This document shows, one piece after another, positions 1-64,000 of a DNA stretch of 64,000 nt. Below the pieces are notes generated by a model. It made no database searches, was not told the DNA's origin, and saw nothing but the letters and a program-made list of their open reading frames with translations. Source of the DNA: SAR202 cluster bacterium bin87 (GTDB lineage Bacteria > Chloroflexota > Dehalococcoidia > Lucifugimonadales > UBA3495); NCBI GenBank assembly GCA_002238825.1, contig MPNC01000001.1:124001-188000 (forward strand), given 5' to 3'. Within the stretch, counting starts at the first letter, position 1; each line of letters starts with the position of its first letter. A program made the translations under genes and the position numbers.

Positions 1-3000
1 GCGTTTTCGGGCAGCTCGTACTCCTGGGCATCGTAGCAGGCGATGGAGAAGTCGTCACCGCGTATCTGAAGGCGGCCCGTTACGCGTGCCACGCGGCCCT
101 GTTGCCAGACGTGCGCCGTCTTTTCCAGCGAGTCGGGCCAGACCATCGCCTCCACTTGTCCGCCCACCATGGCCAGGTCGACCCGCAGGAACTTGCGATT
201 GTCCCGGGTGTAGCGTTCGGTGACGGCGGCGATGTGCCCCAGCAGGGTCACCGTGCTGCTGAGCATCTCTTCGTCCAACTGGTCCACCGAGTTGTAGGCG
301 TCGCCCGGGGTGATGGCCGCCAGCGCCAGCAGTGGGTTGTACGACAGCGCGACCCCGAGGTACTCCTTTTCCAGGTTGGCTTTTTCCTGGGGGGTGTAGT
401 CGGCGTGGGACGTGTCCAGCTCCAGCAGCGTGCCGCCGGCGCCGCTGTCCATCTCCTCGCCGAACATGCCGAACTGTCCGGAGTTGCGGTTCCGCGTTTC
501 CTGTTGCGCCAGCGCCCATATGCGGTCCAGGTTGCCGATCACCGTTGCCCGGGGCTCCAGCGAATCGAAGGACCCGGCCTTGGCCAGTCCTTCCAGGGTT
601 CGCCGGTTCAGGCCGGAAACGTCCACCCGCCGGCAGAAATCGGTGATCGACGCGTAGGGTCCCTTGGCAACGCGCTCGGTAACGATCGGAGTGATGGCGC
701 CCTCGCCCACGGTCTTGATGGCAGCCAGCCCGATGCGCAGTTTGCCGCTTTGGGTGCGGTCGCCCGGCGTGTCAATGGTGTAATGGACGCCGGAGCCATT
801 CACGTCGGGCAACTCGATCCCGATGCCCATGCGCGTGCACTCGTTGATCGAGGCCACATAACGGTCGCCGTGATCCAGCCGGCAGTTGAGCACCGAGGCC
901 ATGTACTCCAGCGGGTAATGGGTCTTGAAGTAAGCGGTCCAGTAGGAGATAAGCCCGTAGCTCACGCTGTGGGCCTTGTTGAAGGCGTACCCGGCGAAGG
1001 GCTCGATCAGGTTGAAGATCTCCGCGCCCATCTGCTGGCTGTAGCCCTGCTGCACCGCGCCGGACACAAACCGTTCGCGCTCTTCGGCCATCAGCTCGGG
1101 AATCTTCTTTCCCATGGCCTTGCGGACGGTGTCGGCTTCGCCCAGGGAATAGCCGGCGAAGTTTTGCAGGACGTGCAGCACCTGGTCCTGGTACACGATC
1201 ACGCCGTAGGTCTCATCCAGCAACTCCTGCATGCTGGGGTGCGGATACGTGACCTGCTCCTTGCCGTGCTTCGAACGGATAAACCGGTCGATGTGTTCCA
1301 TTGGGCCTGGGCGGTAGAGGGCGATCATTGCCGCGATGTCGCCCAGGTCGGACGGCTTCAGTTCCTTGATGTACCGCTGCATGCCGGCGCTTTCCAGTTG
1401 GAACAGGTCGGTGGTGTTGCCGGTGCCCAGCAGCTCGTACGTGGCTTCGTCGTCCAGCGTCAGCCGGCTGAGGTCGATGCGGATGCCGCGTTCCTCGTCC
1501 AGCAGCTTGATGGTGCGATCCAGGATGGTGAGGTTGGTCAGGCCCAGGAAGTCCATCTTGAGGAGGCCCAGCTTGGCCACCGGGTCCATGGAATACTGGG
1601 TCATCATCACCGGGCTGTTCTCGTCCCCCCGGGATGGACGCTGCAGCGGCACCGTTTCCGTCAGGGGCTCGTCAGCAATCAGCACGCCCGCAGCATGGGT
1701 GCTGACGTGGTGGACGATGCCTTCCAGTGCCTGGGCGTTGTCCACCAGATCCCGGATCGCCGGGTCGCGCGCGTAGGTGTCCGACATTTCGGGGTTGGCG
1801 GTCATGGCGTCCGCGATGGTTCGGGACTTGAAGGGAACCATCCGGGCGATGCGGTCGACGTCGCCGTAACTCATGCCCAATCCGCGACCGACGTCGCGCA
1901 GGGCGGCCTTGGGCCCCAGGGTTCCAAAGGTAATGATCTGCGCCACCCGATCGCTGCCGTACCGGTCGATGACGTAACGCAGCACCTCATCGCGACGGTC
2001 GTCCTGGAAGTCCATGTCGATGTCAGGCATTTCCTTACGCTCGAAGTTCAGGAAACGCTCGAACACCAGGTTGTACCGCATCGGGTCGATATCGGTGATG
2101 CCCAGGCAGTACAGCACCACGCTGGCGGCGGCGCTGCCCCGCACGCCGAACAGGATCTGCTGCTTGCGCACGAACGAGATGATGTCCCAGACGACCAGGA
2201 AGTAGTTGGCGAAACTGGTTTGCCGCACGACCTCCAACTCGTACTCCATGCGGGCGCGGGCAGCATCGTTGTTGATCCCGTACCGCAGGTTGAAACCTTC
2301 CCAGCAGATGCGCGCCAGGTAGTCGTCCGCGTCCTCGTTGTTGGGAGTCGGATACCGGGGCAGGTGCATCTGCCCGAACCCCAGCGACACGTTGCACTGC
2401 TGCGCCACCTCGCCGGTGATGTCGACGGCCTTCGGGAAATCGTGGAACAGCGTGGCCATCTCGTCGGCGGACCTGATGTAGTAGGACGAATCCTCCATCC
2501 GCAGGCGTTTGTCATCCATCACGTTGGTGCCCGTTTGGATGCAGATGTACACGTCCTGGTACTGGTAGTCGGACTGGCGGACGTAATGGGCGTCGTTGGT
2601 TACCAGCAGGGGAACGCCGGTTTCCCGGTTCAGGCGAGCCAGGCCGTCGTTGATCCGGGGCAACTGCTCGATATGCTCGTGCCGCTGCAATTCCAGGAAG
2701 TAGTTCTCACCGAATAACTCGCGATACCAGCCGACCATTTGCTTGGCGTCCTGGAAGTTGCCGTCGGCCAGCAGGGTCGGCACCTCGGCGGAGGGACACC
2801 CGGACAGGCAGATCAACCCGCTGCGGTGCCGATCGATCAACTCCTTGTCGATGCGGGGCCGGTAATGGAAACCTTCCAGGTGGGAGAGGGTCACCAGCTG
2901 CAGGAGGTTGCGGTACCCGGTGTTGTCCTTGGCGATGAGCACCAGGTGGTTGGCGGTGCGCTCGTTGGGAGTGCGGTCGTGCCGGCTGCCGTGGGCGACG

Positions 3001-3200
3001 TAGAACTCGCAGCCGATGATCGGCTTGATACCCGCTTCTTTGCACTCCGAGTAGAAATCGACCACGCCGTAGAGCGAACCGTGGTCGGTGATGCTCATGG
3101 CGTCCATGCTCAGTTCGCGGGTCCGGTTCACCAGATCCGGGATTCGACTGATGCCATCGAGCATGCTGTATTCGGTGTGTGTATGCAGGTGGGTGAACAC
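1..3200 (-). CDS. dnaE: DNA polymerase III alpha subunit (3' end outside window)
   Basis: This is the replicative polymerase catalytic subunit, with about 1066 residues visible and the C-terminal part cut by the window edge. It begins with a PHP domain (FTHLHTHTEYSMLDG), followed by the polymerase palm with the catalytic acidic motif PDIDMDFQDDRRDEV. Next come the FGTLGPKAALRDVGR region, a helix-hairpin-helix region (VSGLNRRTLEGLAKAG) and the start of the OB fold (VTLLGHIAAVTERYTRDNR). The start is a GTG at 3198-3200, chosen because the PHP domain begins immediately after it; the SD is weak. The PHP metal ligands look intact, so proofreading by this domain is possible but unproven. It is transcribed toward the left edge, probably from the extended -10 at 3250-3258. 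Confidence 0.97.
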   Translation of the reverse strand, partial: MFTHLHTHTEYSMLDGISRIPDLVNRTRELSMDAMSITDHGSLYGVVDFYSECKEAGIKPIIGCEFYVAHGSRHDRTPNERTANHLVLIAKDNTGYRNLLQLVTLSHLEGFHYRPRIDKELIDRHRSGLICLSGCPSAEVPTLLADGNFQDAKQMVGWYRELFGENYFLELQRHEHIEQLPRINDGLARLNRETGVPLLVTNDAHYVRQSDYQYQDVYICIQTGTNVMDDKRLRMEDSSYYIRSADEMATLFHDFPKAVDITGEVAQQCNVSLGFGQMHLPRYPTPNNEDADDYLARICWEGFNLRYGINNDAARARMEYELEVVRQTSFANYFLVVWDIISFVRKQQILFGVRGSAAASVVLYCLGITDIDPMRYNLVFERFLNFERKEMPDIDMDFQDDRRDEVLRYVIDRYGSDRVAQIITFGTLGPKAALRDVGRGLGMSYGDVDRIARMVPFKSRTIADAMTANPEMSDTYARDPAIRDLVDNAQALEGIVHHVSTHAAGVLIADEPLTETVPLQRPSRGDENSPVMMTQYSMDPVAKLGLLKMDFLGLTNLTILDRTIKLLDEERGIRIDLSRLTLDDEATYELLGTGNTTDLFQLESAGMQRYIKELKPSDLGDIAAMIALYRPGPMEHIDRFIRSKHGKEQVTYPHPSMQELLDETYGVIVYQDQVLHVLQNFAGYSLGEADTVRKAMGKKIPELMAEERERFVSGAVQQGYSQQMGAEIFNLIEPFAGYAFNKAHSVSYGLISYWTAYFKTHYPLEYMASVLNCRLDHGDRYVASINECTRMGIGIELPDVNGSGVHYTIDTPGDRTQSGKLRIGLAAIKTVGEGAITPIVTERVAKGPYASITDFCRRVDVSGLNRRTLEGLAKAGSFDSLEPRATVIGNLDRIWALAQQETRNRNSGQFGMFGEEMDSGAGGTLLELDTSHADYTPQEKANLEKEYLGVALSYNPLLALAAITPGDAYNSVDQLDEEMLSSTVTLLGHIAAVTERYTRDNRKFLRVDLAMVGGQVEAMVWPDSLEKTAHVWQQGRVARVTGRLQIRGDDFSIACYDAQEYELPEN

Positions 3201-3249
3201 GATTCAGAACCTGTTATTGGTCAAGGATTGAAGATATGGTGGGTAGGGA

Positions 3250-3258
3250 ATGATAGCA
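3250..3258 (-). promoter_or_regulatory. Extended -10 promoter for dnaE
   Basis: On the minus strand this reads TGCTATCAT, an extended -10 of the type seen at many genes in this window. Transcription would start near 3243, giving a leader of about 43 nt before the GTG of dnaE. No good -35 is visible. Confidence 0.5.
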
Positions 3259-3333
3259 GGGGACGGCGCCGGGTGCCATGTCCCGGCGATGTATTGGCCC
3301 GTCCCGAAGCAACGGCGTAATCGGGCAAACATT

Positions 3334-3361
3334 GGCCCGCCCCTTTTACAGGAGGCGGGCC
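3334..3361 (-). terminator. GC-rich hairpin downstream of the UGSC-associated gene
   Basis: A perfect 8-bp inverted repeat (GGCCCGCC / GGCGGGCC) with a 12-nt loop lies 25 bp past the stop at 3387. There is no U-tract on the minus strand, so this is a weak terminator candidate or one of the intergenic palindromes of this genome. Confidence 0.35.
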
Positions 3362-3386
3362 GAGGCGCCAGGAGAATGCGATGGCA

Positions 3387-4460
3387 TCAACCCGGAACTT
3401 CGATCTTCTCCGTCACCACGCGGGTCACGCCCCAGCCGGCCAGCCAGGCGGAGTGGCGGCCGTCTCCCCCGGCTACCACCACGACGATGTCGTCCGCCTG
3501 GGGCGCTATCGGCACCATGGTATTCGGGTCGTCGTCGTCAACCCAATCCGGGTAGTTGCGGTTGCCCCAGTGTCCCAGTCCGGAAAGATCGGAGATCGAC
3601 ATCCTCGCGTTTTCGAACACGTACTCCCGAACGTCCTGCTTGGTGAACCCGTCCGCCGCGATTTCCGCCGCGTGCTCCGGGCTCAGCACCAGCGTCACCT
3701 GCGCACCGGTCCCGATCTGGTAGTAATTGGAGAAGCCGGTGGCCCGGGTCCCCTGAACCAGCGTGTGGAGCACGTCAGTCCCGGTGGAAACCGTGGTTTC
3801 CATGATCGGGTAGAAGCCCCTGATGGCGTGGAGGGTCACCATGCTGTCTTCGGGATCGAGCCCCATCTCCACATGCCTGGGTTCCCACGGGCTGCGCGAC
3901 TCGTTCTCCGCGAAGCAGAAAGAGTACCTGCCAGGCATGGCCAGCGTGGCCTTGTCCATGTCGCCGATGATGAGCCCGGCCACGTTGCGCACGAACAGGC
4001 GCAGCGCCCGGCCGATGGTCGCGTTGGCCCGGTACCCTGGCCCGAACGCCCCGGAATCGCCGTTGATGCCCAGGCGCTCGGCAATGGGGCCGTTCACGAT
4101 CACCACCGGCGCGGCGCCGCCCGTGGTGGCCTGGCACCCGGCCAGGTTGAACGACGTTTGCAGGGCCGCTTTGACGCACGCCACCACCACCGGAAAATAC
4201 TCGGGCCGGCACCCGGCCATCACCGCGTTGATCGCGACCTTCTCGATGGTGACCCCCGAGTTGGACGGTTGCGCGATCCCCAGGGACAGCGACGGGTCCT
4301 CGCCCCAAGGCCCGAGCATGCGCTGGACCGCATCTTCCGTGGCCGGTACCACGGGCATGCCGTCGGTCCATCCCTGCTCTTCGTAGTAGTCCTGGATCGC
4401 GTCGTAGGTATCAGAGACGGTGATGCGGCGCGAGTTCAAGGCTCGACTGTTGGTTGTCAT
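3387..4460 (-). CDS. UGSC-selenoprotein-associated protein of unknown function
   Basis: A 357-residue protein of a family I associate with UGSC (seleno)proteins. The N-terminal YYEEQGWTDGMPVVPATED block and the VTIEKVAINAVMAGCRPEYF block are typical. No signal peptide or membrane segment is seen. Three cysteines are conspicuous: GCRPEYF, AGCQATTGG and SFCFAENE. It lies 4 nt downstream of the EEP-fold gene stop (TGA, ATTT, ATG) and is therefore probably translationally coupled to it. The selenoprotein is one gene further upstream. The reaction is unknown. My inference is that it works with the UGSC protein, because the two kinds of gene recur together. Confidence 0.8.
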   Translation of the reverse strand: MTTNSRALNSRRITVSDTYDAIQDYYEEQGWTDGMPVVPATEDAVQRMLGPWGEDPSLSLGIAQPSNSGVTIEKVAINAVMAGCRPEYFPVVVACVKAALQTSFNLAGCQATTGGAAPVVIVNGPIAERLGINGDSGAFGPGYRANATIGRALRLFVRNVAGLIIGDMDKATLAMPGRYSFCFAENESRSPWEPRHVEMGLDPEDSMVTLHAIRGFYPIMETTVSTGTDVLHTLVQGTRATGFSNYYQIGTGAQVTLVLSPEHAAEIAADGFTKQDVREYVFENARMSISDLSGLGHWGNRNYPDWVDDDDPNTMVPIAPQADDIVVVVAGGDGRHSAWLAGWGVTRVVTEKIEVPG

Positions 4461-4464
4461 AAAT

Positions 4465-5238
4465 TCACTCTACCGGGTTTTGTGCTTGTGGGTTCGTACG
4501 ACTGTTCAGCAATGCGTGGACGCCGAAGTGGTCGGATAGTTTCGCGCCATCGTGCGTCAAGTTATCAAGCGTGCCCAGGGAGGCAGCGGATAATTCGCCG
4601 CTCACGGCGATGTGGTCGATGGCTCTCCTACCCCGCAGTCCCAGGCCAGCTGTGATTATAGTCAGCCCGGGCGGCTGGCCGGCTAGCATTGTGGTCTGCA
4701 ATTCGGCGCGCACCGGTTGGGAAAGGGGCGGGTACGGATTCCTGCGCTGCCCGAGTTGCTGATTGAAGTCGCCAATCATGATGAGCTGCGTCGGCGTTCT
4801 ACTTTTCAGGATCATGGAAAGCCCGCGCAGATACGACGCGTGTTCCTGCCAGGCAATGCGGTTTTTGTTGCCGACGTTCACGTTCGCGTTGTGATAGGGA
4901 ATGCAGACTCCGATGACCGTGACACGGCCGATTGAAGTCTCGGTGCTACCAGAAATGAATCTCCCTGGAGGCAATTCAGCGTTACCTAGTTCGTCAGCGT
5001 CGGCCCACCCTTCCCTGGACCAGAGTGCAACCTTGCGGCGGTTGTTTGCGGTCAGTTTGCCCTGCTCTGGTCCGGCCGCGATCACACGCCCGTCCCATGC
5101 TGCCAGCAGCCTGAGATCCGTTTCCGTGAGGCAAACGATGTCCGGGTTATGGCTCTCGATCCGGCGCAAAATTTCTGGGCTACGCGCCGAAGCGGGCGTA
5201 GCCCATTCAACATTCCAGTTGACCACACTCAATGACAT
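4465..5238 (-). CDS. Endonuclease/exonuclease/phosphatase (EEP) fold hydrolase
   Basis: A 257-residue EEP-superfamily protein, a metal-dependent phosphodiesterase or phosphatase fold. The active-site series is complete: VVNWNVEW (Asn), CLTETDL (catalytic Glu), GDFNQQL (Asp/Asn), AIDHIAVSG, and the terminal SDHFGVHAL (Asp-His). No signal peptide is seen. It sits between the UGSC selenoprotein (stop 28 nt upstream) and the UGSC-associated gene (start 4 nt downstream), which is unusual. Its base composition looks less GC-rich than its neighbours, a possible sign of later insertion. The substrate cannot be told from sequence: DNA, RNA, phospholipid or small molecule are all possible. No clear SD precedes the ATG. 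Confidence 0.88.
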   Translation of the reverse strand: MSLSVVNWNVEWATPASARSPEILRRIESHNPDIVCLTETDLRLLAAWDGRVIAAGPEQGKLTANNRRKVALWSREGWADADELGNAELPPGRFISGSTETSIGRVTVIGVCIPYHNANVNVGNKNRIAWQEHASYLRGLSMILKSRTPTQLIMIGDFNQQLGQRRNPYPPLSQPVRAELQTTMLAGQPPGLTIITAGLGLRGRRAIDHIAVSGELSAASLGTLDNLTHDGAKLSDHFGVHALLNSRTNPQAQNPVE

Positions 5239-5266
5239 CGGGTGTGGCTGGCTCTCGTGGCCGGAG

Positions 5267-5806
5267 TTACTTCCCGTTGGTCAGCATTTCGGCGATCCGG
5301 CCGGCGTAGTCGTGCGCCAGTTGCTGCACGTCCGGTATTGACCGTGAAGCCAGCGGGCTGGGCAGAGCCAGGATCTGGACGCCGGGCATTCCCAGGGAGG
5401 AGGCGCGGGCGTGCGCGGCCCGGGTGAAACTCTCGGTGATTACGCTCACGGACGGGACGCCGCGGGCTTCGGTAACTACTGTGTCGTGGAGACCCCACGC
5501 CGTGCAGCTCCCTCAATCCGCGATTCCGTGCACCACCGCATCGCACTGTTCGATCAGTTCTTCGATGGTCTCGTCCGAGCAGGGAGCGCTGAAGGTGAAC
5601 TTGCGCAGGTATACCACCTTCTCGACGGCATACTCCTCCTCCAGGATGACCTGAAGCTCCTGCAGGAAGTTGTCGGAATGGTATTTGCGGTTTTCCACCA
5701 GACCGATGGTCTTGCCGGAGAGGCTGGGCAACCGGTCGGCCGCTGCGCGCTCCTCGGTCTTTTGCTCCGGACGCGGGTCCAGGATCTGGATGGTTGCAGT
5801 AGTCAT
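5267..5806 (-). CDS. UGSC-family selenoprotein with in-frame TGA read as selenocysteine
   Basis: Reading the TGA at 5513-5515 as Sec gives one 179-residue protein with Sec98 in an Asp-U-G-S-C context (VVHGIAD-U-GSC-TAWGLHD). The N-terminal half (GKTIGLVENRKYHSDNFLQE, ending IEQCDAVVHGIAD) and the C-terminal half (VTEARGVPSVSVITESF, then SIPDVQQLAHDYAGRIAEM) together form a complete UGSC-like domain. Either half alone would be an incomplete fold. The start ATG at 5806 is set by GGAGG four bases upstream; the frame also runs 10 codons further upstream to a TTG that has no SD. A candidate SECIS hairpin follows the TGA directly. The gene lies 54 nt after guaB3 and is likely co-transcribed with it. 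The function of the family is unknown; the U-G-S-C motif suggests a redox site. Simple decay by a nonsense mutation is less likely, since the downstream frame is intact to a TAA at 5267. Confidence 0.9.
5485..5515 (-). promoter_or_regulatory. Candidate bacterial SECIS element with its UGA codon
   Basis: On the minus strand the UGA (5515-5513) is followed by 18 nt and then the loop of a perfect 5-bp stem, CGTGG-GGTCT-CCACG (5499-5485). Bacterial SECIS elements usually have a small apical loop with a G among its first bases, about 16-37 nt after the UGA. This hairpin fits on both counts. It lies inside the coding sequence, as is normal in bacteria. Confidence 0.75.
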
Positions 5807-5860
5807 GGTTCCTCCGATTATTCTTTCAACCGCCAATCTCGTGAAAGCGGGATCCAGAGT

Positions 5861-6997
5861 TTATCCCAGCATCTGATAGTGCTTGCCCTCGGTTTTGATG
5901 GCCGGGGCGATGACCATTTCCGTTTTGTGGAAATCGCGGACTGTGTACGCGCCGCACATGCCCATGGCCACTCGCAAGGCGCCGACGAGGTTCTGGGTTC
6001 CGTTGGTGACGCTGGACGGCCCGTGCATCAACTGTTTGAGGGACCCCTTGGTGCCGACGTTGATGCGCGTGCCACGGGGCAGTTCGGGGTGGGCGTTCGC
6101 CATGCCCCAGTTGTAGCCGCGTCCCGGCGCCTCCGCCGCTTGGGCAAAGGGTGTGCCCAGCATCACTCCGTCAGCGCCGCTGGCCATCGCCTTGCAAACG
6201 TCGCCGCCCGTCCGCAGCCCGCCGTCAGTGATCACGCTGACGTACCGCCCGGTGCGCTGGAAGTAGTCCTCCCGGGCCGCCGCGCATTCCAGGGTTGCGG
6301 TCACCTGCGGCACGCCAACCCCGGTCACCTCGCGGGTGGTGCAGGCCGCGCCCGGACCCACTCCGACCAGCACGGCGTCAATCCCAGTTTCCATCAACTC
6401 GCTGGCCACGCTGTAGCTGACGCAGTTGCCGACCACCACCGGAACATCGAGCGACTCAATCAGCTCGGAAAAAATGAGGCCCCGGTAGCTGCGGGACATG
6501 TGCCGAGCGGTGGTTACGGTGGATTGCACCACGATGATATCGGCGCCGGCCTCGACGGCCATCGGGCTCAGACGCTTGGTAGTCTGGGGCGTGAACGCGA
6601 TGGCAGCGATGGATCCAGTCTGCTTGATTTCCTGGACACGCTCGCCGATGAGGTGATCCTGGACCGGCTGGCTGTAAACTTCTTGCAGGTACTCCGTGAC
6701 CTCGGCCTGGTCCATGGAGATAATTTCTTCCAGGACCGAATACGGATCTTCGTAGCGCGTGTACAGGCCCTCGCCGTTGAGCACTCCCAGACCGCCCATG
6801 TCGTGCATCAGGGTCGCGAATCGGGGAGACACGGATCCGTCCATGGCTGAGGCCATCACTGGGGCGTCGAAAGAGTATTGGCCGATGCTCATTTTTGTGG
6901 ACGTCATTTCCGGGTTGATTGTGACATCGCCCGGGACGATCGCGACTTCGTCAAAGCCATAGGACCGTTCCAGTTCTTTGAGCAAACGCCTGGCCAT
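5861..6997 (-). CDS. guaB3: GuaB3-type IMP dehydrogenase-related protein
   Basis: A 378-residue TIM-barrel protein of the IMPDH/GMP reductase superfamily without CBS domains, which matches the GuaB3 family in length. The catalytic-cysteine loop is present as [18 protein letters not shown], preceded by [19 protein letters not shown] and followed by the phosphate-binding [21 protein letters not shown]-terminal [15 protein letters not shown] is also typical. The exact reaction of GuaB3 proteins differs between lineages and cannot be fixed here. The start ATG at 6997 has GAGGTG five bases upstream. It probably heads a transcript that continues into the UGSC selenoprotein. Confidence 0.93.
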
Positions 6998-7032
6998 TGT
7001 GTCACCTCAAAGCTTGCCGTGAAGGATGTCGA

Positions 7033-7062
7033 ACTGTAGTGAGAGGCCGCAACAGCCGTCAA
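7033..7062 (-). promoter_or_regulatory. Candidate guaB3-proximal promoter
   Basis: Minus strand -35 TTGACG (7062-7057) and -10 TACAGT (7038-7033) are separated by 18 bp. The start site would be near 7026, about 29 nt before the guaB3 ATG. A 6-bp hairpin (AACCCA/TGGGTT, 7061-7076) overlaps the -35 and could act as an operator. Confidence 0.45.
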
Positions 7063-7119
7063 CCCAGATGTGGGTTAGACGCGGAAGTTGGACCCGAGAA
7101 CCATTCCAATTGATCAACA

Positions 7120-7128
7120 ATTGTAGCA
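7120..7128 (-). promoter_or_regulatory. Extended -10 upstream of guaB3 (distal)
   Basis: The minus strand reads TGCTACAAT, matching the extended -10 motif found across the window. If used, the guaB3 leader would be about 116 nt and would include the small AACCCA/TGGGTT hairpin. Confidence 0.45.
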
Positions 7129-7131
7129 TTC

Positions 7132-7157
7132 GGGGGCGCCTTTTTCAGGGCGCCCCC
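7132..7157 (-). terminator. Strong GC hairpin after clpC
   Basis: A perfect 9-bp stem (GGGGGCGCC / GGCGCCCCC) with an A-rich 8-nt loop begins 30 nt past the clpC stop. No U-run follows on the minus strand, so it may only slow polymerase or protect the 3' end. Confidence 0.45.
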
Positions 7158-7186
7158 GGTTGATGCGGTTGACGGTGTTTGCGGGA

Positions 7187-9664
7187 TCAGGCCACCGGCA
7201 AGGCGGCCATCTCTCCCTTCCTCACCTTGATGCAAACCTTGCCGTCTTCGTCCATATCGACGATCGCGGTGTCCCCTTCCTCGAACCTGCCTCCGAGTAA
7301 TTCGTCGGACAACCGGTCCTCGACCTCGTTCTGGATCAGGCGGCGCAGCGGTCGCGCTCCCAGTACCGGGTCGAAACCGTTCTCGCCCAGGTACTCCCGG
7401 ACCGGTTCGGTGAGTTCGATGCTGACCCCGCGTTCCTTCAACTCTTCGCGAACCATGTTCATCATCAGGTCCACGATCTGGTGGATTTCTTCCCGGCTCA
7501 GCGCGTGGAACACTATGGTGGCGTCCAACCGGTTCAGGAACTCAGGGCGGAAGAAGCGCTTTACTTCGTCCATCACCTTGTCTTTCATCCGCTCGTACGC
7601 TTGATGGTCCGTCTGAGCCTGGTCGGACTTGATGGCGAACCCCAGCGAGGTATCCCGCTTGATCAGGTCGGAGCCCAGGTTGCTGGTCATGACGATGATC
7701 GAGTTGCGGAAGTCCACGCGGCGGCCCCGAGCGTCGGTGAGTTGGCCGGCGTCGAAAATCTGCAGCAGGATGTTGAAGATCTCCGGATGCGCCTTCTCAA
7801 TCTCGTCCAGCAGGATAGCGCAATAGTTCTTCTTGCGAACACCCTCGGTGAGTTGGCCGCCCTCGTCGTAACCGACGTAGCCCGGAGGCGCGCCGATCAG
7901 GCGGGCGGTGGTGTGCCGCTCCTGGAACTCGGACATGTCCAACCGGATCATGTTGTCCTCGTGACCGAACAGGAATTCGGCCATGGCCCGAACCAATTCC
8001 GTCTTGCCCACTCCGGTGGGGCCAAGGAAAAGGAAGACACCGATGGGATGGCGCGGGTCCTTGAGGCCGGCACGAGCTCGGCGCACCGCCTTGGAGATAC
8101 CCACGATGGCTTCGTCCTGGCCGATGATCCGCTTGTGCAGTTCCTCTTCCATGCGGAGCAACCGGTCGGTTTCTTCCTGCGCCAGCCGCGTTACCGGGAT
8201 GCCGGTCCACATGCTGACCACCTCGGCGATGTCGTCCTCGGTGACCTGCGTGCGTTCCTTACTCCGGTCGGCTTTCCACTCGCGCTCCATGTCGCCCACG
8301 TTCTCGGACAGATGGAGCTCACGGTCGCGCAACTCGGCGGCAACTTCGTACTGCTGCGAGGCGATGGCTTCGTCCTTTTCCTTGCGCACGCGCTCGAGGA
8401 CTTCCATCGCGTCCTTGACTTCCTGTGGGGCGTGGCTGCCGCGCAGGCGAACCCGCGAGCCGGCTTCGTCCAGCAGGTCGATGGCCTTGTCGGGCAGGAA
8501 GCGGTCGGGGATGTACCGGGTCGACAGCGTGGCCGCGGCCCGCACTGCGTCCTCGGTGATATCCACGTTGTGGTGATCCTCGTACTGGCCCTTCACGCCG
8601 CGCAGGATGTCCACGGTCATTTCGGCGTCGGGCTCTTCAACCCGTACAGGTTGCAGTCGTCGCTCGAGGGCCGGGTCGCGCTCCACGTACTTGCGGTAGT
8701 CGTCCAGTGTGGTCGCGCCAATGCACTGGATCTCGCCGCGGGCCAGTGACGGCTTCAGGATGTTGGATGCATCCACGGCGCCTTCAGCGGCTCCGGCCCC
8801 GACCAGTGTATGGATTTCGTCGATGAACAGGACGCAGTTGCCGGAGGTCTTGATCTCTTCGATGACCTTCTTCAGCCGCTCCTCGAACTCGCCCCGGTAC
8901 TTGGTGCCAGCAACCAGAGCGCCCATGTCGAGCGTGACCAGTCGCTTGCCCTGCAGCGTGTCGGGCACGTCTCCCGAGGAGATCTGCTGGGCCATCGCTT
9001 CCACGATGGCGGTCTTGCCCACGCCGGGTTCACCGACCAGGACCGGGTTGTTCTTGGTTCGGCGACTCAGTATCTGGGTCACTCGCTCGATCTCTGTGTC
9101 ACGGCCGATGACCGGGTCCAACTTGCCGCCGAGGGCCGCGTTGGTCAGGTCGACGCCCAACTGGTCGAGCGTGGGGGTGCGAGTGCTGGACCGGCTGCTG
9201 CTGGTCCCGCTGCCGGTACCGGAGTTGCTGAGGATGCGGTGGGTCTCGGCGCGAACCTTTTCCAGGTTGACGCCCAAGCTTTCGAGGACGCCGGCGGCTA
9301 CGCCTTCGCCCTCCCGCAAGAGGCCGATCAGCAAGTGCTCCGTGCCTATATAGGTATGGTTCATCCTTCGGGCTTCATCAACCGCCAACTCGACGACCTT
9401 CTTGGCCCGGGGGGTGAGACCGATCTCGCCCTGAGCCGGCCGCTCGCCGCGTCCGATGATGAACTCGACCGCCGAGCGCACCTTGGTCAGGTCAACGCTC
9501 AACCCGGACAGCACTCGAGCGGCGACGCCCTCGGTCTCCCGTACCAGGCCGAGCAGGATGTGCTCGGTCCCGATGTAGTTGTGGTTGAACCGCTGCGCTT
9601 CTTCTTGGGCCAGGGACAAAACCCGCCGTGCCCGCTCTGAGAACTTCTCGAATCTGCTGCCCAT
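7187..9664 (-). CDS. clpC: ATP-dependent Clp protease ATPase subunit ClpC
   Basis: An 825-residue Clp/Hsp100 unfoldase. Two N-terminal Clp repeats ([14 protein letters not shown] and [15 protein letters not shown]) are followed by AAA1 with Walker [13 protein letters not shown] and Walker [17 protein letters not shown] middle region with the UVR-like segment [20 protein letters not shown] comes next, then AAA2 with Walker [19 protein letters not shown] and a C-terminal D2-small domain. It would thread substrates into ClpP, which is not in the window. The start ATG at 9664 has AGGAGAG upstream; the frame stays open 43 codons further but without a ribosome site. It is a single-gene unit with its own -10 and a hairpin after the stop. 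Confidence 0.97.
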
Positions 9665-9714
9665 GAGACTCTCCTGGGTTGAGGTCGGACCAGCCAGTGC
9701 GTGCTGGTCGTGCC

Positions 9715-9720
9715 ATTTTA
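9715..9720 (-). promoter_or_regulatory. Candidate -10 of clpC
   Basis: The minus strand reads TAAAAT about 50 nt before the clpC ATG. The -35 is weak and no heat-shock operator such as CIRCE is visible. Confidence 0.35.
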
Positions 9721-9731
9721 CCGCATTCGGG

Positions 9732-9779
9732 CAAAAATAAAAGCGGCTGTGCCACCGAATCGTTACGGTGAAGCCGCTT
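9732..9779 (-). terminator. Rho-independent terminator of the 5S rRNA unit
   Basis: Arms AAGCGGCT (9741-9748) and AGCCGCTT (9772-9779) enclose an inner stem CACCG/CGGTG with an 8-nt loop. On the minus strand the hairpin is followed by a T-rich tail (TTATTTTTGC). It lies about 98 nt past the 5S 3' end and before the clpC promoter. Confidence 0.8.
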
Positions 9780-9876
9780 GGTTGATGTATCAACCTATCG
9801 CGTTACGTGGCCTACAATCGCCTGCGAAGCCTTGATTTGCCATCACGCCCACCCCTACCGTCCTTAGGGATTGGTA

Positions 9877-9998
9877 CTTTCCGGCGGTGACCTATTTTCC
9901 CACTCCGTTACCAGAGCAGTATCGTGGGCGCTGGGGCGTTTCACTTCCGTGTTCGGGATGGGTACGGGTGGGGCCACCCCGCTTGAACCACCAGAAAG
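9877..9998 (-). rRNA. rrf: 5S ribosomal RNA
   Basis: The minus strand carries the 5S core (CCCGAACACGGAAGTGAAAC, then GATACTGC and GGGAAAATAGGTCACC). The ends form a 12-bp helix I between 9998-9987 and 9888-9877, which fixes a length of 122 nt. No 16S or 23S sequence adjoins it: the upstream side is a short promoter region and then tRNA-Lys on the other strand. It therefore appears to be a stand-alone 5S gene. Confidence 0.95.
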
Positions 9999-10009
9999 TA
10001 ACTGTGTGA

Positions 10010-10038
10010 ATTATTGCGCATTGTCCGCGATTTTGCAA
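10010..10038 (-). promoter_or_regulatory. Promoter of the stand-alone 5S rRNA
   Basis: Minus strand -35 TTGCAA (10038-10033) and -10 AATAAT (10015-10010) are separated by 17 bp. Transcription would start near 10003, only about 5 nt before mature 5S. Confidence 0.6.
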
Positions 10039-10095
10039 GGGTGTCGCCAGGGGGAATTTGCGCGGATGCTCGTCCACGGCCGATTCGGGGCCCTA

Positions 10096-10104
10096 TGCTA
10101 TACT
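10096..10104 (+). promoter_or_regulatory. Extended -10 promoter for tRNA-Lys
   Basis: The sequence TGCTATACT lies 29 bp before the tRNA 5' end. It matches the extended -10 motif at other genes in the window. The -35 is poor. Confidence 0.55.
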
Positions 10105-10132
10105 CAAAACGGTGTCTGGGAATCGCTTATCG

Positions 10133-10208
10133 GGGCCGTTAGCTCAGCTGGCAGAGCACCGGACTTTTAATCCGGGTGTCGTGGGTTCGATCCCCACACG
10201 GCCCACCA
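10133..10208 (+). tRNA. tRNA-Lys (anticodon UUU), CCA encoded
   Basis: The acceptor arms GGGCCGT and ACGGCCC pair fully over seven bases. D-loop sequence AGCTCAGCTGGCAGAGC, anticodon loop CTTTTAA (anticodon TTT) between CCGGA and TCCGG arms, and T-arm GTGGGTTCGATCCCCAC are all present. The discriminator is A and the CCA end is genomically encoded (10206-10208). Confidence 0.97.
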
Positions 10209-10746
10209 GCGCACGAAATTTCACGCTCTTTCCCACTGAGATCGCGGTGCACATCAGGCGGCGGCCGGGAAGGAACGGGGCCAATCCGTCCAGGAAACCC
10301 CCAATGCCGGAGAACATCGCGCTGAAGCGTGCCACCATCAGAGCGTTCCCGTGCCTCCCCGCGAGTTGATCACAGACTTGGCCAACTGACGATCCGAATG
10401 CCTGGCGGATGGGTGCCGGCTCATTCACGACCCAGAGGTCATCGAGGATCGGACACAGCGGGGAGCGTCCTCCGATCCCAGCGGGGCGTGCACGTAAACG
10501 CCAACGGGGTCAAGACCAGTCTGATGCCCACCGTCTTCCCGAGCGTGCATCTCGAGGATCGGAGCGGCCTCTTTAACGCTGGCCTTGATGGCCAAAAGTG
10601 CCGGGCTATCGACATGGGCAGGGGCTTCGTGATCGACGAACTGGCCCTGGAGGAGTTGCTCCCGGAAACGCCGGGTTACAATAGCAACCACCCCCCGCCG
10701 AAGAGCAATGCCTCCCTGGCGGTGTAACTATTTTGGAGTGACCGCC
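10209..10746. other. 538-bp region without a confident gene
   Basis: No gene is convincing between tRNA-Lys and the DUF1801 gene. A minus-strand frame at 10425-10691 (88 codons, containing SPALLAIKASVKEAAPILEM) and an overlapping plus-strand frame exist, but neither has a clear ribosome site nor a family I recognise. It could be a small gene, a remnant or an untranslated region. Confidence 0.4.
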
Positions 10747-11226
10747 ATGGCCGACCGGGTTCCAGAGAAGCCCCGCAGAGCTTCGACCAAAACCGCCGAC
10801 AACGCCAACGGCGAGGTTAAACTCCTCTCTGGCGGCAACCCCCAGATCGCCAAGGCGGACGGCGACGCCCCCGTACAAGCCTATATTGCCGCCATGCCGG
10901 AGTGGAAAAGCGATGTCGGTCGCCGGCTGGATGATCTGATCGTGCGCACCCTGCCGGACGTACGCAAGGCGGTGCGGTGGAACTCTCCCTTCTACGGAGT
11001 CGAGGGTCAGGGCTGGTTCCTCAGCTACCACGTATTCACCCGCTACGTGAAGGTCACTTTCCTCAATGGATCCTCGCTGGATCCGCTGCCACCCGTCGAA
11101 TCCAAGGACAAAGACACGCGCTACTATCATATTCACGAGGACGGCGCGGTCGACGAAGAACTCGTCGAGCATTGGATCCGGCAGGCAGCCGCGATCCCAG
11201 GTTGGAAAGGGTTCGACACGCTGTGA
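10747..11226 (+). CDS. DUF1801 (YdhG-like) protein
   Basis: A 159-residue protein with a DUF1801 domain over its last 110 residues: PVQAYIAAMPEWKSDVGRRL, then LPDVRKAVRWNSPFYG and the aromatic strand WFLSYHVFTRYVKVTFLNG. The first 45 residues are a basic/polar lead with low complexity. The domain fold is known but the biochemical role of the family is not established. The ATG at 10747 is preferred because GGAG lies eight bases upstream; an ATG 13 codons earlier has no ribosome site. It is the first of four small plus-strand genes (to 12810) that may share a transcript. Confidence 0.85.
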   Translation: MADRVPEKPRRASTKTADNANGEVKLLSGGNPQIAKADGDAPVQAYIAAMPEWKSDVGRRLDDLIVRTLPDVRKAVRWNSPFYGVEGQGWFLSYHVFTRYVKVTFLNGSSLDPLPPVESKDKDTRYYHIHEDGAVDEELVEHWIRQAAAIPGWKGFDTL

Positions 11227-11314
11227 AGCATCGTGCGTCGACCCCCCCTTTGTCGAGTAGCCCGCCGGTCACAGGGTCGGTAGCGGCCGAGATTTGCATC
11301 AAGGAGTAACCGCA

Positions 11315-11734
11315 GTGCGCGTGATGGTATTGGTGAAAGCCACCGAGGACAGCGAAGCCGGCATGATGCCATCGACAGAACTCATCGAGGCCATGCTGGC
11401 ATTCAACGAGGAACTCGTGAATGCCGGTGTGATGCAGGCTGGCGACGGTCTGAAACCTTCTGCACAGGGCAAGCGCGTCGCCTTCGACGGAGCCGCGCGC
11501 ACCGTGGTCGACGGCCCCTTCCCTGCCGTCGGCGAACTGGTAGCCGGCTTCTGGATCTGGGAAGTGGCGAGCCTGGACGAAGCCGTGGAATGGGTCCGGC
11601 GATGCCCGAACCCAATGCCCGGTCCCAGCGAGATAGAGATCCGCCCTCTGTACGAGATGGAGGATTTTGCCGAGGCGATGACTCCCGAACTGGTCGATCA
11701 GGAAGAGCGGCTGCGCGAGAGCTCCGGTTCCTGA
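11315..11734 (+). CDS. YCII/DGPF-domain protein
   Basis: A 139-residue protein of the YCII-related DGPF family. The signature VVDGPFPAVGELVAGFWIW (an xDGPF motif followed by the family's GF.I strand) is at about residues 65-85, and the N-terminal strand is VMVLVKATEDSEAG. Members have a ferredoxin-like fold and are often found beside sigma factors, which is not the case here. The start is a GTG at 11315 with AAGGAG eight bases upstream. The function is unknown; a small-molecule or stress role is often guessed but is not supported here. Confidence 0.88.
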   Translation: MRVMVLVKATEDSEAGMMPSTELIEAMLAFNEELVNAGVMQAGDGLKPSAQGKRVAFDGAARTVVDGPFPAVGELVAGFWIWEVASLDEAVEWVRRCPNPMPGPSEIEIRPLYEMEDFAEAMTPELVDQEERLRESSGS

Positions 11735-11797
11735 AGATCCGAACCGGTAGCGCAAGACGCAGGTGATCCCATCTGGTTGCACGTCGGAATCGACGTA

Positions 11798-12241
11798 ATG
11801 CCCGCCATCCGATCAGCAACCGCTCAAGACCAGGATGCCGCCATAGACCTGGTGCGCCGGCTCCTGACCGAACTCGGCGGAACCCCGGCGCCGGCAGAAG
11901 CCATGGCTGCAGTGTTCGGCCGATTCGCTGACGACGGGCCAGCGGGGTTCGTCGCCTTGGCCGAGGACGCCGGTCGCTTCGTCGCCGTCTGCACCGTGTC
12001 CTTCGTGGAGGCGCTGCGCAGCATCGGCCGCTACGCCATCATTCAAGAGATGTACGTCGACCCCAGCGTGCGCAGTTCCGGCGTCGGCATGGACGTCCTC
12101 CGCTTCGCCCTGGAACACGCAGTGTCTCGCGGCTGCGCCATGGTCGAGCTGGGCACTCCGTACCATGGCGAGAGGCAGATCCAGTTCTACCAGCGCGCCG
12201 GCTTCACCAACGTCGGCGCGCGCCTGCGCTGGCGGCCGTAA
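11798..12241 (+). CDS. GNAT family N-acetyltransferase
   Basis: A 147-residue GNAT-fold protein. The acetyl-CoA binding motif A is visible as IIQEMYVDPSVRSSGVGMDVL, with the usual Q/RxxGxG/A element in the form RSSGVG. Motif B is near VELGTPYHGERQIQFYQRAGF, including the YxRAGF ending common in the family. The substrate is not predictable. The ATG at 11798 gives a standard N-terminus (IRSATAQDQDAAIDLVRRLL); a TTG seven codons upstream is an alternative. It ends 8 bp before the histidine phosphatase gene. Confidence 0.9.
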   Translation: MPAIRSATAQDQDAAIDLVRRLLTELGGTPAPAEAMAAVFGRFADDGPAGFVALAEDAGRFVAVCTVSFVEALRSIGRYAIIQEMYVDPSVRSSGVGMDVLRFALEHAVSRGCAMVELGTPYHGERQIQFYQRAGFTNVGARLRWRP

Positions 12242-12249
12242 CTCGACCC

Positions 12250-12810
12250 GTGCCAGCCAGACTCATCCTCGTCCGCCATTGCGAGGCGGCGGGCCAGGAA
12301 CCCGACGCGCCGCTCACTGTTGACGGCCAGCGACAGGCCCGGGAATTGGCGGCCTTCCTGTCCACCCTTCCCGTCGATGCAGTCGTCGCCAGCGCCTACC
12401 TGCGGGCCTGCCAGACTGCCCAACCCCTGGCGGATCACTTGCATCTTCGGATCGAAGTCGATCCCCGTCTCAACGAACGCATCCTGTCGCCGGCTCCAAT
12501 CGACACCTGGCGCGAGGTGGTGCGCGATTCCTTCGCCGACCCCGACCTGAGGGCACCCGGTGGCGAATCCGCTGACGACGTGCTGCTGCGCGCTTGGTCC
12601 GTCTTGAATGAGCTGCTGGCAGGCTCCCCGGAACTCCCGGTAGTCGTCACCCACGGCAACCTGCTGGCCCTGGTTCTCCATTCGATTGATCCCGGGTTCG
12701 GCTATGCAGGCTGGGAAAACCTGTCCAACCCCGATGTGTATCGAGTAGACGACAGCGGCGATGGGGATGTCAGCTTTCTACGCCTTTGGGGCCTGTCGAT
12801 CCTGCACTGA
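12250..12810 (+). CDS. Histidine phosphatase family protein
   Basis: A 186-residue phosphoglycerate-mutase-like phosphatase. The phospho-accepting histidine is in ARLILVRHCEAAG (RHC in place of the common RHG/RHA), the second arginine region is ASAYLRACQTAQPLAD, the acidic residue is LNERIL, and the second histidine is VVVTHGNLLALVL. All four catalytic elements are present. The substrate is unknown; small phosphoesters are typical. It starts with GTG at 12250, directly after the GNAT gene, and is probably translated from the same mRNA. It is followed by an inverted repeat. Confidence 0.92.
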   Translation: MPARLILVRHCEAAGQEPDAPLTVDGQRQARELAAFLSTLPVDAVVASAYLRACQTAQPLADHLHLRIEVDPRLNERILSPAPIDTWREVVRDSFADPDLRAPGGESADDVLLRAWSVLNELLAGSPELPVVVTHGNLLALVLHSIDPGFGYAGWENLSNPDVYRVDDSGDGDVSFLRLWGLSILH

Positions 12811-12844
12811 CAGGGCTGGTGCAAAGTCGCCGTATAGCCATTTA

Positions 12845-12917
12845 CCGCTCATCCTGAGCTTGTCGAAGGATGCTTCTGGCAAATCGGAGGATGGTTCGAC
12901 AGGCTCACCATGAGCGG
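12845..12917. repeat. Imperfect inverted repeat of the CTTGTCGAAGGATG type
   Basis: Arms 12845-12872 and 12889-12917 are near-complementary (CCGCTCAT...GTCGAAGGATG against GGATGGTTCGAC...ATGAGCGG) around a short spacer. Sequences like this recur between genes in many environmental bacteria. It may fold in RNA and terminate or stabilise the upstream transcript. Confidence 0.7.
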
Positions 12918-13042
12918 ATGAAACGACTTTGCACAGGCCCTGCTGCTGCACTGATCGTTCGGTTGCGCCCGTTTGCCAGCCCATATAAAGTGGGCCGGAG
13001 CAGTAAGCCAGACATCGAAAATCCACCAAAAGGAGGCACACC

Positions 13043-13798
13043 ATGGCCAGGTTGGAAGGTAAAGTCGCCCTCATCAGCGGCGGCGCTCGCGGTCAGGGCG
13101 CCATCGAAGCGCGCATGTTCGCCGAAGAAGGCGCCAGCGTTGTCATCGGCGATATCCTGGATGATCAGGGTCGCCAGACCCAGGCCGAGCTGCAGGAACT
13201 CGGTTACAACGTCACCTACGTGCACCTCGACGTCACCAGCGAGTCCGACTGGGAGGCGGCAGTGCAGTCGGCCGTGGACACCTACGGCAAGCTGGATGTG
13301 CTCCTGAACAACGCGGGCATCCTGATCCGCAAGAACATCGAGGAGACCACGGAAGACGACTGGGACCGCATCTTCGCCGTCAACGCCAAGGGCGTCTTCC
13401 TGGGCACGAAGGCGGCCATACCGGCCATGCGTGAAGCCGGCGGCGGCTCCATCATCAACATCTCCTCCACCGCCGGCCTGGTCGGCAGCCCCAACGGTTC
13501 GGCCAGTTACACCGCCACCAAGGGCGCGGTCCGGCTGTTCACCAAGTCCACGGCCATCCAGCACGCCCGGGAAGGTATCCGCTGCAACTCCATCCACCCG
13601 GGGCCGATCGAAACGGACATGATCGCCGACACGCTGAACGACCCCGCCAACATGGCTCTGCGCATGCAGCGATTGCCCCTGGGTCGCGTCGGCAAGCCCA
13701 GCGAGATCGCCTACGGCGCGATCTATCTGGCCTCGGACGAATCGTCCTTCGTCACCGGCTCTGAGGTCGTGATCGACGGCGGGACCACGGCTGCATGA
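13043..13798 (+). CDS. Short-chain dehydrogenase/reductase (SDR)
   Basis: A 251-residue classical SDR with NAD(P)-dependent oxidoreductase features. The nucleotide-binding glycine motif is SGGARGQG (a variant of TGxxxGxG), with acidic residue D37 in VVIGDILDD suggesting NAD preference. NNAG is at about 90, the catalytic Ser is in INISSTAGLVG, and the YxxxK pair is in ASYTATKGAVRLF. The C-terminal VTGSEVVIDGGTTAA is typical. The ATG at 13043 has AGGAGG upstream. A -10-like TATAAA lies at 12984-12989. It stands alone, ended by the terminator at 13832-13860. The substrate is unknown. Confidence 0.94.
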   Translation: MARLEGKVALISGGARGQGAIEARMFAEEGASVVIGDILDDQGRQTQAELQELGYNVTYVHLDVTSESDWEAAVQSAVDTYGKLDVLLNNAGILIRKNIEETTEDDWDRIFAVNAKGVFLGTKAAIPAMREAGGGSIINISSTAGLVGSPNGSASYTATKGAVRLFTKSTAIQHAREGIRCNSIHPGPIETDMIADTLNDPANMALRMQRLPLGRVGKPSEIAYGAIYLASDESSFVTGSEVVIDGGTTAA

Positions 13799-13831
13799 CC
13801 TGAGCCATCCCCGTCCAACGTTGGCGAAGTA

Positions 13832-13860
13832 CCCCTCCCCGATAATGGGGAGGGGTTTTT
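13832..13860 (+). terminator. Rho-independent terminator after the SDR gene
   Basis: A perfect 9-bp stem CCCCTCCCC/GGGGAGGGG with a 6-nt loop is followed by TTTTT (13856-13860), 34 bp past the SDR stop. Confidence 0.93.
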
Positions 13861-13884
13861 AGTGCGCAGATTTGGGTATTGATT

Positions 13885-13916
13885 GTGTTGACATAGAAGA
13901 AATTTAATTATAAACG
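13885..13916 (+). promoter_or_regulatory. Promoter of the iron-type ABC importer
   Basis: The -35 is a perfect TTGACA (13888-13893). The -10 is TATAAA at 13909-13914 (15-bp spacer) or TAAACG at 13911-13916 (17-bp spacer). The region is strikingly AT-rich compared with its surroundings. The 14-nt element GTGTTGACATAGAA (13885-13898) is repeated at 42757-42770, which suggests a shared regulator. A Fur-type site is possible but I cannot identify one with confidence. Confidence 0.65.
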
Positions 13917-13963
13917 TTAAGCAGATATCGTTGCCAATGAACGCTGCGCTAAGGAGGCCTGTT

Positions 13964-15412
13964 ATGCCAACGATCAATGCGAAACGTCAACGGGATGTGT
14001 CTGTGTTCGTGCTTCTGTTTCTCGCGCTGTTGCTGGTTCTTGCGTGCGCGCCGACCGCGCCGTCGGGAGCGGCGGCGCCTGCACCAGCCCCGGCAATTGA
14101 CCGGGAGGAACTCCGGGCCGTGGTCCAGGAGGCGGTGGCCGAGTCGTCGTCGGACGCGGTTACTGCCCAGGAAGTTGAGCAGCTGGTGAACCGGGCTGTC
14201 GCACAGTCCGCATCCGAATCCGTGTCCTCCGAGGCACTGGAGACCACCGTGCCCCGAGCCGTGGCTGACGCTCTCGCCGAGCAGAACGCTGGACAATCTG
14301 GCGCGGGCTCCGACGCCCGGCAGGCGCTCGGAACACCGGACGAAGTGGAGTCTTTCGAGCTGACCGACGTGGCCGGACGCACGGTCACGATTGAGGGACC
14401 GATCGAACGCATCATCCTGGGTGAGGCCCGCCAGATCTACATCGTCGCGGCTCTCCAGCCGGGAAATCCTTTCAACAAGATCATCGGTTGGCGCGATGAC
14501 CTCCGACGGTTTGACGGCGATACTTATGTCAAATATATGGAGATATTCCCGGAAGTCGAAAGCATTGCCGAATTCGGCAGTCCTTATAGCGGCGAGTTCA
14601 GCGTCGAGCATGCCATCGCGCTCGACGCCGACGTCGTGACCCTCAACCTCGGCGGCCTGGAAAGGGCGCGTGAAGCCGGCATGCTCGAGCAACTGGACGA
14701 GGTTGGCATTCCAGTGGTCGTGATCGACTATCGCCAGGAACCGCTGGAAAATACCGTGCCCAGCACCTACCTGCTCGGCCGCCTCCTGGGCGAGGAAGAA
14801 CGGGCGCAGGAGGTGGTGGACTTCTACCTGCAACAGGTCAACCCGGTCTATTCCCGCATCGCTCAGCTTGAGGAAGAAAAACCCGTCGTTTTCATGGACA
14901 CCGCGGCCGGGATCCAGACCGCGGAAATCTGTTGCCGGACCTTCGGCCAGGCCAACCTTGGCCTGCTGGTGGAGCGTGCTGGCGGCGTCAATCTAGGATC
15001 CGATCTGGTCCCAGGTTGGAGCGGCGAGGTCAATCCGGAGCAAATCATCGTCGCCGACCCTGACGTCATCATCGGGACCGGATCCAACTGGTTCCCCTAT
15101 AGCCCAGACGGCGATTTCGTGAGCCTGGGTTATTTCACCGAGACGGCCGATGCCCGCGGCAGGTTGCAGAAGCTGGGGCGTGAGCGACCGGGCTGGAGCG
15201 AGTTGCAAGCCGTCAAAACCGGCCGTCACCACACTGTCTGGCACCAGTTCTACAACTCCCCCTACCACTTTGTTGTGCTGCAGCAGTTCGCCAAGTGGTT
15301 CTATCCGGAGACCTTCGCTGACATCGACCCCGTGGCCAATTTTGCCGAATTCCACGACAAGTTCCTGCCCATCGAATACAGCGGAATTTTCTGGGTCACC
15401 AACCAGGAATGA
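13964..15412 (+). CDS. ABC transporter substrate-binding lipoprotein (siderophore/cobalamin type)
   Basis: A 482-residue lipoprotein. It has a signal segment ending in the lipobox LVLAC (Cys about 28), then a 100-residue Ala/Glu/Ser-rich, probably helical linker, then a type III periplasmic binding domain from about residue 130 (VTIEGPIERIILGEARQIYI...). Binding-fold elements such as VEHAIALDADVVTLN and NPEQIIVADPDVIIGTG are clear. It would capture an iron-siderophore, haem or cobalamin outside the membrane. The start ATG at 13964 has AAGGAGG six bases upstream. It is the first gene of a three-gene importer. The CC pair (EICCRTFG) and many aromatic residues near the end may shape the ligand site. 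Confidence 0.92.
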   Translation: MPTINAKRQRDVSVFVLLFLALLLVLACAPTAPSGAAAPAPAPAIDREELRAVVQEAVAESSSDAVTAQEVEQLVNRAVAQSASESVSSEALETTVPRAVADALAEQNAGQSGAGSDARQALGTPDEVESFELTDVAGRTVTIEGPIERIILGEARQIYIVAALQPGNPFNKIIGWRDDLRRFDGDTYVKYMEIFPEVESIAEFGSPYSGEFSVEHAIALDADVVTLNLGGLERAREAGMLEQLDEVGIPVVVIDYRQEPLENTVPSTYLLGRLLGEEERAQEVVDFYLQQVNPVYSRIAQLEEEKPVVFMDTAAGIQTAEICCRTFGQANLGLLVERAGGVNLGSDLVPGWSGEVNPEQIIVADPDVIIGTGSNWFPYSPDGDFVSLGYFTETADARGRLQKLGRERPGWSELQAVKTGRHHTVWHQFYNSPYHFVVLQQFAKWFYPETFADIDPVANFAEFHDKFLPIEYSGIFWVTNQE

Positions 15413-15461
15413 TGGGTCGCCCCTACAGACAGCCTGGCGCCCATCCTGAAGAGGTGTGGCG

Positions 15462-16541
15462 ATGAACCACGCAGTCCAGACGTCGCCGGAGAGCGCCAGC
15501 GCAATCTCCGGCCGGCGCATCTACCGCCAGATCACGGGACGGAAGTATCTCGTGTTGGGGGCGCTCACGGCCCTGCTGGCGTTCACGCTTATCCTTGACA
15601 TTTCTCTCGGCCCAGCCCGACTGGGCCTGCTGGAGGTGGCCTCCGCGATCCTTCGCCCCGGCGCCGCCGAGGTGACCACTCGTGTCATTGTCTGGGACAT
15701 CCGGATGCCAATGGCTTTGATGGCCGTGGTGGTGGGCGCCGCCCTGGCTGTGGCCGGCGCCGAGATGCAAACCATCCTGAACAACCCACTGGCCAGTCCC
15801 TTCACCCTCGGCATATCCGCTGCGGCCGGGTTCGGCGCCGCTTTGGCCCTGGTACTGGGCGTGAGCGTCATCCCCTTCGCCGGCGTGTTCCTGGTATCGG
15901 TGAACGCCTTTGTGTTCGCCATGCTGGCCTCCCTCACCATCTACCTGTTGAGCACCTTGCGCGGTGTGACCATCGAAACGATGGTGCTGCTGGGCATCGC
16001 CCTGGTGTTCCTGTTCAGCTCGCTGTTGGCTCTGCTCCAGTACATCGCGTCCGAGCAGGCGCTGCAGCAGGTGGTGTTCTGGACCCTGGGCAGCCTCGTC
16101 AAGGCCACCTGGCCCAAAATCGGGATCGCGTTCGTCGTGCTGGGAGTAACCGTGCCGGTGTTCGTCCGCCAGGTGTGGAGGCTGACCGCCCTGCGTTTGG
16201 GCGAGGAAAAAGCTCTCAGCCTGGGCATCAACGTGCGGGCGCTGCGGTTGCACGTACTGGTTTCGGTGTCGGTTTTGGCCGCCGTCGCCGTTGCATTCGT
16301 GGGCACCATCGGTTTCGTGGGACTGGTGGGCCCTCATGTCGCCCGCATGCTGGTCGGAGAAGACCAGCGATTCTTCCTGCCCACGTCGGCCATCGCTGGC
16401 GCACTGTTGCTCTCCGCCGCTTCCATAGTCAGCAAGTCGATAACCCCGGGCGCACTCTTCCCCATCGGCATCGTCACGTCATTGGTTGGCGTGCCGTTCT
16501 TCCTGAGCCTGATCCTGACCCGGCGGAGGCAGCTATGGTAA
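15462..16541 (+). CDS. FecCD-family ABC transporter permease
   Basis: A 359-residue inner-membrane permease of the FecCD/BtuC family. It has about nine to ten hydrophobic segments, and the family hallmarks VVVGAALAVAGAEMQTILNN, NPLASPFTLGIS and GTIGFVGLVGPHVARMLVG. The ATP-coupling loop lies in the last of these. It transports the ligand delivered by the upstream lipoprotein. The ATG at 15462 has GAGG seven bases upstream; a GTG two codons earlier is possible. Its last codons overlap the ATPase start (16535) by 7 bp. Only one permease gene is present, so a homodimer is expected. Confidence 0.95.
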   Translation: MNHAVQTSPESASAISGRRIYRQITGRKYLVLGALTALLAFTLILDISLGPARLGLLEVASAILRPGAAEVTTRVIVWDIRMPMALMAVVVGAALAVAGAEMQTILNNPLASPFTLGISAAAGFGAALALVLGVSVIPFAGVFLVSVNAFVFAMLASLTIYLLSTLRGVTIETMVLLGIALVFLFSSLLALLQYIASEQALQQVVFWTLGSLVKATWPKIGIAFVVLGVTVPVFVRQVWRLTALRLGEEKALSLGINVRALRLHVLVSVSVLAAVAVAFVGTIGFVGLVGPHVARMLVGEDQRFFLPTSAIAGALLLSAASIVSKSITPGALFPIGIVTSLVGVPFFLSLILTRRRQLW

Positions 16542-17362
16542 ACCGGCTGACCGTGGACGACCTCTCCTTCAGTTATGGGTCAACTCCAATCCTGAAGGGA
16601 ATTTCCATCAGCGATGTCGCGCCCGGGTGTATCACCGCCGTGATCGGCCCCAACGCGGCCGGCAAGACCACGCTCTTCAAGTGCCTGGCCGGCTTGCTGA
16701 AACCGCGCGGAAGCATCCGACTGGATGATGCCGAGCTGCGCGAAATGGGGGGCGCCAACGTTACGCGTCGGGTCGGCTATCTGCCCCAGGAAGGTCCCGT
16801 GAACGCGGTGCTGACGGTGTTCGAAGCGTTGCTCCTGGCACGCAAGCACACGATGTCCTGGCGGGTGAGCGACGACGACCTCGCCGTAGCCGGACAGGTC
16901 CTGCGAGATCTGGATATTGAGCACCTGTCGCTGCGGTATCTGAACGAGTTGAGCGGCGGGCAGAAGCAGATGGTCTCCATCGCCCAGGTGCTGGCGCGAG
17001 ACCCCCAGGTGATGCTGCTGGACGAGCCGACCAGCAACCTCGACCTGCAACGTCAGCTGGAGGTGCTCGACCTCCTTCGCTCGGTCACCGCCGTTCGGGG
17101 CATGATCACCCTGATCTCCCTTCACGATCTCAACCTGGCCGCGCGATTCGCCGACCATTTCGTGGTCATGACCGAAGGCAAGATCTACGCTTCTGGAGAT
17201 GCGGCCTGCGTTCTGACGCCCGGCATGCTCCGCGATGTCTATCAGGTCAACGCCAGCGTTCGCGTCGATGACGACGGCATCACGCAGGTGACGCCCATCA
17301 GTTCGGCCCGGACAAAGAACGGGGCGGTGGCGTCTGCTTCGCGCTTACCCAGTTTGGACTGA
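16535..17362 (+). CDS. ABC transporter ATPase (FepC/BtuD type)
   Basis: A 275-residue ATPase. Walker A is GPNAAGKTT, the Q-loop is LPQEG, the signature LNELSGGQKQMVSIAQ is intact, Walker B is VMLLDEPTSNLDL and the switch His is in ISLHDLNLA. It powers the importer. The ATG at 16535 is set by GGAGG just upstream and by the 7-bp overlap with the permease. The final codons (encoding LPSLD) lie inside the left arm of a large palindrome that runs to 17471, so the extreme C-terminus seems to come from a repeat element. Confidence 0.95.
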   Translation: MVNRLTVDDLSFSYGSTPILKGISISDVAPGCITAVIGPNAAGKTTLFKCLAGLLKPRGSIRLDDAELREMGGANVTRRVGYLPQEGPVNAVLTVFEALLLARKHTMSWRVSDDDLAVAGQVLRDLDIEHLSLRYLNELSGGQKQMVSIAQVLARDPQVMLLDEPTSNLDLQRQLEVLDLLRSVTAVRGMITLISLHDLNLAARFADHFVVMTEGKIYASGDAACVLTPGMLRDVYQVNASVRVDDDGITQVTPISSARTKNGAVASASRLPSLD

Positions 17363-17471
17363 GTTGTCATTGTGAGCGAAGCCTGGCAATCTCGTTGCCG
17401 GTGAAGTGGTCGCTGTGGCAACGAGATCGCCGCGTCGCTGCGCTCCTCGCGATGACAAACTGGGTACGCGC
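17341..17471. repeat. 131-bp composite palindrome overlapping the ATPase 3' end
   Basis: Outer arms GCGCTTACCCAGTTTG (17341-17356) and its near-complement at 17456-17471 differ at one base. Inner pairs TTGTCAT/ATGACAA (17364-17370 / 17452-17458) and ATCTCGTTG/CAACGAGAT are also complementary. The whole could fold into a long hairpin. Elements with TTGTCATTG...CGCTGCGCTCCTCGCGATGACAA recur in many bacterial genomes between genes. Here it probably also ends the importer transcript. Confidence 0.75.
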
Positions 17472-17581
17472 AGGGCGTCCGCTTCTTGACGTTCGGCCCG
17501 ATTGCCTTCAATATCAAGCCCGCCGGAACCGGCATTCCTGGACTGACAAAGCGCTCCGTGAGGCTTCGAGGAGAATTTCCA

Positions 17582-18391
17582 ATGGCTACCGTCATCGACA
17601 CCCACTGCCACGCCTCGCCCTACTGGTTCGAGCCGGTGGAAATCCTCATCGATGAGATGGAGCGCGCCGGCGTTGACCAGGCGGTCCTGACCCAGTTCTT
17701 CGGCGTGTTCGACAACAGCTATCTGATTGAGGCCGTCAAGCGCTTCCCCGGCCGTTTCGCCGTCATCGCCATCGCCGACCATACTCAGCCCGACGCCGTT
17801 GACCGGGTGGCCGAGCTCAAGGACCAGGGCGCGGATGGCCTGCGGTTCCAGTGCTCCTGGCGATCCCCCGGCGATGACCCGTTGGCCCTCTGGCGCAAGT
17901 GCGCCGAACTGGGCGTGGTCGCCAGTGTCATGGGTCCGGCGGAACACTACGCTGCGCCCGAGTTCGAGGAGATAATCCGCGAACTGCCCAATCTGAACAT
18001 CGTGATCGAGCACCTGGCCGGCGTCGGCGCGTTCTGGGGCCCGGGCCGCTCGGACACGGAAATTCCCATGGACGCCTACCGCCGGTCGCTGGAGTTGTCG
18101 AAGTACCCCAACGTGTACATGAAGATACCGGGCCTGGGTGAGTTCTGCCCGCGTCCCCAACCCTTCCGTCAGCCGATCCCCTTCGACAACATCCCGCCGC
18201 TTATCGAAATGGCAGTTGAGGCCTTCGGCGGCGACCGCCTCATGTGGGGCAGCGACTTCCCGCCCTCGGCCAACCGGGAGGGCTATCGCAACGCCCTGCG
18301 CTTCCCCATGGAGCTGATCGATTATCCCAACACGGAGGCGCGGGACATGGTCTTCGGCGGCACCGCGGCGAACCTCTGGGAGTTTCGTTAG
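17582..18391 (+). CDS. Amidohydrolase-2 family metal-dependent hydrolase
   Basis: A 269-residue TIM-barrel hydrolase of the amidohydrolase-2 group (related to 2-pyrone-4,6-dicarboxylate and aminocarboxymuconate enzymes). The N-terminal metal motif is VIDTHCHASP, a later histidine is in NIVIEHLAGVGA, and the C-terminal catalytic Asp is in LMWGSDFPPSAN. The ATG at 17582 has AGGAG eight bases upstream; the frame continues 32 codons upstream without a ribosome site. The substrate is unknown, likely an aromatic breakdown product. A small unknown gene follows after 77 bp containing a palindrome. Confidence 0.9.
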   Translation: MATVIDTHCHASPYWFEPVEILIDEMERAGVDQAVLTQFFGVFDNSYLIEAVKRFPGRFAVIAIADHTQPDAVDRVAELKDQGADGLRFQCSWRSPGDDPLALWRKCAELGVVASVMGPAEHYAAPEFEEIIRELPNLNIVIEHLAGVGAFWGPGRSDTEIPMDAYRRSLELSKYPNVYMKIPGLGEFCPRPQPFRQPIPFDNIPPLIEMAVEAFGGDRLMWGSDFPPSANREGYRNALRFPMELIDYPNTEARDMVFGGTAANLWEFR

Positions 18392-18422
18392 GCGGGCATT
18401 ACTCTGTTGGCACAATCATGTT

Positions 18423-18446
18423 GGGGGCGACTGATCATTCGCCCCT
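18423..18446. repeat. GGGGCGA palindrome, copy 1
   Basis: An imperfect 24-bp palindrome (GGGGCGAcTGATCATTCGCCCC) lies between two genes. The same unit appears in perfect form at 26344-26367. Confidence 0.7.
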
Positions 18447-18468
18447 ACCCATCACAGGAGGCGTCACA

Positions 18469-18990
18469 ATGCCACGATTTGCAGTTGATCTGAACACCGC
18501 AGACGGTCGCGCCAAGGTCGGCGGCCAACCGTGGCGCGTGGCTCCCGGCCTCGTGCCCGGCGAGCCCAACGAGGGACTGACCGCTCAAATCCTCGCCACG
18601 CCGGCCCGCCTGGCCGATTTCGATGACTCCGGATGGGACATCTGCGACAACGTCCGCCAGAGCCTGTCCGTAGGCTTCACCTTCGCCTGGTACAGAATCG
18701 CCGTCACCCTTCCCGAAACCATCGACGGTGTGAGCGTCGCCGGCTCCCGCGTCTGGTTCGAGACCAACTTCGACAACTACGGTGAAGTCTGGGTCAACGG
18801 CGAGATCGACCGTGCCTACGGCAGCATCGTCGGCCTGAACACGCCGCACCGCGTGGAAATCGCCGAGGTCGGCGAGCCCGGCTCCCAGTACGTCATTGCT
18901 TGCCTCTGTCTGAACGGCCCGCTGGCCGCGCCGCGCGGCGGCATCTTCATGCGCTTCGCCACCCTGGCCTTCGAGGCGACGGACAACTAA
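18469..18990 (+). CDS. Protein of unknown function, possible beta-sandwich domain
   Basis: I do not recognise the family of this 173-residue protein. It has no signal peptide or membrane segment. The pattern WYRIAVTLPETIDG, then VWFETNFDNYGEVWVNGEID, resembles the galactose-binding-like beta-sandwich found at the front of glycosidases. That pattern is suggestive only. It starts at an ATG with AGGAGG eight bases upstream and lies just after an amidohydrolase gene, with which it may be co-expressed. It might bind a sugar-like or acyl ligand, but no catalytic residues can be pointed to. Confidence 0.75.
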   Translation: MPRFAVDLNTADGRAKVGGQPWRVAPGLVPGEPNEGLTAQILATPARLADFDDSGWDICDNVRQSLSVGFTFAWYRIAVTLPETIDGVSVAGSRVWFETNFDNYGEVWVNGEIDRAYGSIVGLNTPHRVEIAEVGEPGSQYVIACLCLNGPLAAPRGGIFMRFATLAFEATDN

Positions 18991-19005
18991 AGCCGCAGAA
19001 CGCTA

Positions 19006-19014
19006 TGCTACGAT
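19006..19014 (+). promoter_or_regulatory. Extended -10 promoter for the DUF433/DUF5615 pair
   Basis: TGCTACGAT places a start site near 19021, about 51 nt before the ATG at 19072. Confidence 0.5.
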
Positions 19015-19071
19015 TACAGGGGTGGGTTATACGATCGGCCCCTGTTGATTGCGCGTACGGGAGGCCCTGTG

Positions 19072-19596
19072 ATGGCGAACTGGCAGCACTGCTCCGCGGT
19101 GGAACTCGACGCTGGAGGGTACGACGGACTGTGGGTATTCACGGGAACGGACCTCCCGTTGTACCGGCTTTACGAGCACCTAGCCTCTGGTGGCACCGTA
19201 GGTAGTTTCGCCGAGCAGCACAGCGTGGATGCCCAGCAGGCGGCGTACGTGTTGGAATACGAAGCCGAGGGTTTTCGCTCGGACCTGCTCATCCGTCCGG
19301 ATGGCGCGGGGGAAATTGCTCCAATTCCCGCCATAGAACCGACCGGCGACGAGATACCCGATTGGGGCAGTTGCACGGTGGTAGCACGAGCTGCTGGCAA
19401 AGTCAGCGGAGCGTGGGTATTCACCGACAGTCGCTTGCCGCTGAGGGCGATGTACTCCGAGTTGGCGGCCGGCACGACGATTGACGAATTTGTGGATTGG
19501 TACTACGGGAGCAAGGCCAAAGTGGTAGCCGTGCTGGAGCATGAGGCGAAGGCTTTACGTACGGAAATACCGACTGCCCATGCTCACACTGCTTGA
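19072..19596 (+). CDS. Tandem DUF433-like protein, probable antitoxin
   Basis: A 174-residue protein containing two copies of a DUF433-like helical unit. The first is at about residues 17-70 (GLWVFTGTDLPLYRLYEHLA then SVDAQQAAYVLEYEAEG); the second is at about 110-165 (GAWVFTDSRLPLRAMYSELA then SKAKVVAVLEHEAKALR). DUF433 proteins are normally single-unit antitoxins of DUF5615 PIN-like proteins, so the duplication is unusual. The ATG at 19072 has GGGAGG upstream. Its 3' end overlaps the next gene by 17 bp, as in toxin-antitoxin operons. It likely binds its own promoter and the downstream protein. Confidence 0.75.
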   Translation: MANWQHCSAVELDAGGYDGLWVFTGTDLPLYRLYEHLASGGTVGSFAEQHSVDAQQAAYVLEYEAEGFRSDLLIRPDGAGEIAPIPAIEPTGDEIPDWGSCTVVARAAGKVSGAWVFTDSRLPLRAMYSELAAGTTIDEFVDWYYGSKAKVVAVLEHEAKALRTEIPTAHAHTA

Positions 19597-19900
19597 CCAC
19601 AGTGTTCCCCAACCCTTGCGAGCATACCTGCCGGCCCACACCGTTCACACTGCCGAGCAACTGGGATGGGATCGCTTGCCCGATGGTGAGGTGATCACAC
19701 TGGCGGAGGAAGCGGGGTACGAGTTACCGATCACCTGCGACAAGGGCATCCGTTACCAACAAAATTTAGTCGGCAGAAACCTCTCGGTTCTTGTGTTGAT
19801 GTATAACAACTGGCGGTTGATCCGCGCCAGGGTTGATGCCATCACCGCTTCCATTAACGAAATGGGGGCTGGCGAACTTCGGGAGGTCACCATCATTTAG
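19580..19900 (+). CDS. DUF5615 PIN-like protein, probable toxin
   Basis: A 106-residue PIN-like protein. The pattern LTLLDHSVPQPLRAYLPAHT, then WDRLPDGEVITLAEEAGYEL and ITCDKGIRYQQNL, follows DUF5615 (Asp near the N-terminus, D-G-E-x-x-x-x-A helix, T-x-D-K-G strand). These acidic residues would form the nuclease metal site. The N-terminal FDE/FDN element common in the family is LLDHS here. It starts inside the upstream gene (17-bp overlap), and the two are clearly one operon. A 10-bp perfect palindrome follows its stop. Activity has not been shown for most members. Confidence 0.8.
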   Translation: MLTLLDHSVPQPLRAYLPAHTVHTAEQLGWDRLPDGEVITLAEEAGYELPITCDKGIRYQQNLVGRNLSVLVLMYNNWRLIRARVDAITASINEMGAGELREVTII

Positions 19901-19922
19901 GGGCGGGTCCACGACCCGCCCC
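19900..19922. terminator. Perfect 10-bp palindrome between convergent genes
   Basis: GGGGCGGGTC and GACCCGCCCC flank a 3-nt loop, starting at the last base of the DUF5615 stop codon and 29 bp before the stop of the minus-strand gene. No T-run is present. It could end both transcripts or be a repeat-family member. Confidence 0.5.
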
Positions 19923-19951
19923 AATGCTTTCTCCGCGAGCGACCGAGCCGC

Positions 19952-20698
19952 TTACGAAAGGTGCTGCCCGTAGAACTGGAAGATGCGCGGCCAGGCGGCG
20001 TTGGACGCTTCCACCGCGTAGCTGGGCCGGTCGACCGCAACGAACCCATGGCCGGCGTTGGGATAGATCTCGTACTCCCACGACTTGCCGGCGGCCTTGA
20101 TGGCCGCGTCGGTGGCCTTCACTTCGTCGACTGAGGGTCGTGCGTCATCCTCGCCGAAAATACCCAGCAGCGGACACGACAGGTCGGACACGAACTCAAT
20201 GGGAGCATGGGGCATGGCTGCCGTGGGAGGCTCGCTGTCCCGCGGGGTCACGCCGCCGCCCCAGCAGTCCACCGCCGCACTCAGGCCCTTGAGCTTGCAC
20301 GCGGCCAGGAACACCTGGCGTCCGCCGGAGCAGAACCCGATGATGCCCACCTTGCCGTTATAGTTGGACAGGTGACGCAGGTAGCTGATCGCGCCTTCAG
20401 CGTCGCCCAGGGTCCGGTCGTCGGGCATGCCGCCCGCCTCGCGGATGCTGTTGCTGTTGGCGACCGGGTCGTCGTGGCCCTCGCGATAGTGCAAATTGGG
20501 CATGATGGCGATGTAGCCGTTGTGCGCGAACATGCGGGCCATTTGCTTGCTGGCCTCGTCCCAGCCGGGCATGTGGTGGAACAACATCACCGCCGGAAAC
20601 GGGCCCTCTCCGAGAGGACGGGCCAGGTAGGCGTTGATGCCGTCGCCGTTGTGTCCTTCTACCCAGATGTGCTCGGCCATCATTCCTTGGTTGGGCAT
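19952..20698 (-). CDS. Dienelactone hydrolase family protein
   Basis: A 248-residue alpha/beta hydrolase of the dienelactone hydrolase family. The Cys nucleophile elbow is IGFCSGGRQ (G-x-C-x-G-G), the Asp is in GIFGEDDARPS and the His is in NAGHGFVAVD, so the triad is complete. The family opens lactones in aromatic degradation, but many members act on other esters. The ATG at 20698 has GGAGG nine bases upstream; the frame is open 29 codons further without a ribosome site. It is the last of a four-gene minus run beginning at 23749, though the 160-bp gap before it could hold its own promoter. Confidence 0.92.
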   Translation of the reverse strand: MPNQGMMAEHIWVEGHNGDGINAYLARPLGEGPFPAVMLFHHMPGWDEASKQMARMFAHNGYIAIMPNLHYREGHDDPVANSNSIREAGGMPDDRTLGDAEGAISYLRHLSNYNGKVGIIGFCSGGRQVFLAACKLKGLSAAVDCWGGGVTPRDSEPPTAAMPHAPIEFVSDLSCPLLGIFGEDDARPSVDEVKATDAAIKAAGKSWEYEIYPNAGHGFVAVDRPSYAVEASNAAWPRIFQFYGQHLS

Positions 20699-20858
20699 AA
20701 CGTGGTACCTCCGCTGCGAAAATGGTTTCTTGGTTAGCACATGCGTCCGGCCGGACCCGCGTTTGGCGCAGGTTCCGCGACGCACGAACGAAGATTACTA
20801 TCGGCCCTGCTGCAAGTCAAACGAGAAGGAGCGTCCATCTAGCACGCACAGCGTTCAG

Positions 20859-21635
20859 CTAACCCAGTCCCGCCTGCGTCAACAGCGCCCTGAGCATCCG
20901 CCCCATCTGCGCCTCGTGATACGACGCGAACGCGGTGAACTCCCGGAGGTTGCGGGCCGCTTCGCGCTCAGGATTAAATCGCTCACCCATGAGCTCGTAG
21001 TCGCCCGCCAACTCCCGGTTCCAGATGCGCAACTCGTCCAGCGTCAACTGCGGCTCAAACTGAAAACCGTAAGACACGCCGTAGCGGAACGCCATCGGGA
21101 AACGAACGTATCCGCCGTCCCGGCGCAGCATGGTGCCCTCGGCCAGCAGTGTTCCACCGGGCGGGACGGTGAACTGTTCCCCGTGCAGAGTGGGCGCCAG
21201 GGGGGTGTTGATCTCGCCAAAGGCAGGATCGGAGCGACCCGCCTCGGTGACGTCAATTTTTCGCAGCCCGAACTGGTACCCACCGGTGGGTGCCACTGCG
21301 CCGCCCAACGCCCGCGACAACAGCTGCGCACCCAGGCAAATGCCGACCACCGGCGTCGGTTCCCGGTTGCCCACGTCGCCGGTGGCGGCTGCTCGCAGGT
21401 ACGCCATCTCCTGTATCAGCGCCGGGTAGTTGTCGTTGGCCGACATCGGGCCACCCAATGCTACGATCAGATCCACGGCAGACAATTCCGGAGCGTCAAA
21501 TCTGTCGAAGTCTGGAGCGCACGCATACACCGGCACTGTAATCAGATCGAAGCCGGCATCGCGCAATATGACGGTGAAGTTGCCCCCGAGCGTTTCCACA
21601 GGATGGTGCTGGATGATCACTGCTCGCTTGGTCAT
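20859..21635 (-). CDS. Class I glutamine amidotransferase-like protein lacking the catalytic His/Glu
   Basis: A 258-residue GATase-1 fold protein, similar to GMP-synthase-like stand-alone amidotransferases. The nucleophile Cys is present (VVGICLGAQLL), as are ALGGPMSANDN and the LHGEQFTVPPG block. The family ending usually reads QFHPE; here it reads YGFQFEPQL, so both the catalytic His and the following Glu are replaced. Glutaminase activity is therefore doubtful. It may bind a small molecule or use another chemistry. Its ATG overlaps the Nudix stop by ATGA, showing coupling. Confidence 0.85.
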   Translation of the reverse strand: MTKRAVIIQHHPVETLGGNFTVILRDAGFDLITVPVYACAPDFDRFDAPELSAVDLIVALGGPMSANDNYPALIQEMAYLRAAATGDVGNREPTPVVGICLGAQLLSRALGGAVAPTGGYQFGLRKIDVTEAGRSDPAFGEINTPLAPTLHGEQFTVPPGGTLLAEGTMLRRDGGYVRFPMAFRYGVSYGFQFEPQLTLDELRIWNRELAGDYELMGERFNPEREAARNLREFTAFASYHEAQMGRMLRALLTQAGLG

Positions 21636-22159
21636 CCGGCGGTTGCTCCTCGGCGTGCCAAATCAGCCAACACCATCCGGTCCGTTGGGAACGCCAGCGG
21701 CTCCGGCGGCTCTTCCGGCGCAAACCACTCGACCTGGTCCAGGTCGTCCGAGGCGACGGTTTGCCCTCCTGTAACTGTCCCGTAAAACCAGATGCCGACG
21801 GTCAGCGAGGCCGGGTTGTGAAAGTTGGAATGCACCGTGCACACCTCACCAATTCGCACCACCAACCCCGTCTCCTCCTCGAACTCACGACGCGCGGCGT
21901 CCCGGATGTCCTCGCCCCACTCGACATAACCGCAGGGGATGCACCACTCCCCGACGTTGCCCCCGGCGGAACGCCGCCCCAGCAAGACTCGTCCCTGCTC
22001 GTCCAGCACCACCACTGCGACGCCCACCGCGGGATTGCGAAAGTGGACAAACCCGCACGATGCGCAGGACGGCCGGGGTAGCCCACCTCTAACTTTGGTG
22101 TCCAGCGCAGCCCCGCAGCGGGGACAGTAGCGGTAGTCAGGCGAAACGGAGTCCGGCAT
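21632..22159 (-). CDS. Nudix hydrolase with N-terminal zinc ribbon
   Basis: A 175-residue protein. A zinc ribbon at about residues 12-36 (YCPRCG, then PSCASCG) precedes the Nudix fold. The Nudix box is complete and runs from GYVEWGEDIRDAA through RREFEEETGLV. The ribbon plus Nudix layout resembles NADH pyrophosphatase NudC-like and related proteins, but the NudC-specific C-terminal motif is not obvious. It would cleave a nucleoside diphosphate linked to another moiety. Coupled by ATGA overlap to the following gene and 9 bp after the amidohydrolase. Confidence 0.92.
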   Translation of the reverse strand: MPDSVSPDYRYCPRCGAALDTKVRGGLPRPSCASCGFVHFRNPAVGVAVVVLDEQGRVLLGRRSAGGNVGEWCIPCGYVEWGEDIRDAARREFEEETGLVVRIGEVCTVHSNFHNPASLTVGIWFYGTVTGGQTVASDDLDQVEWFAPEEPPEPLAFPTDRMVLADLARRGATAG

Positions 22160-22168
22160 GAATGCGCT

Positions 22169-23749
22169 TCAGGTAGCCGCCCGGCCCCGCCGCAGCGCGC
22201 GACCCGGCAGCGCCCCCGTGTTTTCGCCCTGCTGGATCACCACTCTGCCGTTGACGATCACGTACTCGATGCCCACCGGGTACTGCTTGGGGTTCTCCTT
22301 GGTGGCCAGCGCCTTGACCGTGTCGGGGTTGAACACCACAATGTCGGCCTTGAACCCGTCGCGCAGCAGGCCGCGGTCCGGGATTCCCAACCTCTGCGCC
22401 GGGAAGGAAGTCATCTTGCGGATGGCCTCGGGCAGCCGCAGGTGCTTCTCGGCCCGCACGAACTCGGCCAGGACGATGGGGAAGCAGCCGTAGGTTCGCG
22501 GGTTGGGATATTCGCCAAACAGTATTGCGTCCGACGCGATCATGCCGTAGGGATGGGACACGAAGGCGTAGAGGGTCTGCGCGTTGGTGCCCAGCCCAAC
22601 CGTGCTGATGCCCAGGTTCTCGTCCAGCAACAGGTCAAACAGCGTGTCGGCCGGATCCTGCCCGCGCATCTCGGCGATGTCGGTGATGAGCCGGCCGTCG
22701 TAGATCTGGTTTTCCGGCTTGGTGAAGTTGGTCAGCCAGTTGTTGTCCAGCCGGCTCGGCGTGATCTCGCGTTTCATACGCGCCCGGTCGTCGGCGTCCT
22801 GCAGGGCCGCGATGAGTCGCTCCGGTCCGCCGTCCTTGGCCCAGTGGGGCAACCCGATGGTCGGGGTCGTGCCTGAGTAGGGGTAGGTGTAGCAGTCGAA
22901 GGTGCAGTCGATGCCCTCGGCCCGGGCGTCCTCCACCAGACCCAGGTGCCCCAGGTGACTGCCCACGCCGGACACCGATTGCCGGTAGTGAGTCAGGTGG
23001 ACCGGGATATCGCTGCGCCGGCCGATCTCCACCGCCTCGTGCCATGGCGCCAGGTAACCCTGGCTCAGCAGGCTGGCCCGGGTGTGCGTATGGTAGATGC
23101 CGCCCAGCGAGGCTGCCGTTTCGGACAGCGCCACCAGTTCGTCCGTGTCCGCGTAGGCGCCCGGCGGGTAATCCAGGCCCGTGGACAACCCCCACGCGCC
23201 CTCTTCCATGGCCTCCCGAACCACCGACTGCATGTCGGCAATCTCGCCGTCGGTGGCATCCCGCTGCTCCCAGCCCACGCTCCAGATGCGCACCGGAGAG
23301 TTGCCCAGGATATAGGCCATGTTGATGGCTACCGAGTCGTCGTACTTGCCCAGCAGGTCCGCCACCGTAAGCCAGTCCGCCGGCATGGGCGGATAGCCGT
23401 TCAGCCCCGCGTCCAGCCAGATGTACCGGTGCAATTCCTCCTGCGTCCTGAACGGCGCGTGGGAGATGCCGTCGATGCCCACCAGTTCGGTGGTCACGCC
23501 CTGCCGGACCTTCGGGTCGTGGTGCGGTTCGCCCAGAATAGTCAACCCGGCGTGGGAATGCAGGTCGACGAACCCGGGGCAAACCACGTGCCCGGTGGCG
23601 TCGATTACCCGCGCGGCGTTCTCGCGCAAGTCCGCGTCGTCGCCCCGGTGGATCGTCACCGTATCGCCCGTGACTGCCACCGCCGCACGAAACCCGGGGC
23701 TACCCGAGCCGTCAATCACCTGCCCGTTGGAGATCAGTAGGTCTATCAT
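22169..23749 (-). CDS. N-acyl-D-amino-acid deacylase-like amidohydrolase
   Basis: A 526-residue metal-dependent amidohydrolase of the D-aminoacylase group. The N-terminal beta-sandwich strand is IDLLISNGQVIDGSGSPGF and the metal site is CPGFVDLHSHAGL (HxH). Further catalytic positions are GLSTGLDYPPGAYA, HTHTRASLLS, HLTHYRQS and MIASDAILFGEYP (Asp). The C-terminal strand is KADIVVFNPDTV. Homologues remove acyl groups from D-amino acids or cleave related amides. The ATG at 23749 lies 6 nt after a consensus-like -10, so the mRNA is probably leaderless, which fits the absence of an SD. It heads a four-gene minus operon. Confidence 0.92.
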   Translation of the reverse strand: MIDLLISNGQVIDGSGSPGFRAAVAVTGDTVTIHRGDDADLRENAARVIDATGHVVCPGFVDLHSHAGLTILGEPHHDPKVRQGVTTELVGIDGISHAPFRTQEELHRYIWLDAGLNGYPPMPADWLTVADLLGKYDDSVAINMAYILGNSPVRIWSVGWEQRDATDGEIADMQSVVREAMEEGAWGLSTGLDYPPGAYADTDELVALSETAASLGGIYHTHTRASLLSQGYLAPWHEAVEIGRRSDIPVHLTHYRQSVSGVGSHLGHLGLVEDARAEGIDCTFDCYTYPYSGTTPTIGLPHWAKDGGPERLIAALQDADDRARMKREITPSRLDNNWLTNFTKPENQIYDGRLITDIAEMRGQDPADTLFDLLLDENLGISTVGLGTNAQTLYAFVSHPYGMIASDAILFGEYPNPRTYGCFPIVLAEFVRAEKHLRLPEAIRKMTSFPAQRLGIPDRGLLRDGFKADIVVFNPDTVKALATKENPKQYPVGIEYVIVNGRVVIQQGENTGALPGRALRRGRAAT

Positions 23750-23755
23750 GGTCGG

Positions 23756-23764
23756 ATGATAGCA
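23756..23764 (-). promoter_or_regulatory. Extended -10 giving a leaderless transcript
   Basis: The minus strand reads TGCTATCAT followed by six bases and then the ATG at 23749. Transcription would start at or next to the ATG. The divergent plus-strand gene begins at 23787. Confidence 0.55.
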
Positions 23765-23786
23765 CGTGCTTTGAGGAACGTACGCC

Positions 23787-24623
23787 ATGATGAATCTGTT
23801 TTCGCGATGGTTCAGGAGATCGTCAACAGGCGCACAACAACGTGATGCTCCCGAATACAGCGTCCATCCGCCCGGCTTGACCTTTCTGACGGACGTCAGC
23901 GTCGGCCGCTGGGTCGAGGACGGGTTTTCGCCACGCTTTTCGACCCTCGGCGCGCTTGTCCCTGACGGTTTCGAGGCCCACGCTCGTGTCTTGCACCCCG
24001 CGCTGGACGATGCCTTCGAACCGGTGCAGTGGTCAACGGTGGCGAAGTGGTCCGGTCGCGTCCATCACCCGTTGATGTCCTTCGAGGGCATCTCATCCCC
24101 GGTCGACGGGCATGGAGCCGGTGGTCGCCCTTGGCTTGAGGACCCCAATCATGGAAGCATGGAAGAGGAAACGGCAACGGAGTTGGCCGCGTCGCTCTCG
24201 CGATTCACCGGAACGCCGCAGCATTGCTATTTCGGCGTGTGGGAAGGTTTCGGTCAGTACTCGGGCGGCGCCGCCATGGTGACTTCCGACGGTCGCGGAC
24301 GCCCGCTGGGTATTCCCCGCGACATCCGGCGGGCGCGGCGCGTCAGGGGCGTGGGCCGCGACTATCTGCTCTACGCGGGCCGGCTGGAGCAAATCACCGA
24401 GTTTTACAGCAACTTCCTGTCCGAACCGCCCAACATCTGGTGGCCAGAGGATCGCGCCTGGTTTGTCGCCACCGACATCGATCTGGACTCAACCTACGTC
24501 GGCGGCAACCGGGAGTGCATTGCGGCGTTGTTGGATGACGACACGCTCGAAGCCGTGCCCGCCGATCCCAATGCGTCAATCGGTATGACCGCGGACACAA
24601 TCAACCTGGGCAATCCAACCTGA
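23787..24623 (+). CDS. Conserved protein of unknown function (actinobacterial/chloroflexal type)
   Basis: A 278-residue protein of a conserved but unnamed family that I recall from Actinobacteria and relatives. Typical blocks are FEAHARVLHPALDD, VAKWSGRVHHPLM, CYFGVWEGFGQYSGG, RDYLLYAGRLEQITEF and NIWWPEDRAWFVATDIDLDS followed by TYVGGN. No signal peptide or membrane span is seen. Function is unknown; the many aromatic residues and the strict spacing suggest a ligand-binding or enzyme fold. It starts at an ATG with GAGGAACG upstream, divergent from the amidohydrolase. Confidence 0.85.
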   Translation: MMNLFSRWFRRSSTGAQQRDAPEYSVHPPGLTFLTDVSVGRWVEDGFSPRFSTLGALVPDGFEAHARVLHPALDDAFEPVQWSTVAKWSGRVHHPLMSFEGISSPVDGHGAGGRPWLEDPNHGSMEEETATELAASLSRFTGTPQHCYFGVWEGFGQYSGGAAMVTSDGRGRPLGIPRDIRRARRVRGVGRDYLLYAGRLEQITEFYSNFLSEPPNIWWPEDRAWFVATDIDLDSTYVGGNRECIAALLDDDTLEAVPADPNASIGMTADTINLGNPT

Positions 24624-24698
24624 ATGCGGCCGGGCCGTGCGAACGCCGCCGCGCCCCGTTTATTCCTGGTGCAACGCCAACGGGCTCCGACCGAAATC

Positions 24699-25085
24699 CT
24701 ATTCCATGCGGACTTGGTTCAGCAGATCGCGTCCCAGCAGGGAATCCAAGCCGTCGGTGACGGGGTCGGGTTTGGCGATGGAGATTTGGATCTCAAACTC
24801 CGGGGTGCTGCCGTCGCTATCGTTGAACGAAAGCACCGCCGGCTCCATATAGTAGAGCAGGATGCCGCCCGAGCTAATGAACTCGGCGGGATTGTCCAGC
24901 AGGTCGAACGGGCAATCCAGGTCCGCCGCTGCATCGGGGTGCAGGATGGTGGTGTCCGAGCCCGTATCAACCAGGAAGGTGACATCTCCTCTCAAGCCGA
25001 ACCGGGGAAGGAAGACACTGCATTCGATGAAAGGCAGACCATCATCAGTGAACCGGCCGGATATCATCCGGTTCGTTTCCGCCAT
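24699..25085 (-). CDS. Retropepsin-like aspartic protease domain protein
   Basis: A 128-residue clan AA protein. The active-site motif FLVDTGSDTTILHPD (DTGS) is at about residues 38-52. A hydrophobic-hydrophobic-Gly element near the end (GLDSLLGRDLLNQV) corresponds to the retropepsin ILG motif. It would function as a dimer with one Asp per subunit. No signal peptide or membrane anchor is visible. It overlaps the upstream DUF5678 gene by 22 bp, so the two are coupled. Its cellular target is unknown. The ATG at 25085 lacks a clear SD; a second ATG lies six codons further in. Confidence 0.85.
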   Translation of the reverse strand: MAETNRMISGRFTDDGLPFIECSVFLPRFGLRGDVTFLVDTGSDTTILHPDAAADLDCPFDLLDNPAEFISSGGILLYYMEPAVLSFNDSDGSTPEFEIQISIAKPDPVTDGLDSLLGRDLLNQVRME

Positions 25086-25381
25086 ACGGTCGGGATACGC
25101 CGGGGTGGGTTGGTTTCTAGCCGTCGCATCACCGAGTGCGGGGAATACCCTCCCGCTTCCCTCAATTTTTTCAGAACTTCCTCGTGGGTTTTGGCCGCTA
25201 CGATTTTCCAGTTGTCACCGAAAGCAACCCACTGGTCAGGGTACATGGCCAGAAACTCTTTATGATTATCGATCAAGATTTTCGAGCGCGCCGAGTAGTC
25301 TTGCAATCCGACCGTTATTTCCTCTGGGGTTTCGGACGGTCGCTGCGGTACGACTGGTTCCCGTGGCGTGATGGCTTCCAT
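25064..25381 (-). CDS. DUF5678 domain protein
   Basis: A 105-residue protein with a DUF5678 domain from about residue 35: HKEFLAMYPDQWVAFGDNWK, then IVAAKTHEEVLKKLREAGGY. The first 30 residues are Pro/Glu-rich. Such small proteins are often encoded next to the retropepsin-like family, as here, but the link is not understood. A processing or regulatory partnership with the downstream protease is an inference. The ATG at 25381 has GAGGG eight bases upstream and follows an extended -10 by 31 nt. Confidence 0.82.
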   Translation of the reverse strand: MEAITPREPVVPQRPSETPEEITVGLQDYSARSKILIDNHKEFLAMYPDQWVAFGDNWKIVAAKTHEEVLKKLREAGGYSPHSVMRRLETNPPRRIPTVWRKRTG

Positions 25382-25418
25382 GGATCGTTCCCTCTTTGGG
25401 CCGGCGAGATACTGGTTC

Positions 25419-25427
25419 AATTTAGCA
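25419..25427 (-). promoter_or_regulatory. Extended -10 promoter for the DUF5678/protease pair
   Basis: The minus strand reads TGCTAAATT, with a start site near 25412 and a leader of about 31 nt. This argues against an upstream TTG start at 25420, which would lie inside the promoter. Confidence 0.5.
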
Positions 25428-25478
25428 TTGGCACGATCCAGGCTGCAACGCGCACCGCGTCCGTCCCGGACTCCCGTC

Positions 25479-25487
25479 TGCTACACT
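25479..25487 (+). promoter_or_regulatory. Extended -10 promoter for the carboxymuconolactone decarboxylase-like gene
   Basis: TGCTACACT lies 40 bp before the ATG at 25528. The start site would be near 25494. Confidence 0.5.
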
Positions 25488-25527
25488 GCCGCTGACCCTG
25501 CGGGTCCAACCCATTTGGAGGCACAAC

Positions 25528-26313
25528 ATGACTGAACTTGATGACCGCTACGAACGCGGGCAGGAAACCCGGCGCATGTTTGGCGGCGGGCAGATCACCG
25601 GCGGCTCGTCTCCCGGCGCATGGGACATCGCGCCCGATCTCGAACGGATTCTCGGCGAGGCCCTCTTCGGCACCATCTGGAAGCGGCCGGCCTTGACGCC
25701 CGTGCAGCGCGAGATGATCACCCTGTCGTGCCTGATCGTGATGAACCGCGAGGTCCAGCTCAAGCGGCACCTGGGCAACTCCCTCAACATCGGACTCACC
25801 CCGGAGCAGGTGGTGGAGCTGATCATCCACGACACCTGGTACGGCGGCGCGCCGGCCGGCATCCAGGCCCTGACCATCTGCAAGGAGGTATTCGAGGAGC
25901 GCGGCGTCGACTTCACGCCAGCCCGCATCCACGACTCCAACGAAGACCCCGACAGCCTGTTCCAGCGTGGCGACGAGTACCGCCGCAACTACATGGGCGG
26001 CGGCGGAGGTGCGCGCCCTGCTCCTCCGACCGGGGCGGAGCGCGAACTTGGCCGCGTCACCGGCGAGTACTACTGGGGAGCCACCTGGACACGCCCCGGC
26101 CTGGATCTGCCCAGCCGTTGCCTCTGCACCATGACCTGCCTCGCCGCCCTGGGGCGGGAGGGCCCGCTGCGCAGCCACATCCGCGGCGCTCTGAACATCG
26201 GTTTCACCCGGGACCAGATCATCGAGGTCTTTGGTCACATGACCCTGTACGCCGGTATCCCCTTCGCCCGCGGCGCCATGGACATCGCCAACGATATCTT
26301 CAACAACGGCTAG
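25528..26313 (+). CDS. Double carboxymuconolactone-decarboxylase-like domain protein
   Basis: A 261-residue protein with two CMD/AhpD-like all-helical domains. The first is around residues 45-130 (ALTPVQREMITLSCLIVMNR, then LKRHLGNSLNIGLTPEQVVE). The second is around 170-255 (DLPSRCLCTMTCLAALGREG, then LRSHIRGALNIGFTRDQIIE). A Gly-rich linker (MGGGGGARPAPP) joins them. The AhpD CxxC redox pair is not present in canonical form, though CLCTMTC is Cys-rich. Enzymatic activity is uncertain: lactone decarboxylation and peroxide reduction are family possibilities. The ATG has TTGGAGG upstream. Confidence 0.9.
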   Translation: MTELDDRYERGQETRRMFGGGQITGGSSPGAWDIAPDLERILGEALFGTIWKRPALTPVQREMITLSCLIVMNREVQLKRHLGNSLNIGLTPEQVVELIIHDTWYGGAPAGIQALTICKEVFEERGVDFTPARIHDSNEDPDSLFQRGDEYRRNYMGGGGGARPAPPTGAERELGRVTGEYYWGATWTRPGLDLPSRCLCTMTCLAALGREGPLRSHIRGALNIGFTRDQIIEVFGHMTLYAGIPFARGAMDIANDIFNNG

Positions 26314-26343
26314 CCTGAGCGTCGTCGCTCAAACAAACAGTGC

Positions 26344-26367
26344 AGGGGCGAATGATCATTCGCCCCT
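26344..26367. repeat. GGGGCGA palindrome, copy 2 (perfect)
   Basis: A perfect 24-bp palindrome with half-site AGGGGCGAATGA sits between the convergent genes ending at 26313 and 26394. A close copy is at 18423-18446. It could form a hairpin terminator for either side. Confidence 0.75.
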
Positions 26368-26393
26368 ACGTGTTTCTGCGACTTGTCCTGCGC

Positions 26394-27895
<1,502 letters not shown>

Positions 27896-27899
<4 letters not shown>

Positions 27900-28813
27900 T
27901 GCGGGCCCGCCTCGCGGACGGCGTGCCCGCCGAACTGATTGCGCAAGGCCGCCAGCAGGCGGGCGCCGAAAGGCTCATCCTGCCGCGAGCGGAACCGCTG
28001 GTACAGCGCGGCGGTGATCGCCGGGGTTGGCACCGCCAACTCCACCGACTCGTTGACCGTCCAGCGCCCTTCGCCGGAGTCGTCCACGTAGGCGGCCAGG
28101 CTTTCGAGGCCCGGGTCGTCTTCCAGCGCGCGCACGGCGAGGTCCAGCAGCCACGAACGAACCACGCTGCCGTGCTGCCAGGTCCTGGCGATTGCCGTCA
28201 GGTCCAGGTCGAAATCGGCCTGCTTGGCCTGGAGCAGCTCAAACCCCTCCGCATAGGCCTGCATCAGCGCGTACTCCACGCCGTTGTGCACCATCTTGGT
28301 GAAGTGGCCGGCACCCGTGGGTCCGACGTGGGAGTAACCCTTATTTTCGGCTGGGGCAAGGGCCTGGAAGATCGGTTCCAGCCGCCGGAAGGCACCCGTA
28401 TCGCCGCCGACCATCAGGGAGTAGCCTTCGGCCAGTCCCCAGATGCCGCCGCTGGTTCCGGCGTCCAGCAGGTCAATGCCTCGCGTGGCGAGCTTCTCGC
28501 CCCGTCGCAGCGTGTCTTTGTAGTTGGCGTTGCCGCCGTCAATGACGGCGTCGCCCGACGCCAGGAGACCCGCTAGTTCATCGATCACGGTGTCGGTCAC
28601 TGCGCCGGCCGGCAGCATGATCCACACCGCCCGAGGCGCCTCCAACTTGTCCACCAGGTCCGCAACGGACGCCGCCGCGGCCGCGCCGCCGGCTCCGCTG
28701 GCGGCTACGGCTTCCGCGTTCTGGTCGTATACGACCAGTTGGTGCCCCGCCAGCAGCAATCGCTGGGTCATATTGGCGCCCATCCGCCCCAGTCCAATCA
28801 TCCCGAGTTTCAA
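27896..28813 (-). CDS. gnd: 6-phosphogluconate dehydrogenase, decarboxylating (short form)
   Basis: A 305-residue short-form enzyme. The Rossmann motif is MIGLGRMGANMTQRLL. Substrate motifs are DGGNANYKDTLRRGE, DAGTSGGIWGLAEGYSLMVG and VGPTGAGHFTKMVHNGVEYAL (catalytic Lys and Asn). Length and the GTSGG variant match the NAD-preferring single-domain group rather than the long 470-residue GndA. It starts with TTG at 28813, preceded by AAGGAGAAGAGG, and ends overlapping zwf. It yields ribulose 5-phosphate, CO2 and reduced cofactor. Confidence 0.95.
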
Positions 28814-28925
28814 AATCCTCTTCTCCTTATGGCCCCGACGGGTAGATGCGCAGGCTACTCCGGTCAGGGAATGCTCAATCTATGCAAGTTAGCCCGGTAG
28901 TTGGCTGGTATGAATACGGGCCGAG

Positions 28926-30566
28926 TCACAGGACGTCGATGATGCGCTTGATGCCGCCTGCGGGGTCGGTGCCCAGGTGCACCGACACGGTGCGCCGGCC
29001 AAGATCGTCCAGCGCCTGCAGATCCCCAAGCGCTTGCGCGTCGGCCAGGACGCCAAAGCTGAGATCCCAGCCGGGAATCGTGATGTCCGACCGGTGATCC
29101 TGGGTGAGCTGCAGGTAAATGCCCGAACCCGGGCCTCCCTTGTGCAGCTGCCCCGTCGAGTGCAGGAAACGCGGCCCGTATCCCATGGTGGTCGCGATCC
29201 GGTGCTTCGTCATGACCCGCCGGCGCAGTTGGCGCACCGCGTCGCGTATCGCCTCAGTGTCGGGCAGGTACGCCATGATGGCCAGGTAGTCCCCGGGTTG
29301 GCTGGCTTCCAGCAGTCGGGCCAGCTTCACGCCATCGTCCGAGCGCGCGGACGGCAACTTACGGTGCTGCTGCCACTGTTCCAGTACGCTGACGGTGCGG
29401 TCCTTGGCACCCTGCACATCGGGCTGGTCAAATGGATGGATGCCCAGCACGTGGCCGGCGATGGCGGTGGCATACTCCCACCGGTAAAACTCGGCGCCCA
29501 GATCGTAGGTATCTGCCAGCTCCAGGACCGCTACCGGGTGCCCGGTTTCTTGCAGCCGTTTCACCAGCCTGTCGGGCCCGGTGTTGTCGTCGCTGGCCAG
29601 CCGCAGCTGGACAAAGAATCGGTCGTCTCCGTAGCAACTCTCGCCGGGTTCCGGCAAGGGCTCGGCGGCCACGGGGATCACTCCCGTGCGATCCTTCCCA
29701 GTGCTTTCCGCCAGGAGCTGCTCCACCCATAGCCCGAAAGGAGCCAGGCTGTCGGTGGAGATCAGCGTGAGCTTGTCCCGCCCCTGCTTGACCATCGTCC
29801 CGATCGTGGCTCCCAGCCACCCACCCGGATTGTCCGCGGCGGGACCGTCATCCCCGCAGCGCGTCTGCATTCGCTCCGCCGACGCCAGCAGGCGGCCGAG
29901 ATCAACCCCGGTCAACGCGGCCGGAACCAACCCAAAGTAGGAGAGCACGGAATAGCGGCCTCCGATGTCCGGGTTGTTCAAAAATGCGCGACGAAAATTC
30001 TCCGCGTCCGCCCGCCTGGCAAGCGGCGTTTCGGGATCGGTGACGGCGATGAAATTGTCACCGGCGGTTTCGACGCCCAACGCGGCTTCGACCAGGCCCC
30101 GGAAATGCGCGTAGAAAGCCAGGGGCTCAGTGGTGGTGCCCGACTTGGAGGACACCGCGAAGAGCGTGCGCGCCGAGTCTATCTGCTCGGTGGTGGCAGC
30201 CACCCAATCCGGAACCGTGCTGTCCAGCGTCAGCATCTTCGGGTAGGCCCCGCCGGACACGGCGGGTCCGATAACCTGGCGAATTACCTCGGGCCCCAGG
30301 CTGCTTCCGCCCATCCCCAACAGCGCTATGTGGCGGTACCCGGCCGAGCGGACCGTGTCCGCGAATTCGTGGAGCCTGGGCAGTTCAGACTGCATATCCG
30401 TGGGGAGCTCGAGCCAGGCGAGCCGGTCCGAAATCTCGGTCGGGTCATCGCTCCACAAGGTATGATCGTGAGCGCGAAGGCGGGCCGTAACATGGTCTGA
30501 ATCCAGTTTGGCCGCGGCATGCTCCACCAATCGGGAATAGTCGCCGAGGTGATAGCGTTCGGTCAT
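28926..30566 (-). CDS. pgi: Glucose-6-phosphate isomerase
   Basis: A 546-residue isomerase that interconverts glucose 6-phosphate and fructose 6-phosphate. Two SIS-type sugar-phosphate sites are visible: IALLGMGGSSLGPEVIRQVI followed by SSKSGTTTE. Later come a DKLTLISTDSLAPFGLWVEQL block and the C-terminal LHKGGPGSG loop. Length is near normal. The ATG at 30566 has AGGGAG five bases upstream; 38 further open codons upstream are discounted because the promoter lies within them. It leads the pgi-gnd-zwf group, with 112 bp before gnd. Confidence 0.95.
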   Translation of the reverse strand: MTERYHLGDYSRLVEHAAAKLDSDHVTARLRAHDHTLWSDDPTEISDRLAWLELPTDMQSELPRLHEFADTVRSAGYRHIALLGMGGSSLGPEVIRQVIGPAVSGGAYPKMLTLDSTVPDWVAATTEQIDSARTLFAVSSKSGTTTEPLAFYAHFRGLVEAALGVETAGDNFIAVTDPETPLARRADAENFRRAFLNNPDIGGRYSVLSYFGLVPAALTGVDLGRLLASAERMQTRCGDDGPAADNPGGWLGATIGTMVKQGRDKLTLISTDSLAPFGLWVEQLLAESTGKDRTGVIPVAAEPLPEPGESCYGDDRFFVQLRLASDDNTGPDRLVKRLQETGHPVAVLELADTYDLGAEFYRWEYATAIAGHVLGIHPFDQPDVQGAKDRTVSVLEQWQQHRKLPSARSDDGVKLARLLEASQPGDYLAIMAYLPDTEAIRDAVRQLRRRVMTKHRIATTMGYGPRFLHSTGQLHKGGPGSGIYLQLTQDHRSDITIPGWDLSFGVLADAQALGDLQALDDLGRRTVSVHLGTDPAGGIKRIIDVL

Positions 30567-30604
30567 GGCAACTCCCTCGCCCGGCGTCTGGACGCTATGG
30601 GGCG

Positions 30605-30613
30605 ATTTTAGCA
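30605..30613 (-). promoter_or_regulatory. Extended -10 promoter for pgi
   Basis: The minus strand reads TGCTAAAAT, giving a start near 30598 and a leader of about 32 nt. It is divergent from the plus promoter at 30666. Confidence 0.55.
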
Positions 30614-30665
30614 CACGGAATTTCTCACGCCCGCCGTCGGCGGAACAGCAACCCCACACCCGGCG

Positions 30666-30671
30666 TATAAT
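30666..30671 (+). promoter_or_regulatory. Consensus -10 for the alpha/beta hydrolase gene
   Basis: A perfect TATAAT lies 38 bp before the ATG at 30704. The -35 (about 30643-30648) is weak. Confidence 0.55.
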
Positions 30672-30703
30672 TTGCACCAAACTTGGGGAGCCAATGGACG
30701 GAC

Positions 30704-31588
30704 ATGCCTGATTCTAATACTTCCAGCAACGAATCCGCCTTGCAATCGGGCGTCGCTTTGATCGGTGATCTGCATGTGCACTACCTCGACTGGGGCGGCG
30801 GCGGCGAGCCGCTGCTCGCCCTGCACGGGTTGGCCTCTTCCGGCCACTGGTACCGTCGGGTCGCTCCGTTCCTGTCGGACCAATATCGGATCATCGCCCC
30901 AGACCAAAGGGGCCACGGCGCGACCACCCAGGCGCCGAACGGTTACGGCTGGCAGACCCTCGCCGAGGACGCCGTCCGGCTGATGGATCATTTCGGCATT
31001 TCCCGGGCGCCCGTTCTGGGCCATTCGTGGGGAGGGCACGTGGCCAGCAACCTTGCGATGCGCTTTCCCGACCGGGTGTCCCGCGTGGTGATGATTGACG
31101 GTGGTTTCCAGGATGGGGGGCTAATGCCGGAACCCACCTGGGAAGCGTTCCGGCAACGCCTGGCCCCGCGCCTGGTCGCCGGGACACGCGACGAGTACCT
31201 GGCTCGCCTCGCCGATAATCTCTCATTCTGCTGGGGTGATGACCTGGAGGAAATCGCTCTCACCATGGTCCACGAAGGCCCCGATGGCCAAATGTACGAC
31301 AATCTGCGACCTCAGAATCACGCGCAGGTCCTGGAGACCATGTGGAACGAGCCGCCATCAAAGGTGCTTCCCAGGATCACCATCCCGGCGCTGATCGTCG
31401 CCGCCGGCCCGCGCGCCGACCGCGCCAACTCCCAGTTCTCACGGCAGCGCGAGGTGATGGTTGCGGCCGCCGAAAGGGCGTTGTCCAACGGGCGAGTCCA
31501 CTGGATACAGGACACCATCCACGATATTGGTTACCACAAACCCGAGGAATTGGCGTCGGTCGTGCGCGAGTTTGTGTCGGAGGACTAG
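30704..31588 (+). CDS. Alpha/beta hydrolase
   Basis: A 294-residue alpha/beta-fold hydrolase. The oxyanion strand is LLALHGLASSGHWY, the serine elbow is VLGHSWGGHVASNLA and the late His is in TIHDIGYHKPEELASVV. The lid region carries FCWGDDLEEIAL. It is likely an esterase, lactonase or epoxide/haloalkane-type hydrolase; the substrate is unknown. The ATG at 30704 is the first suitable start after the TATAAT. GGGGAG is 13 bases upstream, rather far, and a TTG at 30683 in the same frame is an alternative. It is convergent with the ABC exporter genes. Confidence 0.88.
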   Translation: MPDSNTSSNESALQSGVALIGDLHVHYLDWGGGGEPLLALHGLASSGHWYRRVAPFLSDQYRIIAPDQRGHGATTQAPNGYGWQTLAEDAVRLMDHFGISRAPVLGHSWGGHVASNLAMRFPDRVSRVVMIDGGFQDGGLMPEPTWEAFRQRLAPRLVAGTRDEYLARLADNLSFCWGDDLEEIALTMVHEGPDGQMYDNLRPQNHAQVLETMWNEPPSKVLPRITIPALIVAAGPRADRANSQFSRQREVMVAAAERALSNGRVHWIQDTIHDIGYHKPEELASVVREFVSED

Positions 31589-31603
31589 CGCAACCGGACA
31601 CAG

Positions 31604-31628
31604 AAAAGAGCGACCGCAACGGTCGCTC
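31604..31628 (-). terminator. Bidirectional terminator between the hydrolase and the ABC exporter
   Basis: A 9-bp stem GAGCGACCG/CGGTCGCTC with a 3-nt loop lies between the stops at 31588 and 31652. On the minus strand TTTTC follows; on the plus strand CTTTC follows. Confidence 0.8.
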
Positions 31629-31651
31629 CTTTCAGGTTCGTTTCGACCTTG

Positions 31652-33577
31652 TCAGTCGGCTGCTGCCGGAGACATTCCGTCCGCGCCAATAACCTCGCCA
31701 CCCACCGGCGCCACGTCGACACTGGGACCGGACAGCCCGTAGTTGATGGCATAGAGCTGGGCGTAGACGCCACCGGATTCCAGCAACTCATCGTGGGAGC
31801 CAACTTCCGCAACTCGGCCGGCATTAAGTACGACTATCTTGTCGGCGTTGCGAATGGTCGATAGCCGGTGCGCAATTACGATCGAGGTCCTGCCCTTCAG
31901 GATCCGGTTCAACGCCCGCTGGATCAGCAGTTCGGTGTGGGTATCGATGTTGGCCGTGGCCTCGTCCAGCACCAGGATTCGAGGGTTGCCCACGATGGCC
32001 CGGGCGAAGCTGATCAACTGTCGTTGTCCGATGCTGAGGTTGACGCCGCGTTCGGCCAGTTCGGAGTCGTACCCACTGTCGAGTTCCATGATGAAATCAT
32101 GGGCTCCCACTGCCTTGGACGCCGCGATCATCTCTTCGTCGGTGACGCCTTCGCTCTGGTATACGATGTTTTCCCTGACTGTACCGGAGAAAAGGTAAGG
32201 TTCCTGCAGGACCATGCTCATCTGGTGGACCAGGGACTTCCGGGTGACGTCGCGCAGGTCGTGCCCGTCAATGGTTATCGATCCGCCGGTGACATCGGCC
32301 GAACGGTGCAGCAGATTGACCAGCGTGCTCTTGCCCGCGCCGGTAGATCCCACCAGGGCAACGTTCTCGCCGGCCTTGATGTGCAGGTTGACGGTCTTTA
32401 GGACGTCGGTGCCGGGAATGTAGTGGAAGGTCACGTCGTTGTACTTGATCTCGCCGTCAATCTCCGGCAGTTCAATTGCGTCGGGTTTATCGTTGACGTC
32501 AGGCTCCAGGTCCAATACTTCGAAGATACGAACGCCGGCCGCCATCGCCCGTTGCAGTTGGCTGTACTGCATGGTCAACTGCCGGATGGGCTCGAAGAAC
32601 CTCTGTATCCACAGGGCGAACGCGGCCAGGGTGCCGACTTCCAGGGCGTCCCGCTGCAGCAGGAAACCGCCAAACAGCACCACTCCGATACCGATGCCCA
32701 GGCCGATCAGCAACTCGACCAACGGTTGCAGCATTCCCGAATAGCGCGCGGCTTCCAGGTTGGCGTCGAGATACTCGGTGTTCAGTGTGCGGAAGTGGGC
32801 AAGGTTCTCGTCCTGCCGGTTGAGGCTCTGCACCACACGCACGCCGGTGATGTTCTGGTTGTACTCGCCGTTGACCATCGCGATGGCGCGCCGGATCCGC
32901 ATGAACGAATGGCGGGCGAACCGCTGCCAGTACATGAGGATCAGCGTCAGGATGGGTACGACCAGCATGCACACCAATGCCAACTGCCAGTCGATGATCA
33001 GCATCAGGATTATGATCGCGCCAACCGTGACCAGTTCGGCCAGCGCCAAGGCCATCAACTCGAAGGTTTCCTGCAACTGCAATATGTCGGACTGCATCCT
33101 GGACATGATGCGGCCGATCGGTGTCCGGTGGTAAAAGGAGTTGGACTGGTTCTGCAGGTGGCTGAACATCCCCGACCGCAGGTCGTAGAGGATGTGCTGA
33201 CCGGTTAGCGAGATAAATATGAACTGCAGCCGGTTCGACAGGAAGTGGATCACGGTAACCACCATGAAGGCGGCTCCTATGATGTGCACCCGATTACCGT
33301 CGCCATTGGCTACGGCCCAGTCGATGCCATATTTGATTAGAAGAGGGATCGCTGCGTTGACGGCCGCATAAACGAGCAGGGACGCCAGCGCGATAAGCGC
33401 GTACTTGCGATAGGGCTGGATGTAGGTCGCGAAGCGTTTCACCACCCGGTTGTCGTAAACGCGGCCCACCACCTCTTCGTCGGTGAGGTTGTCGTTGGTG
33501 GGTGCGAACATACTGTCGGCGGAGGTGCCGCGCATCCCCCCCATCATGCCCCCACCCATGCCTCCGCCGCGCATCAT
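31652..33577 (-). CDS. ABC exporter half-transporter with catalytic Glu but degenerate signature
   Basis: A 641-residue half-transporter: six membrane segments then an ATPase. It begins with an odd Met/Gly-rich stretch (MMRGGGMGGGMMGGMRG). Walker A is GSTGAGKSTLV and Walker B is ILVLDEATANID (catalytic Glu present), but the signature reads LSIGQRQL in place of LSGGQ. The partner gene, overlapping by 4 bp upstream, shows the reverse pattern, so the two form a heterodimer with one full and one degenerate ATP site. Substrate (lipid, drug or peptide) is not predictable. Confidence 0.94.
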   Translation of the reverse strand: MMRGGGMGGGMMGGMRGTSADSMFAPTNDNLTDEEVVGRVYDNRVVKRFATYIQPYRKYALIALASLLVYAAVNAAIPLLIKYGIDWAVANGDGNRVHIIGAAFMVVTVIHFLSNRLQFIFISLTGQHILYDLRSGMFSHLQNQSNSFYHRTPIGRIMSRMQSDILQLQETFELMALALAELVTVGAIIILMLIIDWQLALVCMLVVPILTLILMYWQRFARHSFMRIRRAIAMVNGEYNQNITGVRVVQSLNRQDENLAHFRTLNTEYLDANLEAARYSGMLQPLVELLIGLGIGIGVVLFGGFLLQRDALEVGTLAAFALWIQRFFEPIRQLTMQYSQLQRAMAAGVRIFEVLDLEPDVNDKPDAIELPEIDGEIKYNDVTFHYIPGTDVLKTVNLHIKAGENVALVGSTGAGKSTLVNLLHRSADVTGGSITIDGHDLRDVTRKSLVHQMSMVLQEPYLFSGTVRENIVYQSEGVTDEEMIAASKAVGAHDFIMELDSGYDSELAERGVNLSIGQRQLISFARAIVGNPRILVLDEATANIDTHTELLIQRALNRILKGRTSIVIAHRLSTIRNADKIVVLNAGRVAEVGSHDELLESGGVYAQLYAINYGLSGPSVDVAPVGGEVIGADGMSPAAAD

Positions 33578-42726: not shown

Positions 42727-42770
42727 GTGTTGAGCACATGTTCTAACAAACTTCTGTTCTATGTCAACAC
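42727..42770 (-). promoter_or_regulatory. Promoter/operator of the small-protein-cyclase operon
   Basis: The minus strand has a perfect -35 TTGACA (42767-42762) and a -10 TAGAAC (42745-42740) with a 16-bp spacer. Arms GTGTTGA (42727-42733) and TCAACAC (42764-42770) form a dyad across the promoter. The element GTGTTGACATAGAA (42770-42757) is identical to one at 13885-13898 in front of the iron-type importer. Confidence 0.6.
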
Positions 42771-42880
42771 CAAGGCCATCCAATTTGAGGATATTTGTTC
42801 CAATCCGTGCGCCACAGGGCAATGGAAAGGGCCGACGACATCGCCGGCCCGGATCGCGCGGTTGAGCCAAACCGCTATCC

Positions 42881-44134
42881 TCAACTGGCTTGTTGCAGGA
42901 ACTGTTCTACGGATACGGTTTCCTGGCTGGACGTTCCCATGTCCCGAACCACCACGGTCCCGTCGCGGACCTCGTCGTCGCCGATGATCACGGTGGCAGC
43001 CACCCCCAGCGCGTTGGCCTGTCGCATCTGCCCCCGCAGGGCCCGGCCGCCGTTGGCCAAAATCGCCCCGACCCCGGCGTTGCGCATCAGGCTCGCCAGG
43101 CGGACGCCTTCCACGCGGGCATCCTCGCCGATGGTTGCGATCAGATAGCGTGGCGAGGGTTCATCGGGCACCGGCGTTTCGGCCCGGCGCAGGTTGAGCG
43201 CCAGCCGTTCGATGCCGCTACCAAACCCGATTCCCGGCGTGGGACGTCCGCCCAACTGCTCGATGAGCCCGTCGTAGCGCCCGCCGCCGCAGATCGTGGA
43301 TTGTGCGCCTTCCACCGCCGGTTGGATCTCGAAAACCGTGCGCGTGTAGTAGTCCAGACCCCTCACCAGCCGGTGGTCCACCCGGTAGGGTATGCCCGCC
43401 GCGTCCAGATAGGAACGCACCCGGTCCCAGTGGGTCTGGCAGTCCGCGCAGAGGCACTCCACCGATTTCGGGGCCTCTTCGCCCAGCGCGCGGCACGTCT
43501 CAACCTTGCAGTCCAGCAGCCTCAGGGGGTTGCGCTCCAGCCGTTGACGGCAGTCGGGGCACAGGTTGGCGGTCTGGCCCTGGTAATAGGACTTCAGGGC
43601 CCCGATGTATTCCGGTCGGCATTGCCCGTCGCCGATGCTGTTGGTCAATAGGGTGATGTCGGAGAGGCCGATGCCCTGGATAAAGGTCCAGGCCAGCTCG
43701 ATCACTTCGGCGTCCACCGACGGGTCGCCGTCGCCGATGGCTTCTACGCCGAACTGGTGGTGCTGGCGGAACCGGCCGGCCTGCGGACGCTCGTAACGGA
43801 ACACCGGGCACAGGTAGTACATCCGCACGGGTTGCGCCTGGTTGTGCATCCCGTGTTCCAGGTAGGCGCGGCACACCGGGGCCGTTCCCTCCGCCCGGAG
43901 GGTCAGGTGATCGCCGCCCCGGTCCTCGAAGACGTACATCTCTTTTTCGACGATGTCCGTGCCTTCGCCAACACCGCGCACGAAGAGCCCGGCGTCCTCG
44001 AACATCGGGCTGTCGATCCTGCCGTAGCCGAACCGGCGGGCCACGTCGGTGGCGTGCGACTCGATGTAGCGCCAGTACTTCTGCTCATCGGGGAGGCGGT
44101 CGGCAGTGCCCCGCGGGGCCTGGAAAGTGGGCAT
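42881..44134 (-). CDS. hisS: Histidyl-tRNA synthetase
   Basis: A 417-residue class II synthetase. Motif 1 is near YGRIDSPMFEDAGLF; motif 2 is MYYLCPVFRYERPQAGRFRQ. The histidine-specific RGLDYYTRTVFE and the motif 3 region GIGFGSGIERLAL follow. The C-terminal anticodon-binding domain is YLIATIGEDARVEGVRL to the end. A pair of CxxC-like groups (LCPDC...CLCADC) lies in the middle domain. It ends with SVEQFLQQAS, is complete, and is flanked by genes of unrelated function. Confidence 0.97.
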   Translation of the reverse strand: MPTFQAPRGTADRLPDEQKYWRYIESHATDVARRFGYGRIDSPMFEDAGLFVRGVGEGTDIVEKEMYVFEDRGGDHLTLRAEGTAPVCRAYLEHGMHNQAQPVRMYYLCPVFRYERPQAGRFRQHHQFGVEAIGDGDPSVDAEVIELAWTFIQGIGLSDITLLTNSIGDGQCRPEYIGALKSYYQGQTANLCPDCRQRLERNPLRLLDCKVETCRALGEEAPKSVECLCADCQTHWDRVRSYLDAAGIPYRVDHRLVRGLDYYTRTVFEIQPAVEGAQSTICGGGRYDGLIEQLGGRPTPGIGFGSGIERLALNLRRAETPVPDEPSPRYLIATIGEDARVEGVRLASLMRNAGVGAILANGGRALRGQMRQANALGVAATVIIGDDEVRDGTVVVRDMGTSSQETVSVEQFLQQAS

Positions 44135-44245
44135 GGCGTTGTTACCGCTCCTTGTGCGTTGGCCGAGCGTACCGGAATTCCTGTGCGGAATTCATTCTAT
44201 CATTGGCCTGCTTGAACCCGCGCGCCAACCTATCCTCAACAGAAG

Positions 44246-45496
44246 TCATGCCTTGCCTTCGGCTTCCAGATGCGCCACTTCGTCGGGCGTCAGCCCGCCG
44301 ATGCTGCACAAGACGTCCCGGTTGTGCTGGCCCAGCGTGGGCGGCGGGTTTGCCGGCGTATCGACGCAGCCCGTGAGCTGCACCGGCGTGTTGACCGTGC
44401 GGAAGGGACGGCCGTAGGTGTCTCCGCTGTCCACGAACATGTTCCGCGTCTCCAGGTGCGGGCAGCTGTCCAGGTCCGCCGCGTCCTGAACGATGCCCAT
44501 GGAAAACCCGCAGTCCAGCAGGTGCTGGTTCAGCTCTCGCTTGGGTATGTTCTGGGACCACTCCTCGATGGCGGGAACGATGTGGCTGGTGTAGAAGGGT
44601 CCGGTTACGCCGCGACCCAGGTAGCGCGGGTCGTCGGCCAGTTCGGGCCGGCCGACGAGGTTCCACATGGCCGTCCACTTGTCGTCGGCGTTGCCGGCGC
44701 CGGCCAGCACCACGAAGCCGTCCGACGCCCGCAGGGTGAGTTGCGCGGAGAACATGTTCTCGCGGGCCGTGGTGGTCACCTGCCCGGTGGACTGGAACAG
44801 CGGCATGCTGCTGGTGGTATGCGCCGCCATGCAGTCGTACATCGCCATGTCCACGTGCTGGCCTCTGCCCGTCTTTCGCCGCGACTCCAACGCCATCATG
44901 ACGCCCAGCGCGGCCCATACCGCCGGCACCGAGTCGCCCATGTTGTCGCCCACCATCTGGGGCCCGCTTTCCGGCGTCCCCGTGGTCACCATCCAGCCGC
45001 CCATGCCCTGGACGCAGGGGTTGTTCGCCGGCCAGTTGGAGTAGGGTCCGCGCAACCCGTCACTGTCCCCGTAGCCCGAGATGCTCGCGTACACCAGCCC
45101 GGGGTTGATCTCGCTCAGCCGCGCGTAGCTGAAACCAAGGCGCCCCATGGCTCCCGGCCCCCAGTTGTCCAGCAGCACGTCCGATACCCGGAGCATGTTT
45201 TCGAAAGCGCGTTTGCCGACCGGGTCTCTCAGATCCAGGGATACGCTTTTCTTGTTGCGGTTGACCCCGAGATAGCGCGCGCTGACCTGCGAGCCGTCCG
45301 GACCCTCGACAAAAGGCTCGTTTCTGCGTGCCTGGTCTCCGGTGCCCGGCCGTTCGATCTTGATCACCTCCGCTCCCATGTCCGCCAGGATCATCGAGCA
45401 GAACGGCCCGGCGACAATGTGCGTGGCGTCCAGCACGCGTAGCCCTTCCAGCGGCAGCGGTTGCAGGTTCGATTCGGGATTGGCAGTTGAAGTCAT
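44246..45496 (-). CDS. CaiB/BaiF family CoA transferase
   Basis: A 416-residue family III CoA transferase that moves CoA between organic acids. N-terminal LRVLDATHIVAGPFCSMILAD and GAEVIKIERPGTGDQARRNEP are diagnostic. The nucleophilic Asp is likely in VDMAMYDCMAAH. The RYLGVNRNKKSVSLDLRDP block and the C-terminal TPVQLTG and GQHNRDVLCSIGGL are also typical. The pair of acids is unknown. A -10-like TATAGT on the minus strand at 45554-45559 could be its promoter. Confidence 0.94.
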   Translation of the reverse strand: MTSTANPESNLQPLPLEGLRVLDATHIVAGPFCSMILADMGAEVIKIERPGTGDQARRNEPFVEGPDGSQVSARYLGVNRNKKSVSLDLRDPVGKRAFENMLRVSDVLLDNWGPGAMGRLGFSYARLSEINPGLVYASISGYGDSDGLRGPYSNWPANNPCVQGMGGWMVTTGTPESGPQMVGDNMGDSVPAVWAALGVMMALESRRKTGRGQHVDMAMYDCMAAHTTSSMPLFQSTGQVTTTARENMFSAQLTLRASDGFVVLAGAGNADDKWTAMWNLVGRPELADDPRYLGRGVTGPFYTSHIVPAIEEWSQNIPKRELNQHLLDCGFSMGIVQDAADLDSCPHLETRNMFVDSGDTYGRPFRTVNTPVQLTGCVDTPANPPPTLGQHNRDVLCSIGGLTPDEVAHLEAEGKA

Positions 45497-45672
45497 GGTC
45501 CAGCTCCATCAGCGTACCGGGATTAAAGGGGTTGGTGCGATGCGCCCGCCGCAACTATACGGGAACAGGCGCCTGATCGCGCCGCAGTGGTTTCGGGACC
45601 CGGGCGATTCATGGCGCCACCGTGCGAATTGGTGTCGACCCTTTCGGGGCACAGACTCCGAGCTTACGGCTA

Positions 45673-46671
45673 CTAACGCGACCTCTCGCGTATGTAGTCC
45701 ACCATCTCCAGCAGGGAGCGTCGCGAAGCGCACTCCGGCAGGTCGTCCAGCGCGGCCGCGGCCTCGGTGCAGTAGTTGCGGATCACCGCGAAGCAGTCGG
45801 GCACGATGCTCGAACCGTCAATCATGTCCAACGATTTCTGCAATAGTTGGTCGACGTCCGACCCGGCGTTGGTTATGGACGCGAAAAGCCGGTCTATCGG
45901 ATGATCGTCGGGGTACCGCTCGATCAACATGATGGTCGGCAGCGTCAGCACTCCTTGCAGCAGGTCGTTGCCCACCGGCTTGCCGATTTCGCTGGCGTCC
46001 CCCTGGATGTCCAGCAGGTCGTCAACGATCTGGAAGGCCATGCCCACGTTGTAGCCGTAGGTGCGCAGGGCCTGGACCTGGCGCTCCGGCGCTCCGCTGA
46101 GGATGGCGCCGGTTTCGGCGGAGGTGCAGAACAGGGACGCGGTCTTGCGATAGATGCGCTCGTCGTACAGCCGGCGCGCCTTGGACGGGTCAAAGGTGGT
46201 GAAAAACTCGATCAACTGCCCGCTGGCCAGTTCCATGATCGTTTCTGAGAACCGCCGAATGACGCGTACCACTCCCGTATCACAAACGAAGGTCGCCGAT
46301 GTGGCGAAAAGGTAGTCTCCCAGGAGCACCGCGACGTGATTGCCGTAGAGTTTGTTGATGGTTGGCTTGCCACGGCGTAGCCCCGCGTTGTCCACCGTGT
46401 CGTCGTGGATCAGGGTAGCCAGGTGCAGCAGTTCGACGGCCGCCGCCATGATCAGGGAGAGTTTTCGCTCGTGCTCGTGGAATTCCGCCGCCAGCAGGGT
46501 CAGCGCCGGGCGGACCCTCTTGCCACCGGAACGCAGGGCGTAGTCCAGAAGCGGGTCCAGGTCGGCGATGTCGGTCTGGCACAGCTCGTACAGTTGCTCC
46601 TCGACCTGGGCCAGCTGGTCGACCACCGGAGCGTAGATCGAAACGGTTTGCAAGTCCAGCCCGGTCTGCAC
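45673..46671 (-). CDS. Trans-polyprenyl diphosphate synthase
   Basis: A 332-residue isoprenoid chain-elongating enzyme. The first aspartate-rich motif is LIHDDTVDNAGLRRGKPTIN and the second is IVDDLLDIQGD. GGKRVRPALTLLAAEFHEH precedes the first. Its length and the DDTVD form suggest a long-chain synthase for the quinone side chain or carrier lipid. It starts at GTG 46671, 26 bp after metG, with which it is probably co-transcribed. Confidence 0.93.
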   Translation of the reverse strand: MQTGLDLQTVSIYAPVVDQLAQVEEQLYELCQTDIADLDPLLDYALRSGGKRVRPALTLLAAEFHEHERKLSLIMAAAVELLHLATLIHDDTVDNAGLRRGKPTINKLYGNHVAVLLGDYLFATSATFVCDTGVVRVIRRFSETIMELASGQLIEFFTTFDPSKARRLYDERIYRKTASLFCTSAETGAILSGAPERQVQALRTYGYNVGMAFQIVDDLLDIQGDASEIGKPVGNDLLQGVLTLPTIMLIERYPDDHPIDRLFASITNAGSDVDQLLQKSLDMIDGSSIVPDCFAVIRNYCTEAAAALDDLPECASRRSLLEMVDYIRERSR

Positions 46672-46697
46672 GATGGATCGCTCAGGCAGGGGAGGGC

Positions 46698-48383
46698 TCA
46701 GGCGGAGACGCCCAACTGGCTGGCTTCCTGCTCGGCCACGTCGTCATCCAGCTTGGTGTAAAGGTTCGACGGGTTCCGCAGCATGCCGCCCGGCTTGATG
46801 GCCCCGACCAGCGCGTCGAAGTCCCACGGCTCGTCGGTGACGTCTCCGTCAAATCCGAGGAACCCGTGCAACTTCTGGCTGGTAAACGGGAGATACGGCG
46901 AAAGCATGACCTTCAGGCAATTGAGCACCTGGATGGTCGTGCCCAGCGAACGGGCGGCGTGCGCCCGATCTTCCTTGATCGCCTGCCACGGCGCCCGGGC
47001 GTCGAGATACCGGTTGCACTCCTGCGCGAGCCCGAAGGCCTGGCTGACGCCGGCGCGGAAGCGCGTGTGGGCCAGGCTGTCGTCTACCGCCGTCATGGTC
47101 TCGCGGGCGGTGCGCAACAGACCCACCTCCATCTCTTCCGGAGCCGACGCGTCCACCGGCACCTGGCCGTCAAAGTTTCGGTAGGTGAATCGCAACACGC
47201 GGTTGACCAGGTTGCCGTAGGTGGCCACCAACTCGTCGTTGTTGCGTCGCACGAACTCGCCCCAGCTGAAATCGGTGTCGCCGGTTTCCGGCATGTTGAT
47301 GGACAGCAAATAGCGCAGCGGGTCCGGATCGTATCGGTCCAGGTAGTCGGGAACCCACACCGCCCAGTTCTGGCTGGTTGAGAACTTGCGGCTCTCCAGG
47401 CTCAAGAACTCGTTGGCCGGCACGTCGTAGGGCAGGTTCAGGCCGCCGTAGCCCATGAGCATGGCCGGCCAGATGATGCTGTGGAAGGGGATGTTGTCCT
47501 TGCCGATGAAGTAGTACGTCCGGGTGTTGTCGTCCTTCCAGTAGTTTTGCCATTCGTCCGGTTGTCCGTTGTTGGACGCCCACTCCACGGCCGCCGAAAG
47601 GTAGCCGATCACGGCCTCGAACCACACGTAAATCCGCTTCTCGTCGTAGCCTTCCAGCGGCAGCGGGACACCCCATGTGAGGTCACGGGTGATGGCACGG
47701 TCTTTCAGGCCACCCTGCAGGAAGCTCCGGGTCCCGTTGGCCACATTGGGCCGCCAGTGTTCCTGCCGGTTGATCCACTCCAGCAACGGTTCCTGGAAGG
47801 CGGACAGCTTCAGGAAAAAGTGCTCCGAGTCGCGAAAATCGGGGGTCGCGCCACAGATGCTGCACGCCGGCTTCACCAGTTCTATGGGGTCCAGAGTGTG
47901 GCCGCAGTTGTCGCACTGGTCGCCGCGGGCCCGCTCGTTGCCGCAGTGCGGGCAGGTGCCCTCCACGTACCGGTCGGGCAGGAAGCGGTCGCATCCCGAG
48001 CAGTGGGCCAGGAGCATGGTGTCGGGATAGATGTAGCCCTGTTCCTTCAGGCGGAGGAAGAAATCCTGCACCACTCTTTGGTGGTTCGCCGTATGCGTGG
48101 AAGTGAACAGGTCAAAGGAAATACCCAGCCGTTGCCAGCTGTCCAGAAACTGAGCGTGATACCGCTCCAGCACTTCCTGGGGCGCGATGCCTTCCTGGTC
48201 CGCGCGGATGGTGATGGGCGTACCGTGGGCGTCCGAGCCGGATACCATGAGCACGTCGTTGCCCTTCATGCGGTGATAGCGGGCGAAAATATCCGCGGCC
48301 AGGTAGCAGCCGGCGACGTGTCCCATGTGCAGCGGCCCGTTGGCGTAGGGCCACGCGACACCTATCAAGATGCGCTCGGGCAC
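46698..48383 (-). CDS. metG: Methionyl-tRNA synthetase
   Basis: A 561-residue class I synthetase. The HIGH motif is PLHMGHVAGCYLAADIFARY and the KMSKS position reads LESRKFSTSQNWAVW. Four CxxC knuckles in the connecting domain (CSGC, CPHC, CDNC and CSIC) indicate two zinc sites. The C-terminus lacks the dimerising tRNA-binding domain found in longer forms. It starts at GTG 48383 with GGAGGG upstream. The promoter is the extended -10 at 48423. Confidence 0.96.
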   Translation of the reverse strand: MPERILIGVAWPYANGPLHMGHVAGCYLAADIFARYHRMKGNDVLMVSGSDAHGTPITIRADQEGIAPQEVLERYHAQFLDSWQRLGISFDLFTSTHTANHQRVVQDFFLRLKEQGYIYPDTMLLAHCSGCDRFLPDRYVEGTCPHCGNERARGDQCDNCGHTLDPIELVKPACSICGATPDFRDSEHFFLKLSAFQEPLLEWINRQEHWRPNVANGTRSFLQGGLKDRAITRDLTWGVPLPLEGYDEKRIYVWFEAVIGYLSAAVEWASNNGQPDEWQNYWKDDNTRTYYFIGKDNIPFHSIIWPAMLMGYGGLNLPYDVPANEFLSLESRKFSTSQNWAVWVPDYLDRYDPDPLRYLLSINMPETGDTDFSWGEFVRRNNDELVATYGNLVNRVLRFTYRNFDGQVPVDASAPEEMEVGLLRTARETMTAVDDSLAHTRFRAGVSQAFGLAQECNRYLDARAPWQAIKEDRAHAARSLGTTIQVLNCLKVMLSPYLPFTSQKLHGFLGFDGDVTDEPWDFDALVGAIKPGGMLRNPSNLYTKLDDDVAEQEASQLGVSA

Positions 48384-48422
48384 GATTACCCTCCATGATC
48401 CGATGGCTGAAATAGCAAAGCA

Positions 48423-48431
48423 ATTCTAGCA
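48423..48431 (-). promoter_or_regulatory. Extended -10 promoter for metG
   Basis: The minus strand reads TGCTAGAAT; the start would be near 48416, about 33 nt before the GTG. Confidence 0.5.
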
Positions 48432-48618
48432 TAACGCGTGCTCAGCTTACGTGTGGATGATGCGCTCCGGGTGGCATTATTCAACGGGTCGCTGACAGGC
48501 ATTCGTTGGGCCGGTATCGCCGCTGGCGTCGCATGCTGGTTTGTTGCCACCGATGCGATAGAATACCCGTTATCCATTCGGCCCCCATTACGTTCACCCA
48601 ACGCAGGCTCTATTGCCC

Positions 48619-50688
48619 ATGAATGAACCGATCGGCCCAGACCTCTTCAGGCACTTGAAAACCGTGGGAGATCCGACGGTCTCCCCCGATGGGAGCCGGT
48701 GTGCATACGTGCTCTCGTGGATCGACCGGGAGAGTTCGGAGCCCCGGGCACGCATCTACCAGGTCGGGCTGGACGCCGGGGGAACCGATGGGATCCCTCG
48801 GCCATTTACCCAGGGTAACAACGACGGCCACCCTCGGTTCTCTCCCAACGGCGCTTCCCTGGCCTTCCTGAGAGCCGGCGCCAACGACGGCGACTCCGGC
48901 CGGCAGGTCTGGTTGATGCCGGCCGCCGGCGGCGAAGCGGCTCAGCTGACCTGCCTGAAAACCGGTGTCAGGGAGTTCGCCTGGTCGCCGGATTCCGCTC
49001 GGCTGGTGGTGGTTTCCGATGTGGAACCAGCGGACCCGGCTGAAGACCCGGGCCAGCCCGCCGCCAGGGAAGTGCGCCGCATCCGTTACCGGCACGACGC
49101 CATCGGCTGGCGCGGCGACAGCCATTTTCATCTTTTCCTCGTGGATGCGGATACCGGTTCCTCCCAACAGTTTACATCCGGAGATTGGGACGACATGGCC
49201 CCCGCATGGTCGCCGGATGGTCGTCGCATCGCATTCATATCCGGGCGTTCCGGCGACCGTGACGTCACCGCTACCAACGAAATCTACGTGCTGGACGTCG
49301 CCGAGGGGACTGTCTCCGGGGAAGAGCCTCCGGAACCCGAACTGTGGTCCCACGGCCTCACCGACGTTGCCGCCGTTTCCTGGTCGCCCGACGGCGACCG
49401 CCTCCTCGCCGCTGGCGGAACCGGCGACGGGCTCATGGTGTTGTGGCAGGCCTATCTCTACGTGCTGGAGCCGGGCCGCCCGCCGCATCAATTGACCGAC
49501 GACAGCCTGCGCCCCTGCCTCGGCTATCCGGGCATCTATCCTCCCCTGGATTTGCGATGGCTGCCGGAAGACGGGGATGGCGGGAGGATTGTCTTTCTGG
49601 GAGATTCCCAGGGGGAAACCAGGCTCTACGAGATCCCGGTGGGCTCGGATGGGGTTTCCGTTCCAACCGCGATGACCGATGGCAGCGAGCTCCTGTCGGG
49701 ATTCGCCATGGACGCCAAGGCGCGTCGACTCGTGGTCACCGGATCCGACCCGGCCAATCCGTCTGACGCCTATGTGATCGACCACATTTCCAAGACGGAA
49801 GGGAAAGATCGCCGCCGACTTACGGCTCACAACGACAGCTGGCTGGCCGAGCACGCTTCCGCTCCCATGGAGAAGTTCCTGCTCGAGCGGGAGGATTGGG
49901 ATATCGAGTGTCGCCTGTACCATCCGCCCGGATTCGATCCCACCCAACGCTACCCGTTGGTGCTCGAAATTCACGGAGGCCCCAACGGAGCGTTTTACGA
50001 CTCGTTCGTTCCGTGGCACCAGGTGTTGGCGAGCGCCGGCTACCTGACCCTGGCGGTGAACCCCCGCGGCTCATCGACCTACGGAGAGGAGTTCGTCAAC
50101 GCGGTTCTGGGCGACTGGGGCGGCGACGACTACCGCGATCTGATGGCCGCAGTGGACCTGGTATGCCAGCGCGACTATGTCGACACCGACCGCCTGGGCG
50201 TTCACGGATACAGCTACGGCGGGTACATGACCACCTGGATGATCGGACACACCAACCGCTTCCGCGCGGCGGTGGCCGGCGCCCCGTGCATCGACCTGTG
50301 GACCATGTACGGCACCTCCGACATCGCAACCAGCTTTGGCGAAACGCAGTGGGCCATCCGCCTTGCCGGCGGTATGCCCATCAGCCGACCGCTGGCCAAC
50401 GAGCTGTCCGAAGGTGTGGACACCCTGGCATTCCGCCTGCTCCAGCGCTCCCCCATCAAATTCGCGCCCCAGGTCGAAACTCCGGTGCTGCTGCTTCACG
50501 GAGAATCCGACGCGCGGTGTCCGATAGGGCAAAGCGAGCAGTATTTCCAAGTGTTGAAGCGGCTGGACAAAGAGGTGGAAATGGCCCGCTTTCCTGGCTG
50601 CGGCCACGGCTTCCTCCGCACGGGACACGTAGCCTTGCGGCAGGCATATCTTGAGCGCATGCTGGGCTGGTTCCAGCGGTGGCTCTGA
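48619..50688 (+). CDS. Prolyl oligopeptidase family (S9) serine peptidase
   Basis: A 689-residue peptidase. An N-terminal beta-propeller of WD40-like blades (FSPNGASLAFLRAG, FAWSPDSARLVVVSD, WSPDGRRIAFISGRSG) is followed by the hydrolase domain from about residue 430. The catalytic Ser is in GVHGYSYGGYMTTWMIG, the Asp is in LLHGESDARCPIGQ and the His is in PGCGHGFLRTGH. The layout fits acylaminoacyl peptidases and dipeptidyl-peptidase-like enzymes. No signal peptide, so it is likely cytoplasmic. The ATG at 48619 is used; a TTG two codons upstream is possible. TAGAAT at 48559-48564 may be its -10. Confidence 0.93.
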   Translation: MNEPIGPDLFRHLKTVGDPTVSPDGSRCAYVLSWIDRESSEPRARIYQVGLDAGGTDGIPRPFTQGNNDGHPRFSPNGASLAFLRAGANDGDSGRQVWLMPAAGGEAAQLTCLKTGVREFAWSPDSARLVVVSDVEPADPAEDPGQPAAREVRRIRYRHDAIGWRGDSHFHLFLVDADTGSSQQFTSGDWDDMAPAWSPDGRRIAFISGRSGDRDVTATNEIYVLDVAEGTVSGEEPPEPELWSHGLTDVAAVSWSPDGDRLLAAGGTGDGLMVLWQAYLYVLEPGRPPHQLTDDSLRPCLGYPGIYPPLDLRWLPEDGDGGRIVFLGDSQGETRLYEIPVGSDGVSVPTAMTDGSELLSGFAMDAKARRLVVTGSDPANPSDAYVIDHISKTEGKDRRRLTAHNDSWLAEHASAPMEKFLLEREDWDIECRLYHPPGFDPTQRYPLVLEIHGGPNGAFYDSFVPWHQVLASAGYLTLAVNPRGSSTYGEEFVNAVLGDWGGDDYRDLMAAVDLVCQRDYVDTDRLGVHGYSYGGYMTTWMIGHTNRFRAAVAGAPCIDLWTMYGTSDIATSFGETQWAIRLAGGMPISRPLANELSEGVDTLAFRLLQRSPIKFAPQVETPVLLLHGESDARCPIGQSEQYFQVLKRLDKEVEMARFPGCGHGFLRTGHVALRQAYLERMLGWFQRWL

Positions 50689-50784
50689 TCGACCCGCACG
50701 CCGCCATTTGGACGATGCCTCGCGCCGAAGTCTCGCAGGCCTTGAGCCCCGCCAATTGGCCCGCCCCAATGAAAGGATGCAGCC

Positions 50785-50979
50785 ATGCCTGACCCCGATC
50801 TGAGCGTTGGACAAGTACAGAAGATGGCGGAGCTTGTTGGCGTCCCCATCGATGACGTCGACCTCCCCGAGGTGGCCAACCGGTTCGCCAGCCTGATGCA
50901 GGAACTCGACCGCCTGCGCGACCTTGACCTGGAAGGCATCGAACCCGTCACCATATTTCCCGATGCGGACGCCGGCTGA
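50785..50979 (+). CDS. GatC-like small amidase partner
   Basis: A 64-residue protein similar to GatC but shorter (GatC is usually about 95). The helix pattern VGQVQKMAELVGVPIDDVDL and VANRFASLMQELDRLRDLDL, followed by EGIEPVTIFPDAD, matches GatC/AtzG-type subunits that wrap around an amidase. The amidase gene lies 0.8 kb downstream with two HEPN/MNT genes in between. I infer that it is the partner of that amidase and not of a tRNA amidotransferase, because the amidase is not a standard GatA. Confidence 0.72.
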   Translation: MPDPDLSVGQVQKMAELVGVPIDDVDLPEVANRFASLMQELDRLRDLDLEGIEPVTIFPDADAG

Positions 50980-51013
50980 AACCGGTGATTGGATCCATCC
51001 TTCTTGATTCGTC

Positions 51014-51457
51014 ATGCCCCTGAATCTGAAAAACCTGCAAAATGCCATCGGGAGTCTTGAACAGGCCCTTGACGTCTATCGGGCGTTGGTTGATCAGGAG
51101 GATCGAGCGCTGTTAATGGGCGACTCGGAAGAAACGTTACGCCGGGTGCTTCAATCCGGTGTGATCAAACACTTTGAGTTCACCTACGAGCTTTCATGGC
51201 TATCGATCAAGCGCTGGCTGGAGCTCAACGTCAGCCCTAACTCGGCCGATGGTGTCACCAGGCGCGAGCTGTTCCGGCTGGGCGCTGAGAATCGCCTCAT
51301 AGACGATGTTGATCGCTGGATGGATCACCACTCGGCGCGAAATGATACGTCCCACACCTACAGAAAAACCACGGCCGACGCAGTCTTCGCAGCAATACCG
51401 GCTTTTCTGCAGGACGCTCGACGTCTATTGCACGCTCTGGAGGCCCGTAATGATTGA
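51014..51457 (+). CDS. HEPN-domain protein (HI0074-like), nucleotidyltransferase partner
   Basis: A 147-residue all-helical HEPN protein of the nucleotidyltransferase substrate-binding type. The FEFTYELSWLSIKRWLEL helix and the Rx4H motif in HSARNDTSHTYRK are diagnostic. In HEPN/MNT pairs the HEPN protein is generally an RNase toxin that the MNT partner neutralises, often by AMP addition near this motif. It overlaps the MNT gene by 8 bp. The ATG at 51014 lacks a strong SD. No other toxin-antitoxin features surround it. Confidence 0.88.
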   Translation: MPLNLKNLQNAIGSLEQALDVYRALVDQEDRALLMGDSEETLRRVLQSGVIKHFEFTYELSWLSIKRWLELNVSPNSADGVTRRELFRLGAENRLIDDVDRWMDHHSARNDTSHTYRKTTADAVFAAIPAFLQDARRLLHALEARND

Positions 51458-51770
51458 CGTGAGACCGGATCAATTGGCCGAAATCAAGAGCATACTGGAA
51501 CAATACGTCCCTGGATGCGAAGTGTACGCTTTTGGCTCGCGCGTAACCGGGATGACCAAGCCGTGGTCCGATTTGGATCTGGCAGTAATGGGGCCGGAGC
51601 CTTTGGGTTTCCGAAAAGTGGGACGATTGATCGAAGCCTTCCAGGAGTCCACCCTGCCTTTCCGCGTCGATGTCCTCGACTGGCACGACGTGTCCCCCGC
51701 GTTCCAGGCGATCATCGCTGAACATTACGCCGTCATACAGGCGGGCCAAACCGCCGGAGTTTCACAATGA
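51450..51770 (+). CDS. MNT-type minimal nucleotidyltransferase (antitoxin)
   Basis: A 106-residue minimal nucleotidyltransferase. The active-site motif is YAFGSRVTGMTKPWSDLDLAV (G-S, then D-x-D). The third Asp is in FRVDVLDWHD. It should adenylylate the HEPN partner. The start ATG at 51450 lies inside the HEPN gene, and its stop overlaps the next ATG (ATGA), so three genes in a row are translationally coupled. The frame is open further upstream within the HEPN gene, but only as a shadow. Confidence 0.88.
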   Translation: MIDVRPDQLAEIKSILEQYVPGCEVYAFGSRVTGMTKPWSDLDLAVMGPEPLGFRKVGRLIEAFQESTLPFRVDVLDWHDVSPAFQAIIAEHYAVIQAGQTAGVSQ

Positions 51771-53206
51771 CCTCTGCCCAATCGCTCGACGACATCGTCT
51801 TTCTCTCCGCCGAGGCAACGTCAGCCGCTATCCGCAACGGAGACTTTACCGCAACCGATGCGGTGAACGCCTACCTGCGTCGCGTCGACGCCATCGACGG
51901 CGAAATCAAGTCCTACATCACGGTGTGCCGCGAAGAGGCTCTGGGCGCCGCTGCCGACGTGGACGACGCCATCCGTCGCGGAGACGAAGCCGCCGTTGGC
52001 GGAGCCCTGTTCGGTGTGCCAATGGCCGTCAAGGACCAGTTCAACACCGAGGGCATTCTGACCAGCAACGGCTCCCGGGCCTATGCGGACAACGTACCGG
52101 CCGAAGACGCCACGGTGGTGACCCGTCTCAAGTCAGCCGGCGCCATCCTGTTGGGCAAGTTGAACCTCAGCGAGCTGGCCATGGGCGGCACCGCGGACCC
52201 GCCGTACGGCACGCCCCACAACCCGTGGCGTCGTGGACACACTCCCGGCGAATCCAGCAGTGGATCCGGCGCGGCGCTGGCGGCGCATCTGTGCGCCGCG
52301 TCCGTCGGCGAGGACACCGGCGGCAGCGGACGTGGCCCGGCGTCGTACTGCAACGCGGTGGGATTGCGACCGACCTTCACCCGCATCAGCCGGCACGGCA
52401 TCACGCCGATGTGCTGGTTCATGGACGCCGCATCGCCGATGACCAAGACTGTCGAGGACTGTGCGCTGGTCCTGGGCGCCGTCGCCGGCTATGACCCCAT
52501 GGACCCCACGACGAGTCGCCGGCCGGTGCCCGATTATCGCGGCATGCTCGACGGCGACATCCGGGGCATGCGGATCGGCCGAATGACGGAACTGTGCGAC
52601 GCGGCCGATATGCACGCGGACGTGCGGCGCGCCACCGACGCTGTGCTTGACACCCTCGCCTCATTGGGCGCTGAGGTGGTGGACGTTTCCCTTCCGCTCA
52701 CTGAAATCGCCGGCGCCATCTTCGTAGGCATCGCCGATACCGAGGGAGCCGGCGCCCGTGACGGGCTGATGCGACGTTCCCCGGAGCTACTGGACCGGGC
52801 CTCGCGCACTCGCCTGCAGAGCGCCTCTTTGGTGCCGGCCAAGGTGCAGAACCGCGCCATGAAAGCCCGCGTCCTGCTGCGACGCCAATTCGAGGAGGCT
52901 TTCCGGCAGGTGGATGTCCTGGTGTCGCCCACCGCTCCGTACCCGGCGCCCCGGCACGACGCTCTGACCGCGCCCTTCGAGTCGGCCGACGATGTGCGCC
53001 AACGGTTCTTCTTCCGCCGCTCGTACACCGGTTGCTACCCGTTGGCCGGTATGCCCGCAGTGTCGATCCCGGGAGGGTTCACCGAAGACGGCCTTCCCAT
53101 CGGAGTTCAGCTGGGCGGTGACTCCTTTGCGGAAGGGGCCATACTCAGGGCCGCCTACGCCTACCAGCAGGCCACCGACTGGCACACCCGGCGCGCGCCG
53201 GTCTAG
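51767..53206 (+). CDS. Amidase signature family protein
   Basis: A 479-residue amidase signature enzyme. The catalytic Lys is in GVPMAVKDQFNTEG, the cis-Ser is in GESSSGSGAALAAHL and the nucleophile Ser is in VGEDTGGSGRGPASY. C-terminal YTGCYPLAGMPAVSIPGGF is typical. Sequence around the active site differs from GatA (no GTDTGGSIR), so a catabolic or detoxifying amidase is more likely. Its ATG overlaps the MNT stop. The GatC-like gene at 50785 is its probable partner. Confidence 0.93.
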   Translation: MTSAQSLDDIVFLSAEATSAAIRNGDFTATDAVNAYLRRVDAIDGEIKSYITVCREEALGAAADVDDAIRRGDEAAVGGALFGVPMAVKDQFNTEGILTSNGSRAYADNVPAEDATVVTRLKSAGAILLGKLNLSELAMGGTADPPYGTPHNPWRRGHTPGESSSGSGAALAAHLCAASVGEDTGGSGRGPASYCNAVGLRPTFTRISRHGITPMCWFMDAASPMTKTVEDCALVLGAVAGYDPMDPTTSRRPVPDYRGMLDGDIRGMRIGRMTELCDAADMHADVRRATDAVLDTLASLGAEVVDVSLPLTEIAGAIFVGIADTEGAGARDGLMRRSPELLDRASRTRLQSASLVPAKVQNRAMKARVLLRRQFEEAFRQVDVLVSPTAPYPAPRHDALTAPFESADDVRQRFFFRRSYTGCYPLAGMPAVSIPGGFTEDGLPIGVQLGGDSFAEGAILRAAYAYQQATDWHTRRAPV

Positions 53207-53231
53207 CCGATCGGGTCTCCGGCGCTGCGGG

Positions 53232-53963
53232 TCAGGTCCGGAAGGTTACCCTGCGGAACGCTTCGGCCAGCGTCAGGCCGCTGAAATCCTCGTCGGGATA
53301 ATCGTTTCCCGTCTGGGCCACCTCTTTGGCCCGTGCTCTCACGAACCCTTCCAGGTCTTCCCGCGAGCGCTGTCGGGACTGCGTGCGGTGGGCCATTACG
53401 GCATCCATCTTCGCGTCGAAATCGGCGGCAATGTCCACGAAGGTGTTGGGGTTTTCCGATCCCCAGAACATGATCGCCGCGGTTTTGTGAGGCTCGATCC
53501 CTTCGTCGGCGAACAGCTCCCCGAAGTGCAGATGGTCGCGCGCGTAAGGGAATACCGCGTCCAGGGCCACCTGCCCTGCGATGCGATGGTCCCGGTGCCA
53601 TTGCATGTTGCGGCGGTAGGGCTCGGTGGTCAGCACGACATCTGGCTTGACCAGGCGGATCTGGCGGACCAGGTCCCGGCGGAAATCCGAGGTGTCCTCC
53701 AGTTCGCCGTCGGTCCTGCCCAGCATCACCACATTCTTGACGCCCAGCACGTCCGCGGCGGCCAATTGCTCCCGACTGCGGATAGACGCCAGTTCGGTTG
53801 GGTCGATCTCCGGATCGTCCGTGCCCTTGCTGCCGTCGGTGCAGAGGACATAATGGACATCAGAGCCCCCGCGCACCCAGCGGGCTATGGTGCCGCCCGC
53901 CCACACCTCAGCGTCATCGGGATGTGGAATGACCACCAGGGCGCGTTCGGGTGTGTTGTCCAT
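53232..53963 (-). CDS. PIG-L/LmbE-family deacetylase
   Basis: A 243-residue zinc-dependent N-deacetylase. The metal motif is VVIPHPDDAEVWAGGTIA (HPDD), and the third ligand is in WHRDHRIAGQVALDAV. It ends with RRVTFRT. Family members deacetylate GlcNAc conjugates, for example in mycothiol or bacillithiol synthesis. The glycosyltransferase at 54901 (MshA-like) in the same minus run makes a thiol-glycoside or glycolipid role conceivable, but no further mycothiol gene is seen. The ATG at 53963 has GGAGG ten bases upstream. Confidence 0.92.
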   Translation of the reverse strand: MDNTPERALVVIPHPDDAEVWAGGTIARWVRGGSDVHYVLCTDGSKGTDDPEIDPTELASIRSREQLAAADVLGVKNVVMLGRTDGELEDTSDFRRDLVRQIRLVKPDVVLTTEPYRRNMQWHRDHRIAGQVALDAVFPYARDHLHFGELFADEGIEPHKTAAIMFWGSENPNTFVDIAADFDAKMDAVMAHRTQSRQRSREDLEGFVRARAKEVAQTGNDYPDEDFSGLTLAEAFRRVTFRT

Positions 53964-54052
53964 GGGATGTAATCCTCCAGTAAAAATTCTGTCGACGGGT
54001 CCGTGCCGGGAAATCTGGCGAGCCGTCGCCCGGCCGTTCGCCGCCTGCCCGG

Positions 54053-54901
54053 CTAATCCTGGATGCCCGTGACCAAGGGTACCGGTTCTTGCACCCAGGG
54101 CGGGGCGGGCAACGGGAGCGCGTCCTGGTCGCACCCCCACAGCCAGTGCAGGTCGGGTTCGGGGCGCTCGGCGCCGTTCAGCGAAACACGGCCAGTGATG
54201 ATTTCGCCGGCCAGGATACCGCCCGAGATGATGATGCGCATGGCTTCGTCTACGGTGATTTCGGTGGGCTTGACCTTGCTGGAAGCGGCCACCACCAGGT
54301 AGCCGGAAGACGGCACCGGCGTGGTGGGCACGTATATGGACAGGTGGTCCTCCACGCCGTCCAGCTTGCCCAGGTTCGACGTGATCAGCCCGATCGACCA
54401 TACACCCAGTCGCGGGAACTCGATCAACACCACGCCTCGGTAGTCTTGCGCCTGGGAGTCGGACAGGAAATCGATGCCCACACGGGTCGTTTTGTACACC
54501 GCCCCGATCACCGGGATCCGGCCAATGAGATCATGGACCTGGTTGATCAGGAACTTGGCCACCGCCCAGCCGATGAGCAGTCCGACGACGTAGATCACGA
54601 CCAGCACTGCCGCGACCCCGACCAGGTCGGTCCAGTCGAACCCGCCCGTCTTGGGAATGTTCAGCCAGCGGACGAATGGCTCCAGTAGCGAAGCCAGCAC
54701 ATCGTAGAAGAAATTGAAGATGAAATAAGTCACCAACACCGGCAGGAACACCAGCAGGCCGGCGCCCAGGCGGCTCTCCACGTGGCGCAGCGCAGAGGCC
54801 AGGGGCCGACGTCGCCGGCGCGGTTGCTGCCTGCCGGATCCCGGGAAATGGGGAAAACCGAGGTCGTTGGGCGACAATCGGCCTGGAGGAGGCTTCTGCA
54901 T
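54053..54901 (-). CDS. DUF502 family membrane protein
   Basis: A 282-residue DUF502 protein. A basic, Pro/Arg-rich N-terminus (about 45 residues) is followed by two membrane segments (GLLVFLPVLVTYFIFNFFYD and VGVAAVLVVIYVVGLLIGWA) and a soluble domain. The family blocks IPVIGAVYKTTR and VVLIEFPRLGVWSIGLITS are clear. Function is unknown across the family; envelope association is expected. Its ATG overlaps the glycosyltransferase stop by one base (TAATG). Confidence 0.92.
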   Translation of the reverse strand: MQKPPPGRLSPNDLGFPHFPGSGRQQPRRRRRPLASALRHVESRLGAGLLVFLPVLVTYFIFNFFYDVLASLLEPFVRWLNIPKTGGFDWTDLVGVAAVLVVIYVVGLLIGWAVAKFLINQVHDLIGRIPVIGAVYKTTRVGIDFLSDSQAQDYRGVVLIEFPRLGVWSIGLITSNLGKLDGVEDHLSIYVPTTPVPSSGYLVVAASSKVKPTEITVDEAMRIIISGGILAGEIITGRVSLNGAERPEPDLHWLWGCDQDALPLPAPPWVQEPVPLVTGIQD

Positions 54902-56139
54902 TAGTGAGCCGTCTCCTCACCGCGCCCCGCCGATCCCAGGCGTTCGTAGAGATCCAGCAGGCGGCCCGCCACCTGGTCCCAGCTCAGGGTTTCCGCGCGG
55001 TTGCGGGCGGCCCGTCCCATGCTGTCCCGCAGGTCCTCGTTGGCCATGATCATTTCCAGCGACTGGGCAAACGCCTCGGGACAGCGCCACGACTTCAGGT
55101 ATCCGGTCCGGCCGTGCTGGACGATGGTCGACAGCCCGCCAACACGGGAGGCTACCACCGGAGTACCGCAGGCCATGCTCTCCAGCGCGGCGAGCCCGAA
55201 ACTCTCGTAGAACGACGGGACGACGCACACGTCGGCTGCGGAGTAGTACAAGGCCAGCCGGTCCTGGGGCACGCGGCCCACGAATTCCACGGTGTCGCCC
55301 AGTTGCAGATCGACGGACAGCTGGTGCAAGCGCTCCATCTCTCCGCTGCCGTCGGCGTCGGAACCCACAACCAGCACCTGAACGCCTTCTTCGGACTCCA
55401 GCGAGGCGGCGGCATGGAGCAGCAGATCAGCGCCCTTCAACGGCTCGATGCGACCCACGGACAGCCTCACCTTGTGCCCGTTCAAGCCCAGTTCGCGGCG
55501 CGCTGCCGTCCGGCCGATGGGCCGGAAGCGGCTCAAATCGACACCGCAAGGTATCAACTCCACCCGGTTGCGGTCCGCACCGTACAGTCGCACCATCGCG
55601 TCCCGCTCGTGCGGGCTGAAGGCCACCACACAGTCGGCTCCCGCGATGATCCGTTCTTCGGTCTCCTGCCGCACCGGCGGCTCGTGCTCTCCGGAGCGCG
55701 ATTGCATCTTGATGCGCGACAGGGTATGGAAGGTCACCACTTGCGGCGTGCCGGTGGCCGCAGCCACGCTGGCGCCGGCCCAGCCGCTCAGCCAATAGTG
55801 GGAATGGATGGCCAGGTATTGGAAGTTGTTCCGCTTCTGGTGCCGGCCTACTCCCGCCACGAAATCGTCCAGGTAGCCGGGCAGATCGCCGAGCGGGGCA
55901 TCGGCGGGTCCGGCCGGCACGTGAACGTAGTGAACATTGTCGTTATCGGCCTCGGTTCCGGCACACTGGTAGTCGTGCTCGCGCGTGAACACGTCGACGG
56001 CAACTCCCCGGTTCGCCATCGCTCGGGCCAATTCGCGTACGTGAACGTTCATGCCTCCCGCCTTCCCCTGCCCGGGCGCGGCCAGCGGGCAGGTGTGGTA
56101 GGAGATCAGTGCGACACGGCGCGAACAATCGGATATCAA
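54901..56139 (-). CDS. Family 4 glycosyltransferase (MshA-like)
   Basis: A 412-residue GT-B fold enzyme. The acceptor-side N-terminus is VALISYHTCPLAAPGQGKAG with GGMNVHVRELARAMANRG. Donor-side motifs are VGRIEPLKGADLLLHAA and the E-x7-E element in PSFYESFGLAALESMACGTP. This layout resembles MshA (mycothiol) and sucrose-phosphate-type glycosyltransferases. The donor is probably a UDP- or GDP-sugar; the acceptor is unknown. It is coupled to the DUF502 gene. Confidence 0.93.
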   Translation of the reverse strand: MISDCSRRVALISYHTCPLAAPGQGKAGGMNVHVRELARAMANRGVAVDVFTREHDYQCAGTEADNDNVHYVHVPAGPADAPLGDLPGYLDDFVAGVGRHQKRNNFQYLAIHSHYWLSGWAGASVAAATGTPQVVTFHTLSRIKMQSRSGEHEPPVRQETEERIIAGADCVVAFSPHERDAMVRLYGADRNRVELIPCGVDLSRFRPIGRTAARRELGLNGHKVRLSVGRIEPLKGADLLLHAAASLESEEGVQVLVVGSDADGSGEMERLHQLSVDLQLGDTVEFVGRVPQDRLALYYSAADVCVVPSFYESFGLAALESMACGTPVVASRVGGLSTIVQHGRTGYLKSWRCPEAFAQSLEMIMANEDLRDSMGRAARNRAETLSWDQVAGRLLDLYERLGSAGRGEETAH

Positions 56140-56232
56140 GGCGAGGCGCTCCTGTTGAGGGAGACAGTCCTCGGGCCGACGCTGTGCCGGCCGCGCTTTC
56201 GCGTCGATATGCTAATCACCGCCACGGCTCTG

Positions 56233-57228
56233 CTAACCTTCGCGCTGCAGCGTTATGCGGTAGAGGTGGTGGTCGCGGCCGCCCAACCGGTACTTGTAGG
56301 GTTCGTTTCCCCGCAGGAAATCGAAGTATCGGTAGCCCTGCTCCATTGCGTCGCGCAGGCACAACGCGTGCAGCAGCAGCCCTACGCTGTAGTAGCGGTA
56401 ATCCGGGTCGTGACCGCTGTTGTACAGCATGCGCACGCCGTCGTAATCCAGGCACAACGAGGCCGCCACCGGCTTGTCGTCCATTTCCATCAAAAAGAGC
56501 CGGAGTACTCCCTGGGCTGCCGTGGCCGCGATGAGCTGCCGGAAAAAGTCTTCCCGGTCGGCGGTGAGAAACTCGGCCTTTGCCGGATCGCTGCGTCGCA
56601 TCAGGTCAAGGAACGTATCGATGCGTTCAATGGCTTCACCTGCATCCGAAACGCAGAACCAACGCCAGTTTTCGTGGCCCTCCAGTCGTCGCAGTTTGCG
56701 GCGCAGCTCGTGCCGGTCTTTCTTGCTCAGCCCCGCCAGGTAGTCATCCCATGTTGGTGGCAGGTCGAGGCGTGGCGCAACGTCCTCCTCGGCAATGTCC
56801 ACCGAATATCCGCGGGCTCGCGCCAACTCAGGCAACATCGCCAGCGTCGGCGAGTCTTCGCCCACGGAATACAGGTCGAGCTGCCGGCCGCCGCCCGAGT
56901 CGATAGTATCCAGCAGGACCGGGTAAAACGCCGGCTCGGTACCCCGCGCGATGACGAAGTCGTTGTAGTCAAACGTGTCGCTGTTGCCGACAAAGGAAAA
57001 ATTGTCGCCGCAGCGCGATAGCGACGCCAGGGCGGTTAATTGTCCCGCGGCGTCCGTGAGGTAAAACCCCGCCAGTGAGCGGCCGTCCTGGAATGCGCTC
57101 CACCATAGTTCCTGCCAGGTGGGCGTGATGTACAGGTTGTTGACCACCGACCGGCCGAGCAACTCCTGCCATTGCTGCCGGACTTCCTCAAACGACGTGA
57201 TCGGGGTTGCTGGTGGGACGGTTGTCAT
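56233..57228 (-). CDS. FemAB/BioF2-like GNAT acyltransferase
   Basis: A 331-residue GNAT-fold protein of the BioF2-like/CelD type. N-terminal NNLYITPTWQELWWSAFQDG and a DLPPTWDDYLAGLSKKDRHELRRKLRRL-like block (positive helix of the FemAB fold, split here only for description) precede the C-terminal VAASLCLDYDGVRMLYNSGHDP and GYRYFDFLRGNEPYKYRLG. Members act on peptidoglycan, polysaccharide or lipid acceptors. The ATG at 57228 is 20 bp after folE; a longer start is unlikely because it would run through folE. Confidence 0.88.
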   Translation of the reverse strand: MTTVPPATPITSFEEVRQQWQELLGRSVVNNLYITPTWQELWWSAFQDGRSLAGFYLTDAAGQLTALASLSRCGDNFSFVGNSDTFDYNDFVIARGTEPAFYPVLLDTIDSGGGRQLDLYSVGEDSPTLAMLPELARARGYSVDIAEEDVAPRLDLPPTWDDYLAGLSKKDRHELRRKLRRLEGHENWRWFCVSDAGEAIERIDTFLDLMRRSDPAKAEFLTADREDFFRQLIAATAAQGVLRLFLMEMDDKPVAASLCLDYDGVRMLYNSGHDPDYRYYSVGLLLHALCLRDAMEQGYRYFDFLRGNEPYKYRLGGRDHHLYRITLQREG

Positions 57229-57248
57229 ATCAGGCGGGCCGGTTATCC

Positions 57249-57845
57249 TCAGCTGTCCAAAAGGCTCAGCAGTGCATTGGCAGAATACGCTGCTCCGGCG
57301 CCGTTTGCCCCGCCACTGGCTGCATGCCGTATCGCGGTGGTCACGACGCGATGGCCCGGTTTTTGGATCCCGCGCATGGACATGCACAGGTGCTCGGCTT
57401 CGATGCGGCACGCTACCGCCAGCGGTTGCACCCGCGACATTACGGCGTCGGCCAGCTGGGCGGTGAGCCGCTCCTGCACCTGCAGACGCCGGGCCGCGGT
57501 TTCCAGCGCCCGGGCAATCTTGCTGATCCCGGCGATATGCCGGTCCGGTACGTAGACCAGGCTCGCCCTTCCGAAGAAAGGCAGCAGGTGGTGCTCGCAC
57601 ATCGAGTAGAACGGGAGATCCGCCACGAGCACGGGATCATGGGTCACGTCATCGGAGAACATTGCGTCGATCTCCGCCGCCGGGTCCAGCCCCACTCCGG
57701 AGAACAGTTCCCCGTACATCTCCGCGACCCGCTCCGGGGTTCGCCACAAACCTTCGCGCCCGCTGTCCTCGTCGACGTACTTGAGGATGGCGCCCACCGC
57801 GACCTCAATGGCCGCCAGGTTCATTTGGGATCCGGTGACGGTCAT
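57249..57845 (-). CDS. folE: GTP cyclohydrolase I
   Basis: A 198-residue enzyme that turns GTP into dihydroneopterin triphosphate at the start of folate and pterin synthesis. GLWRTPERVAEMYGELFSG, the zinc site FYSMCEHHLLPFFG, GISKIARALETAARRLQVQE and the late Cys/His in AEHLCMSMRGIQKPG are all intact. Its ATG overlaps the thrC stop by 4 bp. No other folate gene adjoins it. Confidence 0.96.
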   Translation of the reverse strand: MTVTGSQMNLAAIEVAVGAILKYVDEDSGREGLWRTPERVAEMYGELFSGVGLDPAAEIDAMFSDDVTHDPVLVADLPFYSMCEHHLLPFFGRASLVYVPDRHIAGISKIARALETAARRLQVQERLTAQLADAVMSRVQPLAVACRIEAEHLCMSMRGIQKPGHRVVTTAIRHAASGGANGAGAAYSANALLSLLDS

Positions 57846-58909
57846 CTGGCGGGAAGCGTCTCCATGATGGCGTTCTCTATGGCTTCCAGGTTGGGCTTGA
57901 CTTCCACCGTGTTGGCCTGGGCGCTGCTGACCGCCATGTCCGGATCCTTGAGCCCGCTGCCCGTAATGACGCAGACGACCCTCTTCCCGGTCAGGTCGAG
58001 GCCGTTGCGCTTCATCTTGAGCAGGCCGGCCACGGAAGCGGCGGACGCCGGTTCCCCGAATATTCCCTCTCGCGACGCCAGCAGCCGGTACGCCTCGAGG
58101 ATCTCGTCGTCGCTCACCGCGTCGATGACGCCTCCCGACTGATCCCGCGCGCGCTCCGCGAACTTCCAGCTGGCCGGGTTCCCTATGCGTATCGCCGAGG
58201 CTATGGTCTGCGGGAACGGGACCGGCTCGCCGCGCACGATCGGCGCCGCCCCTTCCGCCTGGAAGCCCATCATCCTGGGCAGCACCTCGTTTCGTCCCAG
58301 CTGGTGGTACTCGACGAAGCCGCGCCAGTAGGCCGTAATATTGCCCGCGTTGCCCACGGGGATGAACAGGTAATCCGGCGCGTCTTCCAGCACATCGGAT
58401 ATCTCGAACGCGGCGGTCTTCTGCCCCTCGATGCGGTGCTGGTTGACCGAGTTGACCAACGTGATGGGGTTGGTCTTGGTGAACTCCCTGACCAGCGCCA
58501 GGGCAGCGTCGAAGTTGCCGTCAACGAGCAGGATCCGGGCCCCGTACGCCATGGCCTGCGCCAGCTTCCCCAACGCCACCTCGCCTTTCGGGATCAAAAC
58601 CCAGGCGGCCAAATTGCAATAGGCCGCGTAGGCGGCGGCCGACGCGCTGGTGTTGCCGGTGGAGGCGCACATCACCCCCACGCTGCGCTCTTCCAGCGCC
58701 TTGGCCATTGCCATGACCATGCCCCGGTCCTTGAACGATCCGGTGGGATTGCAGCCTTCCAGCTTGAAGAACAGGTTCGGGCACCCAAGTTCCGGTCCAA
58801 GTTGGCGCGACTGCACCAGCGGGGTATCCCCTTCACCCATCGAGAAGATGGGTGTTTCTTCATTGACCGGCAACAGGTCCCGGTACTGTTTTAATACGCC
58901 TACGCCCAT
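57842..58909 (-). CDS. thrC: Threonine synthase
   Basis: A 355-residue PLP enzyme that converts phosphohomoserine to threonine. The PLP lysine is in NPTGSFKDRGMVMAMAKA, the phosphate loop in IPVGNAGNITAYWRG, and the C-terminal VVCVITGSGLKDPDMA is typical. The length matches the shorter class of bacterial ThrC. It lies 82 bp after hom, forming a hom-thrC pair. The ATG at 58909 has a weak SD. Homoserine kinase is not in the window. Confidence 0.95.
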   Translation of the reverse strand: MGVGVLKQYRDLLPVNEETPIFSMGEGDTPLVQSRQLGPELGCPNLFFKLEGCNPTGSFKDRGMVMAMAKALEERSVGVMCASTGNTSASAAAYAAYCNLAAWVLIPKGEVALGKLAQAMAYGARILLVDGNFDAALALVREFTKTNPITLVNSVNQHRIEGQKTAAFEISDVLEDAPDYLFIPVGNAGNITAYWRGFVEYHQLGRNEVLPRMMGFQAEGAAPIVRGEPVPFPQTIASAIRIGNPASWKFAERARDQSGGVIDAVSDDEILEAYRLLASREGIFGEPASAASVAGLLKMKRNGLDLTGKRVVCVITGSGLKDPDMAVSSAQANTVEVKPNLEAIENAIMETLPAR

Positions 58910-58991
58910 TTTCTACCGGGTATGGCTGGCTGGTGCCACGGTTTTTCCTGCTAACTGCTTGAGGATGGGTTGGGTCTGGTCTGCGGTCGCT

Positions 58992-60311
58992 CTATTGCTC
59001 GATGCGAATCAAATTGTCGACACTTAACACCACGCCCAGTTTCGCGACGGCGGCCAGGGCGGTCTGGACGTCGGCCTCGCGGGAGGGGTAGGTGGTGATC
59101 ACCAATTGGGCGGTACCGCCGCCCGGGTCGGTATCCTTTTGGATCACGGTGGCGATGGAGATATTGCCGTCACCCAGCAACCGTGCTATCTGGGCCAGCA
59201 CGCCGGCCTGGTCGGCGCAGGTCAGCCGCAGGTAGTACGCGCTGGAGAGTTCGTCGATGGGCCGGATGGCGTCCCCAGTGGGAAGGCCCCGTCCGTTGGA
59301 AACAGGCAGCAGAGGCGGCGCGCCGGCGCTATCGATGAACCTCACGACGTTGAGTACGTCGCCCATCACCGCGCTGGTGGTGGCGTCGCGCCCGGCTCCC
59401 TGACCGTGCAGGATGATCTGGCCACAGAGGTCGCCGGTCACTTCCACGGCATTATACACGCCGTCAACCTTGGCCAGCAGGTGGTCCTCAGGGACCAGGG
59501 CGGGATGAACGCGTGCCTGAACCGTGCCATCCGATTGGGCCGCCGCGATCGCCAGCGATTTTATCGCATAACCCAACTCAGCAGCGTAGCGGAAATCTTC
59601 GGGCGCGAGCCGGCTGATGCCCTCGGTGTGGATCGCTCCGTGGGGTATCGATTGGTGAAACGCCAAACTACCCAGCACCGACAGCTTGTACGCGGCGTCG
59701 ATGCCTTCGACATCGTTGGTGGGATCGGACTCGGCGTACCCCCGGCTCTGAGCTTCGGCCAGGGCGTCCGCAAACGGGGTCTGGCTGCGCGCCATGCGGG
59801 TCAGGATGTAGTTGGTGGTCCCGTTGATGATGGAACGAATTGAGCTGATGTCGTTGGCCAACAGCTGTGACATCAAGCAGCCGACGATGGGGATTCCACC
59901 GCCGGCCGATGCCTCGAACAGCAAATTCACGCTTTGCGACTGCGCGAGAGCCAACAGCGATGCGCCGCGTCGGGCCATCACTTCTTTGTTCGCGGTGACG
60001 ACGTGCTTCCCGCCGGCCAGGGCCCGTTCCAGGTAATCGCCGGCCGGCGAATCCCCTCCCATTACCTCGACCACGATATGGATATCGGGATCCGCCAGGA
60101 TATCCTCGGGGTTGGTGGTCAACACACCGGGCGGCGGAGACGGTTCGCGGGTTTTGGCCGCGTCGCGAACCAGGGCTCGGCGCAACCGAACGGTGCGCCC
60201 GGTCTTTCGTCTGATCTCTTCCGCGTTGTCCGATAGAGCCGCAGCGACACCGCCCCCGACGGTTCCGAGACCCATCAGGCCGATGTTGATTGCTTCTGTT
60301 GCGGCGGGCAT
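58992..60311 (-). CDS. hom: Homoserine dehydrogenase with ACT domain
   Basis: A 439-residue NAD(P)-dependent enzyme that reduces aspartate semialdehyde to homoserine. The Rossmann motif is IGLMGLGTVGGGVAAAL. The catalytic region has VVTANKEVMARRG, IINGTTNYILTRMA and AESDPTNDVEGIDAAYKLSVL (Lys). A C-terminal ACT domain (LTCADQAGVLAQIARLLGDG) suggests feedback control by threonine. The ATG at 60311 has no clear SD; the frame is open 64 codons further upstream but without start signals. It precedes thrC. Confidence 0.96.
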   Translation of the reverse strand: MPAATEAINIGLMGLGTVGGGVAAALSDNAEEIRRKTGRTVRLRRALVRDAAKTREPSPPPGVLTTNPEDILADPDIHIVVEVMGGDSPAGDYLERALAGGKHVVTANKEVMARRGASLLALAQSQSVNLLFEASAGGGIPIVGCLMSQLLANDISSIRSIINGTTNYILTRMARSQTPFADALAEAQSRGYAESDPTNDVEGIDAAYKLSVLGSLAFHQSIPHGAIHTEGISRLAPEDFRYAAELGYAIKSLAIAAAQSDGTVQARVHPALVPEDHLLAKVDGVYNAVEVTGDLCGQIILHGQGAGRDATTSAVMGDVLNVVRFIDSAGAPPLLPVSNGRGLPTGDAIRPIDELSSAYYLRLTCADQAGVLAQIARLLGDGNISIATVIQKDTDPGGGTAQLVITTYPSREADVQTALAAVAKLGVVLSVDNLIRIEQ

Positions 60312-60406
60312 TTTGTAAAGCTGCGGACTGGCTCGGTCAGAAGGGCGTTGAAGTTTGCGGTGGTTCGTGAACCGGTTCCGTCGATTGACCCAGGTCTTGG
60401 ATAAGC

Positions 60407-61612
60407 TTACTGCTGAGGTTGGGGCGTGACCCGCGGCGCGGTCAGCCGAACCTGGTCGGTCACCCACGCGTACCGGTTGCTGTCGAAGTTGATTTTCACC
60501 CAACCTTCGTCAGAGCCCCGGGCCAGTTGATCGTCCTTCCATCGTTCGACCTGGGCGCTGGCCATTTGGAACAGCATCTGCGGTTCGACCTTTCGCGTTT
60601 CGGGCCCGTCGATGGACTGGATTATAAAAATCGTTTCATCCTGGTATATGGGAGTGGAAATCTCCCCCGGTTCCAGAGAGGGAGGCTCTCGCGTTTCAGT
60701 CCCGTCTTCCGCGATTTCGGTCTCGCCGAACAGGTAGCTGTCGAACTCCGGAAACGCCCCTTCGGGCACCCACCCGATGTATCCGTCGTTGCCGGTGATC
60801 TCCCGAGACACGGATGCGAAATCCTGGCCCAGCACCAGGCGTTCACGCACCCCCTCCGGAGTTGCCGTTGAATTCAGGCTCAACGCTATTGCCTGAACCT
60901 CAACTTGCGGAGCTTCCTCCGGCAGGGACCCCAGCATGATGCCGAACAGCGTGCTTTGGTGCAGCCGTTCCTCCATGATCCGACGGTAGACGCCGTCGGT
61001 GAGGTTGACCTGGGTAAGGAAATTCTTGTAGGTGTTGTCGAATTCAGCATCCAGTTGCGCTTCCAGCTGCGGGTCCCCGGCCTCCTGACCCGGTTCCGGC
61101 TCGGGCCGGAATTGGCCCCGGATCGCGTCGTCAATCTGTGCGTCGGTGACGTCGATGCCCAGGCCGGGTGCCGCCTGGCGCAATATTTCCGCGTGCAGCA
61201 GATCAGTCAACAGTTGGAATGGAATCCGGCTGAAATCAACCTGCCCACCCTGGTAGCGGTTGATGCCCTGGAGGACCCGGATTCGTTCCACCAGGTCTCC
61301 CATGGTGAAGCGAACGCCCCGCACCTCGCCCGCCATGACGCGCGGGGGCAGGATGAACTGTTGGTACACGCCCGCCAGCACCACACCGACAATCACGAGG
61401 ATCAAGGCGGCGCCGACGATTATTGCAATCCGTTGCCGGCGAGAGTCAAGGCGGCGGCGGGTGCGCGCGGCCTGGGCAGCGTTAGAGTCTGTCGTCCCCA
61501 GCCGTCGGCTGCGGCCGGCGGCGTTTCTTGACGGGCGGCGCCGGTTAGGCTGCGCTGGAGCCTCTTCTGCCTCGTCGGCGCTGCGTTTCCAGGGCAGCGA
61601 TAGGTTCAGCAT
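60407..61612 (-). CDS. Membrane-anchored SurA/PpiC-like peptidyl-prolyl isomerase
   Basis: A 401-residue protein with a long basic N-terminus (about 62 residues), one membrane anchor (IAIIVGAALILVIVGVVLAG) and an extracytoplasmic SurA-N-like helical chaperone domain. A parvulin (PPIC-type) domain lies at about residues 240-340 (LVLGQDFASVSREITGND then GYIGWVPEGAFPEFD). It would help secreted or lipid-anchored proteins fold. It starts 14 bp after rpsR and may be part of the long transcript from rpsF. Confidence 0.88.
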   Translation of the reverse strand: MLNLSLPWKRSADEAEEAPAQPNRRRPSRNAAGRSRRLGTTDSNAAQAARTRRRLDSRRQRIAIIVGAALILVIVGVVLAGVYQQFILPPRVMAGEVRGVRFTMGDLVERIRVLQGINRYQGGQVDFSRIPFQLLTDLLHAEILRQAAPGLGIDVTDAQIDDAIRGQFRPEPEPGQEAGDPQLEAQLDAEFDNTYKNFLTQVNLTDGVYRRIMEERLHQSTLFGIMLGSLPEEAPQVEVQAIALSLNSTATPEGVRERLVLGQDFASVSREITGNDGYIGWVPEGAFPEFDSYLFGETEIAEDGTETREPPSLEPGEISTPIYQDETIFIIQSIDGPETRKVEPQMLFQMASAQVERWKDDQLARGSDEGWVKINFDSNRYAWVTDQVRLTAPRVTPQPQQ

Positions 61613-61626
61613 CTGGGGTGGGCCGG

Positions 61627-62076
61627 TTAGCGACCCGAACGCATGCCGACGTTAATGCTGTGTTCGGGGGCGTAGGGCAGGAGAGCGAGGTAACGGGCTC
61701 GCTTGATCGCCTGGGCCAGGAGTCGCTGGTTCTTGGCCGAGGTGCCGGTTTTGCGCGTGGGCTCGATTTTTCCCTGCTCCGAGATGTACCTCCGCAGGCG
61801 GTCCACGTCCTTGTAGTCCGGCGTGACTCCTTCAACGGTGAAAGCGCACACTCGCCGGCGCGGTCCGTAACGCCGCCCGCCACGTCCGCCACCGCGTGGC
61901 CCGCCCCTTCCCGGGGGTCGTCCTCCCGGACCGCCTGGGCGTCCTCCCGGTCCGCCGGGGGGCCTGCCTCCCGGTCCGCCGGCAGGTGGCCCGCTGGCGG
62001 CAGGAGGACCGCCCATCGGCGCGGTTGGCGCCGCATTGGCGGGTGGATTTGCGGGTGCGGATTCTGGGGTAGTCAT
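61627..62076 (-). CDS. rpsR: 30S ribosomal protein S18 with Gly/Pro-rich N-terminal extension
   Basis: A 149-residue S18. The conserved core ([20 protein letters not shown], then [20 protein letters not shown] and [18 protein letters not shown]) takes the last 75-80 residues. About 70 residues are added in front, rich in Gly, Pro, Arg and Ala with repeated GGPGGRPPG-like units. Normal S18 is about 75-90 residues. The start ATG at 62076 is used: GGAGG lies 11 bases upstream inside a small GGAGG-AA-CCTCC palindrome that may hide it. It is third in rpsF-ssb-rpsR. Confidence 0.95.
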
Positions 62077-62119
62077 TGTTGGAGGTTCCTCCGGATGTCT
62101 GGGATTGGGATGCCGCGAA

Positions 62120-62620
62120 TCAGAAGGGAAGGTCGTCAACGTCCATCGGGTCAGGAGCGCTGCCGGCTCCCGAGCCGGCCCCGCGGCGGTCGTCGTATCC
62201 GCCACGCTGGTCGCTGTACCCGCCGGTATCGCCACGATCACCGTAGCTGCGGTCTTGCTGGCCGCCGTAGTCTCCATATCCGCCGTCTGATTGTTCGTCA
62301 CGACGCCCTAGGAATTGAACTTCGGTGACATTCACATCTAACGAAAATCCAGGCGTCCCATCTCTTCGGTCATATTGCCGGGAGCGCAGGCGCCCTTCCA
62401 CATAGACCTGTCTACCCCGTGCGAGGTATTGGTTACAGGTGTCCGCAAGGCGACCGAAGGCCGTACAGTTGAACCACTCGGTTTCTTCACGTTGCTCGCC
62501 CGCCGCAGTGGTGTACCGACGGCTGCTCGCGACGCTAAAGCTCGTCATTGGTTGACCCGAAGGCGAATACCTCATCTCAGGATCCCGGCCCAGGTTGCCG
62601 ATAATGATGATCTTGTTCAC
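62120..62620 (-). CDS. ssb: Single-stranded DNA-binding protein
   Basis: A 166-residue SSB. The OB fold runs over the first 105 residues ([57 protein letters not shown]). The tail is Gly/Tyr/Asp/Arg-rich, and the end [10 protein letters not shown] is the acidic tip that contacts partner proteins. It is encoded 6 bp after rpsF and 43 bp before rpsR, the usual S6-SSB-S18 order. Confidence 0.97.
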
Positions 62621-62626
62621 GGCAAT

Positions 62627-63481
62627 TTACGCCTCTGCGTCGCCATCGGTTTCGGTGGGAGGCTCGGGTGCGGGCGCCGGTTCTGTCGCCGTCGACTCGG
62701 CGCTGGCAGTGGGTTCGGCCGCAGCGGTGGGCTCGGGTGCGGGCGCCGGTTCTGTCGCCGTTGGCTCGGCGCTGGCAGTGGGTTCGGCTGCGGCGGGAGG
62801 CTCGGGTGCGGGCGCCGGTTCCGTTGCCGTTGGCTCGGCGCTGGCGGTGGGTTCGGCCGCAGCGGCGGGCTCGGGAGCCGTGGGAGCGTCGGCGGTGCTT
62901 TCCGGCGCAGGAGTGGGTTCAGCCGACTCCGGGGCGGACACTGGAGCGGAAGCCGGCGTCGCCGTGGGCGCGTCAGTGCCGGGAGCGGCTGGGGCGGCTG
63001 TTCCGGGAGCCGGGGCCGCAGGTGCGCCGGCGGCCGGCGGAGGACCACCACCCTGCCGGCGGTCGCCGAACCCTCCGGGCGCGTCCGGTATCGGTCCGCC
63101 GCCGTCCTGGCGTCGGCCCCGTCCGGGCGGGATGTACCGCGACGGAGCGGTAAGCGGTCCCGGGGGTGGCTTGTCGGGCAACGGGCCGTCGCAATTCAGG
63201 ATCAGCGACCGCAGCACCTGCTCGTCCAGCCTCAGGTAATTTTCCAGATCGCGGTTGAAGGAACTGTCCACCGTGAAGGTGCTCAAATAATACGATCCCT
63301 CCAGGAAATTGTAGTTTCCTTTGCGGATCGGATAAGCCAACCGGCGGGTGCCCCAGACCTGCTCGGCGGTGATTTCGCCGTCCCGGTTGACGATGTACGA
63401 TTTGATCTCGTCCCATTTCGCCGATGCTTCGTCTTGATTCAGCATCGGGCTCAATATTGTTACCAGTTCGTAATGACGCAA
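62627..63481 (-). CDS. rpsF: 30S ribosomal protein S6 with long Ala/Pro/Glu extension
   Basis: A 284-residue S6, about three times the normal length. The S6 fold is in the first 100 residues (RHYELVTILSPMLNQDEAS, then VWGTRRLAYPIRKGNYNFLE and LRLDEQVLRSLILNC). It continues into a Pro/Gly-rich segment and then a 140-residue Ala/Pro/Thr/Glu tail, which includes three copies of a 23-residue unit. The start is a TTG at 63481 with GGAG eight bases upstream and a strong promoter 37 bp further up; no other start lies between. It leads the rpsF-ssb-rpsR transcript. Confidence 0.95.
   Translation of the reverse strand: MRHYELVTILSPMLNQDEASAKWDEIKSYIVNRDGEITAEQVWGTRRLAYPIRKGNYNFLEGSYYLSTFTVDSSFNRDLENYLRLDEQVLRSLILNCDGPLPDKPPPGPLTAPSRYIPPGRGRRQDGGGPIPDAPGGFGDRRQGGGPPPAAGAPAAPAPGTAAPAAPGTDAPTATPASAPVSAPESAEPTPAPESTADAPTAPEPAAAAEPTASAEPTATEPAPAPEPPAAAEPTASAEPTATEPAPAPEPTAAAEPTASAESTATEPAPAPEPPTETDGDAEA
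62661..62867. repeat. 69-bp tandem repeat, three copies, within rpsF
   Basis: Three near-identical 69-bp units start at 62661, 62730 and 62799, with a partial fourth from 62868. Each encodes 23 residues of the Ala/Pro/Thr/Glu tail of S6 (units of the type ATEPAPAPEPPAAAEPTASA). Differences between copies are mostly silent. Confidence 0.9.
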
Positions 63482-63517
63482 GTTCGAATCTCCTGAATTG
63501 GTGAAAGCGCAACGGTG

Positions 63518-63546
63518 ATTATAGCATTCGGCGCCACGAGTGTCAG
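63518..63546 (-). promoter_or_regulatory. Strong promoter of the rpsF operon
   Basis: Minus strand -35 CTGACA (63546-63541), a 17-bp spacer ending TGC, and a perfect -10 TATAAT (63523-63518). The start would be near 63511, a 30-nt leader before the TTG of rpsF. Confidence 0.85.
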
Positions 63547-63621
63547 CACGGCCCGCGCGCGAAAAGCCCGAATACCCGATGGGATAAGCATTCGCGGTTC
63601 CTGCAGACCCTGTTGCTGGCA

Positions 63622-63687
63622 TAGTTGTTCCGGGGTTTCGTTTTCCCGGGGCATTTTTGTTCCGGGGCATCATTGTCCCGGGGCTGC
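63622..63687. repeat. Four 16-bp tandem repeats upstream of the rpsF promoter
   Basis: The core CCGGGG recurs at exactly 16-bp intervals (63630, 63646, 63662, 63678), within degenerate units such as TTGTTCCGGGGCAT. The spacing places the cores on one face of DNA less than perfectly (about 1.5 turns), alternating sides. They lie 76-142 bp upstream of the -35 of rpsF. They could bind a regulator or be a decayed satellite. Confidence 0.75.
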
Positions 63688-63743
63688 GTTCGTTCGGCCA
63701 GAGCGTCGCTTGTCGGTTCTCCGAGAAATTCGCGAATCATGGG

Positions 63744-64000
63744 CTAGTAGTCGAAGTAAACCACGCTCACGAGGCTATGCAATTGCCGGCTCAGATCCGC
63801 GATACTGACCAGCAGTCGCAGTTTGTCACTGGAGTCCGGCCACTCGTACAGAACCAGCGACCTCAACCTGCCGGCCATTCGGTTCGCCGCTGCGCTGGAT
63901 TCGCGGTCAGGTCCCGAACCGATGGCGGCCAGCTCCTGTGCCACGGTATCCAGCGCCCGGCGCATCGAGTCGGGAAGCAATGGATCGGTCACCAACAGGT
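63744..64000 (-). CDS. Unknown helical protein (start outside window)
   Basis: The frame is open from the window edge to a stop at 63744, with at least 84 residues. The visible part (SMRRALDTVAQELAAIGSGP, then RMAGRLRSLVLYEWPDSSDK and LRLLVSIADLSRQLHSLVSV) looks like amphipathic helices with no recognised motif. A TTG at 63995 could be the start, but the frame stays open past it. Its end lies 57 bp from the 16-bp repeats. Confidence 0.55.
   Translation of the reverse strand, partial: LLVTDPLLPDSMRRALDTVAQELAAIGSGPDRESSAAANRMAGRLRSLVLYEWPDSSDKLRLLVSIADLSRQLHSLVSVVYFDY

Follow-up and report, generated by a model that had tools for sequence, protein, structure and literature searches.

A minus-strand reading frame crossed by a single TGA raises two questions, namely whether this TGA ends the gene or encodes selenocysteine (Sec) and, in the latter case, what kind of enzyme the protein belongs to. 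The frame lies within the window, i.e., the whole 64,000-nucleotide stretch of DNA from SAR202 cluster bacterium bin87 that was analyzed. The elements concerned are:

5267 to 5806, minus strand: gene for a UGSC-family selenoprotein, 179 codons followed by TAA, with profile matches and a GGAGG ribosome-binding site
5513 to 5515, minus strand: in-frame TGA (Sec98), a TGA in 54 of 54 orthologues
5485 to 5499, minus strand: bacterial SECIS hairpin CGUGG-GGUCU-CCACG, with covariation and suppressed synonymous variation

With the TGA read as a residue, translation of 5806-5267 on the minus strand yielded 179 residues followed by a TAA stop, and codon 98 was the sole TGA. The gene starts with an ATG just downstream of a GGAGG ribosome-binding site, its GC content by codon position follows the pattern of coding genes, and the coding sequence is conserved on both sides of the TGA, as in bacterial selenoprotein genes. 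Gly-Ser-Cys immediately follows the TGA codon, resulting in the motif U98-G99-S100-C101, of which positions 98, 99 and 101 were invariant among 20 diverse UGSC members. The Pfam family PF24696 (UGSC) spanned residues 7-176 across the TGA (E 4.6e-50, 170.6 bits, cut-off 25), and the NCBIfam model NF041046 was matched with 129.3 bits (cut-off 125). Translation and the PF24696 match across the TGA thus confirmed the original prediction of one 179-residue UGSC frame with a single TGA and a Sec98-Gly-Ser-Cys motif. That two fragmentary frames join here was correct for the joined frame itself; a matching pair does not occur in the mechanical list of open reading frames, where the upstream entry covers 5513-5836 and the entry at 5229-5546 lies in another frame. 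Similarly, the expectation that automatic annotation would split or truncate the gene was only partly fair, as NF041046 is an NCBI model made specifically for UGSC (seleno)proteins.

In an assembly of metagenome type (4.96 Mb, 67 contigs, estimated to be 100% complete), a frame interrupted once might represent a pseudogene or a sequencing error, with the TGA being a true stop. Orthologues were surveyed with patterns drawn solely from the sequence downstream of the TGA, leaving the Sec codon unused. All 54 orthologues, nearly all from Dehalococcoidia/SAR202-type Chloroflexota, carried TGA at the Sec codon. A normal stop or the loss of the conserved downstream part in relatives, named beforehand as an outcome that would speak against Sec, was not what we found, as both the TGA and the downstream part were retained by orthologues from 13 congeners and from a further 10 genera of this family. 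The genome itself harbors eight diverged UGSC genes, each with exactly one in-frame TGA (8/8). Among 400 genomes drawn from the phylum, 42 possessed UGSC genes, almost all matches having one TGA. Three complete exceptions were identified, with Cys, Thr or Met at the Sec position; these are rare, and the proposed check for Cys replacing Sec in homologues thereby yielded a rare natural Cys variant.

The hairpin starts 13 nt after the UGA, with 18 nt between UGA and loop, and has a small GU-containing loop, which presumably matches the loop of E. coli fdhF. In a set of 21 diverse sequences picked by hand, 96.2% of the cells in the stem were paired, compared to at most 56% in slid controls. Four of the five pairs showed changes on both sides, and such both-side changes occurred in 14 cells, as opposed to 3.1 in shuffles and no more than three in slid controls. 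Each of the five pairs formed in 96-100% of 84 distinct sequences. Among the orthologues, codons underlying the hairpin were nearly frozen synonymously (GGT 77/77, CTC 76/77, CAC 77/77, GAC 76/77), while the synonymous sites of the codons before and after it vary. In some distant members both Cys and His are substituted by Ala, and the SECIS stem is still paired. The folding energy of single sequences was not unusual in half of the paralogues, and it is therefore the covariation that carries the evidence for the SECIS element.

The original prediction further implied a Sec machinery encoded elsewhere, and the genome search indeed identified SelA (544.5 bits, cut-off 267.9), SelB (352.7 bits, cut-off 242.25), SelD (373.1 bits, above the curated cut-off) and a tRNA-Sec whose anticodon is TCA (66.4 bits, gathering threshold 47). 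As SelA is also present in 38 of 40 relatives, a contaminant contig is an unlikely source. SelD, encoded at L021:1399-2529 in this genome, may likewise be a selenoprotein, as its gene has an in-frame TGA within an HCAGU motif.

Given the TGA in 54/54 orthologues and in each of the eight paralogues, the SECIS covariation and the Sec machinery, a pseudogene or sequencing error has practically no chance of being correct and was rejected on the grounds of conservation. An equally negligible probability is assigned to TGA being read as another residue through a code change or readthrough. No support for such a readout was found, and TGA is the ordinary stop of other genes in the window, e.g., the ClpB/C-like, the EEP and the partner gene (see below), so that no global reassignment of the code has taken place; tRNA-Sec and SelB are present along with a covarying SECIS element, and a rare natural variant carries Cys at the Sec position. 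Code reassignment was rejected on account of the frequent use of TGA as a stop. Conservation, covariation and the machinery together indicate that UGA codon 98 is almost certainly decoded as Sec by SelB and tRNA-Sec, as far as can be judged from sequence. A scan of the window for other TGA-split frames resulted in weak candidates only, the best-looking of which reads like antisense, and no UGSC gene was confirmed in viral contigs.

The UGSC-containing selenoprotein family has been known since 2007-2008 (Zhang and Gladyshev 2007/2008; PF24696, NF041046), and finding a selenoprotein here is therefore not novel in itself. Among marine selenoproteins, UGSC proteins belong to the most abundant (PMC2398784, PMC9402790). 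The protein agrees with the family in its full-length match above both curated cut-offs, in the UGSC motif, and in Sec predominating over Cys, which in GOS amounts to 255 Sec and 21 Cys homologues (PMC2398784). Nothing that defines the family differs in this genome; what is added are eight copies that have diverged from one another and are each accompanied by a partner gene of their own. The original prediction, while supported on the selenoprotein, missed the partner gene, the eight-copy family and a similarity to GrdB/PrdB reductases. The neighboring genes are:

3387 to 4460, minus strand: partner gene, 357 aa, one copy per UGSC gene, fused in some loci
4465 to 5238, minus strand: endonuclease/exonuclease/phosphatase-family (EEP) gene, between UGSC and partner
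5861 to 6997, minus strand: guaB3-family IMP dehydrogenase-related gene, 54 bp upstream of UGSC

The genome contains exactly eight partner copies, each adjacent or fused to one of the eight UGSC genes. In the paralogue L008, UGSC and the partner domain form a single fusion protein (32% identity over 360 columns, E 2e-59). Presence of UGSC and partner agreed in 40 of 40 relatives, with both occurring in the same 30 genomes and neither in the same 10; 23 of the 30 had equal copy numbers, and the correlation of the counts was r 0.988. A profile of the partner matched in 48 of 54 named orthologous loci, a further one being cut by a contig end. The distance between UGSC and partner was 6.4 kb in one genome (G015), and the partner adjoins UGSC also in two Acidimicrobiales loci. 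The identity matrices of the eight UGSC/partner pairs correlated as well (r 0.65, permutation p 0.007); leaving out the fusion lowers the value to r 0.44, which makes this test a weak one. From the one-to-one pairing and the fusion we infer that the partner is very probably the second subunit of an obligate two-subunit complex with UGSC. The rare Sec-less UGSC relatives L203, L204 and L205, with Cys (CWGT), Thr and Met, all keep the partner domain, either adjacent or fused. Another fusion, the 661-aa UGSC protein L097:1336-3318, has a weak match to a twin-arginine signal at its N-terminus, which may point to export in some lineages.

In 2008, a fusion of UGSC to a conserved unknown domain termed 'Unknown_1' was reported (PMC2398784, Figure S1A). 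The arrangement is the same as in the UGSC fusions L008 and L097, a UGSC domain joined to a conserved unknown domain, but differs in that the partner is a separate gene in most loci studied here. The 357-aa partner may well be the same as Unknown_1.

Of the other neighbors, the EEP gene occurs in close relatives and is missing from many of the more distant orthologous loci. The guaB3 gene is syntenic in most orthologous loci and is not a recurring neighbor of the UGSC paralogues, and therefore probably reflects local gene order; a functional link between UGSC and guaB3 was rejected on this basis. The neighborhoods of the paralogues vary, including an FlK-like thioesterase, a 3-hydroxyisobutyrate dehydrogenase, a luciferase-like monooxygenase and an enolase-superfamily protein, and gave no single answer with regard to the substrate.

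The literature terms UGSC proteins thioredoxin-like (PMC2398784; PMC13188914). If so, the UGSC selenoprotein might be a general thiol/peroxide redox protein and the partner a mere client or regulator, and a UxxC redox motif at the N-terminus of a helix, shared with thioredoxin-like selenoproteins, does recall the CxxC of thioredoxin. In the predicted model (pLDDT 91.3), Sec98 is located just before helix 99-114. However, the model consists of five strictly alternating strand-helix units, (beta-alpha)5, without a beta hairpin, and thus differs from the beta-alpha-beta-alpha-beta-beta-alpha order with hairpin of the thioredoxin-like fold. The best-matching structural neighbors were generic Rossmann/flavodoxin-type proteins, with no thioredoxin among those listed. 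The sequence family differs likewise, as an NCBIfam scan of 20 diverse UGSC proteins gave no thioredoxin family match and repeatedly returned GrdB/PrdB models. In addition, diverged copies in one-to-one pairs with a partner are better suited to a substrate-specific enzyme. A thioredoxin-like fold was therefore rejected on the predicted topology, which suggests a Rossmann-like fold and calls the literature's assignment into question; a general redox protein is accordingly regarded as quite improbable.

The preferred reading, to which we assign a probability of roughly 65%, is that the protein is a true UGSC selenoprotein and serves as the Sec-carrying subunit in an obligate, GrdB-like enzyme of two subunits. 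In the NCBIfam scan of the 20 proteins, selenoprotein B of glycine/sarcosine/betaine reductase and PrdB were, apart from UGSC itself, the sole families to recur: TIGR01917 was matched by 11 of 20 (best E 4.7e-5), and the GrdF, GrdH, TIGR01918 and PrdB models were also matched. A profile-profile comparison (hhalign) of UGSC with 24 GrdB/PrdB-like sequences aligned Sec on Sec (E 3.7e-5, probability 71%, score 41), whereas column-shuffled, reversed and partner controls scored no higher than 23.9 with a probability of at most 3%. The similarity is local to the Sec region and far below the curated family cut-offs; L097, for example, scored 17.4 bits against a GrdB-family cut-off of 602. This supports remote homology between UGSC and GrdB/PrdB, judged by profiles, rather than family membership. 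UGSC shares with GrdB/GrdF/GrdH (PF07355, TIGR01917/01918) and PrdB (TIGR04483) an alignable Sec region of the type strand-U-x-x-(C)-helix, but is much shorter than GrdB. The two-subunit organization proposed for UGSC and its partner resembles GrdB with GrdE and PrdB with PrdA, and several substrate-specific copies per genome are also known from GrdB-type systems, as in Cloacibacillus, where multiple GrdB/GrdE pairs include a fluoroacetate reductase with proposed carbon-fluorine cleavage (PMC10838667). A search with a GrdB-like query identified no solved GrdB/PrdB structures for a comparison of folds.

The partner, in contrast, showed no relation to GrdE/PrdA in any search conducted here. Its sequence had no relatives in Pfam, NCBIfam or PDB, and a family-profile search of 12 partner proteins against PF09338 (GrdE/PrdA-type) and other families gave no convincing match, so that nothing points to a pyruvoyl cofactor. 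Nor did the predicted structure of the partner (pLDDT 84) convincingly match a fold in the PDB (Foldseek: E 0.018 at best; VIA: Z 5.3 at best, with an rmsd of 3.0 over 88 residues). Glu185 is one of the invariant residues of the partner. The partner has an invariant Cys84, an invariant Arg151 and Gly-rich motifs, and these would also fit a two-subunit selenoenzyme with a reaction other than that of GrdB/PrdB, e.g., of the hydratase, lyase or isomerase type, centered on the partner. A very faint likeness of the partner to class I fumarases (Foldseek E 0.018, probability 0.21; VIA Z 4.8, rmsd 5.5, 189 aligned) points in the same direction, but is within noise. Moreover, the GrdB/PrdB similarity centers on Sec, and Sec is usually employed for redox or nucleophilic chemistry. 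We thus consider a reaction of this type rather unlikely; by analogy, the chances that the UGSC-partner pair conducts GrdB/PrdB-like chemistry are evenly balanced.

For the GrdB-like enzyme, the following sequence of events would apply. UGA98 would be read as Sec by SelB and tRNA-Sec, directed by the SECIS element just downstream, placing Sec98 and Cys101 at the N-terminus of a helix following the third strand of the predicted Rossmann-like domain. The substrate would be held by the partner, and the Sec98 selenolate, by analogy with GrdB and PrdB, would attack a carbon-heteroatom bond of the substrate. Cys101 might then resolve the selenium intermediate as a selenenylsulfide, which cellular thiols would re-reduce. 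The 1-11 diverged UGSC/partner pairs per genome would represent variants that serve different substrates in this Dehalococcoidia/SAR202-type organism. We lean slightly toward the more far-reaching view that UGSC and the 357-aa partner constitute a previously unrecognized two-subunit selenoenzyme family that shares a distant relationship with GrdB/PrdB at the Sec site, with a partner unrelated to those systems and possibly of a new fold, and with many substrate-specific copies in SAR202-type Chloroflexota. A limited literature search found no published link between UGSC and GrdB; within the limits of our searches, neither the one-to-one partner nor the GrdB/PrdB similarity seems to have been described before. 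The dedicated partner subunit and the link to GrdB/PrdB render UGSC function testable.

Several further observations were made. Within the window, a dnaE-like DNA polymerase III alpha gene (3-3200, minus strand) follows the partner gene, and the strand opposite to it has a long open frame of 904 codons that looks spurious. A 5S rRNA gene is located at 9879-9995 on the minus strand, with no 16S/23S match reported in the window. In the contigs L121, L126 and L136, labeled Proteobacteria, Planctomycetaceae and Rhodothermales, there are UGSC orthologues of Chloroflexota-like type, accompanied by guaB3, the partner or both, suggesting binning errors or transfer. Directly after one UGSC paralogue, a gene of the fluoroacetyl-CoA thioesterase (FlK) family occurs (L154:8945-9343), which is suggestive beside a GrdB-like selenoprotein, albeit a single case. 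Finally, a short GrdB/PrdB-like gene (PF07355; L188:1423-2634, at G000 C9:298767) runs through an in-frame TGA within a UPLC motif; with a C-terminal part of about 240 aa after the TGA, it would represent a second selenoprotein type in this genome and its relatives.
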